Source: Sorex araneus (Eukaryota > Chordata > Mammalia > Eulipotyphla > Soricidae). Taken from it: a DNA stretch of 64,000 nucleotides. Shown here piece after piece: positions 1-64,000 of the stretch (position 1 is its first letter; every line of letters begins with the position of its first letter). Under the pieces are notes generated by a model. That model had not been told where the DNA came from. It saw only the letters and a program-made list of their open reading frames with translations, and ran no database searches. Both the position numbers and the translations under genes were made by a program. The DNA lies in the NCBI RefSeq assembly GCF_027595985.1, contig NC_073305.1, positions 104,281,535 to 104,345,534 on the forward strand, read 5' to 3'.

Positions 1-116
1 TGCTTTGAGTCACTCCTGGTGATGCTTGGGGGACCTTAGTCAGGTGCTGGGGATTGAACTGGGTTTGGCAATGTGCAAGGCAAATTTCTTAACCACTATA
101 CTATTTCTATGACCTT
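1..116 (-). repeat. SINE type I fragment (SOR-like), cut by the window edge
   Basis: Reads in reverse as a diverged tRNA-type SINE. The body motif (TCACTCCTGGTGATGCTTGG) is followed by a B-box relative (GATTGAACTGGG), then GTGCAAGGCAAATTTCTTAACC and the end of the head. The A-tail side lies outside the window. No duplication can be checked. Confidence 0.75.
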
Positions 117-894
117 CAGCGTCAAATTTTAGCAAGAATCTTGTTTAGTTGGCTTAGATTTCCCCTTCCTCCAATCCAGATTATGTTAAATAGCTAGCTA
201 GTTTCCTCCACTATTGCTATCGCCCCATAAGATAGATGATCACTCTGACTTGCATTAAGCAAGACTCTATTTAAATTTAGCCAGAGTTCCCTCTTACCCT
301 CGATGTTCTTAGTAATTTTCTTTTCCCTAGCTGTCATGCTGCTGCTTGGATAGAAATTCTCACTTGCCCATGCTGCATTTGGGTTTGAGTTCAGTCTTTC
401 TCTCCCACTGGATGGCCCCAGTGCAGTGGTCCCAGCTGGAATAGACTTATCTGTCCCCTTTAACAAGTGCCTTTCTTCCTGGCTGCTGCAGGAAATCAGC
501 ACGGGAAGGCTGTCTGCACAAGACTGGTCCAGAGGGGCTAGAATTCATTACATTAATATCTAACCCAACATTCTGTCTTACGGTCTGGGTCCAGGCTTCA
601 ATGAAGTGGGATTTAAAGGGAAACTCAGTGCTTTAGTTTGATAGGCAGGTGGGTGGGGGTGAGTAGAAGGTCATTCCTTAGTGACCTCCAGACTCAGAAT
701 CTTAGCTAAGTCCAGCATAATAGAAAATGCTTGTTTAGAAGACACCAAGACTGAACAAAGAAGGAGAGTCTTTGATCCCAGCATCTTTTAAGATATACCT
801 TCCTCTTTGACTGCATTGCAAATTCCTTTGTGGGGCACTGATGCTTGTACACTAACCTATTATATATGGTGGTAGATGAATGCTTGTTTTGGAT
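117..894. other. Single-copy DNA, no feature recognised
   Basis: No repeat family, RNA gene or exon-like reading frame was recognised here. The open frames are short and lack splice or codon support. Confidence 0.5.
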
Positions 895-911
895 TAAGAC
901 AGTAGAAGATG

Positions 912-1100
912 GGGCCGGAGCGATAGCACAGTTCATAGGGCGTTCGCCTTGCATGTGGTGGACCCAGGTTCAATACCCAGCATCCCATATTGTCCCCAGC
1001 ACTGCCAGCACCGCCAAGAGTAGTTCCTGTATGAAGAGCCAGCAGTAACCCCTAAAAATCCCTGGGTGTGACCCAAAAATGGAAAAAAAAACCCAATCAA
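912..1100 (+). repeat. SINE type I, full length, with target-site duplication
   Basis: Begins GGGGCCGGAGCGATAGCACA, has the B box GGTTCAATACC and the type I body (AGTAGTTCC, AGTAACCCCT, GGGTGTGACCC), and ends in a short A-rich tail. A 17-bp direct repeat TAAGACAGTAGAAGATG at 895-911 and 1101-1117 brackets it (the last G overlaps the head), as expected for target-primed insertion by L1. Confidence 0.95.
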
Positions 1101-1117
1101 TAAGACAGTAGAAGATG

Positions 1118-3833
1118 ATTAAGGTGTGATCAGCAAGCATTGGCTGGGAGCATGGTTGAATCTACCCTTTGCCTCTGGGGAATAATTTAATTTAAGTCTA
1201 CTTCTGTGAGTGAGTGAGAATATCCTGCTCCACTCCTGGCCTCTTCCCACTCTTCTTCCTTCCCTATTTCTGTGGATTGGAAGGAAGACTTTGGCAAGTT
1301 ACACAGACGCTTCTCTTTACAACATTACATTTGTAATCTTTACAACATTAGGTATCTTTATTGAAACTCGTATTGAAAAGTCAAAGTTTGTTGCTTGTTT
1401 TTAACTTTCTAAAATGTTATTTGGTCTTCTGGTTCTGCAGTTCTCAAAGCCCTTGGGTTCTGGCATTCCCCGTGTCCTAGGCAGCTCTCCCCAGCCATTT
1501 ATCGGCAGACCTCTCTCATTCATTCATTCTGTGAATTTTCACTGTATTAAGCACTCAGATTTTTTCACTGTCAGTAAGAAATCGAGGAAGAAAATTTTCT
1601 TGATTTTTGAGTACCCTCTGGCTGGGGGCAGGGGGTTGGGATGTGCTGGGGTGATAACTTACAGGGCTGTGTACATGCCTTGTATGCATGATCGCCACAT
1701 TCTGCAGCTTGCTGAATCTGCCCAGCACCACTGCAATGGATTTGGGGGTCCCAGCATCTCCGGCCCCTTGCACTGGGTCAGGCCCCTGCTAGCAGTTTGG
1801 CTATCATGGGGAGGGTTTCTTTCCAAGCACTGCTGGGCAGGTTCCCTCCCCCAGAGGCAGAAATTGGGTGATCATGCCACCTCACAGTACACCGGGTAGT
1901 CTGGAGTCACATTTTGGCCCTCAGTATAAATTCGGCTCCAGGAAGATCTGGAACTGATGTTCGCTTCATAGCCTGGTGGCTGCCATCTGGCTTCTTAGAG
2001 GGAGAGCTGGCTAGCAGAGTTTGTCACAGGAAATTAGTGAAAATCATTTCAGTTCTAACCCCACATGAAATATTTTCTCATGGTACTTTGTCATTGTCAC
2101 TGGGCCCCCATGCAGTTGATATATTATTACCCATTAATAATATTAGATGATACTAGAACTATTAGTGTATGTTAAATAGAGCAAATGTAAGATTAGTGAA
2201 TTCTCACCATTCTGTGTGGAAATTAAATCTGCGGTTAGCACACAGGAGTCCCTGCATCACTCTGCTCTTTCTTTCCACTGGGGTCTTCTTAGACCCTGTT
2301 GGCGTTGACTACTAGCTGCATGTCTGTCTTCGGTGCCCATGTTGAGAAACCTGCTCCCTTACAAAACATGGTGTGCCCTGCCCAGTGTGGTATTGTGTGA
2401 ATCTCTAAGAAGACTGTCAGCTCCTCTAAGGGGGAGGAGGTAAAGGTGGGTTCTCATTTCTGAAGCACATGGGTAGCCAACTGGGATGGCGGTGTGAGGG
2501 TGGAGTGTGGATTAAATAAATTATTTCTTTGGCATCGCCTAAAGGCTTGAAGTCAATGCAGAAACGAAGGTCTCTGGATCCTCTGACAGAATAAACTCTA
2601 ATAGAAAAAAAAATCAGACTATTATAAGAATATGAAAGAAGACCACCAAAAGTTCCAGAATCTTCCCCTTGATAACACAGGAGCACCAGATTCTTATCTG
2701 CATAGAAAATCCCAAGTCTGGGCAGTGTAGGAAAATACCTATAAAATAAGTGTTGCTGAGGCAACAGGATACACTCTCCAGTATTGGAATTTGCTGGCAT
2801 CTCAACTTGGTTTGCATTCTCTCCCCTCTAGAGAAGTCCATGTTCTCCATTGAGAGTTTCTCTCCACCTCCCTCTGCCCCATCTCTCGGTGTTTAATATT
2901 TTCTGAAAAAGGTATTTTCACATCGCTATTTGTCTCCATCCCGAAGGAATCCTTGTTCTACACTGATTCCTTGCTCCAGCCTGAGGTCATAACTCTCAGT
3001 ACTGGGTGATAGGAACTAGTTCCCTGCTTCGGACTTCAGGTTTAATTTTATGGCTGTCAGGGTGGCTGGTGGGACACCAGCATCCACACTGTACAGAGGC
3101 TTAAGTGGCTGACTGCATCAGCCCACATTCTCCCCGGTAGACTGAGGTGGGTTGAACAGGAAAGTGGTAGCATGCACACTCTCCTCACTTCGGTAAGGGT
3201 GACTATAACTTTTGGGGAGACAGCCAGGAGTTGCCTGACAACATCTCCAAGTTCGCTTTGCTATTTCTCCCTCGATTCGCGCCTGTTTCCTTTTCAATTA
3301 ATTAAAGAACTTGTTCTCCTGGTCCTCACTGGCAGGGGCTCCCAGGCTCCTTTTCTGTTCTTAGGCAGTTTTCAGAGGAAGAGGCAGTTTCTTAATAGCA
3401 TTTACAGGTCTTTGATTTTCCAAGGGATCCAAAGGGTTTTCTCAGCTGACCCTGTTCAGAGGTAAACACGTCCGGCTCAGTGCCTGGGGGGCGCTCAGTC
3501 TTTTTTAATGATCCTGTTTACTAAGGCAGGAGGCAATTTTCTTACAGTTCTGCTCCAAGATAAGTATGCAGCTGAGCCTTATTGTTTGCATTTTGCCTAA
3601 GGCCTCTCCTTCCTTCATTGTGAGTCCTCAAAAAGCCAGAGAGCCCCTTAAAGATTCACTTCACTAATTCATAGTCAATTAGGAGGCTTTGTTTTGAACT
3701 TGACCTGGAGGTGGTTGTTAGCTATAAATTTAGAACTCAAGCTCCCCAATCCCTCTCTTACTCCAGAGAATTAGTTTCCTTCAATTGGTAGCAGAAATTC
3801 GAAGCTAACCCAATTTGGTTATAGCTGGCCTCA
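1118..3833. other. Single-copy DNA, no feature recognised
   Basis: No SINE, LINE or LTR was recognised over 2.7 kb. The region is moderately GC-rich around 1620-1900. Two overlapping reverse-strand open frames at 2426-2850 have no recognisable domain and look fortuitous. A conserved regulatory element cannot be excluded by eye. Confidence 0.45.
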
Positions 3834-3844
3834 ATAGAATGTAT

Positions 3845-4093
3845 CACTGTCACTGTCACTGTCATCCCTTTGCTCATGGATTTGCTCCAGCCCGCACCAG
3901 TAACATCTCCATTGTGATACTTGTTGTTACTATTTTTGGCATATCAAATACACCACGGGTAGCTTGCCAGGCTTTGCCTTTAGGGCAGAATACTCTTGGT
4001 AGCTTGCTGGGCTCTCCAAGAGTGGCGAAGGAATCAAAGCCAGTCAGCACCATGCAAGGCAGACACCCTACCCGCTGTGCTATCGCTCCAGCC
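3845..4093 (-). repeat. SINE type II (RTE-tailed), full length
   Basis: In reverse it reads tRNA-like head, B box, body (GCTTGCCAGGC, TTTGGCATATCAAATAC in plus orientation), GGAGATGTTACTGG and a TGACAG-repeat tail. The plus strand opens with CACTGTCACTGTCACTGTC. An 11-bp duplication ATAGAATGTAT lies at 3834-3844 and 4094-4104. Confidence 0.95.
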
Positions 4094-4239
4094 ATAGAAT
4101 GTATACTATGCTTTATTAAGAGACCAAACTTTTGCTTTCTCTTTATTATGTAGTTTTGAGTTAAGCCTCCATATGTTTTCCTCACATTTAACTCTTCCTT
4201 ACTTTAATCTGCACTTGGAAGCCAATCAAGAGAGGATTT

Positions 4240-4427
4240 ATCAACGAGAGCCAATATGGACCTGTCAGTGCAAAGATATTCCAAGGGATCCATAGGTGAA
4301 AATCACATAAATGGGGGGTCATGGCATGATACCAGAGGGGCAACAGGAAGGACTGAGCTGGCCACTGGAAGGAGACAAGTAAGTAGTGGGCCATGATTAG
4401 GAAAGGCTGTGAAACACTGGTCTAGAA
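4240..4427. repeat. Ancient hAT-like DNA transposon relic
   Basis: Matches a second copy at 56533-56706 through ATATTCCAAGGG, CACATAAATGGGGG, GGGCCATGATTAG and a terminal AAACACTG. It is followed by GTCTAGAA, which fits the NTCTAGAN target preference of mammalian hAT elements. The left end is not resolved. About 190 bp and non-coding, so a non-autonomous element. Confidence 0.55.
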
Positions 4428-4842
4428 TGCATACCAGGGGAAAACATTTGATGATGGTTAAGTGACCTTCCCTCCAAGTTTGGAGTTGGTTCATTTCATC
4501 AACTTGTAAATATGAGGAGGTGATTCTGTTCATTAACTGACTGGAAAGTGGCTTTTTAAACTTCTTTTGGTACTGGAATCCAGGGACTCATATGCACAAA
4601 AACTTGAGCTCCAACATTGATTTTCATCCCTTACCCTCAGGATTTTTTAGATAAGAATCCCTCAGGATGCTGCAGGTCACTGAGAAAATGCTTTTGACTT
4701 CTAGACAAATGTAAATTATCTTGGCTGTGAGTTAGATAAAAGAAATATATCTTTTATGCACAGCAAAAGTTTGAATATTAAAAGGAAAAGAACTCTCAGG
4801 TTGTGAGGTAAGAAGTGTGCTTATTTGGATTTTTCTTTTTGT

Positions 4843-4999
4843 TTGGGGGCTTCACCTAAAGGTGCTCAGGGATTACTCCTTATCCAGTGCTCAGAGAGTT
4901 ACTCCTGATAGTGCTCAGGAGATTATGTGGTATCAGGAATTTAATATGAACCTTCTGCATGTAAAGCATGTACTCCATCTTGTTGGGCTGACTGGCCCT
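4843..4999 (-). repeat. Old SINE type I, strongly diverged
   Basis: Plus strand shows the type I order in decayed form: TTGGGGGC start, GGTGCTCAGGGATTACTCC, an extra GTGCTCAG unit, then the head remnant GCATGTAAAGCATGTACTCC and GGGCTGACTGGCCC. Confidence 0.65.
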
Positions 5000-5062
5000 A
5001 TTTGTTTTTTTTTTTTCTTTTTTAAATGTAGGAAAAGTTAACAACTGTCTCTTTTAGGAAAC

Positions 5063-5235
5063 TTTTTTTTTTGCTTTTTGGGTCACACCCGGTATGCACA
5101 GGGGTTACTCCTGGCTCTGCACTCAGGAATTACTCCTGGTTGTGCTCAGGGGACTCTACGGGATGCTGGGAATTGAACCCAGGTCAGATGCGTGCAAGGC
5201 AAACACCCTACCCCCTATGCTATCGCTCCAGCCCC
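5063..5235 (-). repeat. SINE type I, near full length
   Basis: T-stretch, then GGGTCACACCCGGTATGCAC, GAATTACTCCTGG, B box (GAATTGAACCCAGG on plus) and the head end GCTATCGCTCCAGCCC. The flanks CTCTTTTAGGAAAC (5049-5062) and CTCTTAGGAAAC (about 5235-5246) form an imperfect target-site duplication. Confidence 0.93.
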
Positions 5236-5431
5236 TCTTAGGAAACTTTTTCTGTTACATGAACCATAGATTTAAGTTGATTTTCCAAGTGCGATTTTAA
5301 TGTTTGTAGTCTCAAACTGAACTGCATGCTTAAACAAGAAAACAGTGACAAAGGAAATCCACGATTTCCTTGCTTGAACTCTTTTACCTGGTTCAACGTT
5401 GAGAGAGTAGCTGTCTATTTCCAAATAAAGT

Positions 5432-5990
5432 TGTTGGGCTGCAGCAAAACGAAGACCCCACGTGTTGTGCTGGTGCGAGCTCTGAGTGAACAGAGAGAGA
5501 CAGCTCAGGACAGGATAGTAAGCTTATTAGAGGCTCAGCACTGAGGACCCCAAGTCGAGAGAAAGAGACTTGGAGCCCCATTTGCTGAGAGGATCTCTCT
5601 TTTATCCTCTAACAGTGGGCTACCATCTATGTTCATTCTTATCAGTAAAACAGGAGATACAGAGGTAATTGGCAAAAAAAAAAAAATTAATGCATTTTTC
5701 CCAAATGATACAGCCTTCAGGAGCTCAAAGGGAAAACAGCCAGTGTCAGTCTATCTCGCCCACGTGGTGTGGCCTTCAGGTGCCATTTCCCTGCACTCCC
5801 ATAAATCTGTGGGGCCAGGACACTCCCAGAAACCCAGTGGGCTGATGGGCCCTTAACTCTATTAATTGGGGTCATAAAAGAAATGCTTCTCTCTCCCTTC
5901 TCTTGTTTAATTTAGGGGGTCAGTTTTAGTTTCTCAGTCCCCATCACATTTTCGTAATTTTTGTTACAGTTTCATAATTCTATTGCATGC
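5432..5990 (-). repeat. Probable solo LTR of an endogenous retrovirus
   Basis: The left edge begins TGTTGGGCTGCAGC, so on the minus strand the element ends in CCCAACA, a usual LTR 3' terminus. The minus strand also has a TATA-like ATAAAAG near 5599-5605, and an AATAAG near 5523-5528 that could be a decayed polyadenylation signal. GC-rich U5-like sequence lies between these and the terminus. No gag, pol or env remnant and no second LTR were seen, so a solo LTR is inferred. The far edge is uncertain and may reach about 6155. A class II (ERV-K-like) assignment is only an impression. Confidence 0.5.
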
Positions 5991-6154
5991 AGCTTCTAAT
6001 TTGCCACGACACACGCACAGCCTGGGTGAGGTTATAGGGCAGCAACTTAGCAAACCTCATTTTGCTGTTCACGGTCACACTCCCATTTCTGAAGCCCAGT
6101 ATTTCAAGTTGCTTAAATCTCATACAATTGGATTGTCGATATGGAACTAGCTGC

Positions 6155-6644
6155 AAAAATAAAACGTGTTTGCTCTTAGCTGTGCTCTATAGCTGTTGCT
6201 TCTATTTATTCTCCCTTTTCACTAACTGAAGCATAAGTTTTGGTTCCTTTTTAATTATTTTTATTCTTATGTCTGGAGTTGGCATGAAATCAGATCTACC
6301 ATTTTAAAGATTTATTTACAGTGATTATGTCCCACATTTCCACCTTTCTATGTATGTATCGAGATGGATGGGCAGTGAAATGGATGGGCATTCCTTCATG
6401 ATAATTGGTGAGAGCAAAGGATTTTTAAAATCTCACATAAAAACTCCCAACAAAACAAATGCCAACTTGTTATTTAAAAAAGAAATCCAAGTAAATAAAA
6501 ACATATTCCAAGGTATTTCAGCAGACTAACTTGTGTAAATAGAATATCTATGTGGAACCAATCAATTTGCAATAACCAGTTGAAATAAGAAACAGGTTAA
6601 ATGTCAGTTTGTCTGTGTATGTATGCGCATTATGTTTCATAGAT
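6155..6644. other. Single-copy AT-rich DNA
   Basis: No repeat or gene recognised. An ATGGATGGGCA direct repeat of about 11 bp occurs around 6365-6390. Confidence 0.4.
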
Positions 6645-6805
6645 AAAGCAATGCATTGCCATGGAAATAGCAGGAATTTAATCAGGAGACTTGGGTGTTC
6701 GCCCAGGAACTGGAATTTTCCCTGCCCAGCTCTGTGATTACCGTGCAACCACTTAGCTGCTCTATTGCCCCCCAATGTCCTTACCTGACTTGAAAGGGAA
6801 AAGAA
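6645..6805 (+). repeat. MIR-family SINE, ancient
   Basis: Follows the MIR order: GGAAATAGCAGG..TCAGGAGACTTGGGT, then CCCAGCTCTGTGATTACC, a decayed core (GCAACCACTTAGC), then CCTTACCTGACTTGAAAGGG, corresponding to the 'cctcatctgtaaaatggg' part. Heavily diverged, as expected for a repeat that predates placental mammals. Confidence 0.65.
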
Positions 6806-7564
6806 AACATGGTTTCCTAAGAACCCTTTCCAAACTTCCAAACTGTTGTTTAATCACTTCAAAAGCAGACCCCAGGGCAATGGGCTTCAGGTTCCACATC
6901 TGTTATTTGTGAACCAGGGTTTGTCTTGAGTTCATTTTTTTTCATAAATCTTTGCCTTATTCCTGATCCTAAGAGTGAACCCCTCATTCAGTCCTGAATC
7001 ATAAGCCCAGAGCACACACAGAGGCAAATCAGCAGCTGAGACTTGAACCGAACCTGCTTTTCCTTTGTCTCTGCCCTCACTCCACCAGAATTTTGTTTCT
7101 AACTGCACCCTTCCCTCTTACTCTGGCATTTGGTCCTCTCCAGGCTGTTATGAAAATAGAAATCTTACACAAATGTGGATATTCTCTTTTAAACTATTCT
7201 TTGTTGATTTTTCTTGCTTATGTTGGGTTCACTCTTTGCATCTTGACTTTCATGGTTTTGTCTTCTGGAATCTCTTGTCTTTATCCCGTGTGCAAACAAC
7301 TGGTTGTTGTCTCACAAATCCATTTTCCTCTTCATCACAAAATAAAGGCTGCTCTCTAAAGCCCACGGCTGGGCCAGAGGCCTTCCTTGCAGCTGTGCTG
7401 CCAGTTCCCACCAACAGAATGTGAGTGGAAGAGATATTTCGACTTCCGTGTCACTTACTTAGAAAATTGCTTGTTCTGGACTTCCTCTTTCTCATGAGGG
7501 AAAACAGATATTCCAGTGACTGAAATTTGTATGGGAGAAAAAGCACCCTTGGTTTTGGTAGTTC
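6806..7564. other. Mostly single-copy DNA
   Basis: No gene recognised. About 7010-7085 (CACACAGAGGCAAATCAGC, then ACTTGAACC) resembles a short MIR 'cacacagctagtaagtggcagag' remnant but is too brief to call separately. Confidence 0.4.
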
Positions 7565-7808
7565 ACTGTATCGCTGTCACCCCATTGCTCATCTATTTGC
7601 TCGAGCAGGTACCAGTAATGTCTCCATTGCCAGACTTGTTGTTACTGTTTTTGGCATATCAAATACGCCATGGGTAGCTTGCCAGGCTCTTCCGTGCAAG
7701 TGGGATACTCTCAGTAGCTTGCCAGGCTCTCCGAGAGGGGCAGAGAAATCAAACCCGGATCGGCTGCATGCAAGGCAGACGCCCTACCCACTGTGCTAGT
7801 GCTCCAGC
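7565..7808 (-). repeat. SINE type II
   Basis: Plus strand: CACTGTATCGCTGTCACC (tail), ACCAGTAATGTCTCCATTG, TTTTTGGCATATCAAATACG, GCTTGCCAGGCTC, the B-box complement and GTGCTCCAGCCC. All type II segments are present. No convincing target duplication was found. Confidence 0.93.
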
Positions 7809-7834
7809 CCTTAACAGTACTATGAAGTAAATTA

Positions 7835-7965
7835 CTCTGTGCCTGCTAAGGAAGCAGGCTTGGGTGGAGGGTGATAAACTAGGGACACTGGTGAAGGTAA
7901 GTGTACATTGGTGGTAGGACTGGTGTTGGAATATTGTTAGTTGGAATATTGGTATTATGATGCAG
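7835..7965 (+). mobile_element. L1 3'-UTR fragment
   Basis: Matches the L1 3' UTR copies at 44.2 and 48.4 kb in order: GCTAAGGAAGCAGGCT, AAACTAGGGACACTGGTG, GTGTACATTGGTGGTA and GGTGTTGGAATATTG. It is diverged and lacks a clear A tail. Confidence 0.65.
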
Positions 7966-8211
7966 AAAGAATGTAGGTCTCTAATGAAACAGTAGGACAG
8001 AGCTGTCTGACTCCAAATGAAAGAGACAGAATTGTAGCTGAGTTACTACTGTTGATCTCCTCATTATGAAAGCACAATACACATCCTATTGAAAAAAACA
8101 TCACCTAGGTGCATGGGTGTATGGGGACTCTGTTGTTTGGGATTGCCCCAGTATCCTTGCATACTGGAGAGGTGGGGTGGCATAACATCTACTTTAAAAC
8201 AAAGCTTTCTT

Positions 8212-8400
8212 GGAGCCTGAGTGAGAGCACAGTGTGGAAGGGACTTGCCTTGAATGGCTGACCTGGGTTTGATCTCCATCATCCCATATGGTTCACTGAG
8301 TACCACTATGAGTGATTCCTAAATGAACAGCTAGAAGTAACCCCTGAATATTGCTGGGTGTATCCCCAAATCCCACAAAGAAATAAATAACTAAATAAAA
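8212..8400 (+). repeat. SINE type I, diverged
   Basis: Head GGAGCCTGAGTGAGAGCACA, B-box relative GGTTTGATCTCC, CATCATCCCATATGGTTCAC, AGTAACCCCTGAATATTGCTGGGTGT, then an AAATAAAT-rich tail. The 3' side runs into family A, whose own tail starts at about 8403. Confidence 0.85.
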
Positions 8401-8402
8401 TC

Positions 8403-9592
8403 TTCTTTATTTATTTAATTTCATTTTTTTTATTTTATAAGTTAGTTTGCAATATTTGATTACATTTAATATTCAAACATCAACCCACCACCATTACAAC
8501 ATTCCCACCACCAAATTTGGGGTGTTTTCATCTCAAGCCCCAATTCCTGTCCCAAAACACAACCGAAATAATATATTTTGCATTGTCTGTTATGAAGAAC
8601 TGCTGAACATGCTTACAAAAAAGTGTTCATATAGGAAACAGTGTGAAGATTGTGTTATTTAGGCATGAGCCATTAAGATGTTCTATAGGATATCACTAAT
8701 ATGTTGTTAAAGTTTGAGTGATGTTAGCTTTGGTACATAAAATATGCATATATGCATATATATTTTCCCTCTATGATTTGTTGCCTACTACCTGAACCCC
8801 ATAAAATACGGTGTGGTAACACTGTAGCACTGTTGCACTGTTGTCCTGTTGTTCATCGATTTGTTTCAGTGGGCACCAGTAACATCTCCATTGTGAGATT
8901 TGTTGTTACTGTTTTTGGCATATTGAATACGCCACAGATAGCTTGCCAGGCTCTGCCATGCAGGCGGGATACTCTTGGTAGCTTGCCGGGCTCTCTGAGA
9001 GGGATGGAGGAATCGAACCCAGGTCGACGACATGCAAGGCAAATGTTCTACCCACTGTGCTATTGCTCCAGTCCATGGTGTGGATTATGGAGAATGGCTA
9101 GGGAGTGTCTTATGATGTGTCCAGGAATATGTTCACTCATATGTGAGGCTCAGCCAGAGCATGTGGGGAGGGCCTTGAGCATGGCAGCGATTGGGTTCTG
9201 GAGGTTTTCAGCTCCTTGAGCTGGGTCTCTTGGGGCAGGGAGGTCTCTCACCCAACCCCCTCTACGGTGCCCCAAGTGAAACAGCCTGGCAAGGAGTCTG
9301 GTGGCATGGTTATGGGGGACTCATGTTATGCTCCCTTCTGGGAGAAGCAGCTGAGTGTTCTGGATGGTGGCCAATGACAAGATTATCTGGCGCCGGCAGG
9401 AGGTGGCTTATGGGAGTGACCCCTGGGTCACCAGAGACTGGGGAAAATGGGCAGAGGATCTCCACTCCTGGGTCCCATTGAGCCCAGAGTCCAAGGTCAT
9501 AAAGTTCCACATTACCTGGGTTCCGTAGGATTTTACTTTTGCATGAGGCTCGGCCTGAGTGTGTGGGGAGTGGCCTTGAGTGTGGCGCAAAG
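8403..9592 (-). mobile_element. Family A retroposon, split by a type II SINE
   Basis: AT-rich 3' part (8403-8816) with a T-rich plus-strand start, resuming after the SINE at 9077 and running into a GC-rich 5' part. A second copy at 58170-58692 aligns across the SINE site, proving continuity. The 5' part repeats itself about 402 bp apart: ATGTGAGGCTCAGCC at 9141 and ATGAGGCTCGGCC at 9543, each followed by TGTGGGGAG..GCCTTGAG. No open frame of retrotransposon type is present, so it appears non-autonomous. Family name unknown to me. Confidence 0.7.
8817..9076 (-). repeat. SINE type II nested in family A
   Basis: Complete type II SINE: tail CACTGTAGCACTGTTGCACTG, GGCACCAGTAACATCTCC, TTTTTGGCATATTGAATACG, head end GCTATTGCTCCAGTCC. 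The duplication GGTGTGG lies at 8810-8816 and 9077-9083. Removing the SINE and one repeat restores alignment with the 58-kb family A copy. Confidence 0.95.
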
Positions 9593-9594
9593 CC

Positions 9595-10395
9595 TTCTTT
9601 TATTTGTTTATTTATCTTATTAATTCACCGTGAGGTACAGTAACAAAACTTTCATGTTTGAGCTTCGATCATACAACCATCAAACCATCAAACATCCATC
9701 CTTTCACCAGTGCATGTTTTCCACTACCAAAATCCCCAGTATTCCTCCCCACCCCCATTCCACACCTCCCCCTGCCTGTGTGGCAGACAATTTACAAAAT
9801 ACTCTTTCTCTACTTTAGTTACCTTCAATATTTTGGGATCAGTCCTACTACTCCCCTCATACCTGCCGAAAATGCAATGCTAGACAATATGTTTTTGTAT
9901 TGCTGGTTATGGTTATAATATAACGTTGTATGGCCATGGGAGCAGCCGTGCTCTATAGGAATTCTAAGATTTTAATATTTAGGGTCTGAAGAAATCACTG
10001 CAGCAAGTTGCTCGGGTCTGAGATTCATTTGTGTGTCTCTGGATCATGGTGGTGTGGGAGCTTTAGTAGACGTGGGTGGATGTGGCATCATCTCAGAGTC
10101 CCATGGTGGGGATGAGAAGGACCCACTCCTCTCCTTGGGATTTGCCATCACCATCACTAGTACCTGGAGCTTCTCGATGACTTCTAGAAAATGGTGGCTG
10201 CCGGAGCTCCTAGAGGGCAGGGGGAGGGACAAAACCTTTCCCCATCTGGAGCAGCCCAGTGGAAAAGGCCTATTTCAAAGTCCTGGGCCATCTGTGCAGC
10301 AAGTTGCTCAGGTCCGAGATTTGTTTATGTGTCTCTGGATCGTAGCCATATGGGAGCTTAAGTAGACAAGGGACGACTGTGGTGTCATCTCCCCT
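9595..10395 (-). mobile_element. Family B retroposon, copy 1
   Basis: The minus-strand 3' end is A-rich after GGTGAATTAATAAG. It has the shared 3' block (catacaaccatcaaac, ccagtgcatgttttcc on plus), then AT-rich sequence, then GC-rich monomers. CAGCAAGTTGCTCGGGTC at 10001 recurs as CAGCAAGTTGCTCAGGTC at 10297, about 296 bp apart, each followed by TGTGTCTCTGGATC and GGGAGCTT. No coding potential. Homologous to 13756-14535 and 24850-25480. Confidence 0.65.
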
Positions 10396-10493
10396 TCTTT
10401 TAAAGTTCACTTAAATATCAACTTTGATGAGATTTTTACTTACATAATCAATTTTATTTAAGGTCTACAAATATATTCTCTTTTCAGGAATTT

Positions 10494-12310
10494 TTTAAAA
10501 AATGTATTTTATTCTTTAATTAGTGAATCACCATGAGGGTACAGATACAGATTCACACATTTTCGAGCTTGTTTTTCCCTCATACAATGTTCGAAAACAC
10601 ATCCCTCCAAGTGCCCATTCTCCACCACCAATAAGCCCAGTATCCCTCCCACCCCGTAATCCCGTCTCCCCCCTCCACCCCATCCTGCCTCTGTGGCAGG
10701 GTATTCCCTTTTGTTCTCTCTCTCCAGTTGGGTGTTATGGTTTGCAATAGGGGTATTGAGTGGCCATTGTGTTCAGTCTCTAGTCTACTTTCAGCACGAA
10801 TCTCCCTTCCCAGGCAGGATCTCCAACCACATTTTACTTGGTGTTCCCTTCTCTATCTGAGCTGCCTTTTTCCCCAGCATGTGAGACCAGCTTCCAAGCC
10901 ATGGAGCCAACCTACTGGTACTTATTTCTACTATTCTTGGATATTAGTCTCCTACTCTGTTATTTTATATTCCACAGATGAGTGCAATCTTTCTATGTCT
11001 GTCTCTCTTTTTCTGACTCATTTCACTCAGCATGATACTTTCCATGTTGATCCACTTATATGCAAAGTTCATGACTTCATTTTTTCTAACATCTGCATAG
11101 TATTCCATGGTATAGATGTACCAGAGTTTCTTTAACCAGTCATCTGTTCTCGGGCACTTGGATTTTTTCCAGATTCTAGCTATTGTAAACAGTGCTGCAA
11201 TGAACATATAAGTGCAGATGTCATTTCGACTATACTTTTTTGCTTCTCTAGGATATATTCCCAGCAGTGGTATTGCTGGGTCAAATGGGAGCTAAATTTC
11301 TAATTTTTTGAGAAGCGTCTATATTATTTTCCAAAAGGGCTGAACCAGTTGGCATTCCCTTCAGCAGTGTAGAAGGGTCCCTTTCTCCCCACATCCTCTC
11401 CAACAGTGGTTGCTTTTGTTCTTTTGGATGTGTGCCAGTCTCTGTGGTATGAGGTGGTATCTCATGGTTGTTTTGATCTGCATCTCCCTGATGATTAGTG
11501 ATGTAGAGCACTTTTTCATGTGCCCTTTGGCCATTCGTATCTCTTCCGTGGGAAAGTTTCTATTCATTTCTCCACCCCATTTTCTGATGGGGTTGGATGT
11601 TTTCTTCTTGTAGAGTTCAACCAGTTCCTTGTATACCCTTGATATCAATCCCTTATTGGATGGGTATTGGGTGAAAATCCTTTCCCATTCTGTAGACGGT
11701 CTTTGTATTCTGGTCACTGTATCTTTTGTGGTGCAGAAGCTTTTTAGTTTAATGTAGTCCCATTTGTTTATCTCTGTTTCCTCTTGGTTGGTCAGTTGCA
11801 TGTCATCTTTGAAGAAACCATTAGCTTCAATATCGTGGAGGGTTTTGCTGACCTTGTCTTCAATGTACCTTATGGTTTGTGGTCTGATGTTGAGGTCTTT
11901 AATCCATTTTGATCTGATTTTTGTGCATGGTGTCAGGTCGAGGTCTAAGCCCATTCTTTTGCATGTGGTTGTCCAGTTGTACCAGCACCATTTGTTAAAG
12001 AGGCTTTCCTTGCTCCACTTCACATTTCTTGCTCACTTATCAAAGATTAGATGGTCATACATTTGGGGTTGTGTGTAGGGATATTCAGCCCTGTTTTATT
12101 GGTCTGCGGCTCTGCCTTTGTTCCAGTACCATGCTGTTTTGATTATTACTGCTTTGTAGTAAAGTTTGAGGTTGGGAAGGGAGATGCCTCCCATCATCTT
12201 TTTCCCAAGAATTGTTTTAGCAATTCGTGGGTGTTTGTTGTTCCATATGAAATTCAACGCGATCCCTATAAGGATACCCATGACATTCTTCAAAGAAATG
12301 GACCAAGCAA
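10494..12310 (-). mobile_element. L1 LINE, 5'-truncated with inverted 5' end
   Basis: Contains the L1 3' UTR and about 1.3 kb of ORF2. The minus-strand frames at 11361-12023 and 12096-12293 give typical ORF2 C-terminal peptides ([48 protein letters not shown]). Stops and a frameshift break the frame, so it is dead. A 15-bp duplication TCTTTTCAGGAATTT at 10479-10493 and 12311-12325 sets the exact ends. The last ~60 bp are inverted (next entry). Confidence 0.95.
12252..12310 (+). mobile_element. Inverted 5' segment of the L1 (twin-priming signature)
   Basis: On the plus strand this reads [20 protein letters not shown], the ORF2 stretch that normally lies just upstream of FIWN. FIWN itself is read on the minus strand, ending near 12251. 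The switch occurs at a shared GAATTTC/GAAATTC and the segment stops exactly at the right target duplication. Confidence 0.9.
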
Positions 12311-12392
12311 TCTTTTCAGGAATTTATTCATGCTTTGTGTCTTTAATGTTAGCTGGCCTTGAATTGAGGTATCACATTCATCAATATTTCTT

Positions 12393-13315
12393 TTTATATA
12401 TATTTTTTATTGAATCATCATAATAGACAATTACAAAGCTGTTCATGATTGTGTTTCAGTTGTACAATGTTCAACACCTATCCCTCCACCAGTGTACATT
12501 TCCAGCACCAATGCCCACAGTTTTTCTCCCCCCCCCATCCTTTTGGGCATTATGGTTTTCAATATAGAATCCGAAAGCTTATCATGTTTATCCCTTTACC
12601 TACTTTCTACACTCATTTCTTGTCCAGAGTTATCATTTCCAACTGTTATTGTCATACTGGTCCCTTCTTTATCTTAATCACTCTCTGCCATCCACACACT
12701 TGTGGTAGATTCCAGCCATTGACCACTCCTGGCCTGTTTTCCCTGGCCTTGAATATTAATCTCATACTATTTTTTTTAATACACCATAAATGAGTGCAGT
12801 CATTCTATAGCTATCTCTCCTCCTGACTCATTCATTTCACTCAGCATGATACTCTCCATGGTCATCTATTTATAGGCAAATTCCATGACTTCATTTTTAC
12901 TAATAGTATTTAGTAAATACTAATAGTATTTAGTAAATACTAACATCTGTATAGTATTTTATTATTTAGATGTAACATAGTTTCTTTATCCACTCATCTT
13001 TTCTTGAGCACTCAGGTTGTTTCCAAATTTTGGCTATCCTGAATACCACTGATACACATAGAAATGCAGATAATGTTTCTGCTGTGTGTTTTTGATCTCC
13101 CAGACTTTATTCCCAGAAGTGACATTGCTGGGTCAAATGGGAGCTCAATTTCTGTTTTTTTGAGGAATATACAAATTGTTTTCCAAAAGCCTGGACCAGG
13201 CAGAATTCCCACCAGCAATGAATGAGAGAGTTCCTTTCTCCCAGCATTCACGCCAGCACTGGTTGTTCTTGTTCTTCTGGATGTGTGCCTTTCTCTGTGG
13301 TGTGAGAGGATATCT
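12393..13315 (-). mobile_element. L1 3' end, second 5'-truncated insertion
   Basis: L1 3' UTR (GGGCATTATGGTTTTCAATA, plus strand) and the last part of ORF2 (GGTTGTTTCCAAATTTTGGC, TTGCTGGGTCAAATGGGAGC). Bracketed by the 14-bp duplication CATCAATATTTCTT at 12379-12392 and 13316-13329. A 20-bp unit is duplicated in tandem at 12901-12940, which is not typical of L1. Confidence 0.95.
12901..12940. repeat. Tandem duplication of 20 bp inside the L1
   Basis: TAATAGTATTTAGTAAATAC occurs twice in a row. The unit contains the near-palindrome TAGTATTTAGTAAATACTA. The other L1 copies have single sequence here, so it is a local change. Confidence 0.95.
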
Positions 13316-13329
13316 CATCAATATTTCTT

Positions 13330-13728
13330 AATGCCTATCTTTCTTTTAAACATAAAGCAACAAAATAAATGTGTGCATCTGGGGGTGGGGATCTATCATA
13401 AAATATGAGTTTTCAAATAACCAACTTTCTTTGTTAGAAATCAGAGATGAAAACCTTTAAGGTTTTCTTTATTTTTGTTTTGCATTTTAAAACTTAAGGG
13501 AAATTTAAAAAAGGATACATGTCATCTGGACAGTCCTCGTCTATGCTCAGTAATTTTAGTTTTGAATCTTTCATCAAATGCCTGAGAAACAAGTTGTGGC
13601 ATAGCAATTTAGAAAAATTCACTTATATTGTTTTAAAATTCCTATTCAATGCTTAGTGACTATGCACCATTCCCAGAATAGCAAAATTAAGAACTATTTT
13701 TTTCCATGTTTTTAAATTTTATTTTATT
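13330..13728. other. Single-copy AT-rich DNA
   Basis: No repeat or gene recognised between the L1 target duplication and the family B copy. Confidence 0.45.
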
Positions 13729-13755
13729 TAACGGGGTAACCAAATAGGTAATTTT
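13729..13755. repeat. 27-bp sequence shared exactly with 28513-28539
   Basis: The same 27 bases, containing GGGGTAACCAAATAGG, occur at 28513-28539 in the same orientation. Here they sit between two T/A-rich stretches directly 3' of family B copy 2, like a transduced flank between two A tails. Confidence 0.9.
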
Positions 13756-14535
13756 TATTTTATTTTATTTTATTGAATCACCGTGAGAACAGTTACAAAG
13801 CTTTCCAGTCTAAGTCTTGGCCATAAAATGATCAAACACTCATCCCCTCACCAGTGCATACCCTCCACCCCCAAGAACCCTAGTATACCCCTCATTCCAC
13901 CCCTCCCCCCACCTATGTGGCAGATGATTTCCACCTTACTCTCTCTCCGCTTTGATCACACTCAAAATTTCGACAAAAGATCCACCATTATTATTTGGAA
14001 TTTTCCCCAACATTCAGGCTTGCTGAAAAGGCATCATTAGATAATTTGTTTTCTATTGCTGATATGAAGAGCATTTTGGATTTCTGATATTTTAGTAATA
14101 AGTCTGGAGGGATTTCTGCCAAGAGCTGCTAGGTTTTGAGATTGGTTTGTGTGCCTCTGGGATCATGACCATTCAGGAGCCAGGAGCCATTTGTGGGCGG
14201 CAACTCGGGGCCTAATCTGGGCTGGGAGAGGGACTGGTTCTAACCCCCATCCTGTGAGACCTCGTGTGTCACGTCACTGCAGTCTCATAGCTAGCTGTCC
14301 AGTGGGCTATGAAAAGGTGGTGGCCACCCCGCTGCCAGGGAGAAAAGGCAGAAGGAACAAACACCTTTCCCCACCCGGGATGGCACGGCGCCTAGTTTAA
14401 TGCTCAGTCCAGATGCATTTCTGCTAGGAGCCGCTGGTTTCTGAGATTGGTCTTGGTGCCTCTGGGATCATGGCCGTTCAGGAGCCAGGAGCCATTTGTG
14501 GGCGGCAACTCAGGTCCTCATTGGGGTGGTGAGAG
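13756..14535 (-). mobile_element. Family B retroposon, copy 2
   Basis: The plus strand starts with repeated TTTTA, then TTGAATCACCGTGAGAACAG, CCAGTGCATACC, AT-rich sequence, then two GC-rich monomers about 305 bp apart. These start at GATTTCTGCC (14111) and CATTTCTGCT (14416), each with CTGGGATCATG and GGAGCCAGGAGCCATTTGTG. No coding frame. On the minus strand the monomers form the 5' end. Confidence 0.7.
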
Positions 14536-14539
14536 GTTT

Positions 14540-14627
14540 TGTTTTGTTTTTTTAATGCAAAGAATCAAACCCAAGGCATCACACATGTGATATTTGTGTT
14601 CTACCACTCAACCTTATTCTCAGCCCC
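14540..14627 (-). repeat. Short tRNA-Ala/ID-like SINE
   Basis: On the minus strand: GGGGCTGAGAATAAGG, TTGAGTGGTAGAACAC (A box), TTGGGTTTGATTC (B box), then AAAAAAACAAAACAAAAC. This is a tRNA-sized body plus A tail without the shrew SINE body. It resembles ID-type SINEs. Origin as a single tRNA retropseudogene is equally possible. Confidence 0.6.
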
Positions 14628-15105
14628 GGGTGATATATTCTAGAAAAGATCTCAAGGATAAATCAGTTCCCAGTAGCTGCCCTATGTGTTCGCCACAGAA
14701 CTCACTAGCCTTTTAGATCTGAATTCATCTTAGATGAATTAGTTGAATGCTTTCAGTTAAGCTCTCTCAGAGTCCTGTCTCTTCTGACATGCTTTGCTTA
14801 AGACATCTGATGATTTTATTACAAAGTAACACATTACACAAAGGCTTGTACAAGGTATGCACTCACCAGCTGTATGAATTATTGCTCCAGAACTCAGAGA
14901 ACACTTGTTGAATAGGTTGTTGGAGAATGGCATGTTAATGACATGCAGACTGAAGCTCTCCATCCTTGGCTGTGGCAATCATAGAACAAGTGGTGAAGTA
15001 CTGCGAAGGTGGGCACAGGAGAGCTGTTCTCCAAGAAACCATCTGGAGTGGGAGTAAATCTACTGAGAGCTGCTATCTCAGAGGAGGGAGAAATGGGAGA
15101 TAGAT
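14628..15105. other. Single-copy DNA, no feature recognised
   Basis: No repeat or gene recognised. Confidence 0.45.
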
Positions 15106-15122
15106 CCATTTCACCCATGTCT

Positions 15123-15297
15123 TTTTTTTTTTTTTCTTTTTCGGTCACCCCCAGCAATGCACAGGGGATACTCCTGGTTCTGCACTCAGGAATTACTCCT
15201 GGTGGTGCTCGGGGGACCATATGGGATCCTGGAAATCAAACCCGGGTCGGCTGCGTGCAAGGCAAATGCCCTACCTGCTGTACTATCGCTCCAGCCC
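15123..15297 (-). repeat. SINE type I, full length
   Basis: T-tail, GGTCACCCCCAGCAATGCAC, AATTACTCCTGG, B-box complement GAAATCAAACCCGGG and head end CTATCGCTCCAGCCCC. An imperfect 17-bp duplication lies at 15106-15122 and 15298-15314 (CCATTTCACC(CA/TG)TGTCT). Confidence 0.96.
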
Positions 15298-15687
15298 CCA
15301 TTTCACCTGTGTCTTGGTTACCAAATGTAACCCACTGTCCACTAAAGATGTAGGCAAATGTGAAGTTTCTGGAACTGATTGGCTGATGGTAGAATAGTCA
15401 TCTGTGGGGATGGTTACCTGTCGTAGTCAGTACTATCTGATCAGTGGACATTATATCTGTGTCACTTGGATCAGTCAAAGAGAGGATGCTCGAACTGAAA
15501 AGTCGAGTTTCTGGAATGGAGGTTGAGGTCACAACCTGTAGAGACCAAGGCTACCCGTAGAGGAAGCTCCTGATAACAATTCATTGTGTTCACATATGTC
15601 AAAAAAATGGAAAGTAGAAAAGAAAATTTATAGTTAGAATCACCTTTCAGTATTAGTTTTTTTTGTTTTGTTTCTGTTGTTGTTGTT

Positions 15688-16040
15688 TATGAGTCACATT
15701 GACAGTGCTCTAGGGTTACTCCTGGTATGGTGCTCAGGGTCACTCCTGGAAATTTGTTGTTGTTGTTGCTTTTTGGGTCTCACCCGGCGATACACAGGGG
15801 TTACTCCTGGCTTTGCACTCAGGAATTACTCCTGGCCGTGCTCCGGGGACCATATGGGATGCTGGGAATCAAACCCGGTTTGGCCATGTGCAAGGCAAAT
15901 GCCCCACCCACTGTACTACTCCAGCCCCACTCCTGGAAATATTGGGAGAGACAATGGAATTGAGTCCAGAGCTGGGAATTGAATCCAGGGCTCTTGCATG
16001 CAAAATATGTGTCCCAGTCTTTTGAGTCACGTCTCCAGCT
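15688..16040 (-). repeat. Older SINE type I, interrupted by a younger one
   Basis: The left part (15688-15753) has GAGTCACATTGACAGTGCTC and TTACTCCTGG. The right part (15941-16040) has CTGGGAATTGAATCC, CTTGCATGCAAAATATG and the decayed head end CACGTCTCCAGCTC. The two halves join once the inner SINE is removed. Confidence 0.85.
15754..15927 (-). repeat. Younger SINE type I nested in the older copy
   Basis: Complete element with TTG repeats in the tail, GGTCTCACCCGGCGATACAC, AATTACTCCTGGCC and GTACTACTCCAGCC. The 13-bp duplication CACTCCTGGAAAT at 15741-15753 and 15928-15940 falls inside the host SINE. Confidence 0.96.
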
Positions 16041-16489
16041 CATGTACCTATTTTTAAATGTACTGTTTAAATACCATAAAGAATTAGTAAAGAGACGGTA
16101 CTTAGCCCTGTGCTCAACCTAGGGAGTTGATGATGATGATGGTGACTACCATTTCATTCAGTCCAATAATTTGGGATATGTGGAACCAAAAGAGAACACA
16201 AGTTACTTAGTTTACGGAATTACTGCCAGCACACTTAGGAACCAGGTGGTAATAACTGACTAGATCACCAGGTAATATTGAAGAAATATGACAATGGCAT
16301 AGATTTGGATTCCATATTCCTACTTGAAAATATTATCAAATTAGCAGGGCAATATGACCAATTATAATTTATTTTGGATTATACAAACCTTGTTTTTATT
16401 AAGATTTTTTATTCCAGGTATTAAAGTTGATAGTTTAACCAATTATAATTTAGATTGTACTTTTTAAAGTTGAATAATATGATGAATTA
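16041..16489. other. Single-copy AT-rich DNA
   Basis: No repeat or gene recognised; contains a short GATGATGATGATGGTGA run near 16128. Confidence 0.4.
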
Positions 16490-16730
16490 TATCACTGTAT
16501 CACTGTCATCTCGTTGCTCATCGATTTGCTCGAGTGGGCACTGGTAACATCTCCATTGTGAGACTTGTTACTGTTTTTGCATATAGAATATGCCACGAGG
16601 AGCTTGCCAGGCTTCGCCATATTGGCGGGATACTCTTGGTAGCTTGCCCAGCTCTCAGAGAGGGACGGAGGAATCGAACCCAGGTCAGCAGCATGCAAGG
16701 CAAATGCCCTACCCACTGTGCTATAACTCC
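16490..16730 (-). repeat. SINE type II
   Basis: Tail ATCACTGTATCACTGTC, CTCATCGATTTGCTCGAG, CTGGTAACATCTCC, then body, B-box complement GAATCGAACCCAGG and head end. The extreme 5' end is clipped after GCTATAACTCC, lacking the usual AGCCC. Confidence 0.93.
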
Positions 16731-18598
16731 TTTCATGAATGTGTATTTTAACATGTCTTGGTAAATACCTATAAGTGAAAAAATATTCTTTGTCATAAAA
16801 AATAGAATACTAATCTTTTCACTGTTAGAGAAATTTAATAGTGAAGGAAGCATGAATATATTTTAAATGATTACATTTTTAACCTATCAGGTATTTAGTA
16901 ATGATACATAATAAACACTTAAACCCTAGAACACTTCGGGAGCTTTGCTGTGACACCCAATCCAACTGTAAATAATAAAAAAAAGAAATATACATTTTTT
17001 TTATTTGCTTAGGGAGAAGGTAAAAAATACAGAGTTTAATCTAAACAAGCTGAAGTGAGAATATAAAATTTTACTTTAAATGCTACTCTCCCTTTGAAAA
17101 TTTGTTTTTCTCCTTTTGTGAGTGAAAGTAACCAGGAAATCAAATGAGAATAAATGAAGTTAACAAGTTGTAGAACAATACAGGTAGTTAACTATATTAT
17201 AGATCTGGCAGTAGTCTGAGGGAATGACAAGTTGTATGAGTATGTATATATATACCAACTCACAAAATAATATTATGAATTTGAATAAAGTGAAATTTAA
17301 GCACCATGTTGACTATACAAATTTCTAAATGTTGATGATGTCTAAAGGTTTACACTTAGTTATTTCCACACCACTTTGCATTGCTTTCTGGGATGTGCAC
17401 ATTGAATTACTGAAGTTCCTGTCCTGGTTGGCACAAAATTAAAATCAATAAGTATTTATAAACTAATAAATTGGTTATATAAAATTTTCAGATTGGTGGG
17501 TTTAAAAAGTTCCCATAAATCTAAATCCAGAGTCACTGACAATATTTAAGGCATTAGGTAAATCAAAAAACTGGGAGGTTTTTGTGATTACTTCAGTGGC
17601 ATTTTGGCAAATATGTGGGAAAGCTGCGTTGAAATCCAAATGCTAAGCATGATGAATGAACTGTCTGGACGCAGATAGAATCTTTGGACGCTCAGTGAGC
17701 TAATTTACTAGAGTGCAATCACCCAAACGGAGACTCCAAGTGATAAACAGCTCTGAAAGGTGGAATCATATTAGTTTTATTAGTTTCTTAAAATAAAACT
17801 TGCCTCTTGGTGAATTTTATCTAGATTTCAGGGTAGTATCTTCTTTTTTCTCACCCGTGGAGGGTCTCTAGGTGTGTCAATCCACAATTTACACAACCAT
17901 CAGAAATTATGTTTTTTTAATATCAAAAATCTCTCTGGATAAACACTTGTATTTTTACTCAAATCTCTATGGTGATAGACTGAATATCTGAGTCCTCCCA
18001 GATTCATTCATATATTGAAACTTGAATCATGAATTTAATGTGAAGTTTGAGGAGTGGGGTCATTGGGATGAATTAGTCCTATGCGTGGAGGCTCTATGAA
18101 TGAGATTAGTGTCTTTGTAAGAACAAATAAGAAGGAGATGATTTTTCTACCATGTGAAGCAAGAAAGAAAGTAAGAAAGTAAAATTCTGGAAACCAGAAT
18201 GAGTCTTCATCAGGAACTGAATCCACCAGCAGTCTCCTGGTTTTCAGACGGTGATTAACTAAATGTTTGTTTTTTTAAGCAGCTCGGTTTCTGGAATTTT
18301 GTTTGCACACCTTAGATAACTAAAACATCCATGCAAAAATCTGGAATGAGTAAATTGCAGGACTTCAAGTGTTATGAATGACTTGGTTTTACTTCATTGT
18401 GCTGTGGGGAAACACAGTTGAATCTGTTTCTAGCATGCCATCAGAGTGATCCTCCAGATGGTAAATGTCAGGTAAGAAGCGCGATGACTGATGTCTTCAT
18501 TCTGCTTGTGGGCCAGCATCTCATTACCCATACTTTCTCACTGTATAGATTTTTGTCAGATTAAACTAGTTTTCTGTATTATGTCACTAACCATAAAA
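16731..18598. other. Single-copy AT-rich DNA
   Basis: About 1.9 kb with no SINE, LINE or exon recognised. Confidence 0.45.
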
Positions 18599-18609
18599 AT
18601 GAGTTTCTA

Positions 18610-18801
18610 GGGGATGGAGAGATAACTCAGCAGTCAGGGTTACATACCAGGCATTCACTGGTACCCAAATTTGAACTTAAAACTAAGGTCCCTTGAGTTC
18701 ATCCAGGTGTAACCCTCGAGGACCCTAGTACCACTGGGCTGAACAGCAGATTGTGGCCCCTGAACCTACTGAGCACTGTGCGGGAACACCCCCTCAAATC
18801 A
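18610..18801 (+). repeat. tRNA-type SINE, divergent subfamily
   Basis: Head GGGGATGGAGAGATAACTCA, followed by a decayed B box and GTTCATCCAGGTGTAACCCTC, GAGCACTGTGCGGGAAC. The flanks AATGAGTTTCTA (about 18598-18609) and AATGAATTTCTA (18802-18813) form a 12-bp duplication with one mismatch. It differs from type I in the body, so it is an older subfamily or a separate family. Confidence 0.75.
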
Positions 18802-18867
18802 AATGAATTTCTAAGCTGTATAAACCACTTCCATTTGGTATTAACATAAACATCATTAATCATTAAC

Positions 18868-19057
18868 TTTTCTTTCTTTTTTTTTTTTTTTTGCTTTTTG
18901 GGTCACACCCAGTGATGCTCAGGGGTTACTCCTGGCTTTGCACTCAGGAATTAATCCTGGAAGTGCTTGGAGGACTATATGGGATGCTGGAGATCGAACC
19001 CGGGTTGGATGCGTGCAAGGCAAACGCCCTACCCGCTGTGCTATTGCTCCGGCCCCC
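18868..19057 (-). repeat. SINE type I, full length
   Basis: Long T stretch, GGGTCACACCCAGTGATGCT, GAATTAATCCTGG, GATCGAACCCGGGTTGG, head end GCTATTGCTCCGGCCC. The duplication AATCATTAAC lies at 18858-18867 and 19058-19067. Confidence 0.96.
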
Positions 19058-19451
19058 AATCATTAACATTTATAATAAATCAAGCCAAGTTGTTTCACTG
19101 ATAGAATAGCTGGCTATTAAATTGTAGGGTTGCTAATTAAAAATACAGGATTTCACTGGAAGATACTTACACTAAAAAATTATTTTTTGTTTATCTAAAA
19201 TTCATATTTAATTGGGGCTCTTCTGGTTTCCTTTTCCAAATTTAGGTGATTCTTGGTGAGTTCTGGGACGATTTCAGGGTGGGATTGACCATCCAAAAGA
19301 CCAAAACAGGATTAGAGACTTGAGAATTCCAGTCCTTTCTCCCATTGTCTAAGAAAAAAAAAAAGAGACTGAAGATTGACTAAATAATCCCTCAAGCCTA
19401 TGAAGCCTGCAGGAAAATTTCTAAGCTGTGGCTGGGAAACAAGTGAGCATG

Positions 19452-19452
<1 letters not shown>

Positions 19453-19501
<49 letters not shown>
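19453..19501. repeat. (CA)n microsatellite
   Basis: About 23 uninterrupted AC/CA units. Polymorphic length is likely. Cys-Val and Thr-His open frames through it are artefacts. Confidence 0.98.
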
Positions 19502-20261
19502 ATGAGAGAGGTACATGCGAATCCCCTAGGACAGAAACTCTTGCATCTGGAAAATCCCCAGATCTCATCCTGTGCATCTCTTTATCTTTATTTGTCGCCA
19601 TTATTACACTCTTTATACTACATTTGTAAATGAAAGTGCTTCCTGAGCGCTGTAAGCATTTATGGCAAATTATGCAAATTTTTCTATATTCCATATGGAC
19701 TATGGAAACCTTTAGTTTATTTTTCATTAGAAAAGTGTTTGAGTAAAATCACTCGTATTTAAAGTATGTTTTGGCACACTTATCTAGAGCCATTATGGCT
19801 GTAGTGAGACTAACACACCAACTCCTAAAGTAACATCGTTACTAGTTGTGTTTTGTGACCAAAGCACCTGAAATTTATTCATCAAATTTCCAGTATTAAT
19901 ATATTTTGAACCATAGTCATCATACTATACAGTAGATGTCAAGACTTACTTATCCTACATAACTGCAACTTTTATTTTCCCTACCCCTCTGTCCCTGGTG
20001 CCTACTTTTATTTTTTGCTTCTACGTATTTTGACATTTTTAGATTTTACATTTAAGAAATATCATGCAATTTTTGCTTTCTATATCTGTCTTATTACATC
20101 TAGTACTTTGCTTTTTTGATAATAGTCAATTGGTAACATATCATTGTGATATTGGTATTTTGTATTTCCTTGGTGATTGGTCATGTGAGCACCTTTTCAT
20201 ATACCTGTGGGTCAGTTGCATATACCAAGTAGAAAAATGTTTATACATTTTCTCTGCTCAT

Positions 20262-20517
20262 TTTTTTTTCTGGTTGTGGGGGGCTCCTAAGTGGTGCTCA
20301 GGAGTTTTAGGGCTATATTGCTATGCTGTCAATTCAATTCAGTGCAAGAGCCAGAGGGTGTGATTGTGCTTACATCTTGCAGTGCTGGGGATACCTGAGG
20401 CACCTGCGCTGTGCTGTGGGCTTTAAGGGCTGCAGGTAATGTTGTTCAGGGGACCATGTGGTGCCGGGTTAGATGTCTACTAAACACACACTCTAATTGC
20501 TGTGCTATCTTCTAGCT
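20262..20517 (-). repeat. Degenerate SINE-like element
   Basis: GTGGTGCTCAGGAG, GGGGACCATGTGGTGCCGGG and TGCTGTGCTATCTTCTAGC follow SINE order, but the element is about 80 bp longer than type I and badly decayed. It may be two overlapping remnants. Confidence 0.4.
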
Positions 20518-20538
20518 TGATTTGTCCAATTCTGTTTT

Positions 20539-20698
20539 TTTTGGTCACATCCAGCAATGCTCAGGGGTTACTCCTGATTTTGCACTCAGGAATTACTCCT
20601 GGCGGTGCTCAGGGGATCATATGCGATGCTGGGAATCGAACTCAGGTCTGCTGCATGCTAGGCAAATGCCCTACCTGCTGTGCTATTGCTCCAGACCC
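20539..20698 (-). repeat. SINE type I, full length
   Basis: GGTCACATCCAGCAATGCTC, GAATTACTCCTGGCGG, GAATCGAACTCAGG, GCTATTGCTCCAGACC. The duplication CCAATTCTGTTTT lies at 20526-20538 and 20699-20711, the latter at the tail of the next SINE. Confidence 0.95.
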
Positions 20699-20708
20699 CC
20701 AATTCTGT

Positions 20709-20869
20709 TTTGGGGCCACATTCTGTGGTGTTCAGGGCTTACTTCTGGTTCTGTGTTCAGGGATCATGCCTGGCAGGTTTGGGGACCATATTGGGTAACA
20801 GGCATCAAACCAGGGTCAGCCATATACAAGGCAAATGCTCTAACTGCTGTACAATTGCTCCTCCCCCTG
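20709..20869 (-). repeat. Older SINE type I in direct tandem with the previous one
   Basis: TTTTGGGGCCACATTCTGTG, GTGTTCAGGGATCATGCC, GCATCAAACCAGGGTCAGCC, ACAATTGCTCC. More diverged than its left neighbour, which integrated at its T-rich tail. Confidence 0.85.
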
Positions 20870-21199
20870 TCAATTCTTAATGGGTAAGATTTTTTGTTTT
20901 ATTATTATTCAGTTGTTTGAGTGTATTATATATTTTGGATATTAGATATTACAGAAGTAAATCTAAATCTTTATTCTATAGCTTGCCTTTTAATATTATT
21001 ATTATTTTTATTGTTTCCTTGAAGTGTAGAAACTTTTTAGTTTGATACAGTCTTGATGTTTGTTTCTTTTGCTTGAGTTTTGGATATCATATCCTCAAAT
21101 TAATAATTAAGGATATCTCACACTATATTTTATTCTAATGTTTTTATATTTTAGGGCTTATATTAAACTCTAAAGATAAATTATTTTTAAGAATAACTT

Positions 21200-21692
21200 T
21201 TTAAATATCATTGACACAGAATGATCTCTCTTACATACAGCATATAAAGAAACATAATGGTGGAATAACAAATGTACAAAGACAATGGAAACAAAGAACA
21301 TGAGAACTGGTCTTTAGTAGGAAACATGCCATTTGCTGGGGGCCTGAGGGATAGGACAGGGAGGGGGCAAGGTCTGTGGTTGAGAAACTTCTTCAACTGA
21401 GAAGAGAATGAGGTACTTAAGGGTGATAAAGTGTTACATATAAAACACTATTAGTAACAGTATTGTAAACTTTATCAAATCTTAGCCTCCTGCCAACCTC
21501 CCCACCAAAAATAAAAGCAATAACAAAAAGCACCTATTATAGAGGCAGACTGGTGGGTGGGAAGGAATGGAAGGGAGGGGTCACTAGTGGAAGGAAGTGG
21601 ATACAGGTGAAGGGATAAGTGTTGAAACAGTGTATGTCTGAAACCCAATCATGAATAACTTTGTAGTTTCAGTGAGTAGAACAAAAAAAAAA
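21200..21692 (+). mobile_element. L1 3' end, plus strand, diverged
   Basis: Starts ACAGAATGATCTCTCTTACA, contains GGTCTTTAGTAGG and AGAGGCAGACTGGTGGGTGG, and ends AAACCCAATCATGAATAACTT, then AGTGAGTAGAACAAAAAAAAAA. It is inserted in opposite orientation inside the ancient L1. Confidence 0.75.
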
Positions 21693-21882
21693 GATAAGGG
21701 ATTTTATTTTATACTTTTGTAATCTTTCTCCAATATCACATACTGCAAAACTATTATGTTCATGCTTCCCCTTTACATTTTATATTTTTATATGTCATAT
21801 AATTCTGGGCTTCTTTTCAGTATTGTGGATTTGCGTATTTTTAATATTTTATTATGTTAAAACCACCATGGGGTTTATTCTT

Positions 21883-22066
21883 TTTTTTTTTTTTGGTTTT
21901 TGGTTTTTGGGTCACACCTGGCGATGCACAGGGGTTCCTCCTGGCTCATGCACTCAGGAATTACTCCTGGCGGTGCTCAGGGGACCATATGGGATGCTGG
22001 GAATCCAACCCGGGTCGGCCGCGTGCAAGGCAAACGCCCTACCCACTGTGCTATTGCTCCAGCCCT
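21883..22066 (-). repeat. SINE type I, full length
   Basis: TTTTTGGTTTTTGGTTTTTGG tail, GGTCACACCTGGCGATGCAC, GAATTACTCCTGGCGG, CGGGTCGGCCGCGTGCAAGG, GCTATTGCTCCAGCCC. The flanks GGTTTATTC (about 21872-21880) and GGTTTTATTC (22068-22077) are the likely duplication. A little-diverged copy. Confidence 0.95.
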
Positions 22067-23160
22067 GGTTTTATTCTTTTTTGATACTCAAATTGTCCCA
22101 TCTTTATTTGCTTAGAGCTAGTTTTATTTCCCAGCTTTATTTCCTGTCTAGTTGGCAGCTCTTTGCCACAGTTTATTGTTTTTTCTCCCATTTTTATTGA
22201 GGTACTAATACAACTTTCCTTGGTGATTTTTTTGGGAAAATATCATTAGGAATATTAAAATTACTTAATAATTCCTAATATTTATTTTGTTTGAAGTACA
22301 TATATCATACTTCATAATTTATAATATCATAACATAATTTACAGTATCATTAACAATATTGTAAACTACTCAAAATAAATGTTAAAAATAGTTTATTGAA
22401 TAATTTGCAATAATGTTAATGATGCTTTTATGTTTGCAGTGTTCCAACATGACACTCACCACTAGAGTTCCCGATTTCCTCAACCCTGCACACATAACAT
22501 AGTTCCTTACAGACATTTCTCCCCCCCACTCCCTAAGCTCAGTTCTATAGATCAATTCTCCAGTTCACTTGTCAGTGGCTGTATTTTTCTCCTTTTTTAT
22601 ATTCATTATTTTATTCATCAGAGTTTCTTCTTTGTCTTCTTTCTACTGTTCTTTTTTTTCTTTTTTTTCACAAAATTCTTATGCTTGTTTTTGTTTTTTG
22701 GTTTAACTTCCAAGAGTTTTTTTCCCACTCCTGTTTGTGATTAATTTTCATTTTCAAAGTATTATGGTCTGAGAGGATAGTTGATAGATTTCTATCTTCT
22801 TTATTTTATGAAGATATATTTTTGTGACCCAGCATGTGGTTGTCTTGGGGAATGTCACATGTGCATTGTATGTAATAATGTGTACTCAACTTTTGGGAGG
22901 ATGAGAGCCCTATACATGTTTGTTAGTCCCATATCTTCATTTTTTCTTTGAAAGACGGTGTTTCCTTTCTGAAATTTTGCCTACTTGACATATCCAGCAG
23001 GGATTGAAGAATGTTAAAGTCTCTTACTATTATTGTTGCTCTCATTATCTTCTTCCAGATGTATTAGTAGCTTTAAATTTAGGTATGTATGTTTAGTAGT
23101 GTGAGTTCTTATTGTATTGATGTCTTGATGAGTGATAAATGACTGTATTTGGGATGGGAG

Positions 23161-23525
23161 GCATGATTAAAATTAGGTTGGAAGAAGTTACTATTTATTT
23201 GGTACCTGTTTCATTCTAGAAACTGTGTAGGAAATATTAAAAAACTCATTTATTCTAAGCTTCTTTGTTAGTTTCCAATTGATTATACACCCTGTACTTG
23301 CTCCTGTGTATTGAGTTTTAAAATTTTTCTGTCTAGTTCTGTCTATTTAAGTGATTAAAGTGTGTAATTAGGAGACATAACTCAAGACTACAAAAATGAG
23401 TGTTCCTGCTCTCAGCACAGTCATCAAGACCTGGTATTGTAAAATTGTAATTCTACCAGTTTCTAAGTCTGGCTTTTATCACCATACCACAAAGAATCTG
23501 ATTATTGGCATTAATAACAGTAGTT
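23161..23525. other. Single-copy AT-rich DNA
   Basis: No feature recognised; may include further decay of the ancient L1. Confidence 0.35.
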
Positions 23526-23527
23526 AT

Positions 23528-23557
23528 TAAATATATATATATATATATATATATATT
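23528..23557. repeat. (TA)n microsatellite
   Basis: About 13-14 uninterrupted TA units directly upstream of the SINE at 23561. Confidence 0.95.
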
Positions 23558-23560
23558 TTA

Positions 23561-23731
23561 GGACTGGAATGATAGTAAAGTGCAGAAGACACTTGCAGAC
23601 AGTTGACCTGGGATTGATCCCTGTCACCCCATTTATTTACCACAAGCCGCACCAGGAGTGATCCCTGAGTACAAAACCAGAAGTAAGCCCATGTGCACAG
23701 TCAGTTGTGGCCCCCCAAGAAGCAAAATATA
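23561..23731 (+). repeat. SINE type I, diverged
   Basis: TAGGACTGGAATGATAGTAA head, TTGACCTGGGATTGATCCC (B box), ACCAGGAGTGATCCCTGAGT, AGAAGTAAGCCC, GTTGTGGCCCCCC and a weak A-rich tail. Confidence 0.8.
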
Positions 23732-24117
23732 TGTCTTCTAATATTATGATAATGCATAATAATTTACATATAATATGCTGAATGCTTTCATCAATACTTA
23801 GATCTCTGGTGAAGACATTAGACCTAGTATATACTACATATGCAAAATTTTATAAACCTGATTGTTGAGTTTATATTTATGGCAGAAAGAAGATGAAAAG
23901 TGAATAGAAGGAAGGCCTGAGTGACAGATTTAGATTATATAAAGACATGGTTTTCAATATTGGTTCTGCTGTCTTGAATTGCATTTATCTAATCTAGTTT
24001 TCAGTAAGTAACTCTATACACCCCTTTTCAACCCAGTCAGATCAGTATTCCCTTTTTCTAGGAAATATTTTGTAATACTATATCATCTTTAAAAGAGCTT
24101 AATTAAGACTATAAGTC

Positions 24118-24215
24118 AGATTGTATGGCTGAATGGTGGAGCATATGCCTTGCAAATATATCACCTGGATTCCATTTCCAGCTCTAGTAAAAACACATTA
24201 ACCATGTGAACTCAC
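24118..24215 (+). repeat. SINE head remnant
   Basis: GGCTGAATGGTGGAGCATAT, GCCTTGCAAATATATCACCTGG and ATTCCATTTCCAGC resemble the tRNA-like head and B-box region. No body remains. Low certainty. Confidence 0.45.
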
Positions 24216-24559
24216 TGTTCAAACTGTAATATAAAAAAGAAACAAAGAAAATAATTTGTAATAATTTTAAGTCTTTCAAAAGTCTTTTGATACTGTTTGG
24301 TGTGATAAAGCAATTAGATGTTAGAATTTATATGTAAACATCTACAAATATCTTTATGGACTCTCTAGCTTCAAGGGCAGGCTCACTTACTATATTTGCA
24401 GCACAGATACCACAGTCACTACTGCCATAGATATTTGAATGATTTTCTGAAATGGTGTGTAGCAGTGAAGTTCAAAGACAGAACTAGAATCACCCCTTAA
24501 TTTTCACCTAAGTCGCATTTCTAAAAAACTCAGTTTAAAATTTCTTATAAAATATACTC

Positions 24560-24612
24560 TACAAATTACATATATATGTAACTTATATATATACATATAT
24601 GTATATATGTAG
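24560..24612. repeat. AT-rich simple repeat (TATATG/ATACAT)
   Basis: Imperfect alternating purine-pyrimidine run of TATATATGTA and TATACATATA units, partly self-complementary. Confidence 0.8.
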
Positions 24613-24849
24613 TATTTGAAAAAGCATGAAAGACTTAAATATCCTCTCTGGTGTATCTTCTAGGGTATCTGATTTTAAGAGGTCTTCTATTTTTGTCTTG
24701 TAAGACAAAAAAAATTGTCTTTTTATTTTGCAATGTTAGTTGTAGTATAGTCATAGTAATGTGAATTATTTATTTATTCTTTTTACTTCTGTGGGTCCTT
24801 TATTTATTTATTTTTGAATTCACTTTTTATTATTTATTTTTTATTATTT

Positions 24850-25480
24850 ATTATATATTTTTATTAAATTTTTTATTAAATCACCATGTGGAAAGTTACA
24901 AAGCTTTCAGGCAGCCTTAAGTCTCAGTTATACAAAGCTCAAACACCCATCCATTCACCAGTGCACATATTCTACCACCAGGAACCCCAGTATACCTCCC
25001 CCCACCCTGCCTCCCACCTCCCTCCTGTGTAGCTGATAAATTTCACTTTACTTTTCTCTTTACTTTGATTACATTCAATATTTTAACAAAAAACTCACTA
25101 TTATTGTTTGGAGTTTCCCCCCCCACCCCCAAAGTCAAACCTGTAGAAAAGGAAGCATTTGATAATTTGTTTTCCATTGCTGACAATGAAGAGATATGAG
25201 GTCTATCGCGGCTGCGTGGTTTTGGATTTCTGTATTTTAGTAACTAAGTCCAGGGAAATTTCTGCCAGAAATTGCATCATTCCAAGCTCGTACCTCCCTA
25301 TTGTGGTCGTCATAAGATGGCGGCCGGGGCTCAGCTCACAGTCTAGAGACATTTCTGCAAGAAGTTGCTGGTGCCCAAAGTAGTTTAGCTGGCCTGCGGG
25401 GCCATGGTCGTGCAGCAGCGGAGAGGCCACACTTGTGTAGCTGCCAGGTTATATCTCGGTGGAGGAGGATTATTCTTGTC
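24850..25480 (-). mobile_element. Family B retroposon, copy 3
   Basis: TTTATTAAATCACCATGTGG tail end, CCCATCCATTCACCAGTGCA, TTTCCATTGCTGAC, TTTTGGATTTCTGTATTTTAG, then GC-rich 5' sequence. CCAGGGAAATTTCTGCC near 25250 recurs as CTAGAGACATTTCTGC near 25342, a spacing of about 93 bp against about 300 bp in copies 1 and 2, implying an internal deletion of the monomer. Confidence 0.65.
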
Positions 25481-25863
25481 AAAAAAGCAAAGGAATATAT
25501 TCATCAGGTGGAATATAATTATTTTCCTATGGATAATGACCAGTTTTATGTTTTTCTTATTATTTCCTAATTTCTAACTGCTTTTTTGTCTTGTTTGAGT
25601 TCTCATTCAAACTGTTCATAACATCTTCCTTCGTTTCTCATTACTTGATGACTTATAAGGTATAATCTTTCCCTTATGTTAATTTAATAATAGTATGTAT
25701 TGCCCTCTAATAAATTTTTTGCTTTAATAAGAGTTAAGGTCTAGAATTAGAAATTTATTGGAATTTTTTCCTTTCCACATGCAGAATTCTTATTGGAAGA
25801 TGAATTGTTGGTTGTGCATATTATCCTGCCTTTCTCTCTCCACCAAAGAGTAGCAGAATCTTT

Positions 25864-25973
25864 CCTAATGTGATGGCACTGGAGGGACCAGATGGGATGT
25901 CAGGGATCAAACCCACGGGACCTAGGTCAGGTGCATCCAAGATCTTGACTGGCTGTACTATTGATCCAGCCTT
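25864..25973 (-). repeat. SINE fragment
   Basis: GGGACCAGATGGGATGTCAGGG, ATCAAACCCACGGGACC and CTGTACTATTGATCCAGCC correspond to the head half of type I in reverse. Confidence 0.7.
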
Positions 25974-26739
25974 CAACTTTCACCAATTTTTAAGACATGT
26001 CCTGCAGAACAGTATCACCTCATTCACAATTAGTGCTGACAATGTTAAATTTTACTTCAGCTTTACCAGGTAATAGTCAAGATTAAGACTGACTTTGTCC
26101 CCACCCCACTCTCCCTAATTCTATTGCAATTAACCCTTTCAGTTCAAAGAATATGGAACAAAAAATAATCTTTCTGTTATCTCACAATTATTCAAAGACT
26201 CGCAGACAATAATTCCTTGTTTATCTGTATCTAGATAGCCCTAGTTCACTTCTTTTCTTTGAGACATTCATCATTTATGAATGTTTGCCCTATTGTAGTA
26301 GTCTCACTAAAACATGTACTTAATTGTATGCATAGCATGTTTTGTTTTACACACTAGTCTAAGCTATCAGTTTATCAAATCATATGTATGTATTCATTCA
26401 TTCTCAAAATCAGTCATACCCAAAATATTGATTGAACATATAAATATAGCAACACAAACAGTACTTTTAATCAATTGCTTGAAATGCATTTGTTGATACT
26501 GTAAAGGTATATTGAATTAAGATAAAAAACCAAAGCATCAAACTCGAAGAAAAAAATTTTTTTCAGTTAGTTCAATAACCAGTTCTACAGATAATTAGTG
26601 GAGTCATTATTTGGTAGTTAGAATCTTGCTATTTTTTCTAACATTGAGCTTTCTATATTATTCAAGAAAACAAAAAAATGTAAAAAGTATTGGGCTTGAG
26701 ATAGTCGAATATTTAATTAGTTCCACTTCTACTTCACTC
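25974..26739. other. Single-copy AT-rich DNA
   Basis: No feature recognised. Confidence 0.4.
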
Positions 26740-27010
26740 ATCTATTCATTTCATGATTACTTACTACACAGTGTCTTGTGCCAGACATTTTTCCAGGCCA
26801 TAATAACTGCTTTCATTTTTTGGATTAGTTGGTATTTATCAGACATAGTTCAAAGCATTGGTTAATTATTTTAGAATGAAATCTTGCAAGAAATCCATGA
26901 GATAAGTATTATGACCATTTCACAGATGGAAAACTGTGAAAGCACAGAGAGGCTACAAAACTTGCTCTCGGCTGTAATTAGCTGGGCTGTGGTTTAGACG
27001 CACATGGGAA
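26740..27010 (+). repeat. MIR-family SINE, ancient
   Basis: TTACTACACAGTGTCTTGTG, CCAGACATTTTTCCAGGCC, ATGAGATAAGTATTATGACC, ATTTCACAGATGGAAAACTG, GCACAGAGAGGCTACAAAAC, then AGCTGGGCTGTGGTTTAGAC. This is the MIR order from '..cttactatgtgccaggcac' to '..ttacagatgaggaaactgaggcacagagagg'. Confidence 0.85.
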
Positions 27011-27267
27011 GAACACATGGTCTGAATGTTAGAGGGGAACCAAACAGATTTTACCCTCTTCAGGGAATTTTTCAGTCTGCAAGCAGTAACTATAAAATCA
27101 CAAGTATAAGTGAAGATACCTAGGGTGCTTTGGGAGGTAAAAAAGGGAGAAATAACTTTCATCAACAGCTAGTTCTGCTTTAATAAATGTAAAGAAATGT
27201 GTGAAAGGTTTGAAGACTGTGGTTTAGGTGAAGAAACTATGGTCAAACTGGATTGTGATAGGGAGTT

Positions 27268-27448
27268 CTTTACAGGGTCTGAGTGATAATACAGTGGGTA
27301 GGACACTTGTCTTGCACACAGCAGACCCAGGTTTGATCCCCAGAACCTCATAAGTTCCCTGAGTCCTGCCAGGAGTGATCTCTGAGTGCAGAGCCAGGAG
27401 TAAGCCCTGAGCACTGCAGAGTGTGGCCCCAAACCCAGGATAAAAAAC
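27268..27448 (+). repeat. SINE type I, diverged
   Basis: CAGGGTCTGAGTGATAATACAG, AGGACACTTGTCTTGC, CCAGGTTTGATCCCC, AGTGATCTCTGAGTGCAGAG, AGTAAGCCCTGAGCAC, GTGTGGCCCC and a short A-rich tail. Confidence 0.88.
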
Positions 27449-28291
27449 ATGATCTTTTAACATTGCATCTGCAGAATAATTCTACAACTTTTGTTCGAAG
27501 AGGTCTATGAAAAAGAAGGTTCTTATATGCTGCAAACTCATTATAAAATGAAGACAAAGTTACACTGCTTTTATGAAATTGGACACTTAAAACTATAGGA
27601 AATCAATGTGTCAACATGGTACTAAAAGGATTAAACAAATGTAATATTGTTAAACTGGATGTACTACTTCTACAATTTTAACAATGCCTCTTTTATTTTC
27701 TGACCCACAGTAAATGGGTAGATTGCATACTATTATGAATAAAGTAAGACACATTTGCTTTTTTCTCTTCTTGATAGCTTCAGTATATTTTTTTCAACGC
27801 TACATAATAAAACATAATGCAATAATTTTTATTTGTGTAAGTTCAGAAAGTAAGTCTTTCCTCTTTGTGATAGGGCCTGTTCCTAAAACAGATGGGAAAG
27901 ATCGAGTCACTTATGGGATCCCAAATTCCTCTCCCAGGGAAACAGAGTTTAAAGGGATCAGTTTCACTGACAAGAGCAGGTCCAAAATTAGTAGTTAATT
28001 GTTCCTAGTGTCCTGCAAACTACAGGGAGATCCTGAAGGCTCAAGGAAGAACTAGAAAGGTCCCTGATATGGGAAACAAGGTTTTTCCAGATCTGTGACA
28101 GCCTCTGCCTGGGCTCTGTTCTCATTGTCAACCCTGGAGTGGGATGAGATAGACACCTGCTTGCCAGGCCATTTCTGTGAGAAGAGAAGTCCAAGCTCAT
28201 CATCAGATCACTGTGCTGACCTCGTCTTAACATCTTTGTGGTTGGTCAAGCCTGTGTACCTTGAGGTGACAGGTGAAATATTAAGGCATTT
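27449..28291. other. Single-copy DNA
   Basis: No repeat or exon recognised. The plus-strand frame at 27714-27998 has no recognisable domain. Confidence 0.4.
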
Positions 28292-28307
28292 ATTAATATA
28301 AGAGTTA

Positions 28308-28458
28308 AGGCAAGAGCAATAGTACAGTAGGCCGTTTGCCTTGTATCTGCCAATATCTGGCGTCCCATGTGATCCCCCCCACCAGGAGTAATTCCTAAGT
28401 ACAAAACCAGGGATAACCCCTGATCATTGCCATGTGTGGCCCCCAAACCAAAAAAGAA
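28308..28458 (+). repeat. SINE type I, diverged
   Basis: GCAAGAGCAATAGTACAG, GTTTGCCTTGTATCTGCC, GCGTCCCATGTGATCC, ACCAGGAGTAATTCC, GATAACCCCTGATCATTGCC, GTGTGGCCCCC. Duplication ATTAATATAAGAGTTA (28292-28307) against ATTAATATGAGTTA (28459-28472). Confidence 0.9.
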
Positions 28459-28512
28459 ATTAATATGAGTTACATGCTCTGTCCTTAAGCACCCTCCAGT
28501 ACCTCTCAGTAA

Positions 28513-28539
28513 TAACGGGGTAACCAAATAGGTAATTTT
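28513..28539. repeat. 27-bp partner of 13729-13755
   Basis: Identical 27 bases in otherwise single-copy sequence, with no A tail or retroposon beside it. It may be the source locus of the copy at 13.7 kb, or both may descend from an unrecognised repeat. Confidence 0.9.
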
Positions 28540-28862
28540 AAAGCCTTGCTTTGTTTACGCAAAATAACTAGCCAAGTTAATTAAAAGCAAACCGTTTGGT
28601 AAAGTAATGGTGGAGAGAAAACTGTGTTTCATTTGAGAGGGTTTTGTGTTTTCACTGTCCTTGAACTATTTTGAAACACCATAGGTTATAAAAAATTGAT
28701 AGTAATGGAAATAATTCTATTGATAGAAATGCAAGGAAATTTTATCTGACTGGGAAGTCATTGATTTCTCTTCTATGGAAAAGGTGATTTCAAATGTATA
28801 TTTTATGGGTTAAGACCGTTTTCATATATTTTCACATTTGTGTCAGCATTCTTGATTATATC

Positions 28863-29035
28863 AGGGGTTGACAAGCTTTTTCTTAAAAGGATCAAATTGT
28901 AAATATTTTATGTTAGATAAGCCATATGGTTTCTATCAAATTATTCCACCACCATGTTATAGTTCTAAAATAAACATAGTAAACTAACAGGCTTGATTGT
29001 GCTCAAATAAGCCTTATTATGCTTAAATAAAATTG
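28863..29035 (+). repeat. hAT-Charlie-type DNA transposon relic
   Basis: Begins CAGGGGTTGACAAGCTTTTT, then AAATTGTAAATATTTTATG and GCCATATGGTTTCTATCAAA. This follows the widespread mammalian non-autonomous hAT consensus starting CAGGGGTTGGCAAACTTTTT. The right terminal repeat is not recognisable. Confidence 0.7.
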
Positions 29036-31255
29036 AATTTCATGTCAGTTTCACATCACAAAATAGTATTTATTTTTTCCTAGCATTTAGAAGTGAAAAT
29101 TCCTTGAATTGCTTATGTTGGTGCTAGATATCAACCCCTTGTCTTATACATGTGATACCAGGATCTAACTTCTATTTCATCTGCTATTCCTCTGTGCTTT
29201 AAACCAATTGGAAAATCTTATTTGTTCTTTAATAAAGCACTTACTATATGTTCATTTGTGAAGAAGAGCTTTACTTTTATCCCCTAAAATTATTTTTTTA
29301 ACACTTGTTAAAGGCAATTTATAGAATTCAGTTGAGGTATTTGGAAAACACAATAAGTTGAGAACTTTTCTGAACTGAGAATCTTTGGAAATTTTCAGAA
29401 CTGTATGGGTTCTTGGACCTTCTGAAAAGGAAGTGAGTTCTATTCTCAAGCATGCTACACTGTACATTTGAAAAGCTTTTTAGGTGATTCTGAGTATAGT
29501 CTAGATTAAACCAGTACATTTGGAGATGTGGTATTAAAAAAACAACATTGGCGTACCAAATGAAAATTGTTGCTTAAAGATAAACAATACATATTAAGTA
29601 ATTCATAGTATTCCTGTGATACTAACAATACTATATAAAATTCTTCTAGTTTTAAGTATAAAAAATTTTTTTTAAATGTAATTATTAAAAAGATGAGATT
29701 ATTAAATAATTTAATTAATTAAAATTTCTTTTGGAAATTTGAAAACTAAGATATTATAGAAGAGTTAAGTATAAATTTAATTTATATTAACCTTCCTTCA
29801 ATGCCATAAAAAACTTAAAATGGGCTATAGGCCTAGGAGGGCTTATGACAAACTGAAGTGTTGTGATTTTCCATTCTCTCTCATAATGCTCTTAGTTTTT
29901 GAAAGGCAAGTCTTAGAATGCCTATTTTTAAGCAGGTACTCGAAATTCTTCAAATCTCAGTTTTAAGTGACTTCATGGTATATTCACTCATTATGATGGC
30001 TTAGCTACAAAATGCAGGTAATTTTATTCCCATCTCTTGTAAGTACTTCTATATATTTTATACAAAGGATCCCTCTAAGGTTTTAATAACCATTACAAAA
30101 GTATTACTCTGCATATAAATTTGCAATTTATTTTTTATACCAATCCCAAACTTTTCCCATGACTTGATTGAATATCAGTTACTTGCCAAGCCAATAGACA
30201 CAAACTTTCCTTTGGCTTTTAGTCTCTATTTCTGCACACTCCCCCCGCTCCTACCCTGCCCCAACCCCTTCCAAGTATTGTCTGTATCTGGTCCTTCTCC
30301 CTGACTCTCTTACATTTCCATGCAGTAGAATTTATTGACTGCACCAGGGAATCTTAGCATCCGACACTATGAATTTTATGCTTTCTCCATCTTTCCTTTT
30401 AATGGGTCCCAATATATTTTCATTGCTGGCATATCTTGTTATTGCTCTCTCTTTTTTTCTATGCTTATTGATTATTTCATTTTTTTCTGTTAACATCACT
30501 TTGAGAAAGACAAATTAGGCATTGTTATCCTATGTATAAGGCAGTTGAGGCAAAGCAAAATTAAAAGTTCCACTAAAAATTAACAATGACAGGCTCAGTA
30601 CTAAAGCTCTGTTTTCTTCATATATCCATTTTATTTCCACAAAGAATGCAAAAGTAATTATTGATGTTTCCTCTTTGTCAGGAATTTATCTATTTATCCA
30701 TGTATGTAGCTTGCATTCATTCATCAAAAATTACTGAATATCTATCTACCATCTGCTAGTAGTTGTAAGGTACTGGGACGATTGCAATGAACATATAAAA
30801 ACATCATTCTCTGCTTCAGTATTTATAGTAATTGAAATTGTGGCAAATGCACCAATTTACCAAGTTACTTCAGTGTATGTTACCTTACCTAAAGGTCACA
30901 TTAAAATTATAAAGTGCTGTCATTCCTAGTGCCAGTAAAGAAACTGAAGCATAGAAAGATTTAATAAACTCTTAATAAAGTATCGGTCGAGGAGCTTTAA
31001 GAGGCTTGCTATGGGATACTGTACTCATGGTCTCAAAAAACAACATGTTGTGAGAAGCTGTCCGGGAAAGAGGTGGGAGATGAGGACATCTAATGCAGGG
31101 GCACTCCTTAATCATTGTGAATTTCAGTACCTTGAAGCATAGAGCAATGACCCTGCCTATCAGTGACTCATGGTTAACAAATATGTGATAAAAATATAAA
31201 AGGTCAGCTTTTAAATTTTCAGTAATAAATTTCTAAATCACTTAAAGTCTACTTT
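29036..31255. other. Repeat-poor single-copy DNA
   Basis: No young SINE or LINE in 2.2 kb. Around 30490-30560 and 30905-30975 (AAAGAAACTGAAGCATAGAAAG) there are faint MIR-like motifs too weak to call. Confidence 0.4.
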
Positions 31256-31432
31256 TGTGGGGGGGAGGGTATGATACATCTGACTGTGCTCAGGACGTAC
31301 TCTGCTCTGTGCTCAGGGATTACTCTTGGCGGTGCTGAAGGACCTATATGATGCTGGGAATCAAACCTGGGTCAGCTGCATGCATATAGAACTACCCACC
31401 ATATATGGAGATGTCTACTATATCTCTGGCCC
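31256..31432 (-). repeat. SINE type I, old
   Basis: GGGGGGGAGGGTATGATACA, GTGCTCAGGGATTACTCTTGG, GATGCTGGGAATCAAACCTG, GGTCAGCTGCATGCATAT, CTATATCTCTGGCCC. All parts are present but diverged. Confidence 0.85.
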
Positions 31433-34400
31433 TTTTATATTATATTTTGTACGTGGTCTAATTGTTTTCAAGAGTCAGGAGAGGTTGGTCTACTGACAGT
31501 CTCCCTCCATGCGTCCCGCCCCCCCTACACTCTCTCCCCACCGCAGTTTTACTTAGATGGAGATGAGAAATTAAGAGTTGAGAAATAGTTAAGCAAAGAA
31601 TACAGGGTTACATTTCTACAATTTAAAGTCAGACTGTAGACATTTCCAGTCAAGGAAAATTGCAGGTACGCTTTTACAATTGTGATTCTGACAATTTAGC
31701 AAAAGCCTTGTTTATATTCCTCATAAAAATCTCACAATAAAAGAGTGATTGTATTTATTAGCGATAAACTTTCTCAGAAGAGCAGCTCCCCTGGTTAAAC
31801 CCCAGGCCTCAATGAGGCGAGTGCTGAAATTAATGAGCTGAACAGAAAACACAAAAAGAAACTAAAGAGTCAAAGTCCTTGTAATAAGAAAAAAAGCAGG
31901 CTGAGAAATGAGAATCTGGTTCCATTTTATTGGGGGATTAGCTACTCAGGTCCTCCCCTGGAGAGTAGTTCTTGTCAACTGTGCTGTGTGTCTTTCAAAC
32001 AAGAATGTTTCAGACACAATCACACACTTTAAATTGTGAAGTTTAAAGACACTATAATACAATGTGAGTAAATTTGAATTACAATTTGACTTCATGAATA
32101 CTAAGAGAGGACAAAATGTATTAAAAATGTATGGAAGATGAACTCATCCTGACTTAAATATATGTCCAACCTTATAAAACACTTTTTTCAGGAAAGCTTC
32201 AATGTAAGTATGAAAATATATTTGGAAAAGAAAACATATGGGAAGGCACAGACGTGAAAGACAGCTGAATGTCCAGAAACTTAGGGGTAAAATCAACATG
32301 ACTGGGGCATTGGCTAGTTGTGAGTGGAATGAGAGAAAGTCTGGCTCTTCCAGCTTGGGTGTGTACATTGATGGTTGTGGTTATAGCTATTGATCCACAG
32401 AATACAATCAGTGTTTCTCATTTATAAACAAATGGACAGAAGACAGTGATCTTGTGCATTTTATAGGATAGTTCCCATATTAATAAAAAGGCACGGAAGA
32501 GCTTTAGAAATACTACTTCACAAATTAAGTTCTAGTTCTATCTATTACTGTGGGGCAGTGATTGTTGAAGCGGTTTATAGTCCCAAAGGCATCAGAGTCT
32601 GTAGGTTTGTTAGGAAGGCAAATTTCTTCCACCCTACCTAGATTTACCCAATCAGAAATGCTGGAGGAAAAACTCATCTGTCTGTGTTTAAGCAAGACCT
32701 TTAGGGATCCGGATTCAGAAACAAGGTGTGAGAATACCAATAGACAAAAACAAACACTAATACCAATAGATGAGAATCTCTAGAGGAAAATCAACACAAA
32801 AGCTACAATGGAAGCAGGTGAAACAGTCCAGTGAATGACACTGGAGAGGTTGTAAATTTATATAGTTTTTCTACCCTTAGTCCTACTTTATCCACAGTTG
32901 CCTTTTTATTATGTGCTGGTAAAGGTTTAGGTCAAGAAGAGCTACATGACCATTTACATTTAATACCAAAAATCTCTGAGGAAGTTTTCATAATTATAGG
33001 ACAGTCATGAAAGCAGTAGCTTTGTTCTCTTACGAATAGAAATCAATAGTGTGATCACATTGAAGTTTCTTTAGAAATCTTCCATTTGACATTTAAGATG
33101 CCTTTTATACCAATGAATGTCATTTTGGAGGAAAATGACATTTCTTGGTTTATAGAGATAGAATTTGTTAAAAGCAAATATATGTTATAAAGCATGTTGG
33201 AATTTTCAGGATGTTGTTAATTCAAGCTGGTTAACATCTTTCTTTGCTTAGTTCTAAATGAAATATAATTCCCCCAAAGGAAAAGAACTGGTGCTAGTTT
33301 TTAGTGATTTGCCAAGTTACGGTTGTGAAAGATATTTACATTTCAGTCACTTAGATCAATCACTTCCTGCAGCAATGCATCCCGTAAATTGGTCTTACAT
33401 ATATTTTGATGCTATTTCTAAGCGCTTTGTATTATATAAGCCAACGGGAATACTTTTGTGCAAAGAAAGAAAGAATAGAAGACACTTAAAGAAATTTCTC
33501 TTTTTAAATGATATTTAGAATCTCAAACCTTTTTCTGGAGAATAGTTTATTAATTTAGTTGCAGTTATATCAAACTCAGATTTTTAAGTATTACTCATCC
33601 CCAAGTGATCCACAAAAAGCATTTGAACTGCTTTTAATGAGATGAATGCTTGGTTAATTTCATGCCCTTGGTATTGACACTTGTACCTAAAATACATTTT
33701 ACCTGCTTTTATTTTACAGTGGAGTTTGAAGAATTTGCAAGATTTATTAAGAGCAGTGATTGTATTTGAAGAAACTGCAGCCTAATCACATGTTAACAGT
33801 ATGTCATAAAAATATTCGGCTCTAGAGGACATTATAAGTGGACCTAAAGGGAGAATTTATGATATCCTGCAGAAGCAGAATGCATAGGGAATATTAACAT
33901 TAACAAGGAAATCTGAATAATTTAAGTGACAGTTTATTATTTGTTATCTGAATAAGAAAATGTATTCAAACTCTCCTTACCTGCAGTGAAAAATACCTGA
34001 GTCATTACTAACTTTCTGCGCAAATTATCTTTACTTTTAATTTGACATTTTCACCATGGCTTAAAAGTAGTTTTGCATCTGTGATTGCATCAAACCCTTA
34101 TTTAGGATCCAGGTACATCATCATTTATAGATAGCCATCTTCTGTTACCTATCCTCCATCCATTTATTCATCCATTATCTAAAGTGTCCTTGGGTCAGAA
34201 AAAAACAAGAAAAATGTATAAAAGTTAATGTAAAAAGGCAGAGTGAGATTATTTCACTTCAAGGGCAGCAAAAATGGCTAACAGTATTAAGAAGCTGTCA
34301 GCACTAAATGGGAACTATCCCTGGTAATTAGGTTGTTTATTACTTTATCAGAATGGATAGATTTGGATACACCGGTAAAATAAGCCATTCTATAGTAATT

Positions 34401-35350
34401 TTAACATTCCAATAGGAACAGAACTTTCGGTTTTTAATGAAGGGCAACAAATAAGGGTTTTTTTTTTCTTAAAGTGATGACCTACATGTCATTGTGTCAC
34501 CTATAAGGATCCCCAACATTGGAAATGAAGACATTGGTCAGCAAAACTTTTTGATTGTTGCTGGTTGAACAATACCCTGTAATGTTATTCTGGGTGTCTT
34601 ATTGCTGTTCAATGATGGGACCTTTTAAATGTGGTCTCTGAACTGATTCTAGGTCTGGTTTCCTTCAACAGTTTCTGTCCTTTTCTCTGTACTGTTCCAG
34701 GAAGGCTGGGATGCTGATTTCTGTAGGCTGCATTTCATATGATTTAGATTCTGACTGTATCTGATCAATTTGGGCCCATCAATGGGCAGGGCTAAGAGGC
34801 CAGGAGGTGGGTTCCTGGTTTCAGGTACCCCTGACTTTTCTTTTGTTTGTTTCTCTTCTTCCTCCTTTCGGGGCTCTTCTCTGCCCAAGTAACTTATTCC
34901 CTGCATTAAGTTTTCTTTCATGGAAGAATAATTTAAATCATTACAAACTAGTGATGCTTAACTGTTCAAACCTAATGTCTGCGATAGTTTCTTTTATTTT
35001 GGTTAGATTCTGAATGATCTAATTCAACTAAGAAGGGAAATTTCCAACAATAAAAGCACTTTCAGAGAGAGAACTAGCTCAAAAAGTTGTTTATATGCTT
35101 CTTGCATGGTTGGATCCCTGAGCATGACCAGGAGCTGGGATTTATACATGAATTCTGGTGGGTGGAGTCCCAAAGAAATAAACAACCCCCAAATGCTGTC
35201 CCTGCAGAGGGAACGCTATGGGCAGAGAACACAGGGTCTCACAGATAGTGCTGTCTTACTGGCAGCAGAGAAAGCAGAATCTTCTGGCCAGGTACATGTA
35301 CGGGAATCCAAGTGGGGCTCACTCAAAGGTTTTAATCAACATGTGACTGT
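31433..35350. other. Repeat-poor single-copy DNA, 3.9 kb
   Basis: No SINE, L1 or LTR recognised, in contrast to the high density elsewhere. No exon-like frame with splice sites was identified. The longest frames (32562-32783, 33258-33518, 34649-34921, 35106-35444) have no known motif. Confidence 0.45.
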
Positions 35351-35657
35351 TCACTTGTATCACTTGTCACTTGTCATCCTGTTATTCATCAATTGGCTCG
35401 AGCGTGTGCCAGTAACGTCTCCATTCATCCCTGTCTTGTGCTAGTGTAGCCCAGTGGTATCTGCTTGCTCCATGATCATGAAGATCCTCAAACCGTTTGT
35501 TCAGGGTCTTGACGAAGAAGTCTGACCATCTTTTAACCTAAAAGGGGGCCATGCAGTCGGTAACAGCTCTAGTCCAGTGGTTGTCTCTAATTTGCTTTAC
35601 GTGTCTGACCCATCTGATTTTTGATGCCTTGGCAAACGAGACAGTGTCCCTGATTCT
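35351..35657 (-). pseudogene. RTE-clade LINE, 3' end with ORF C-terminus
   Basis: The minus strand encodes, with one stop, the typical C-terminal tail of RTE-clade reverse transcriptase ORFs: RDTVSFAKASKIRWVRHV, DNHWTRAVTDCMAP, stop, [36 protein letters not shown]. The 3' end then reads GGAGACGTTACTGGTGCACA, a CTCGAGCCAATTGATGA variant, and TGACAAG repeats, which is also the 3' end of the type II SINE. The coding part continues past an L1 at 37199-37318. 5'-truncated and dead. Confidence 0.88.
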
Positions 35658-37200
35658 TTTTTTTAAAAAATGATTCATTTATTTTATTTTTAAAATTTTT
35701 TTTTATTAGTGAATCACCATGAGTTACAGTTACAAACCTATGAACTTTCATGTTTGCATTTTGTTTATATCCCTCCACCAGTGCCCAGTCCCCTCCACCA
35801 ATGTTCCCAGTATCCCTCCCACCCTCCCACCCCACCCCCCACTGCCCCACCCCACCTCTGTGGCAGGGCATTCCCTTTTGCTCTCTCTCTCCTTTTGGGT
35901 GTTATGGTTTGCAACAGAGGCACTGCATGGCCATTGTATTGGGTCTATATTCCATTTTCAGTGTGCATCTCTCATCCCGTGTGGGTCCTCAAACCACACT
36001 TTACCTGGTGTTCCCTTCTCTATGCGAGCTGCCCCTTCCTCCAGCACGTGGGGCCAGATTCCAAGCCTTGGAGCCACTCTCCTGGTAGTTATCTCTACTA
36101 TTCTTGCGTGTTAGCCTCCTATTCTGTTATTTAATTTTATATTCCACAGATGAGTGCAATATATGTCTGTCTCTCTCTTTCTGACTCATTTCACTGAGCA
36201 TGATACTTTCCATGTTGATCCACTTATATGCAAAGGTCATGACTTCATCTTTTCTAACAGCAGCTTAGTATTCCATTGTGTAGATGTACCAAAGTTTCTT
36301 TAACCAGTCATCTGTTCTCAGGCACTCGGGTTTTTTTCCAGATTCTGGCTATTGTAAACAGTGCTGCAATGAACATTAAAGTGCAGATGTCATTTAGACT
36401 ATACTTTTTAGTTCTCTGGGATATATTCCCAGCAATGGTATTGCTGGGTCAAATGGGAGCTCGATTTCTAATTTTTTGAGAAGTGACCATACTGTTTTCC
36501 AAAAGGGCTGAACCAGTCAGTATTCCCACCAGCAGTGTAGGAGGGTCCCTTTCTCCCCACATCCACACCAACAGTGGTTGCTTTTGTTCTTTTGGGTGTG
36601 TGCCAGTCTCTGTGGTGTGAGGTGGTATCTCATGGATGTTTTGATCTGCATCTCTCTGATGATTAGTGATGAAGAGCATTTTTTCATGTGCCTTTTGGCC
36701 ATTCAGTTTTCTTCCGTGAGAAAATTTCTGTTCATTTCTACCCCCCATTTTTTGATGGGGTTGGGAGTTTTCTTCTTGTAGATTCCAACCAGTGCCTTGT
36801 ATATCCTTGATATCAGCTCCTTATCTGATGGGTATTGGGTGAATATTCTTTCCCATTCTGTAGATTCTCTTTTTATTTTGGTCACTGTATCTTTTGCAGT
36901 GGAGAAGCTCTTAGTTGAATATAGTCCTATTTGTTTATCTCTGTTTACACTTGGTTGGTCAGTGGCATGTCATCTTTGAATATACCAATAGCTTCAATGC
37001 TGTGGAGAGTTTTGCCAACCTTGTCTTCAATGTACCTTATGGATTTTGGTCTGATGTTGAGGTCTTTAATTTATTTTGATCTGAATTTTGTGCATGGTGA
37101 TAGGTCGATATCTAAACCCATTCTTTTACAAGTGGTTGTCCAGTTATGCCAGCACCATTTGTTGAAGAGGCTTTCTTTGCTCCACTTCACATTTCTTGCT
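35658..37200 (-). mobile_element. L1 LINE, 5'-truncated, inserted in the RTE element
   Basis: 3' UTR at 35700-36150 and ORF2 C-terminal fragments on the minus strand ([40 protein letters not shown]). Frames are broken. It ends at TTCTTGCT, the same ORF2 position passed through by the 10.5-kb copy. Candidate duplication CTGATTCT (35650-35657) / CTGATCAT (37199-37206), six of eight matching. Confidence 0.93.
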
Positions 37201-37318
37201 GATCATTGATGGAAGTCAGAACTCCGGATTCCTTCTCTCACTTGAGTGAAATGTTATACTCCAAGAATAGCTCTTTCGATTCCTCTTTGGGATACCCAAA
37301 GTGTGACTGTTAGGGGAG
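37199..37318 (-). pseudogene. RTE-clade LINE, upstream coding piece
   Basis: Minus-strand reading gives VSQRGIERAILGV, stop, HFTQVREGIRSSDF. This is the block that precedes the 'S-x-I-R-D' segment in RTE ORFs, and that segment resumes at 35657 on the far side of the L1. The 5' limit is near 37318, where similarity is lost. Confidence 0.8.
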
Positions 37319-40079
37319 ATTAAAGTAGAAAACATATTCCAGATGCTATTGACAAGCATTTGTATTTCAGACAATGCACCGAGAAATTAATACATTTATT
37401 TCTCATCCAAAATAATGCATTAATGTTTTATAACAAATTCTTTAGTCATTTTTGTAAACACCTCTGTGTATATTGATTAGGTTGTTTTCTGGAATATTTC
37501 AATTTCACATTAGTGTCCCTGGATTCCTGGTGCTAGATTCCATTATCTATAGCACCAGGCTGCTTGACACAGCTTAGAGAGAAGTTCTGATTTTAGGACA
37601 CGGTTTTAGCAATAGTTCTGTTTGTATTGAGCCATATAATGTCCCAGGGCAAATGGAAAAAAATGTGCCTTGTATTCACTTGTCAAAATATCCTGCCATC
37701 TTTTGCCCAGATAGAAAGTTAATAAAGTACTACAATAGAGAAACACAACTTTGAGACTCCGGTGCTGTTCAGTCTCCTTGCAACTTAACTCTCAGTAAGT
37801 TTGCCTAAGCTGGGATTCAAGTCCCCGAGGCAGGAATCTGGAACAGATTGGAAATGACTGTTTTTATCAAATAACAATGCAGGGTGGTTAAACAGATACA
37901 ACTGACATGAACTTAAAATTTTGATATTTTGTCAATCATGAAGGTCCTTGTATTTATTTTGACATATAAAAAAACTTCTAATTAAATGTGATCTTGATTA
38001 TCTAGTTTTGGGGTTTCCTTTTTAAATGTTTGCTTAAGGCTGCTGGCTCAGTGTACCCTAAACTTGGTTCTGCTCTGATGCTGCATACATATGTTCAGAA
38101 TTATAATTAAGATTAGGTGAAGTGGAAGAGAATAGGAAAGAAACAGAAAAACCTGTGTAGATTTTTAAGAAAGGGAAATTCTAAGGAGTTTAGATTACAT
38201 ATCCCAGTGTCGCCTGAAGGTGTTAGTAATTATTACAGTCAAATGTAAAGGAGAAAAAAAAAGGGTCCACGAAATATTGATGAAATTAGCTTTAAATTGG
38301 CAGTGGCTACAGGAGACTCAGATGTACATGGGAATCTGCAAAAAGATACTTTATTGTGGGTCAGGGGTTATCCAAGGAACCTTTTAAATAGGTAAAATGG
38401 CCTTAAAGTTAAGGAGAATGAAACTTGAGATATAACTCACCTTTATTAAGCAAAGCAGGAATCAGTAACAATGAGGACTGACAGACATTATTATTTGGAT
38501 ATTGCTCTAAATGGCATCCTTGACCAAATTGGATTTAATGCCTAACCAGTTTTCATATGGGGAGGGAGAGAGTTTGCAGTGAGTGAGTAAAGAAAATCAC
38601 ACTTCCCTGCAGAGAAATAAATTGAGAAATTCATTAGTTTGCCTGTGAAGGCTGCAAACTTAAAAATGAAAACAAAACAAATGAAAGAAAGAAGTCTACG
38701 AATCAACAAAACATTATTAAACTACTTTAAACTGGGTAAAACTCCAAAATTATGTTTAATTTTTTTAATGCCATGAATGGAAATCACGCCCTTGTATATG
38801 CATATCCTCAAGATCCTGAACTGAAGCATTTAATGAAGAATTGAATTTCAGGAGAATTGTCTCAAAATTACTATTTAATTTTTTTCTTTTTTTTCCTTTT
38901 TTTAGTCAGTAGGGAGGACACACAAAGATGAGTCATGCCAAGTAGCCAGCTCCATTTTCCACAATGAATATCAAGGCAGTCAGGACCTAGATGTTGCAGG
39001 ATTCACTTCCTGAAGGACTTGGTTATGCTGGACTCTCTCTTCACTTCACAAGAAGAATACCTTGCTGTGAGGGAAGTTAAGTGAAAAAAAAATTCATCTG
39101 GGATGAGATACAACCCAGCCCTCAGCATGGGTTGCCCAGAAGTCATTTACCTTCCTCGTGGCCCGGAGAGATGGTGAGAGTTTTCTTTCTGGACAGTAAA
39201 ACCTTGTTTCTTAAGTATTATTTTTCATTCTCATTTCCACGGAGAGTGACTCAAAATATTTAGCCCTGGAGAGTGATGTGGGATCATGAATCACATTTGT
39301 AAGAGAGCTAGGAAGTAGCAGGTACTCATCATAGTAGGAGTGAGACCTGAAAAGATCAGCCCACTTTCTTCAGCTCATCCTGTTTTTCTTCTTTCCCTGA
39401 GCACCACAGTAGCTGCTCTTTCCCATTACTGGTCCTTGAGCAAACATGGCTCCTTGGGATTGGCTTTCTAGTTTATCCAGGGAAATGCTCCAGTGGTTAC
39501 ATGTACTTGGCCAGTGGTTCTGCTCTTCTGGCTTTGATTCTTGTCCTTCTGGCCCAACACCTCTTCCTACCTTGTTACTCCCTATGGCTCTGTTTTTGTT
39601 AAGTTTCTCTTTTGCTGCCCTCGAGACACCATGAATAAAGATGAATATTTCCCACATTGAAAAGGTCTTTTTTAGTATTGCAACAGTACTTTCTTTCTCT
39701 CATTTTCTGTTTACTTGTCTTCTTCCTTTCTCCACTGCTCAATTCTCCCTCCCATAACATTTTGACCTCCATTCCTTGAATTTTGTAAAGCAAGCATGTA
39801 CAACTACCTCGGTTCATATTTAACATAAAAAAATGTTTAAACTGAAAAACAGTGCACATAATTTCCTTAGTTCCCTGAATCACTCAAAGTTGGAGAAACT
39901 GTTTGAAGGATCCCTCAAAAAAATGTTATAATTATGTAACTCAAGGACCGATTAGTTATTGAAAATGCTCATGTGAACACACCAATCAATGGGAAGCCTG
40001 TTGTCCCTTCAGCATGAAGGTCAGGTTTGAGAAACTAAATTATGTTTTGTCCCCTTAACACCTTTTTTCCCTTAAAAAT
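37319..40079. other. Single-copy DNA, 2.8 kb
   Basis: No repeat recognised. The open frames at 39370-39883 lack domain or splice support. Confidence 0.45.
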
Positions 40080-40430
40080 TATCAATAAAAGTAATATAAC
40101 ATTGTAACATTTATTTCAGATGCACATCACTGAAAATCAAATGCAATTCTCTTAGAACTCCCACCAACCTGACCTTCCCTTCCCTTCTGTTAACCAGTAA
40201 TTGCCCAGATAATGATCAAGTTATATTATTTCATTAAATAGTTTACATTGTTTTAGTTTTTGGTTGTTTTTTGTTTTTTTGCTCAGTTTCTCTTTTGCTA
40301 CCCTCTAGTTATCATGAGTGAAGATGAATATTTCCCATGCAGTATTTCAGTTGTATTTTTTCTCATTTTCTCTCTATATATCATGAGTCCTTCTTCAAAA
40401 CTATTTCACTTAACATGTTTTCTGGGTTAG

Positions 40431-40676
40431 TAGTGGACTGTGCGATAGCACAGCCTATAGGGTGTTTGCCTTGCACGCGCCTGACCCAAGTTCGATTCCT
40501 CCGTCCCTCTTGGAGAGCCTGGCAAGCTACTGAGAATATCCCACCTGCATGGCAGAGCCAGACAAGCTACCCATAGCATATTTGATATGCCAAAAACAGT
40601 AACAAGAAGTCTCACAATGGAGATATTACTGGTGCCGGCTTGAGAAAATCAATGAACTACTGGACGACAGTGCTAT
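40431..40676 (+). repeat. SINE type II nested in ancient L1
   Basis: GTGCGATAGCACAGCCTATA, GTTCGATTCCTCC, CTTGGAGAGCCTGGCAAGC, GATATGCCAAAAACAGTAAC, CACAATGGAGATATTACTGG, then a short decayed GACGACAGTG tail. Confidence 0.93.
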
Positions 40677-41233
40677 AGTCTTTAACTACAGTTACAAAAG
40701 TGTTGAAAATAACTTCTCTGGGTCCATCTATGTTGATGCAAATTGTAGGATTTCATTTTTCTTTATAGCAGAATAGTATTCTATTGTATGCGAACCGTAT
40801 ATTCATTATTTGTCAGGTTGTTTCCTGTCCTTGGCTATTGTAAATAAATGCTGCAATAAACCTGGGCATGTTTAGACATCTTTGAATTAGTGGATCTATA
40901 TTTTCCTAAAAATAGTATTCTAGTAAGTACCCAGGAGTGGGATAACAGGATCATTGGAGCATCTCTTTTGAATTTTTTCGCGGAAACTCCAAACTTTTTT
41001 TCTAATGAATGCACTGATTTACATTTCTGTGAACAATAGATGAAGTTTCCTTCCACTCCACGTTCTCTCCAGTCCTTATTTCATGACTTGTGTGATAACC
41101 ATTCACATTGTGAGTTGATACTCATTATCATAAAAAGAGATGATGGGTATCTTGCATGTATCGCTGTACATCTTCTTTAGAGAAGTGTCAGCTTAGACCT
41201 TTGTCCATTAAAAAACTAAGATTTTTACTTTTG

Positions 41234-41352
41234 TTTTTTGGTGACATGGTGCATGGTGCTCTAAGAGGCTCTCGAGGTGCTGGGGATAGGCTTGAGTTCA
41301 GAACTTGGACATGCAAAATATGTGCTCTAGTTCTTTGAGCCATCTTCCTGCC
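41234..41352 (-). repeat. SINE fragment, old
   Basis: GTGCATGGTGCTCTAAGAGG, AGGTGCTGGGGATAGG, TGCAAAATATGTGCTC and GAGCCATCTTCCTGCC follow reversed SINE order. Confidence 0.6.
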
Positions 41353-41897
41353 TCCCTCCCATTTTGTTGTTTGCTTTTTATAAACTTGTTGTATATTTTG
41401 GATATTAACCCCATCTTTGTAAATAACTTGCAAATATACTTACCTATTCAGTTATATATCTTTTTAGTTTGGTGCAAGTTTTTTGCATTGTGCAAATACA
41501 AGTTTTTAACCATGCAGAATTTTTTTAGTCTGATGCAGGGTTCATTTGTTTATTTTTGTTTTTGTTTTATCTGCAGTTGAAGATGTGTCCTCAAATGTGT
41601 TTCTAAGTCTGATGTTAGAAACACAAATTTTCTTCCCTGTGTTTTCTATGTATTTTGTGGCTTTGGGTCTTGTATCCAAGTTTCTAATACAATTTGAATT
41701 GACTTTTATATATGATGTTATGTAGTGGTCTGAGTTTCTTTTGTATGTAACTATCAGTTTTCCTGCCTCTATCTATTGTATATATTTTTTCCACTGTATT
41801 TCACTTCTTTGGTTACATTTATTTCAAGACATCTTATTCCTTGTGATATGATTGTAAATGGCATTGTTGTCTTGATATCTCTTTCTGGTAGTTCAAT

Positions 41898-42075
41898 TTT
41901 TTTTTTTTTTTGCTTTTTGGGTCACACCCAGCGATGCTCAGGGGTTACTCCTGGCTTTGCACTCAGGAATTACTCCTGGCAGTGCCTGGGGGACCATATG
42001 GGATGCTGGGGATCGAACCCGGGTCAGCCGCGTGCAAGGCAAACGCCCTACCCGCTGTGCTATCGCTCCGGCCCT
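41898..42075 (-). repeat. SINE type I, full length, young
   Basis: GGGTCACACCCAGCGATGCT, GAATTACTCCTGGCAG, GATCGAACCCGGGTCAGCCG, GCTATCGCTCCGGCCC. Duplication TAGTTCAAT at 41889-41897 and 42079-42087. Confidence 0.96.
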
Positions 42076-42272
42076 TGATAGTTCAATATTTTGTTGTAAA
42101 ATGCAACAAAGTTTTATGTATTTTATGGTAAGCTACTTTTTTGTCGTATTTTTGATATCAAAGTTTTTAATTGTTTTTTTTTTTAAATTTTATGTCTATT
42201 ATTATGTCATCAGCAAATAGTGGCAATTTTACTTCATCATTTTCAGTACGAATTAATTTCATATCCTTTTAT

Positions 42273-42440
42273 AGGCGATTTGGAGGGGTGGGCTACACCC
42301 AGCAGTCTTAGGGCATACTCCTGACTTTGTGCTCAGGGATTTCTCCTGGAAGGTCTCAGTAGATCGTCTAGGGAGCCAGGAATGGAGCTCAGGTCAGTTA
42401 TGTACAAGGCAAGAGCTCTACCTGCTTTACTATCTAGCCC
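42273..42440 (-). repeat. SINE type I, old
   Basis: GGGCTACACCCAGCAGTCTT, GTGCTCAGGGATTTCTCCTGG, AGCCAGGAATGGAGCTCAGG, ACTATCTAGCCC. ATATCCTTT at 42260-42268 and 42448-42456 is the likely duplication. Confidence 0.85.
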
Positions 42441-42497
42441 AACTTTTATATCCTTTCTTTTAAATTAAAATGCTCTTGTCTTCTAACATTATATTGA

Positions 42498-42655
42498 AAT
42501 GCCAGAGAAACTGCTTAATGGAAAGCATGAGCATGCATGGTTTGTGTGTGGAAGGCTCATGTTTGATTACAGTGCTGCATGGTTCCCCACCTACTGAGCT
42601 TGGAGCAGTCTCTGAGCACTGCCAGGCTTGGGCCCCCTTTTAACATAATTAAATA
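42498..42655 (+). repeat. SINE, diverged
   Basis: GCCAGAGAAACTGCTTAATG (decayed head), GTTTGATTACAGTGCTGCAT, GAGCACTGCCAGGCTTGGGCC, then an AATTAAATAAA tail. Confidence 0.6.
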
Positions 42656-42989
42656 AACGGAAACTGGTAGAAGTGGATATCCTTGCCTTGATTCTGATAT
42701 TGGAGTAAAAACTTTCAGGTTTTCTCTGTTGAGTATGATGTTGGCTGTAGGTTCACTATATTCTATTTTATGACATTGAGGTACATTTCTTCTATATCCA
42801 ATTTCATTGATTATTTTTGTCATAAAAGGATGTTGAGTCTTGACAAATGCTTTTTCTGTGTCTACTGAGATAACTTTATTTTCCCCTTTCTTTGGTTGAT
42901 GAGGTATATTAGGGATTTGCACATGCTGATTCAATTTTGTAGCTTTGAAATACATCTCAGACTAACTTTCCTAAACTAGATTTGTATTA

Positions 42990-44340
42990 AGTCAGATCAA
43001 AGTGATTGAAGACCTCAATATCAGACCTGAATCCATAAGGTCTAGGTACAAGGAAAATGTAGGCGGAACCTCCCATGACATTGAATCTAAAAGCATCTTT
43101 AAGGATGAAACACTACTGAACAAGCATTAAGTTAACTACATTAAGTTAAGAAGTTTCTGTACCTCAAAAGAAACAGTAACCAAAATACATAGAGAGCCCA
43201 CGAAATGGGAAAGAATATTTACCCAATACCCATCTGATAAGGGATTAATATCGAGGATGTACAAGATACTAGTAGAATTGTACAAGAAAAAAAACCTCCA
43301 ACCCCATCAAAAAATGGGGAGAATAAATGAACAGAAGCTTCCTCATAAAAGAAATACAAATGACCAAATGGCACATAAAAAATGTTCCACATCACTAATC
43401 ATCAGGGAAATGCAAATCAAAACAACAATGAGCTATCATCTCACACCACAGAGACTGGCATACATTCAAAAGAACACCAGTGCTGGTATGGATTTGGGGA
43501 GAAAGGGACACTTTTCACTGTTGGTGGGAATGCCAACTGTTCCAGCCTTTCTGGTAAACAATATGGACATTCCTTCAAAAACTAGAAATTGTGCTTCCAT
43601 ATGACCCCACAATACCATTTCTGGGAATATATCCTCAGGGTGCAAAAAAGCACAGTAGAAATGACTTCTGCATCTATATGTTCATTGGAGCACTGTTCAC
43701 AATAGCCAGAATCTGGAAACTACCTGAGTGCCTGAGAACAGATGACTGGTTAAAGAAACTTTGGTACATCTACACAATGGAATACTATGCAGCTGTTAAG
43801 AGAGATGAAATCATGAAATTTGTTGATAAATGGATGGTCATGGACAGTACTATGCTAAATAAAACGAATCAGAAAGAGAGGGACAGACATAGAAGGACTG
43901 TACTCATTTGTGGAATATAAAATAACATAATATGAGACTGACACCCAAGGACAGTAGACACAAGGGCCAGGAATATTGCTTCGTAGTTGGAAGCCTGCCT
44001 CATAATCTGGGAGAGAAGATAGCTGGAATATAGACGGGATCACTAAGTCAATGGTGGTTGCAGGCATCGCTCGAAGGACCAAACGTGATAGCTTCTCAGT
44101 ATCTATATTGCAAACCACAATGCCCCAAAGTAGAGAGAGAGAGTATGAGGGAAATTATCTGCCATAGAGGCAGGTGGAGGGTTGGAAAGGGGGATTATAT
44201 CGGGGGTATTTGTGGTAGAAAATGTGCACCGATGGAGGGATGAGTGTTAGATCATTGTATGACTGAAACTCAAACATGAAATCTTTGTAACTGTATCTCA
44301 CAGTGATTCAATTAAAAAAAAAGAAAAAGAAAACAAAACA
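42990..44340 (+). mobile_element. L1 LINE 3' part with target-site duplication
   Basis: The ORF2 C-terminus on plus is still readable at 43257-43920: [54 protein letters not shown]. Frameshifts near 43590 split it. The 3' UTR ends with GTGATTCAATTAAAAAAAAA. The 13-bp duplication TAGATTTGTATTA lies at 42977-42989 and 44341-44353. Confidence 0.96.
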
Positions 44341-44353
44341 TAGATTTGTATTA

Positions 44354-44663
44354 TTCTCCTTTATTTCCTGAAATTTCAGAAAAATATTTTTTTCTCTTGT
44401 TATACTTTCAAGAGATTTCAACTGCTTGAAACCCTTCCTTACTTATTCTCACTTTGCTCTGTTAGGTCATCTTCCTTCTCTTCAGTCTAGCTCTGTGTTT
44501 TCCTATATGTTTTATTTAATGCCTCTGATTGTCACTAATTTCTGCTTTTTTAACCTATATGAAAATTTTAATAGATATTTACTCTAAGATATTTTTTCTG
44601 AATAGTCTTAGTATTTTATACCGAAATTTAAATTCTTACATTGTTGCCTGTTTCATATGCATA
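44354..44663. other. AT-rich DNA, possibly flank of the ancient L1
   Basis: No feature called. It directly continued 42976 before the L1 inserted. Confidence 0.35.
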
Positions 44664-45036
44664 TAATTTTTTTTATTAAACCACTGTGAGATACATAGTT
44701 ACAAAGTTGTTCATGATTGAGGTTTGATCACGCAATGTAACAACACCTGTCCCTTCACTAGTGTATATTTTCCACCACCAATATCCCAGTTTTCCTCCTC
44801 CATCCCCTCACCCCAAGTCTGCCTTTATGGAAGGCACTTTTTTTCTCTCTCTTTCCTTTTTTTGGCAATATATTTTGCAGTACATGCACTGAAAAGTTAT
44901 CATGTATATCCCTTTATCTACTTGCAGCATCCAATTCTTGTCCAGAGTGATAGTTTTCAATTATCATTGTCATAGTGGACCCTTCTCTATATTAGCAGCC
45001 CCCTTCCCCACACTTGTGGCAAGTTCCCAACCATGC
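44664..45036 (-). mobile_element. L1 3'-UTR, short truncated copy
   Basis: TTTTTTTTATTAAACCACTG, GAGATACATAGTTACAAAG, TTCACTAGTGTATATTTTCC, CTTGTCCAGAGTGATAG and CACACTTGTGGCAAG follow the L1 3' UTR in reverse. Target duplication not resolved. Confidence 0.88.
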
Positions 45037-46049
45037 GTGTGGTGATCCTGAAGAAAGAAGTGAAAAGTGCATTATAGTCCACTGTGAACTTAATCTTTCT
45101 TTCTGTGCTTGCTGAACAATCATGCTGCAATTCTGGTATCATTATGATGAAGAGTCCTTCACCATGAAATTTTAATTTGTCCCTTAATCTCGGCCCTGGT
45201 AATATCGCAGACATATGTGACAGAACATTCCTATCCTCAGAGCGAATTGCACTTGTGACAGTGATATAATTCCTCCAATGTTTTCCCATGCAGTGTCACC
45301 TTAATTTCTTTCCTCTTTTAATTTTTTTTTTCTGAAAACTTTCTCAATTCTCTACATGTCATAACTAAGTGATATGTTTTTAAAGATAAGATTTCTTTCA
45401 AACTTGTCATAATGACTTAATTCTGAAAAGCATTTAAAGTATTTATTCATGCGGAGATTTTCTTTTTGTCATTAGAGCTGTTTTCTCCTGAGTGATGAGC
45501 CAGAGACTGGAGCTCAACAGGTTTATTCTGATTGTTTCAGTGGCACAGAGCGTGAAAGAAAACAGAATTGAGTAGGTTTCCAGATCATCTGTGAGGAGGC
45601 TGCAGTACTTCATGGTGTGGGCCACGCCTCTCGTTGAGCCAAGAAGCTGCTACCTGCTGGCTGACTTTCTGGCACTGGTGCGGTGCTGGCATTTTAACTA
45701 AGTGAATAAGACACAAACACAACTCCCGTGGTGAGTTAGCAGCCCTTCCAAGAAATAAGAAGGGATAGAATGCAGATACTAAACGAAAAGTGAAAAACAT
45801 AAGAGCTGAAGCTGAAATTTGCAAAGCCAAAGCAAACAAAATTCAGTGGGTTGGTGTAATGGAATTTCTAAAGCAGGATGTGTAGGGAGTTTAAGAATGT
45901 ATATCTGTCACTAGCTCTGTAGAATGGAAGTATTCTTAGAGATAGATTCCAAAGGTAGATTATAAGGAGAACTCTGGAGTCCCTAGGATTCATTATACTT
46001 GCCTATTTATGTAGCACAGCTTTATTATTCTCTATTCTAGGGTGGTAAA
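45037..46049. other. Single-copy DNA, 1 kb
   Basis: No repeat or exon recognised. The reverse frames at 45443-45839 have no recognisable domain. Confidence 0.4.
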
Positions 46050-46212
46050 AAGTACTCATGTCACACCAGCCAGTACTCAGGGGTTAGACCTGTCTCTGTA
46101 CTCAGGAGAAACTCTTGGTGATGCTTGGATGACAATGTATGGTGCAAAGGATCAAAACAGGGTCAGCTGTATGCATGGCAAGCATCTTAACACTGTACTA
46201 TCTCTCTGGCCT
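46050..46212 (-). repeat. SINE type I, old
   Basis: ATGTCACACCAGCCAGTACT, CAGGAGAAACTCTTGGTGATG, GGATCAAAACAGGGTCAGC, CTGTACTATCTCTCTGGCC. Confidence 0.8.
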
Positions 46213-46644
46213 TTTGCTGTATTTATTAGTCATTTTATTTTTTATCTGAAATACTGAACATTGCTAATAATGAATATGTACCAAGCCTTCTCTTTATGCA
46301 AACAATAGCTAATAATTGGGGTGGATGTGATAACACGTGACCAAGACTCAAGAACTTCAAAGGTTGGCATCCCCTAAAATGCTCTCAGCAGTCACTTATG
46401 TATAAAGTGAGAGCAACGAGGCAATGTTTGAATGTCTGGGAGGCCTGTCTAATGCACAATACTCATGAACCAGGCCAGCCTTTCTTGCAGAATACACTCA
46501 GAGTTTCAGGGTTCTTCACTGTGATTTTCCATTTAAATACCACTTAAATCATTTAATTTCACTGCTGTTCCTCCCTTCTTCTATTGACAAGTCCCAGCTA
46601 TCACTATTTTTAGCACTGGATTATTATCATTTTTGTTGTTGTTA

Positions 46645-46772
46645 GGGAGAGGGCATGGGTCACACATGGAGGTGCTCAGAATGTGACTTCTTGGAATATT
46701 CAGGGAACCATACGTAGTTACTGGGAATCAAAATGAGATTAGTTGCCTATTTTTTTAATCTCTGCTCTAGCA
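46645..46772 (-). repeat. SINE remnant
   Basis: CATGGGTCACACATGGAGGT, GAACCATACGTAGTTACTGGG, AATCAAAATGAGATTAGTTG, TCTGCTCTAGC; heavily decayed. Confidence 0.5.
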
Positions 46773-46879
46773 TGGATTATTGTTAAAACTTCTACTTGTT
46801 AGCTTAGTCAGAAATAGTCAGAAAAACCTATTTAAATTCAGATTTGATGTCATTTCCTTGCTTAAAATCCTTTATTTTT

Positions 46880-47470
46880 TTTATATCACTCAAATGAGTG
46901 CAGTCATTCTATATCTGTCCCTCTCCCTCTGACTCATTTCACTCCGCATGATACTTAAAAAACTAAAAAAAGTATGAGACTAATATCCAAGACAAGGAAA
47001 AATAAGGGCTAGGAGTACTGGTCCATGGTTGGAAGATTGCCACAAGTATGTGTGGGGCAAAGGGCAGTTAGGATAGAGAAGGGATCTGTAAGACAATAAC
47101 ACAGTTAGCAATGATCACTCTGGACAAGAATTGCATGTTGAAAATAGGTAAAGGGATATACATAATAAACTTTCAATATATTTATTGCAAACCATAATGC
47201 CCAAAGGGGTTGGGGGAGAGAGAGAGATGGGGAGATGGGGTAGGGTGGAGAGAGAGAGTGACAGAGGGAGAGAGGGAGAGAGAGATGGAGAGAGAGAAAG
47301 GGAGAGAGAGGGGGGGAGAGAGAGTGTGCCATGGAGGCAGGGGTGGGGGCGAGAGGGAAACTGGGGACACTAGTTGTGGGAAATGAGGATGGGGGTTGAA
47401 GCACTATATTATTGAAACCCAGTCATGAGCCACTTTATAATTGTGTATTTCAGTGCAGTTCAATTAAAAA
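46880..47470 (+). mobile_element. L1 3' end with inverted 5' segment
   Basis: The plus-oriented L1 3' UTR runs from about 46968 (AGTATGAGACTAATATCC) to an A tail near 47470. It is preceded by 46880-46956 in reverse (CTGACTCATTTCACTCCGCA on plus), the sequence that normally lies just upstream. The orientation switch fits twin priming. A GA-rich expansion lies at 47212-47335. Confidence 0.85.
47212..47335 (+). repeat. Polypurine (GA/GGGA)n tract inside the L1 3' UTR
   Basis: Imperfect GAGAGAGA and GGGGAGA runs over about 120 bp, with only scattered T and C. Expanded relative to the 44.1-kb copy, which has about 15 bp. Confidence 0.9.
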
Positions 47471-47484
47471 AATTCCAAATCATA

Positions 47485-47600
47485 ATGTAAACTAGTGAAG
47501 GGTTGGGTGTTGGAACATTATGTGACTGAAACATAATCATGAATAACTTTGTAGCTGTATATCTTACAATGATTCAATAAAAAGGGAAAAATAAGCAAAA
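47485..47600 (+). mobile_element. L1 3'-end fragment
   Basis: GTGAAGGGTTGGGTGTTGGA, ATTATGTGACTGAAACATAATC, ATGATTCAATAAAAAGGGAAAA; the terminal ~110 bp of an L1 in plus orientation, directly after the previous L1. Confidence 0.85.
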
Positions 47601-47870
47601 ATTCTATAATGATCCTTAAAAGGATTTAAAATGCTTGATATTAAGAGCCATTTTTTACTTCTTAGCACGTTTTCGTTACTTATGCTCTAGTTACCCTGGA
47701 TCTCTTTCATTCTTTCAATAAGAATTCCTTCCTATTTCTTCTTATTCCAGAGGCAGATACTTCCACCACTCTAAAGTCCTCTTTACTTCCTCTCCCAATT
47801 TTAATTTTGCCTTCTGACATTCAGATGTCAGTTTAAATAGTACTTTCTTAGAATTAATTGGTAGAATAAA

Positions 47871-47873
47871 TAC

Positions 47874-47910
<37 letters not shown>
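47871..47910. repeat. (TA)n microsatellite
   Basis: TATATATATAC then an uninterrupted TA run, just before the next L1 fragment. Confidence 0.95.
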
Positions 47911-47912
<2 letters not shown>

Positions 47913-47914
47913 GT

Positions 47915-48378
47915 GAACTGCCTATTCACAATGGCTAGAATCTGGAAATAACTTGAGTACCCAAGAAGATACATTTGGATAAAGAAGCTATGATGCATCT
48001 ACACAATGGAATACTACATAGCTGTTAGGAAAACTGAGGTCATGAAATTTGCCTATAAATGGATAGCCTTGGAGAGTATCATGCTGAGTGAAATGAGTCA
48101 GAAGGAGAGGGACAGGTAAAGAATGACTGCATTCATTTGTGGAATATAAAAATAACAGCCTGAAACCAATATCCAAGGCCAGGGAAAATTGGCCAGGAGG
48201 ACTGGTCAGTGGTTGGTCAATGGTGTGGGAGATGGAGGGTAGTAAGTTAGAGAAGGATACATTATGACAATATTAGTTGGAAATGATCACTCTGGACAAG
48301 AACTGAGTGTTGAAAGCAGGTAAAGGGATATCATGATAACCTTTCAGCATCTGTATCGAAAACCATAATGCCTAAAAT

Positions 48379-48418
<40 letters not shown>

Positions 48419-48600
48419 AGAGAAGTGTCTGCTAAAGAGACAGGCTGGCATGGGGGGTGGCTTAAAGGGGTGAGAGAGAAACTTGGGACACTGGTGCTGG
48501 AAAGTTACACTGGTGTAGGGGTATGTGTTGGAACACTGTACGACTGAAACATAATCATGAACAATTTTGTAATCCTCTATCTCATGGTAATGCAGTAAGA
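47915..48600 (+). mobile_element. L1 3' part, plus strand
   Basis: ORF2 end (AATGGCTAGAATCTGG, ACACAATGGAATACTACATAG, GAAATGAGTCAGAAGGAGAG) and 3' UTR with a GA tract at 48378-48420. It ends with GTAATGCAGTAAGATAAATAA. Frames are broken. Confidence 0.93.
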
Positions 48601-48651
<51 letters not shown>

Positions 48652-48652
48652 A
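48601..48652 (+). repeat. (AAAT)n microsatellite grown from the L1 tail
   Basis: About 13 TAAA/AAAT units follow directly on the L1 3' terminus, so the array probably arose from its A-rich tail. Confidence 0.95.
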
Positions 48653-48666
48653 TTGTATGCTGTATG

Positions 48667-48896
48667 GGCTGGAGCAATAGCGCAGCAGGTAGGGCGTTTG
48701 CCTTGTGAGCGGCTGACCCGGGTTCGATTCCTCTGCCCTCTTGGAGAGCCCAGCAAGCTACCGAGAGTATCCTGCCTGCACAGCAGAGCCTGGCAAACTA
48801 CCCGTGGTGGATTCAATATGCCAAAAACAGTAACAGCAAGTCTCACATTGGAGACGTTACTGGTGCTCACTGAAGTAAATCAATGAACAACGGGAT
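48667..48896 (+). repeat. SINE type II
   Basis: GGGCTGGAGCAATAGCGCAG, GTTCGATTCCTCTGCC, CTCTTGGAGAGCCCAGCAAG, AATATGCCAAAAACAGTAAC, ACATTGGAGACGTTACTGG, ends ACAACGGGATGG without a TGACAG array. CTGTAT flanks at 48661-48666 and 48899-48904 may be the duplication. Confidence 0.94.
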
Positions 48897-49388
48897 GGCT
48901 GTATATATTTGTACATATGTACATTCAATTTATTATAAAATTTCACTTATACACTGGAGGCCAAATCTATGTAATTATGAGTATCTCAATATATCCCACA
49001 TTTTTCTTTGTTGTTTGTTGAAATTGTTACACATTTTCTAGCACAGCAACAGTAAGCCTCAGTGGTCATAGGGATAATGAAATGCCTGTTTTTTTTTTTC
49101 CTTCTCTTTTTCAGTTTCCCCTTTTTTCCTCACTGTGTTTGATCAACTCTGGAATAAGCTCCTTGTAATTTTTCTCAGCATTTTAATATAGACTCAAACC
49201 ATAGTAGTCATAAAATCTGCTTTGTTGACCATTTTATCCTCTGGAACTAATCAGCAACAAACATGATCTAAATATTTGTTAAATAAATAAATTAATGAGT
49301 ATAACATCCCAGAAGGAGAGTACTATTTCGGTAAATTCAATTAAGATCATTTTATTTTGTGCTTTATTGGCGTGTTAAAAGTTTGTTT
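48897..49388. other. Single-copy AT-rich DNA
   Basis: No feature recognised. Confidence 0.4.
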
Positions 49389-49546
49389 AGGGGCTGGAGT
49401 AGGGCATTTGCCTTGCATACGGCTGACCTGGGTTCTATTCCCAGCATCCCATATGGTCCCCTGAGCACTGCCAGAAGTAATTCCTGAGTGCAGAGCCAGG
49501 AGTAACCCCTGTGCATCAATGGGTGTGACCCCAAAAGCCAAAAAAA
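49389..49546 (+). repeat. SINE type I lacking the A-box region
   Basis: GGGGCTGGAGTAGGGCATTT: about 15 bases covering the Pol III A box are missing between GGAG and TAGGGC. The rest is intact (GGGTTCTATTCCCAGC, AGTAATTCCTGAGTGCAGAG, AGTAACCCCTGTGCATC, GGGTGTGACCCC, A tail). Flanks GTTTGTTTAG / GTTTGCTTTG are the probable duplication. Confidence 0.93.
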
Positions 49547-50128
49547 ATGTTTGCTTTGATTTTCAGCCTAGAGTACTCTGGATTTTCCCTGTGTTGAATC
49601 AGTACCCCATCTATAGAGGTTCAGAGAAACTATGAAATTATGTAGGGCCTTTAGGGAGTCAAAAGCATACTAGTGCCATGGAGAGGAAATAAGAAAGTGG
49701 GATGTACATGATATGGAGGAGAAAAAAATATCTTTCCTTATGAAAGAGGAAAGAAGAAGAAATGGAGGCTAAGCTTCCAAACTTAAAATCTGAAAGAAAG
49801 TATTCTTACCTTACTTGTCTGTTATATCTTGAATCCCCATATCTTAGAGTTGGAAGGACTTCAACCCATTTTTCATTTATCTCTCGGTATTCTGAAGATT
49901 TTATCTAGAGGACTGTAAATGCAAGTCTTGCTTTCTTAAATGACATTTTTCTTGTGGAATCTCTTACTAATTATAAGCAATATATTCTTTATGGGAAATC
50001 TTAGTGTTTGGATCTTGATTTAGAAGGACAAGTAATAAAAGACAAAAATATTGACCACAGTGGCTCAACTGTCAATTAAAAATATCTTATAATTCTCTCT
50101 AAATCATACTCTTATTATTTTATCTAAT
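49547..50128. other. Single-copy DNA
   Basis: No feature recognised. Confidence 0.4.
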
Positions 50129-50139
50129 GTGTAGCAATT

Positions 50140-50380
50140 AGGCTAGGGTAGGGAATTTGCCTTGCATGCAGCTGACCCAGGTTTAATTCCTCTGCCCCTC
50201 TTGGAGAGCCCGGCAAGCTACAGAGAGTATCTCGCCCACATGACAGAGCCTGGCAAGTTACCCGTGGCATAGTCATTCAATATGCCAAAAACAGTTACAA
50301 CTAGTATCACAATGGAGACATTACTGGTGCCGTGCTGCTCAAGCAAATTGATGAGCAACGGGATGACAGTGACAGTGACA
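50140..50380 (+). repeat. SINE type II lacking the A-box region
   Basis: Begins AGGCTAGGGTAGGGAATTTG, so the same A-box stretch is missing as at 49389. Then CAGGTTTAATTCCTC, CTTGGAGAGCCCGGCAAGC, CACAATGGAGACATTACTGG, GATGAGCAACGGGATGACAG and TGACAG repeats. Exact 11-bp duplication GTGTAGCAATT at 50129-50139 and 50381-50391. Confidence 0.96.
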
Positions 50381-50391
50381 GTGTAGCAATT

Positions 50392-51302
50392 GCAATAACA
50401 TCTTTGCCATGTCTTTCTGGTTTAAAATTAGGATATGTGAATCCTTCCTTCCGAGAAAGCTTATTGCATATTCCATTTATTTCATGTCTACACATTAATC
50501 AGTGTGATTCTAGTCGATATATCACATTGTTACAGCTGATTAAAGTTCTACAGGAGTCTAATTTTCACAAGAGTACCAGTTAATAAAGAATATGCTTATG
50601 AACTTGTGAAGCTGTCTTTAGATTCACAGGGAGACTATTTCCTGCTACCAAAACCACTGATAACATCAGTGAGGTGGGCAATGATAACACATAATTATGC
50701 AACTCCAATTTGCATGCCAGATATTATATTATACTCAGTGTACTAAAGGAGTTCTTTTTAAAAACAAGTAAGAACATGTTCTTCTGCTCCAGGAATTTAG
50801 ACTTGGAAGCATCCCAGATAAGTGTATGAATCATGGTAAATGTTTGAGGGAGATACGGAATCAGGGAATAGATGGTAATTATGCGTCTTTTCAGGAAGCA
50901 GTAAGGGAAAGATTTAAAGCGAAGATGACATGTTATTTGGAACATAAAGTATCAATATGAGGTTAATAGACTAGGAGAATGGAAGGGTTTTGCAGGCATG
51001 AAAAAAAATAAGTTGTGCAAAGATGCAAAAGTATAAATACAAAAGACATTTTTTGCCATGGTGAGTGGAATGACCAAAATAAACATAGACTATAGGTTCT
51101 GGAGCATTTAAATTAGTTTTCTCTTACTTCTGAGTAAGTGGGGCAAAAAGGGAAGTACTTATTTCTACCACCAATTCTTAGGTATGATAGCAGTTCATTT
51201 AATTTCTTCTTCAATTCACCAGCATAATGCATTTTATTTAAAAAAATGTATCTTCTGTCTTTGTTGGGCTTGGAGGAAGCATATCTGGAAGTACTTGAAG
51301 CC
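50392..51302. other. Single-copy AT-rich DNA
   Basis: No feature recognised. Confidence 0.4.
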
Positions 51303-51429
51303 TTATCTTGATTCAGTGCTTGGGGGTTGATTCCAATGGTGCTCAGTGAACTATGCAGTGCTGGGGATTGAATTTGAGCTCCTGCATGCAAAGTTTGTAC
51401 TCCTATACTTTATGCTGTCCCTCTGGCAC
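51303..51429 (-). repeat. SINE remnant, old
   Basis: TCAGTGCTTGGGGGTTGATT, GGTGCTCAGTGAACTATGCA, GTGCTGGGGATTGAATTTGAG, TGTCCCTCTGGC; reversed type I order with strong decay. Confidence 0.65.
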
Positions 51430-51444
51430 CAAGACCTTACATCT

Positions 51445-51813
51445 GATTGTCTTAGTTTTTTTTTTTTTTCCTTTTTGGGTTATACCCGATAATGCACAGG
51501 GGTTACTTCTGGCTCTGCACTCAGGAATTACCTCTGGCAGTACTCAGGGGACCATATGGGATGCTGGGAATAGAACTCAGGTTGGCCATGTGCAAGGCAA
51601 ATGCCCTGCCCACTGTGTTATTGCTCCAGCCCCCTAATTGTCTTAGTTTTGACTTTTTGGGTCACACCCAGCAATGCTCACGGGTTATTTCTGGTTTTGC
51701 ACTCAGGAATTACTTTTGCCGATGCTCAGGGGACCGTATAGGATGCTGAGGATTAAGCCCAGGTGGGCTCTGTGCAAGGTAAATGCCTTACCTGCTGGAC
51801 TATGGCTCAGGCC
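51445..51813 (-). repeat. Older SINE type I with a younger SINE in its tail
   Basis: Body at 51651-51813 (GGGTCACACCCAGCAATGCT, GAATTACTTTTGCC, GGATTAAGCCCAGG, CTATGGCTCAGGCCC). Its tail begins at 51445. The outer duplication CCTTACATCT at 51435-51444 and 51814-51823 spans both elements. Confidence 0.9.
51460..51636 (-). repeat. Younger SINE type I inserted in the older SINE's tail
   Basis: T-tail, GGTTATACCCGATAATGCAC, GAATTACCTCTGGCAG, GAATAGAACTCAGG, TTATTGCTCCAGCCCC. Inner duplication ATTGTCTTAGTTTT at 51446-51459 and 51637-51650. Confidence 0.95.
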
Positions 51814-52090
51814 CCTTACATCTTAAATGGAGTGTCCAGCCAGTAAGGAAGTCTGGGAAGGAGAACACTAAAGAGTTGCTTGTTTGATTGGCCACATAAT
51901 CATTCTCCTGCGAGCAATCAGAGAAATCCATTACCACCTACACACCAAAACTAAACAGAATATTTCTGTCCTAATGATTTCAATACTATTTTGAAGAAGC
52001 TGATTAATGAGCATATTAGAGGCCAGTTAGAATGTTGAGCTTCTCCTATGTATTTATGATTCTCATTTTTTTATGAAGGAGGGATTTTTA

Positions 52091-52199
52091 TTTATTTATT
52101 TATTTATTTATTTTACTAGTGAATCACCGTGAGACAAAGTTACAGACTTGCAGGTTTTCATGCTTACGTTTCAGTCATACAATGATCGAGTGCCCATCA
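52091..52199 (-). mobile_element. Extremely short L1 insertion (~109 bp)
   Basis: Only the L1 3' terminus: TTTA repeats, GTGAATCACCGTGAGACAAA, GTTACAGACTTGCAGG, CAGTCATACAATGATCGAG. Perfect 15-bp duplication AAGGAGGGATTTTTA at 52076-52090 and 52200-52214. Confidence 0.97.
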
Positions 52200-52214
52200 A
52201 AGGAGGGATTTTTA

Positions 52215-53379
52215 ACAGATAATGGGCTCTGAAGGAATGACTTTATGTCATCTACCCTAATATATTAATAATAGAAGACCTCAGAATTTTGTATAAGACA
52301 AATTCATTTAGTGTTCTAAAGGGATATTTTCCAAGTTCTTTATCTCAGGAGATTAGCTACTAAATTAAACTGCTTAAGCTGAGTTATTTTGATGAGTGCT
52401 TTACTGAGATTTTAATGGCTTGGTGGGCGTTTGGTGACACTAACCTTAAAATTTTTCCAGACTACAATTACCTCAGTAATGCTGTAGTGCAGAACTTTGG
52501 ACTCCCAATAGTCATTTTCCCTGTGCACGTGAGATCAAGAACTGTTTTCTAAAGAAGGGAAGTCTTGCTCTTGAGCTCTTGTTGAGAATGCCCCCTTGCC
52601 CCCAAACACTCATCATTATGAATGGTGTATCTTTATCAGGAGTGTTTCCAGTAATGGTATTTAGTTTTCATTACCATACGTTGTTCTATCCCTAACTGGT
52701 CTGATTATGAAATCGCATGTATTTGGCCTTAATTGGCAACAAGAGCATAATTACCTGTTAGGTCATATTTGCAAATATTGTGCTTGGTGCTAAATAATTA
52801 GTAAAAGTTCAGTTATGAGTTATTATTCTTATTTATAGAGAATTGACTGAAAATTTTATAGTATAGGTCTTTCTTTTAGCTACTTTAAAGTCAGTTCTTG
52901 AATTAAAGCAGACTTTCAGAATCCAGCCCTAAGAGGTGGGCTTTGAAATTTTTCAGGCTTTTCCATTGAAGGTCTTAAAGGAACACCTGACACTTATTTT
53001 AACCAGTAGAAAGATTGGTAGATAGGACATGGTTCAACATAATACTGAGTGTCCTTCTTATGAGGATCCGTGGGAGAATTTTTTTCTTCTAAGCAGTTAC
53101 TATGCTGGACGCATATGGATATTAAATTACCTAATCGTGTTTTCCTCATTGCACAATCTGCTAAGAAACTCAGAGCCAAATTTATAAACCACCTAAGTAA
53201 AGAACAGTATGTATATTTTGTATATGATTTTTCTATGACCATATAAATTAAAAATATATGTGTGAAATGCAATATTAAATTAATAATTCAATAACTGTGA
53301 ATTAGTAAATTCATAGTTGTGTAACCACTGCTTTATATAGTTACAAAATACTTCTATTACTCCAAAGGAGTGAACTGAT
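52215..53379. other. Single-copy DNA
   Basis: No repeat or exon recognised over 1.2 kb. Confidence 0.4.
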
Positions 53380-53417
53380 TTATCTATGTATTTATTTATT
53401 TATTTTAAGTTGTTCAT

Positions 53418-54230
53418 CAATGACCAACATCCAGAGACTATAAAACCAAGCTCCCGGAAGAGAGTGATGCAGTCTCTTGCCCCCGCGCCTGGCTGTCTTC
53501 ATTGGGGCCCCTCAGAGGGGAAGGGTTACATTTGCATTTCCTTCCTCCCCCTACCCTCCCCCAAGCAGAGCCTCAACAGTTGAGGACCTCTGGAACCCAG
53601 CCACGGCCATACTCGGGCCCACTCTCCATAAGTTTGGACGAGCTACATGCATGGGGGAGCTGCTGGAGGAACCCAGGTGTGCGGGACCCGAGGCCGAGAT
53701 CTCCAAGGCTCAGATTGGGACTAGGCCTCTTCCACCCAGATCCCCCATTTTACAGTACCTAGGCAGTCACACCCAGAAACTGCCCCCGGCAGCATGTAAT
53801 CCCATTAACAGCCAATACCCAGAGACTATAAAAACAAGCTCCTGGAAGCTAATAGTTTCTAATAGCCCAGTTCTCCCTCTTGGAGAACCTGACAAGTTAC
53901 CAAAAGTCTATTGCCCATTTGGCAGAGTCTGACAGGCTCTCCGTGGGGTATTCATATCCAAACTACAGTAACAGATATATACATACCTCTTGGAGAGGCC
54001 GGCAAGCTACCGAGAGTGTTCCGCCCGCATGGCAGAGCATGGCAAGCTTCCCGTAGCATATTTGATATGCCAAAAACAGTAACAATAGGTTTCATTCCCT
54101 TGATCCTGAAAGAGCCTCCAATCGTTGGGAAAGACAAGTAAGGAGAGGCTGCTAAAATCTCAGGGCTGAGTGTAATGGAGACGTTACTGGTGCCTGCTCG
54201 AGTAAATCGACAAACAATGGGATGGTAGAG
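53418..54230 (+). mobile_element. Composite retroposon: TATA-containing monomers plus repeated SINE II body
   Basis: Order on plus: (1) a GC-rich monomer starting near CCAGAGACTATAAAACC at 53431; (2) the start of a second monomer (CCAGAGACTATAAAAAC) about 388 bp later; (3) a diverged SINE II body (CTCTTGGAGAACCTGACAAG, 53878-53990); (4) a second, better body (CTCTTGGAGAGGCCGGCAAG, 53987-54087); (5) an extra ~80 bp absent from the SINE; (6) ATGGAGACGTTACTGGTGCC and the RTE-type 3' end. No tRNA head. Left and right flanks AGTTGTTCAT / AGTTGCTCAT suggest insertion in the 3' end of the adjacent L1. Confidence 0.7.
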
Positions 54231-54235
54231 ATACA

Positions 54236-55400
54236 GTGATACAGTTGCTCATGATTGGATTTCAGTCATACAGTATTTCAACCCCCATCCCTTCAGTAGT
54301 GTACATTTCCCAGTACCAGTGTTCCCACGTTCTCTCCCATCAACCCCCCTCATCACTCCCCCAGCTGCCTCTATGGCAGGTGTTTCTCTCTCTCTCTCTT
54401 TATCTCTCTCTTTCTCTCTCTCTCCTTTTGGGAATGTGGTTCTCAATATTGGCACTTAAAGGTTATCAAGAATATCCCATTACTTACTTTGAACACTCAG
54501 TTCTTCCTCAGCATGATGATTCCCATCTATTATTGTCATATCTGTGTCTTCTCTATCTTACCTACCCTCAGTCCCATACGCACATACAGTTAGACCCAAC
54601 CAATCACCAATTCTCCTAACCCCTGTTTTTCCTGGCCATGGATATTAGTTTTCTACTATATGTATATATCTATATACACACATATCATATACCATAAATG
54701 AATGCAGTCATTCTATATCTCTCCTTCTGACTCATTTCACTCTCCATGTCTATTCATTTATAGAAAAATTTCATGACTTCATTTTTCCTAACAGCTACAT
54801 AGTATTCCATTGTGTAGAGGTGCTATAGTTTCTTTATTCATTTGTCTGTTCTTGGGTATTCAGGTTGTTTCCAGATCCTGGCTATGGTGAATAGTGCTGC
54901 AATGAACTTAGGAGTGCAGATGGTATTTCTGCTGTGTTTTTGGAGCCCCGGGTATATTCCCAGGAGTAGTATTGCTGGGTCAAATGGGAGCTCAATTTCT
55001 AGGTTTTGGAGAAATGTCCCTATTGTTTTCCAAAAAGGCTTGACCAGTCAGCATTCCCACCAACAATGAGGGAGAGTCCCTTTCTCCCCACATCTATGCC
55101 AATACTGGTTGCTTTTGTTCTTTTGGACATGTGTCAGTGTCTGTGGTGTGAGATGATATCTCATTGTTGTTTTGATATGCATCTCCCTGATGATTAGTGA
55201 TAAAGAGCATTTTTTTCATGTGCCTTTTGGCCATTTGAATTTCTTCTTTGAGAAAATTTCTGTTCATTTTATTGCCCAATTTTCTTATGGGATTAGGTTT
55301 TTTTCTTGTAGGATTCAACCAGTGCCTTCCTTGTATATTTTGATATTAACCCCTTATCAGAAGGGTATTGGATGAATATCCTTTCCCATTCCTTGTTGCT

Positions 55401-55431
<31 letters not shown>

Positions 55432-55840
55432 GGTAAAGAAGCTTCTTAGTTTAAGATAGTTACATTTGTTTATCTTTGCTTCCACTTGCCACTTGCTTGG
55501 TCAGTGGTGTTTCATCTTTGAAGATACCTTTAGTTTCAGTGTTGTGGAGGATTTTGCCAATCTTTTCTTCTATGTACCTTATGGATTCTGGTCTGATGTT
55601 GAGATCTTTAATTCATTTTGATCTGATTTTTGTGCATGGTGCTAGGTAGAAGGGTGAGCCTCTTTTTTTGCACACAGCTGTCCAGTTTTGCCAGAGCCAC
55701 TTGTTAAAGAGGCTTCCCTTGCTTCACTTAATATTTCTTGCTTTCTTACCAGAGATTAAATGATCATATATTTGAGGGTGTGTGTAAGGATAGTCAATCT
55801 AATTTATTTTTGATTTATCTATTCTACCATTAAAATTCTC
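54236..55840 (-). mobile_element. L1 LINE 3' part
   Basis: 3' UTR (CAGCTGCCTCTATGGCAGG, TC-rich run at 54388-54423) and ORF2 C-terminus in broken frames (minus: [20 protein letters not shown]). An AT-rich TATATGTATATATC run lies near 54658. The 3' tail is probably the TTTATTTATTTATTT at 53385-53405, separated by the composite element. The 5' limit is near 55840. Confidence 0.9.
55404..55431. repeat. Poly(T) run inside L1 ORF2
   Basis: About 28 consecutive T in a position where sister L1 copies have ordinary ORF2 sequence; some coding sequence appears replaced. Confidence 0.95.
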
Positions 55841-56309
55841 TAATATAAAATCTTATTTTATTTTACATATGTCTATAAGTCATCATTATTTTCAATAAGA
55901 AATTACTTTAATAAAGTATGAAAAATATGGTCGTACAGCCCAGTATAAGTGAAGGAAGGGTATCGTTGGAGAACATAAGAGGCAAGGAGGAAGCATTTTG
56001 TTGAAGGAAAATGAAGAAGGAACTTCAAGAAGGGTCACACTGGTTAAGAGCCATAGGCCAAAAATGTCAGGTAAGAGGAAGCTGTGCATGAGCATATTAA
56101 ATTGATTCACCAGGAAGTTATCTATGAGTTTGTGTGAAAATTGTGCCAGTGTAATATGTGGCTAGAGGTGGAACTTTCTGGTGATTAGGAGATGCTAAAT
56201 AATGAAGACATTCAAATTGACTACATAGTGAAACAAAGAGGGAAGAAATTGAGGTCTGAGTAAGTTTCGATAGGTGTGTTTCAAAGGATGGGGGTGACAT
56301 AAGTCAAGT
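55841..56309. other. Single-copy DNA
   Basis: No feature recognised. Confidence 0.4.
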
Positions 56310-56460
56310 GCAATAGGTAGAAAAAAGCGTAATGGTCTTACCTTTGTAATCAGCTCTGATAGGACCTTGAGCAAGGCATTTCATTTCTCCAGTGTTTTTT
56401 TTTTTCAAATCTGTGAAATAGTAGATTAGCCAGATGATGTCTAAGATAATGAGAACAGTA
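56310..56460 (+). repeat. MIR-family SINE, ancient
   Basis: AGGACCTTGAGCAAGGCATT, TCATTTCTCCAGTG, CAAATCTGTGAAATAGTAGA, GATGATGTCTAAGAT match the MIR section 'gaccttgggcaagtcacttaacctctctg..tcatctgtaaaatgggg'. Confidence 0.8.
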
Positions 56461-56532
56461 AAGTATTTGTGAAAATATAGTCGTATTGATGGCCCCTTGC
56501 CCCTTGCCTTATGTCTTTGGGATGTCTTAGAT

Positions 56533-56706
56533 CAGTGATTCATAATCAAGGATCATATAGGCCCATTGTTGGTCCCTAGGATATTCCAAGGGGTCAAGGT
56601 GAATATTACACAAATGGGGGAACTAAACTATAGAATCTGATGCTATACAGGAAGGGGCCAACCTAAGAAGGGGGCCATGACTAGAAAAAGATTGAGTTAC
56701 ACTGGT
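56533..56706. repeat. Ancient hAT-like DNA transposon relic, second copy
   Basis: Ends CAGTGATTCATAATC and GATTGAGTTACACTG are imperfect inverted repeats, like hAT CAGTGGTTCTCAA termini. Flanks TCTTAGAT / GTTTAGAC could be a decayed 8-bp duplication. The interior matches 4240-4427. Confidence 0.6.
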
Positions 56707-58039
56707 TTAGACAGATCTTTAGGCACTTCTTAATGCTTAGAGGTGAGTAGGGTCTTGATGATTTTGAACTGGGGAGCTGTCCTATTCATTTAAACATTAG
56801 TTCAACCTTAAATTTTCCTGACTTGAATGACCTATCTACTTTCTTCCTAACCAGTTGACTAGCTCAGAAAATCTGTTTGGGGTTGTGTAAGGGGAGTAAG
56901 AATGTCTGGGCTCTGCTTGATAACATACTGGATAACGATACTGGAAAGAGAATCATGACTTCATCTATATCTATTCTTGGTGCGAAGTGATCACCAGAGG
57001 TTCATGAAATAAAACACAGGAGGCCAGAAAAGACAGAAGTTAAGAAATGGACTTTGTAAGACTCATGTTAAAACAAGTAACTCTAAGCATTCGTATTCAC
57101 TATTCTCTTAGAATGAGGAAAACCAAGAACTGTGCAATCACTAACTTGCATCAGTTAAATGAATAGACCCCACATCCAAGGATTGGTCTTCCTCTAGGGC
57201 TGTGCTAATCTTTTAAGTCTAAAGCTGTGAGAAAGATTTCTTGATTGCTGCTCCTTCTCCTCTATTATTCCAAGAGGGACTCCTTCACTTTCAGTTTTGT
57301 TATAATCAAAGACAGGGGGTCACTTACAGCGAGTGTTGTATCTACATGCTCTTTCCTAAAGATGGCCATAAATTGCACCTCTGTGGAACTTTAACTGTAG
57401 ACGGAAGAAGACGAAATCCACCTCATCATTATTACATGCATTATTATAAAGGCACAATTAAGTTTTGACAACTCTATAAGACAGTTTCAATCTTTTCCCA
57501 AAGAGGCTCTTCAAAAGTATCTTACTTTAGACCCCCAAAATGGTTCCAGGGCTTGGAAAGTGCCCAGGCAAAGTGGGAGACCATAAGTTTATCTCCACTG
57601 TTGGCCATGCACCGAGGCCATCCTTACATTCCCAGGGTCTGGGGTTCCTGGCTAGGGGAAAAAACAAAGATCCTATTTCAAAACTACTTTCGGTGTTTAT
57701 AAGAAATGTTAAATGAGGAAGAATGAACAGGGGTTAGGTTTAATTTGAAGAACTGTTGACTGAATCGATTAGCTATGGAATTTTTTTATTCAAGTTTAGA
57801 TATTTATGAAAAAGTATTGTCAAGAGTTGCTGTTATTGGCCATATTTTGGTCAGTCTTCCAAATAAAGTCATACAATATAAATCAGCAAGAAAGAGGAAT
57901 TTCCTTTTTTCTATAATTATTTTCCTTTAGAAATCTTTTAAATAGAGTTATAGAGTACCTTGAAAACCCAGTGGCACAATAGTATGTGCCAATCAAATCC
58001 TCAGTTTTTTATTTCTTTTTTAAAGGGCTATGGGGTGCA
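56707..58039. other. Single-copy DNA
   Basis: No repeat or exon recognised over 1.3 kb. The plus frame at 57241-57468 has no recognisable domain. Confidence 0.4.
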
Positions 58040-58169
58040 GCGAGGGTGGAGGGGCACATCCAGTAGTGCTGGGGGCTACTCTTGACTTTGTGCTCCAGGG
58101 CAGTTTCTGAAATTTTTGGGAACTATGCAAAACTTGAGCTCAGCCTGTTTAGGTAGCTCTTCTAAAGCT
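58040..58169 (-). repeat. SINE remnant, old
   Basis: GGGGCACATCCAGTAGTGCT, GGGGGCTACTCTTGACTTTG, GTGCTCCAGGGCAG, GGAACTATGCAAAAC; the tail half of type I in reverse. Confidence 0.6.
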
Positions 58170-58692
58170 TCAGTTATGTTTATAAATTTTTTTAAAAACT
58201 TTATAAAGTAGTTCACAATATTTGATTACATTTAATATTCAAACACTAATCTCACCACCATTACACTTTCCCACCACCATATTTTGGATGCTTCCATACC
58301 AAACCCCAACACCTGCTCCAAAGCAGAATCAAAAAAACATATTTTGTATTATTTGTTGTGAAAAACCGCTGCAAATACTACAAAAAAATTTCTCTAGAGG
58401 AAAGAGTGTGAAGATTTTTGTATTTCATCGAGGGGCCATTAAGCACTTGTATAAGAGATAACTAATATGTTAAAGGTTGAGACTTGTGTGCTTATATGTT
58501 TATATATGTATACATATATCTGTAAAAAATATTTCCCTTTAAGATTGTTTGTCTCTTACTTTGAACCCCATCAAATATGGTGCAGTATTCTTGGAGTATG
58601 GGTAGGCTGTGTGGAATAAAGTGTCACGCAGTCCAGGAATAGGTTCACTTGTGGGTGAGGTTCGACCCGAGCAAAAAGCTCCAGCTCTATGG
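58170..58692 (-). mobile_element. Family A retroposon, second copy
   Basis: Aligns with 8403-9200: CACAATATTTGATTACATTT, CAAACACTAATCTCACCACC, CACTTTCCCACCACCA, GAACCCCATCAAATATGGTG, AGTCCAGGAATAGGTTCACT. No SINE at the 8.8-kb insertion point. Cut on the right by the pyrimidine repeat at 58693. Confidence 0.75.
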
Positions 58693-58917
58693 TCTTCCTT
58701 CCTTCCTTCCTTCCTTCCTTCCTTCCTTCCTTCCTTCCTTCCTTCCTTCCTTCCTTCCTTCCTTCCTTCCTTCCTTCCTTCCTTCCTTCCTTCCTTCCTT
58801 CCTTCCTTCTTTTCTCTCCTTCCTTCCTTCCTTCCTTCCTTCCTTCCTTCCTTCCTTCCTTCCTTCCTTCCTTCCTTCCTTCCTTCCTTTCCTTCCTTCC
58901 TTCCTTCCTTCCTTCCT

Positions 58918-59002
<85 letters not shown>

Positions 59003-59013
59003 TTTCTCTCTTC
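58693..59013. repeat. Compound (CCTT)n-(CTTT)n polypyrimidine tract
   Basis: 321 nt without a single purine on the plus strand. CCTT units run 58694-58918 with two interruptions (58809-58819, 58889); CTTT units run 58919 to about 59002. It keeps all three frames open on both strands, so the 120-158-residue frames are artefacts. Confidence 0.99.
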
Positions 59014-60400
59014 AAAAGTTATTCTTTAATGAAAAGAAGTATTCTCTATGAATTGATATTTCCCCCTATTATTTAAAAAATAACAAATTGATACATATGA
59101 GAGAAATGTAAGTAGTGAATGATTAACTATTATCACATTTAGTAATTCAATAACTTACAAAATATTATATGTATATATCCTGATACCAGGTTTTATGTTT
59201 TTATTTTATGCCACAAATCCACACAGAGGGATGCAGAAGTGTTTTAAAGGATACAGAACTGATAATGTATATTGTAATCAGTTCTTTGAGCCACAATAAT
59301 CAAAGTTTAAACTTCATTGTTTCCCTAGTCAATTATGGGCTCCAAGCTGGATTCTTATTACTGAGCTCTCTATGGCATAATGACCCGTTCTCAATTCCAA
59401 CTGACTTTGGAACCAAGGAATAAATTAGCTCCCCTGCTTTATTTCTGACTTAGGTCGGTTTTGTACAGAAGTGAGTGTTCATAGGGAATTTCACATCACT
59501 AATGACATTTTAGAAATTAGGTTAATGTATACTTTCATCATTTTAATGTGATTTTGTTTTTCTAATTTGATTTTGAGATTTATAATTTGTGTCTGCTGAT
59601 CAAATCATTGCTTGTCTCCTTATCTTGCATAGTGTCTTTGATTTGAGTTTTTAATCCCAGTAGGCACATTTAAATGAGACACCATTTAAAAAAGTCATTA
59701 GTTTATTCTGGGCTCTCTGTGTAAAAATTGTTGATGAAAGATCATCACATTCATTAATGGGGAAAATATATATTCTATCTAAGAACAAAAGAAATATAAA
59801 TTATCCACCTCTTTTTTCTTTGATACTCATTTATTTATACACGATGGGAACATGCAAGAGAGAAAGAATCTTTATGAAATTTATACAGGCATTAAATATA
59901 TTGCTTTATATGCAAAACATTTCTACTGTGTACATGTTCATTTACAGCTTTGAAAATAACATAAAAGCTATCATTAGATTATTTTTTTCCAAAAGCTATC
60001 ATTAGATTTTGAATAGAAATTGTGAAAATCATAGGAATCTCAGGTACTAAACATCATTAAACATTTCTGATGAAGATTTGAGTCTCAGTTCAAAGATTAT
60101 AGGTATTTTTGTCTTAAACTCTTTGAGTTCTTTGTGTTTCTTCCAAAGAGGCAACAAATATTTACTCATGCATTTTATATTTGGGGTGTTGTTGGTGACA
60201 GGGCATTTTTAGAAAAGTGATTTGCAAATGTGTTTCTTACCTTTTGAATAGCATTATATGATTATTCTATTCCTGAAGGCAATTTATCTGAGACTGGCCC
60301 CTGTAACTGGTGTTTTGTTGACTGATTGTTTTCACATTGCTTTAATCAGTAAGCTTTGAGGGAATGAACAACAAAATTCAAATGAAACAAGTTGCAAGAA
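59014..60400. other. Single-copy AT-rich DNA
   Basis: No repeat or exon recognised over 1.4 kb. Confidence 0.4.
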
Positions 60401-60580
60401 AAGCCAACATCTGTTTACTGAATGGGTGTTCTGCACCAGAGAGTTTACATACATTCCCATTTAATCTTCATAGCAACACAATCCCCATTTACAGATAAGG
60501 GAATGCATAGAGAAAGACAATGTTGGCAATTGGATAGTGGCAGAACCATGATTCAGACCTTGACTAGCCTGATCTTTACT
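60401..60580 (+). repeat. MIR-family SINE, ancient
   Basis: CCAACATCTGTTTACTGAAT, CATTTAATCTTCATAGCAAC, CCCATTTACAGATAAGGGAA, GGCAGAACCATGATTCAGACC; the complete MIR order from 'aacatttattgagcac' to 'ggcagagccaggattcgaacc'. Confidence 0.88.
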
Positions 60581-60674
60581 TTGAGTTCATTTCACCTTGC
60601 CACCATCTGCTCATGACTGACAAAAGGCCATTTGGTTGCCAAGCTGACAAAATATTTGTCAAAATTTGACAGAT

Positions 60675-60845
60675 TGGGCTGGTGAGATAGTAGAGTAGGT
60701 AAAGTGTTTGCCTTGCACACAGCCAACCTTGCATGAACCTGATCCTCCGCCCTGCCAGAGTGATCCCTGAGCATAGAGCCAGGAGCAAACCCCGTGCATA
60801 GCTGGGTGTGGCTCCAAAACAGGACACCAAAAACAAAGCCAAAAC
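60675..60845 (+). repeat. SINE type I, diverged
   Basis: TTGGGCTGGTGAGATAGTAG, GTTTGCCTTGCACACAGCC, GAACCTGATCCTCC, AGTGATCCCTGAGCATAGAG, CCGTGCATAGCTGGGTGTGG, then an A-rich tail. A short deletion removes part of the body. Confidence 0.88.
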
Positions 60846-61460
60846 CACGACATATCCTCTGGTACATCATATATGAGTGTAGTTTAAAGCTATATTCATT
60901 TTTCTCACTTTATTATAAATAATAATTGCTGACAAAGAAACTCAGTGTATGGGGTGGAATATGGAATTAAAGTTGGCCTGGACCTTGAATTCATATGACT
61001 TTCATCCCTTGATGTAACCTGAGTGAAAACGACTATGGTACAACTATCCTTCTGTGGGCCAAAGGAACATCTCCACCTGCCTCTTTGGGGCTTCTTTGTG
61101 TGGGCAAACATGTCCATCTGTATCAGCTATTCAGCCTCCCCCAGGCTTTTATCTGCAATAGTTTTTAATCCAGAAATCTCTTAAGAGAGGCTTTTCTAGA
61201 GGGCTTTCTTGAGTTAAGACTTTAATTTTGTGAAGTTAAAAGCAATTTTAGGGGTAGGCTGCTGCCAGCAGGTCAACCTGTACCTGATGGTGCCTTCAGG
61301 CTTCCTGATACCTCCAAATTGCCACTGTGTCTTTGGCTGGATACAATAACTTGGGGCCAAATTTACCAAGAAATTAAATGGCCAAAAGTTAGGTATGTGG
61401 GAGACACACCCACAAAACACCTATGGCTCAGCTATATAAACTCATTTTATTGGCCTTATT
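60846..61460. other. Single-copy DNA
   Basis: No feature recognised. Confidence 0.4.
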
Positions 61461-61462
61461 TC

Positions 61463-62150
61463 AGAGACCCATAAATCTCAAAAGAGGTCAGAAGCCACAG
61501 TTAATCTTGGACCCATGCATGGTTGAACAGACTGGGGTAAATCGAAGGGGGGTGGGTTAGTCTAGTGCCTGCCCAAGCAGAGTGCCCAGCAGCTGCTTGC
61601 TTCAATAATCCAAAATCACTGCCATAACCCCGGCCTGACTCCATGGTCTCAGGACAGACCTCATCAAGATATAATCTGCTGAAAATTCTGGTGTGCGGGT
61701 TTTCTGACTGAAATGAAATTTCCAGGCTTTCTCGGAGTCGGGATGGGCTACCTCCCCCTACCTCCCTGTACTCCTGGAAGCCTTGGCAGTCACATCCACA
61801 CCCCAAAGCTTCCACCCAATTGAGAAGCTACTCCAGCCTTATTGTCCCAATAAAAATACCGAATGCCCCGAACAAACACCATGACCTCTTAGCACCTGTA
61901 TTACAAACTATAATGCACAAAAGGAAAAGGAGAGAGAGAGCAAGAAGGAAAGTGCCTCCCATAGAGGGAGGCTGGTGGTGGAGTGTGGGCTGTTGGGGAA
62001 ATGGTGGTAGGGAAACAGGGGACGATGGAGGTGGGAAATGCACACTGGTGAAGGAACGGGTGTGGGAATCATTGTATGACTGAAACCCAATTATGAACAG
62101 CTTTGTAATGGTTTATCTCATGGATATTCAGTTAAAAACATTAAAACGTG
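61463..62150 (+). mobile_element. Composite retroposon: GC-rich monomer joined to L1 3' UTR
   Basis: 61463-61860 aligns with the monomer at 53431-53810: CAGAGACCCATAAATC against CAGAGACTATAAAACC, then GGTGTGCGGG (61690 / 53677) and GGCAGTCACA(T/C)CCA (61785 / 53763). From about 61870 it is L1 3' UTR: GCACCTGTATTACAAACTAT, GAGGGAGGCTGGTGGTGG, GACTGAAACCCAATTATGAAC, AGTTAAAAACATTAAAA. No ORF2 between the two parts. Confidence 0.72.
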
Positions 62151-62223
62151 ATGTGGAGTACATGCCCAATTCAATCAGCTTAATCAATGTCTGAATAAAT
62201 AGCAGTACTCCTACATTTTTTAA

Positions 62224-63120
62224 AAAGTAATGTTATTGAAGTATTGCTGCCATGAAACAAACTGTACATGTTGAAGGTATACATTCAGCTAAGTATAATA
62301 CTAGAGATCTGAGAGACTGATGTCATTGTCTAGTTATAATAAGCATGGTCCTTGCTCCTGATGGTATATCTAGAAATCTTTGTAGCCCTTTTCTCTTATG
62401 TACCTGTCTTGCAGTCTTCAAGTAACTATATTTTCAGGTTAAAAAATGATCTAAAAGTAGACTGTTCCTATGAAATCATTGGTAATTCACATGGTGCAAA
62501 GTGAAATGGTAATTTCCATGAATGTCTATGAAAAAAAAATGTGAGCACTCCCTGATCCTTAAGACTACAAAATCCTACCTAGAAGTACATAAAACATAAA
62601 ACATAAAATGCCACTAACATTTAGTAAAAGTAGGCATGATGTGTTAACTGTGTGGCCTGTGTAACATTGTTCCTGAAAAAGGAGCTTCATGGTGTCACCT
62701 GCTTGGGGTGCATGCTGCCTTTTCAAAAGCTGCATAAAACCAATAGTGAAAGCTGTTTATGCTTTTTACCCTTTATCATATAGTAAGGACTGTTCCTTGA
62801 ATTTCTTCCTCTTAGTAGAGAGAACAGAAACTAATGAAGATTTGTTAATAATAGTCAATGGAATATTTTTAAAAAGTGGAGGTGGGGCAGGCAATCTGAT
62901 CTGTTCTCTGTCACTATTAATCATTTTTTTGAGTTAAATATAAATAAAATGATGATATATTCCTTTCATGGTCATTGTGTTTTTCACTCAGCATAGTTAT
63001 TTTGAGATAACCAAAGCTATGTATTCTAATAATTCATTTCTTTGCCTATTGGTATGTATTATGCTGCTTCCATCTATTGGTCATTATCAATTCAAATGAA
63101 CTTAATTGTGGATGATGCTT
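62224..63120 (-). mobile_element. Possible ancient L1 3'-UTR remnants
   Basis: ATTGAAGTATTGCTGCC..GAAGGTATACATTCAGC near 62230 and TTTTTCACTCAGCATAGTTA..GCCTATTGGTATGTATTATG near 62981 recall decayed L1M 3' UTR in reverse. Much of the interior is unassigned. Confidence 0.4.
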
Positions 63121-63248
63121 AAGCAATAATATGTTCTCCAACTAGAGTGAATCATTGTTAACAGTTTCTCATATTGTTGTTAAGAGACAAAGCTGGACTT
63201 AAAGTAAAACTTTTGTGTTCATCCTTATAATTGGGTTAATAGTAGAAG

Positions 63249-63340
63249 TCCTGGGCTTGGAGAAACGTCTCAGAGGTTGAACACATGCATTATGGGTAGA
63301 GAAGCTGGGCTGGGTCACTGGCACAGTAAAAAATAAAGGA
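63249..63340 (+). repeat. Possible tRNA-type SINE remnant
   Basis: GGGCTTGGAGAAACGTCTCA, GAGGTTGAACACATGCATTA resemble the divergent SINE head at 18610. Short and weak. Confidence 0.4.
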
Positions 63341-63820
63341 AAAAGATGAAGTAACTAATTCCCCATTGTATTGAGAGTTGAGTGTGTCATTGATAAAAAG
63401 TACTAGTTATCAATGTGTAGTTTGGCTTCTAGATAAATGAACAGAAGAAGGACAGTGTCAGAAGATACACTGGGTTTTAGGATCCAACCCCACAAGAAAG
63501 CAATTTCTTTTCTAATAATTTTCCAATATTTTGAGCATTGTTACTAATGATGACAAGTTTTCACACTCAAGCATATTATATTCAGAGGCAAGCATTTTTT
63601 TTTCTGGGAGTCTGTCTTAATTTCATACTGAATTATTTGGAAAATTGATCAAATCTGTAATTTCTGGCAGAAGTAGTAATAAATCTTACAGGGATGATAA
63701 TGTAGAAAAGATATCATTTCAAGGTATATACCTTTAAGACTTTCATCTTGCAAAACTTCATCACCTACCTTCTTGATTTTATTCTGAAATATGATTTTAA
63801 AAATTGGTTTTTCCATTTTG

Positions 63821-63996
63821 ATTTTTTTTCTTTTGGGGTCACAGCCAGCGATGCACAGGGGTTACTGCACAGGGCTCATGCCTCAGGAATTATTCCTGGT
63901 GGTACTCAGGGCACCATAGGAGATGCTGAGAATTGAACCCGGGTCCACCGCATGCAAGGCAAATGCCCTACCTGCTGTGCTATCGCTCCAGCCCCA
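63821..63996 (-). repeat. SINE type I, near window end
   Basis: TTTTTTTTCTTTTGGGGTCA, CAGCCAGCGATGCACAGGGG, GAATTATTCCTGGTGG, GAATTGAACCCGGGTCC, GCTATCGCTCCAGCCCC. The right duplication cannot be read because the window ends. Confidence 0.94.
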
Positions 63997-64000
63997 GTTT

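Follow-up and report, generated by a model that had tools for sequence, protein, structure and literature searches.

SINE II, the type II SINE of the shrew Sorex araneus, consists of a tRNA-type head followed by a bipartite RTE tail. Sequence comparison with other repeats of the genome makes it very probable that SINE II is a nonautonomous element that is mobilized by an RTE-like LINE and that was built from the head of another SINE (SINE I), a part of the RTE 5′ UTR, and the RTE 3′ end. The window analyzed here comprises 64,000 nucleotides of contig NC_073305.1 (positions 104,281,535 to 104,345,534 of the forward strand; assembly GCF_027595985.1), and all coordinates below refer to it unless a locus (L) number is given.

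A split RTE copy in the window

The stretch from 35351 to 37318, which the initial annotation had read as the remnant of an RTE-clade LINE, is a dead, 5′-truncated copy of the genome's RTE LINE that is split by an L1-like insert (Table 1). The copy lies on the minus strand in two pieces (37301 to 37200 and 35660 to 35352). Translation of 35660 to 35351 on that strand yields the C terminus of the RTE ORF with one internal stop, and translation of 37318 to 37195 yields ...QRGIERAILGV*HFTQVREGIRSSDFHQ*SA. To place these pieces, we used a partial RTE consensus that was built from 10 other copies, the window copy not being among them. The upstream piece (37300 to 37200) aligned to consensus positions 1858 to 1958 at 94% and the downstream piece (35658 to 35351) to positions 1958 to 2277 at 84%. 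The two pieces thus match consecutive parts of the consensus, which bears out the earlier proposal of an RTE ORF C terminus on the minus strand.

An exact 10-bp target site duplication (TSD), AACAGTCACA on the minus strand, is found at 37302 to 37311 and at 35342 to 35351, and these are its only occurrences in the window on either strand. The consecutive consensus matches and the flanking TSD indicate a single 5′-truncated RTE insertion that was afterwards split by another element. The TSD also places the element proper at 37301 to 35352. Thus, the annotated interval does hold an RTE copy, but its limits were drawn incorrectly, since 37318 lies beyond the 5′ copy of the TSD. Most of the insert (35661 to 37199) is matched by 39 other places in the genome at 84 to 93% (40 scored of 29,042 first-look candidates). 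Its resemblance to motifs of L1 ORF2 leads us to call it L1-like; one of its three frames was scanned against Pfam without a match, and a search by eye for its TSD found none.

Table 1. Repeat features of the window
Feature	Position	Strand	Basis or remark
RTE, upstream piece	37200..37301	-	94% to RTE consensus 1858-1958
RTE, downstream piece (ORF C terminus and TGACAAG/TGATACAAG tail)	35352..35660	-	Translation, consensus alignment, genome matches
TSD of RTE copy, 5′ copy	37302..37311	-	AACAGTCACA, exact
TSD of RTE copy, 3′ copy	35342..35351	-	AACAGTCACA, exact
L1-like insert splitting the RTE copy	35661..37199 (about)	-	Genome matches; presumed L1 motifs
Full SINE II copy	3840..4093	-	
Full SINE II copy	7563..7810	-	
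Full SINE II copy	8822..9074	-	RTE 5′ UTR part 9010-8900, RTE 3′ part 8892-8823
Full SINE II copy	16490..16730	-	
Full SINE II copy	40442..40679	+	
Full SINE II copy	48666..48897	+	
Full SINE II copy	50146..50378	+	
SINE I example	41880..42090	-	Same kind of head as SINE II, A-rich tail
Internally deleted RTE derivative without tRNA head	53415..54244 (5′ limit approximate)	+	Sequence comparison

The RTE family in the genome

The RTE copy belongs to a family with many other members. When the 307-nt RTE piece of the window was used as a genome query, all 40 scored candidates matched, one of them being the window itself (8,099 first-look candidates), and the 5′ part of the RTE ORF likewise gave 40 matches among 40 scored (8,005 first-look candidates). 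The ORF of the partial consensus (10 copies) contains an RVT_1 domain (E = 3.5e-33). The RTE piece of the window, 92 residues long, has no match to a reverse transcriptase (RT) domain and only a subthreshold match to Retrotrans_gag (E = 0.022); this piece sits behind, that is, C-terminal to, the RT domain. In the consensus, the ORF ends at a TGA stop that lies inside the terminal repeat GATGACAAGTGATACAAGTGA. The 3′ tail is a short tandem repeat, as the initial annotation had expected in place of poly(A): ACAAGTG was present near the end of 29 of 30 copies, and the SINE-type ACAGTG was present in 0 of 30. The copies compared throughout are the best matches to a query and not a random sample. 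Collectively, the RT domain, the short-repeat tail, the 5′ truncation, and the TSDs described below support the classification of this LINE as RTE-like and agree with the original RTE-clade reading; membership in the clade itself is our assumption, made on likeness to known RTE sequences.

Fourteen RTE copies had been picked for their 5′ ends, and their 3′ ends were fetched at guessed positions. Four of these had an RTE 3′ end, one (L074) had a SINE II end, and nine gave no match, and this set was left out. By eye, RTE-like sequence in reverse orientation was seen upstream of the RTE 5′ ends in L055, L059, L060, and L041, a possible sign of 5′ inversion at insertion. At L053 (310 to 561), an internally deleted RTE derivative with a (GAT)n end immediately precedes a second RTE copy, abutting its 5′ UTR.

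SINE II matches both ends of the RTE

With up to three mismatches allowed, the 18-mer CAATGGAGACGTTACTGG has nine matches in the window, against 0.03 expected. These fall in seven full SINE II copies, the RTE copy described above, and one internally deleted RTE copy. The last ~70 nt of the RTE (the end of the ORF and the tail) match the 3′ end of all seven full SINE II copies, and the claim that the type II SINE ends as the RTE does therefore holds for every one of them.

A SINE II consensus (18 copies) has three parts, namely, a tRNA-type head, an RTE 5′ UTR part, and an RTE 3′ end. Its body is identical to the RTE 5′ UTR consensus (13 copies; L060 and L041 left out) at 102 of 104 positions (179 bits). 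Comparison of the two consensus ends, as the initial annotation had suggested, gave 67 identities over the last 72 aligned positions of SINE II (101 bits; RTE 3′ consensus of 29 copies, window copy left out). None of 500 mononucleotide-shuffled SINEs scored above 28.3 bits. The two RTE parts are separated by a short junction, and the 5′ UTR/3′ end junction occupies the same position in the seven short window copies.

Single elements gave similar results. The body of one window SINE matches 14 of the 15 RTE copies that reach the 5′ UTR or the start of the ORF (13 of 14 fetched copies plus L041, which includes part of the 5′ ORF; the match is partial in L063 and L041 and missing in L060). The window SINE at 8822 to 9074 is 92.8% identical to RTE copies L059 and L054 over 111 nt, and the SINE II body is 80 to 94% identical over about 100 nt to 12 single full-length RTE copies, 11 of them at 87% or higher. 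At L043, a SINE II copy seems to be nested within an RTE copy.

Read in frame, the SINE II tail gives QWRRYWCPLEQINEQRDDSDTVI, which is the C terminus of the RTE protein. Because the RTE stop codon sits inside the terminal repeat, the tail that SINE II carries is mostly coding sequence. The terminal repeats of the two elements are one base apart (TGATACAAG in the RTE and TGATACAG in SINE II), and the SINE II consensus carries ACAGTG near its end and no A tail.

Two simpler descriptions of SINE II, in which it shares only its 3′ end with the RTE or has a body that is an unrelated core, are ruled out by the match of the body to the RTE 5′ UTR. A search for a special RNA fold at the 3′ ends found nothing better than in shuffled sequences (z = −0.53 for the SINE and +0.64 for the RTE). 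The 104-nt RTE 5′ UTR piece that SINE II has in common with the RTE folds somewhat better than its shuffles (z = −1.98; 4 of 200 shuffles did as well). Hairpins observed in this piece include CTCTCGG/CCGAGAG and GGCGTATTCGATATGCC.

The SINE head is shared with SINE I

The head consensus of SINE II is identical to that of SINE I at 65 of 66 positions; SINE I has an A-rich tail. ARAGORN made a single tRNA call in the window, a tRNA-Ala (anticodon TGC) at 5158 to 5230, which lies inside a SINE I head and may point to the source of the head of these SINEs; it made no call in any SINE II copy of the window. By eye, two stretches of the SINE II consensus, TAGCACAGCGGG and GGTTCGATTCC, fit pol III A and B box motifs and are candidates for these boxes.

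Internally deleted RTE derivatives

The window also contains an RTE derivative with an internal deletion (Table 1). This derivative consists, in order, of an upstream region, two 5′ UTR-like units of ~110 bp (starting at 53876 and 53986), the 5′ UTR up to CTCAGGG, and the RTE 3′ end; at 53986 to 54244, the RTE 5′ UTR up to CTCAGGG is fused directly to the RTE 3′ end. It terminates in the SINE-type TGATACAG tail. Five further derivatives (L053, L081, L095, L096, and L098) have a similar 5′ UTR/3′ end junction, and a SINE-type ACAG tail is present in two of the six (the window derivative and L096). The SINE II body is 78 to 81% identical to four derivatives and 89% identical to that of the window; L081 gave no match in this comparison and 72.6% in another. 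The upstream parts of the window and L053 derivatives did not match other fetched RTE 5′ regions at E = 1e-3. These derivatives would fit a path from RTE to internally deleted RTE to capture of a head, as judged from their organization. Of the tandem 5′ UTR-like units in the window derivative (53876 to 54084), the first shares 74% identity with the SINE II body and the second 89%, a pattern that suggests a chimeric copy.

Insertion footprints

A-rich TSDs of ~15 bp together with an A-rich tail are the pattern expected of L1. For SINE I, TSDs with a score of at least 10 were found at 36 of 76 copies (2 of 76 in the control), with a median length of 15 bp (n = 36) and a start that is mostly A-rich. 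These TSDs and the A-rich tail of SINE I indicate that L1-type machinery has moved SINEs in this genome. At the same score, TSDs were found by script at 8 of 30 RTE loci (0 of 30 in mismatched controls), leaving 22 of 30 without one, and at 5 of 20 SINE II loci (control, 0 of 20); the search settings were not identical between the RTE and the SINEs, and 14 loci that overlapped others were dropped from the TSD database.

The median TSD length was 12 bp for SINE II (n = 4) and 11 bp for the RTE (n = 9). These 13 TSDs are shorter (Mann-Whitney P = 6e-6) and less A-rich (P = 5e-5) than those of SINE I. One TSD of each element that lay in AT repeats was dropped from this test; one RTE TSD with a score of 9 was kept, and that of the window RTE, which the script missed owing to the insert, was added by hand. 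On these small numbers, the insertion footprint tends to place SINE II with the RTE and apart from SINE I.

Divergence and copy number

Non-CpG Kimura two-parameter (K2P) divergence from the consensus averaged 0.077 for SINE II (range, 0.030 to 0.131; n = 18) and 0.081 for RTE 3′ ends (0.050 to 0.149; n = 30), the latter sample being biased because it consists of best matches to the window copy. The overlap of these ranges indicates that SINE II and the RTE overlap in age. SINE I had a mean non-CpG divergence of 0.113 (median, 0.087; range, 0.008 to 0.329) from a consensus of the same 52 copies, and no significant difference in divergence between SINE I and SINE II was found (P = 0.46), so that any order of ages depends on the wider spread of SINE I. 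Nineteen of the 52 SINE I copies are above the most diverged SINE II copy, and nine are below the least diverged one. Subfamilies permitting, SINE I spans a longer time than SINE II, on both sides.

Full SINE II copies number 7 in the window and 11 in an 80-kb sample drawn from 20 places at chosen round coordinates (assembly, 2.406 Gb in 65 contigs). As a rough count, 18 copies in 144 kb correspond to about 301,000 copies in the genome (95% Poisson interval, 178,000 to 476,000), and the 80-kb sample taken by itself gives 331,000 (165,000 to 592,000). RTE coding fragments were found once in the 144 kb (the window's own copy) and not in the 80-kb sample, which corresponds to ~17,000 in the genome with a very wide interval.

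Discussion

The RTE, which the initial annotation had named as the likely LINE partner of the type II SINE, holds up as such: it matches SINE II at the 3′ end (67/72) and, through its 5′ UTR, in the body (102/104), and the footprints agree, albeit in small numbers. In the origin that we favor, the head of the A-tailed SINE I would have been joined, probably by template switching or recombination, to an RTE of which no more than a part of the 5′ UTR and the 3′ end were left. Transcription of SINE II would probably be carried out by pol III and driven by its tRNA-type head. By analogy with established LINE/SINE biology, the RTE protein would recognize the 3′ ~70 nt of SINE II, which comprise the last RTE codons and the terminal repeat, and would prime reverse transcription at its nick (target-primed reverse transcription). 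Several observations weigh against this account: most SINE II (15 of 20) and RTE (22 of 30) loci are without a TSD scoring at least 10, the footprint comparison draws on 13 TSDs, the 3′ ends show no better folding than shuffled sequences, the divergence of SINE I and SINE II is not significantly different, and the tails differ by one base, the SINE-type repeat occurring in none of the 30 RTE copies.

If SINE II were mobilized by L1 in the manner of SINE I, the RTE parts would be passive passengers. The nearly identical head would lead one to consider this, given that SINE I shows an L1-type A-rich tail and A-rich TSDs; SINE II, however, lacks an A tail, its terminal repeat is of the RTE type, and its few TSDs are shorter, less A-rich, and RTE-like (small n), which makes an L1 route very unlikely. 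Borrowing could also have run in reverse, with the RTE taking its ends from a preexisting SINE, and near-identity of the ends has by itself no direction. The SINE II 3′ part, however, is in frame the RTE C terminus, a coding sequence that would be hard to derive from a SINE, and SINE II joins both ends of the RTE across a deleted ORF; we regard this direction as scarcely credible.

A third possibility is a variant of the favored origin, in which the immediate source of SINE II was a family of internally deleted RTEs and not an autonomous RTE. The six derivatives with a 5′ UTR/3′ end junction, two of which (window and L096) have the SINE-type ACAG tail, would supply such an intermediate, and the unit in the window derivative is 89% identical to the SINE body. 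Yet four of the derivatives are less similar to that body than most full-length RTE copies are, and the final ~80 nt of the derivatives' 5′ UTR part are missing from SINE II. We therefore hold this variant to be possible but rather unlikely.

Whichever intermediate was involved, mobilization of SINE II by the RTE has a wider setting if the RTE analyzed here is RTE1_Sar. This is most likely the case, although the identity is inferred by description, both being abundant shrew RTEs. From what is reported of it, RTE1_Sar is shared by the common shrew and nine nematodes, all of them parasitic, a distribution that its authors put down to horizontal transfer with a strongylid (Dunemann and Wasmuth 2019, PMC6542046); the horizontal-transfer side of the initial annotation, as far as that source bears on it, was therefore already in print for RTE1_Sar of the common shrew. 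We give roughly even credence to the full sequence of events in which a resident L1-type SINE took advantage of a nematode-transferred RTE, its head becoming fused to both RTE ends, so that the SINE switched its partner from L1 to RTE, reached ~300,000 copies, and acquired a recognition tail that is mostly coding sequence.

If this is true, horizontal transfer would have altered a mammalian genome chiefly by way of a SINE riding on the RTE, a link that is undescribed in the literature surveyed. Identity of the RTE with RTE1_Sar would connect a LINE transfer between nematodes and the shrew that is already in print with a repeat that ranks among the commonest in this genome, and would give mammals a counterpart of the AviRTE SINEs in birds. 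Eulipotyphlans that lack the RTE would then be expected to lack SINE II too, and the time at which SINE II appeared would help in dating the transfer. A tail made of coding sequence raises the further question of how the RTE protein recognizes its template with almost no 3′ UTR.

The main text of PMC6542046 makes no mention of SINEs, and the single mention of RTE1_Sar in another paper that names it concerns horizontal transfer. No paper among those consulted was found to pair RTE1_Sar with a shrew SINE; the pair could already be listed in Kojima 2018 (PMC5786205), which a passage of PMC7245038 cites for LINE-derived SINE bodies. Sor is described, in the passages that mention it, as a shrew T− SINE (PMC8466645, PMC7279448, PMC11240701) and, matched by that description alone, may be SINE I or SINE II.

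A close parallel is AviRTE, a nematode-linked RTE with bird SINEs in whose bipartite tails one part stems from its 5′ UTR and the other from its 3′ UTR (Suh et al. 2016, PMC4844689). As outlined in that paper, these SINEs resemble SINE II in joining a promoter head to a bipartite tail from the RTE ends, but their 3′ part comes from a ~40-bp 3′ UTR, whereas that of SINE II consists mostly of ORF codons, with the stop in the terminal repeat. Bipartite RTE derivatives are called common, and sometimes gain small-RNA heads, in passages of Kojima 2020 (PMC7245038). One described there, hagfish SINE1-1_EBu, has an RTE 5′ UTR and 3′ end behind a small-RNA head, as SINE II has behind its own; the hagfish SINEs differ in host and in head, and the passages on them draw no link to horizontal transfer. 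The opossum RTESINE1 is, according to the relevant passage of PMC4476161, likewise a mammalian SINE believed to be mobilized by an RTE (RTE_Mdo), but it is marsupial, and its RTE is a different one. As far as these sources go, RTE1_Sar, its strongylid transfer, and bipartite RTE SINEs elsewhere are already known (PMC6542046, PMC4844689, PMC7245038). To the literature surveyed, the present analysis adds a probable link from an RTE for which horizontal transfer has been published to a mammalian SINE of very high copy number, the derivation of this SINE from both ends of the RTE, and its mostly coding recognition tail.
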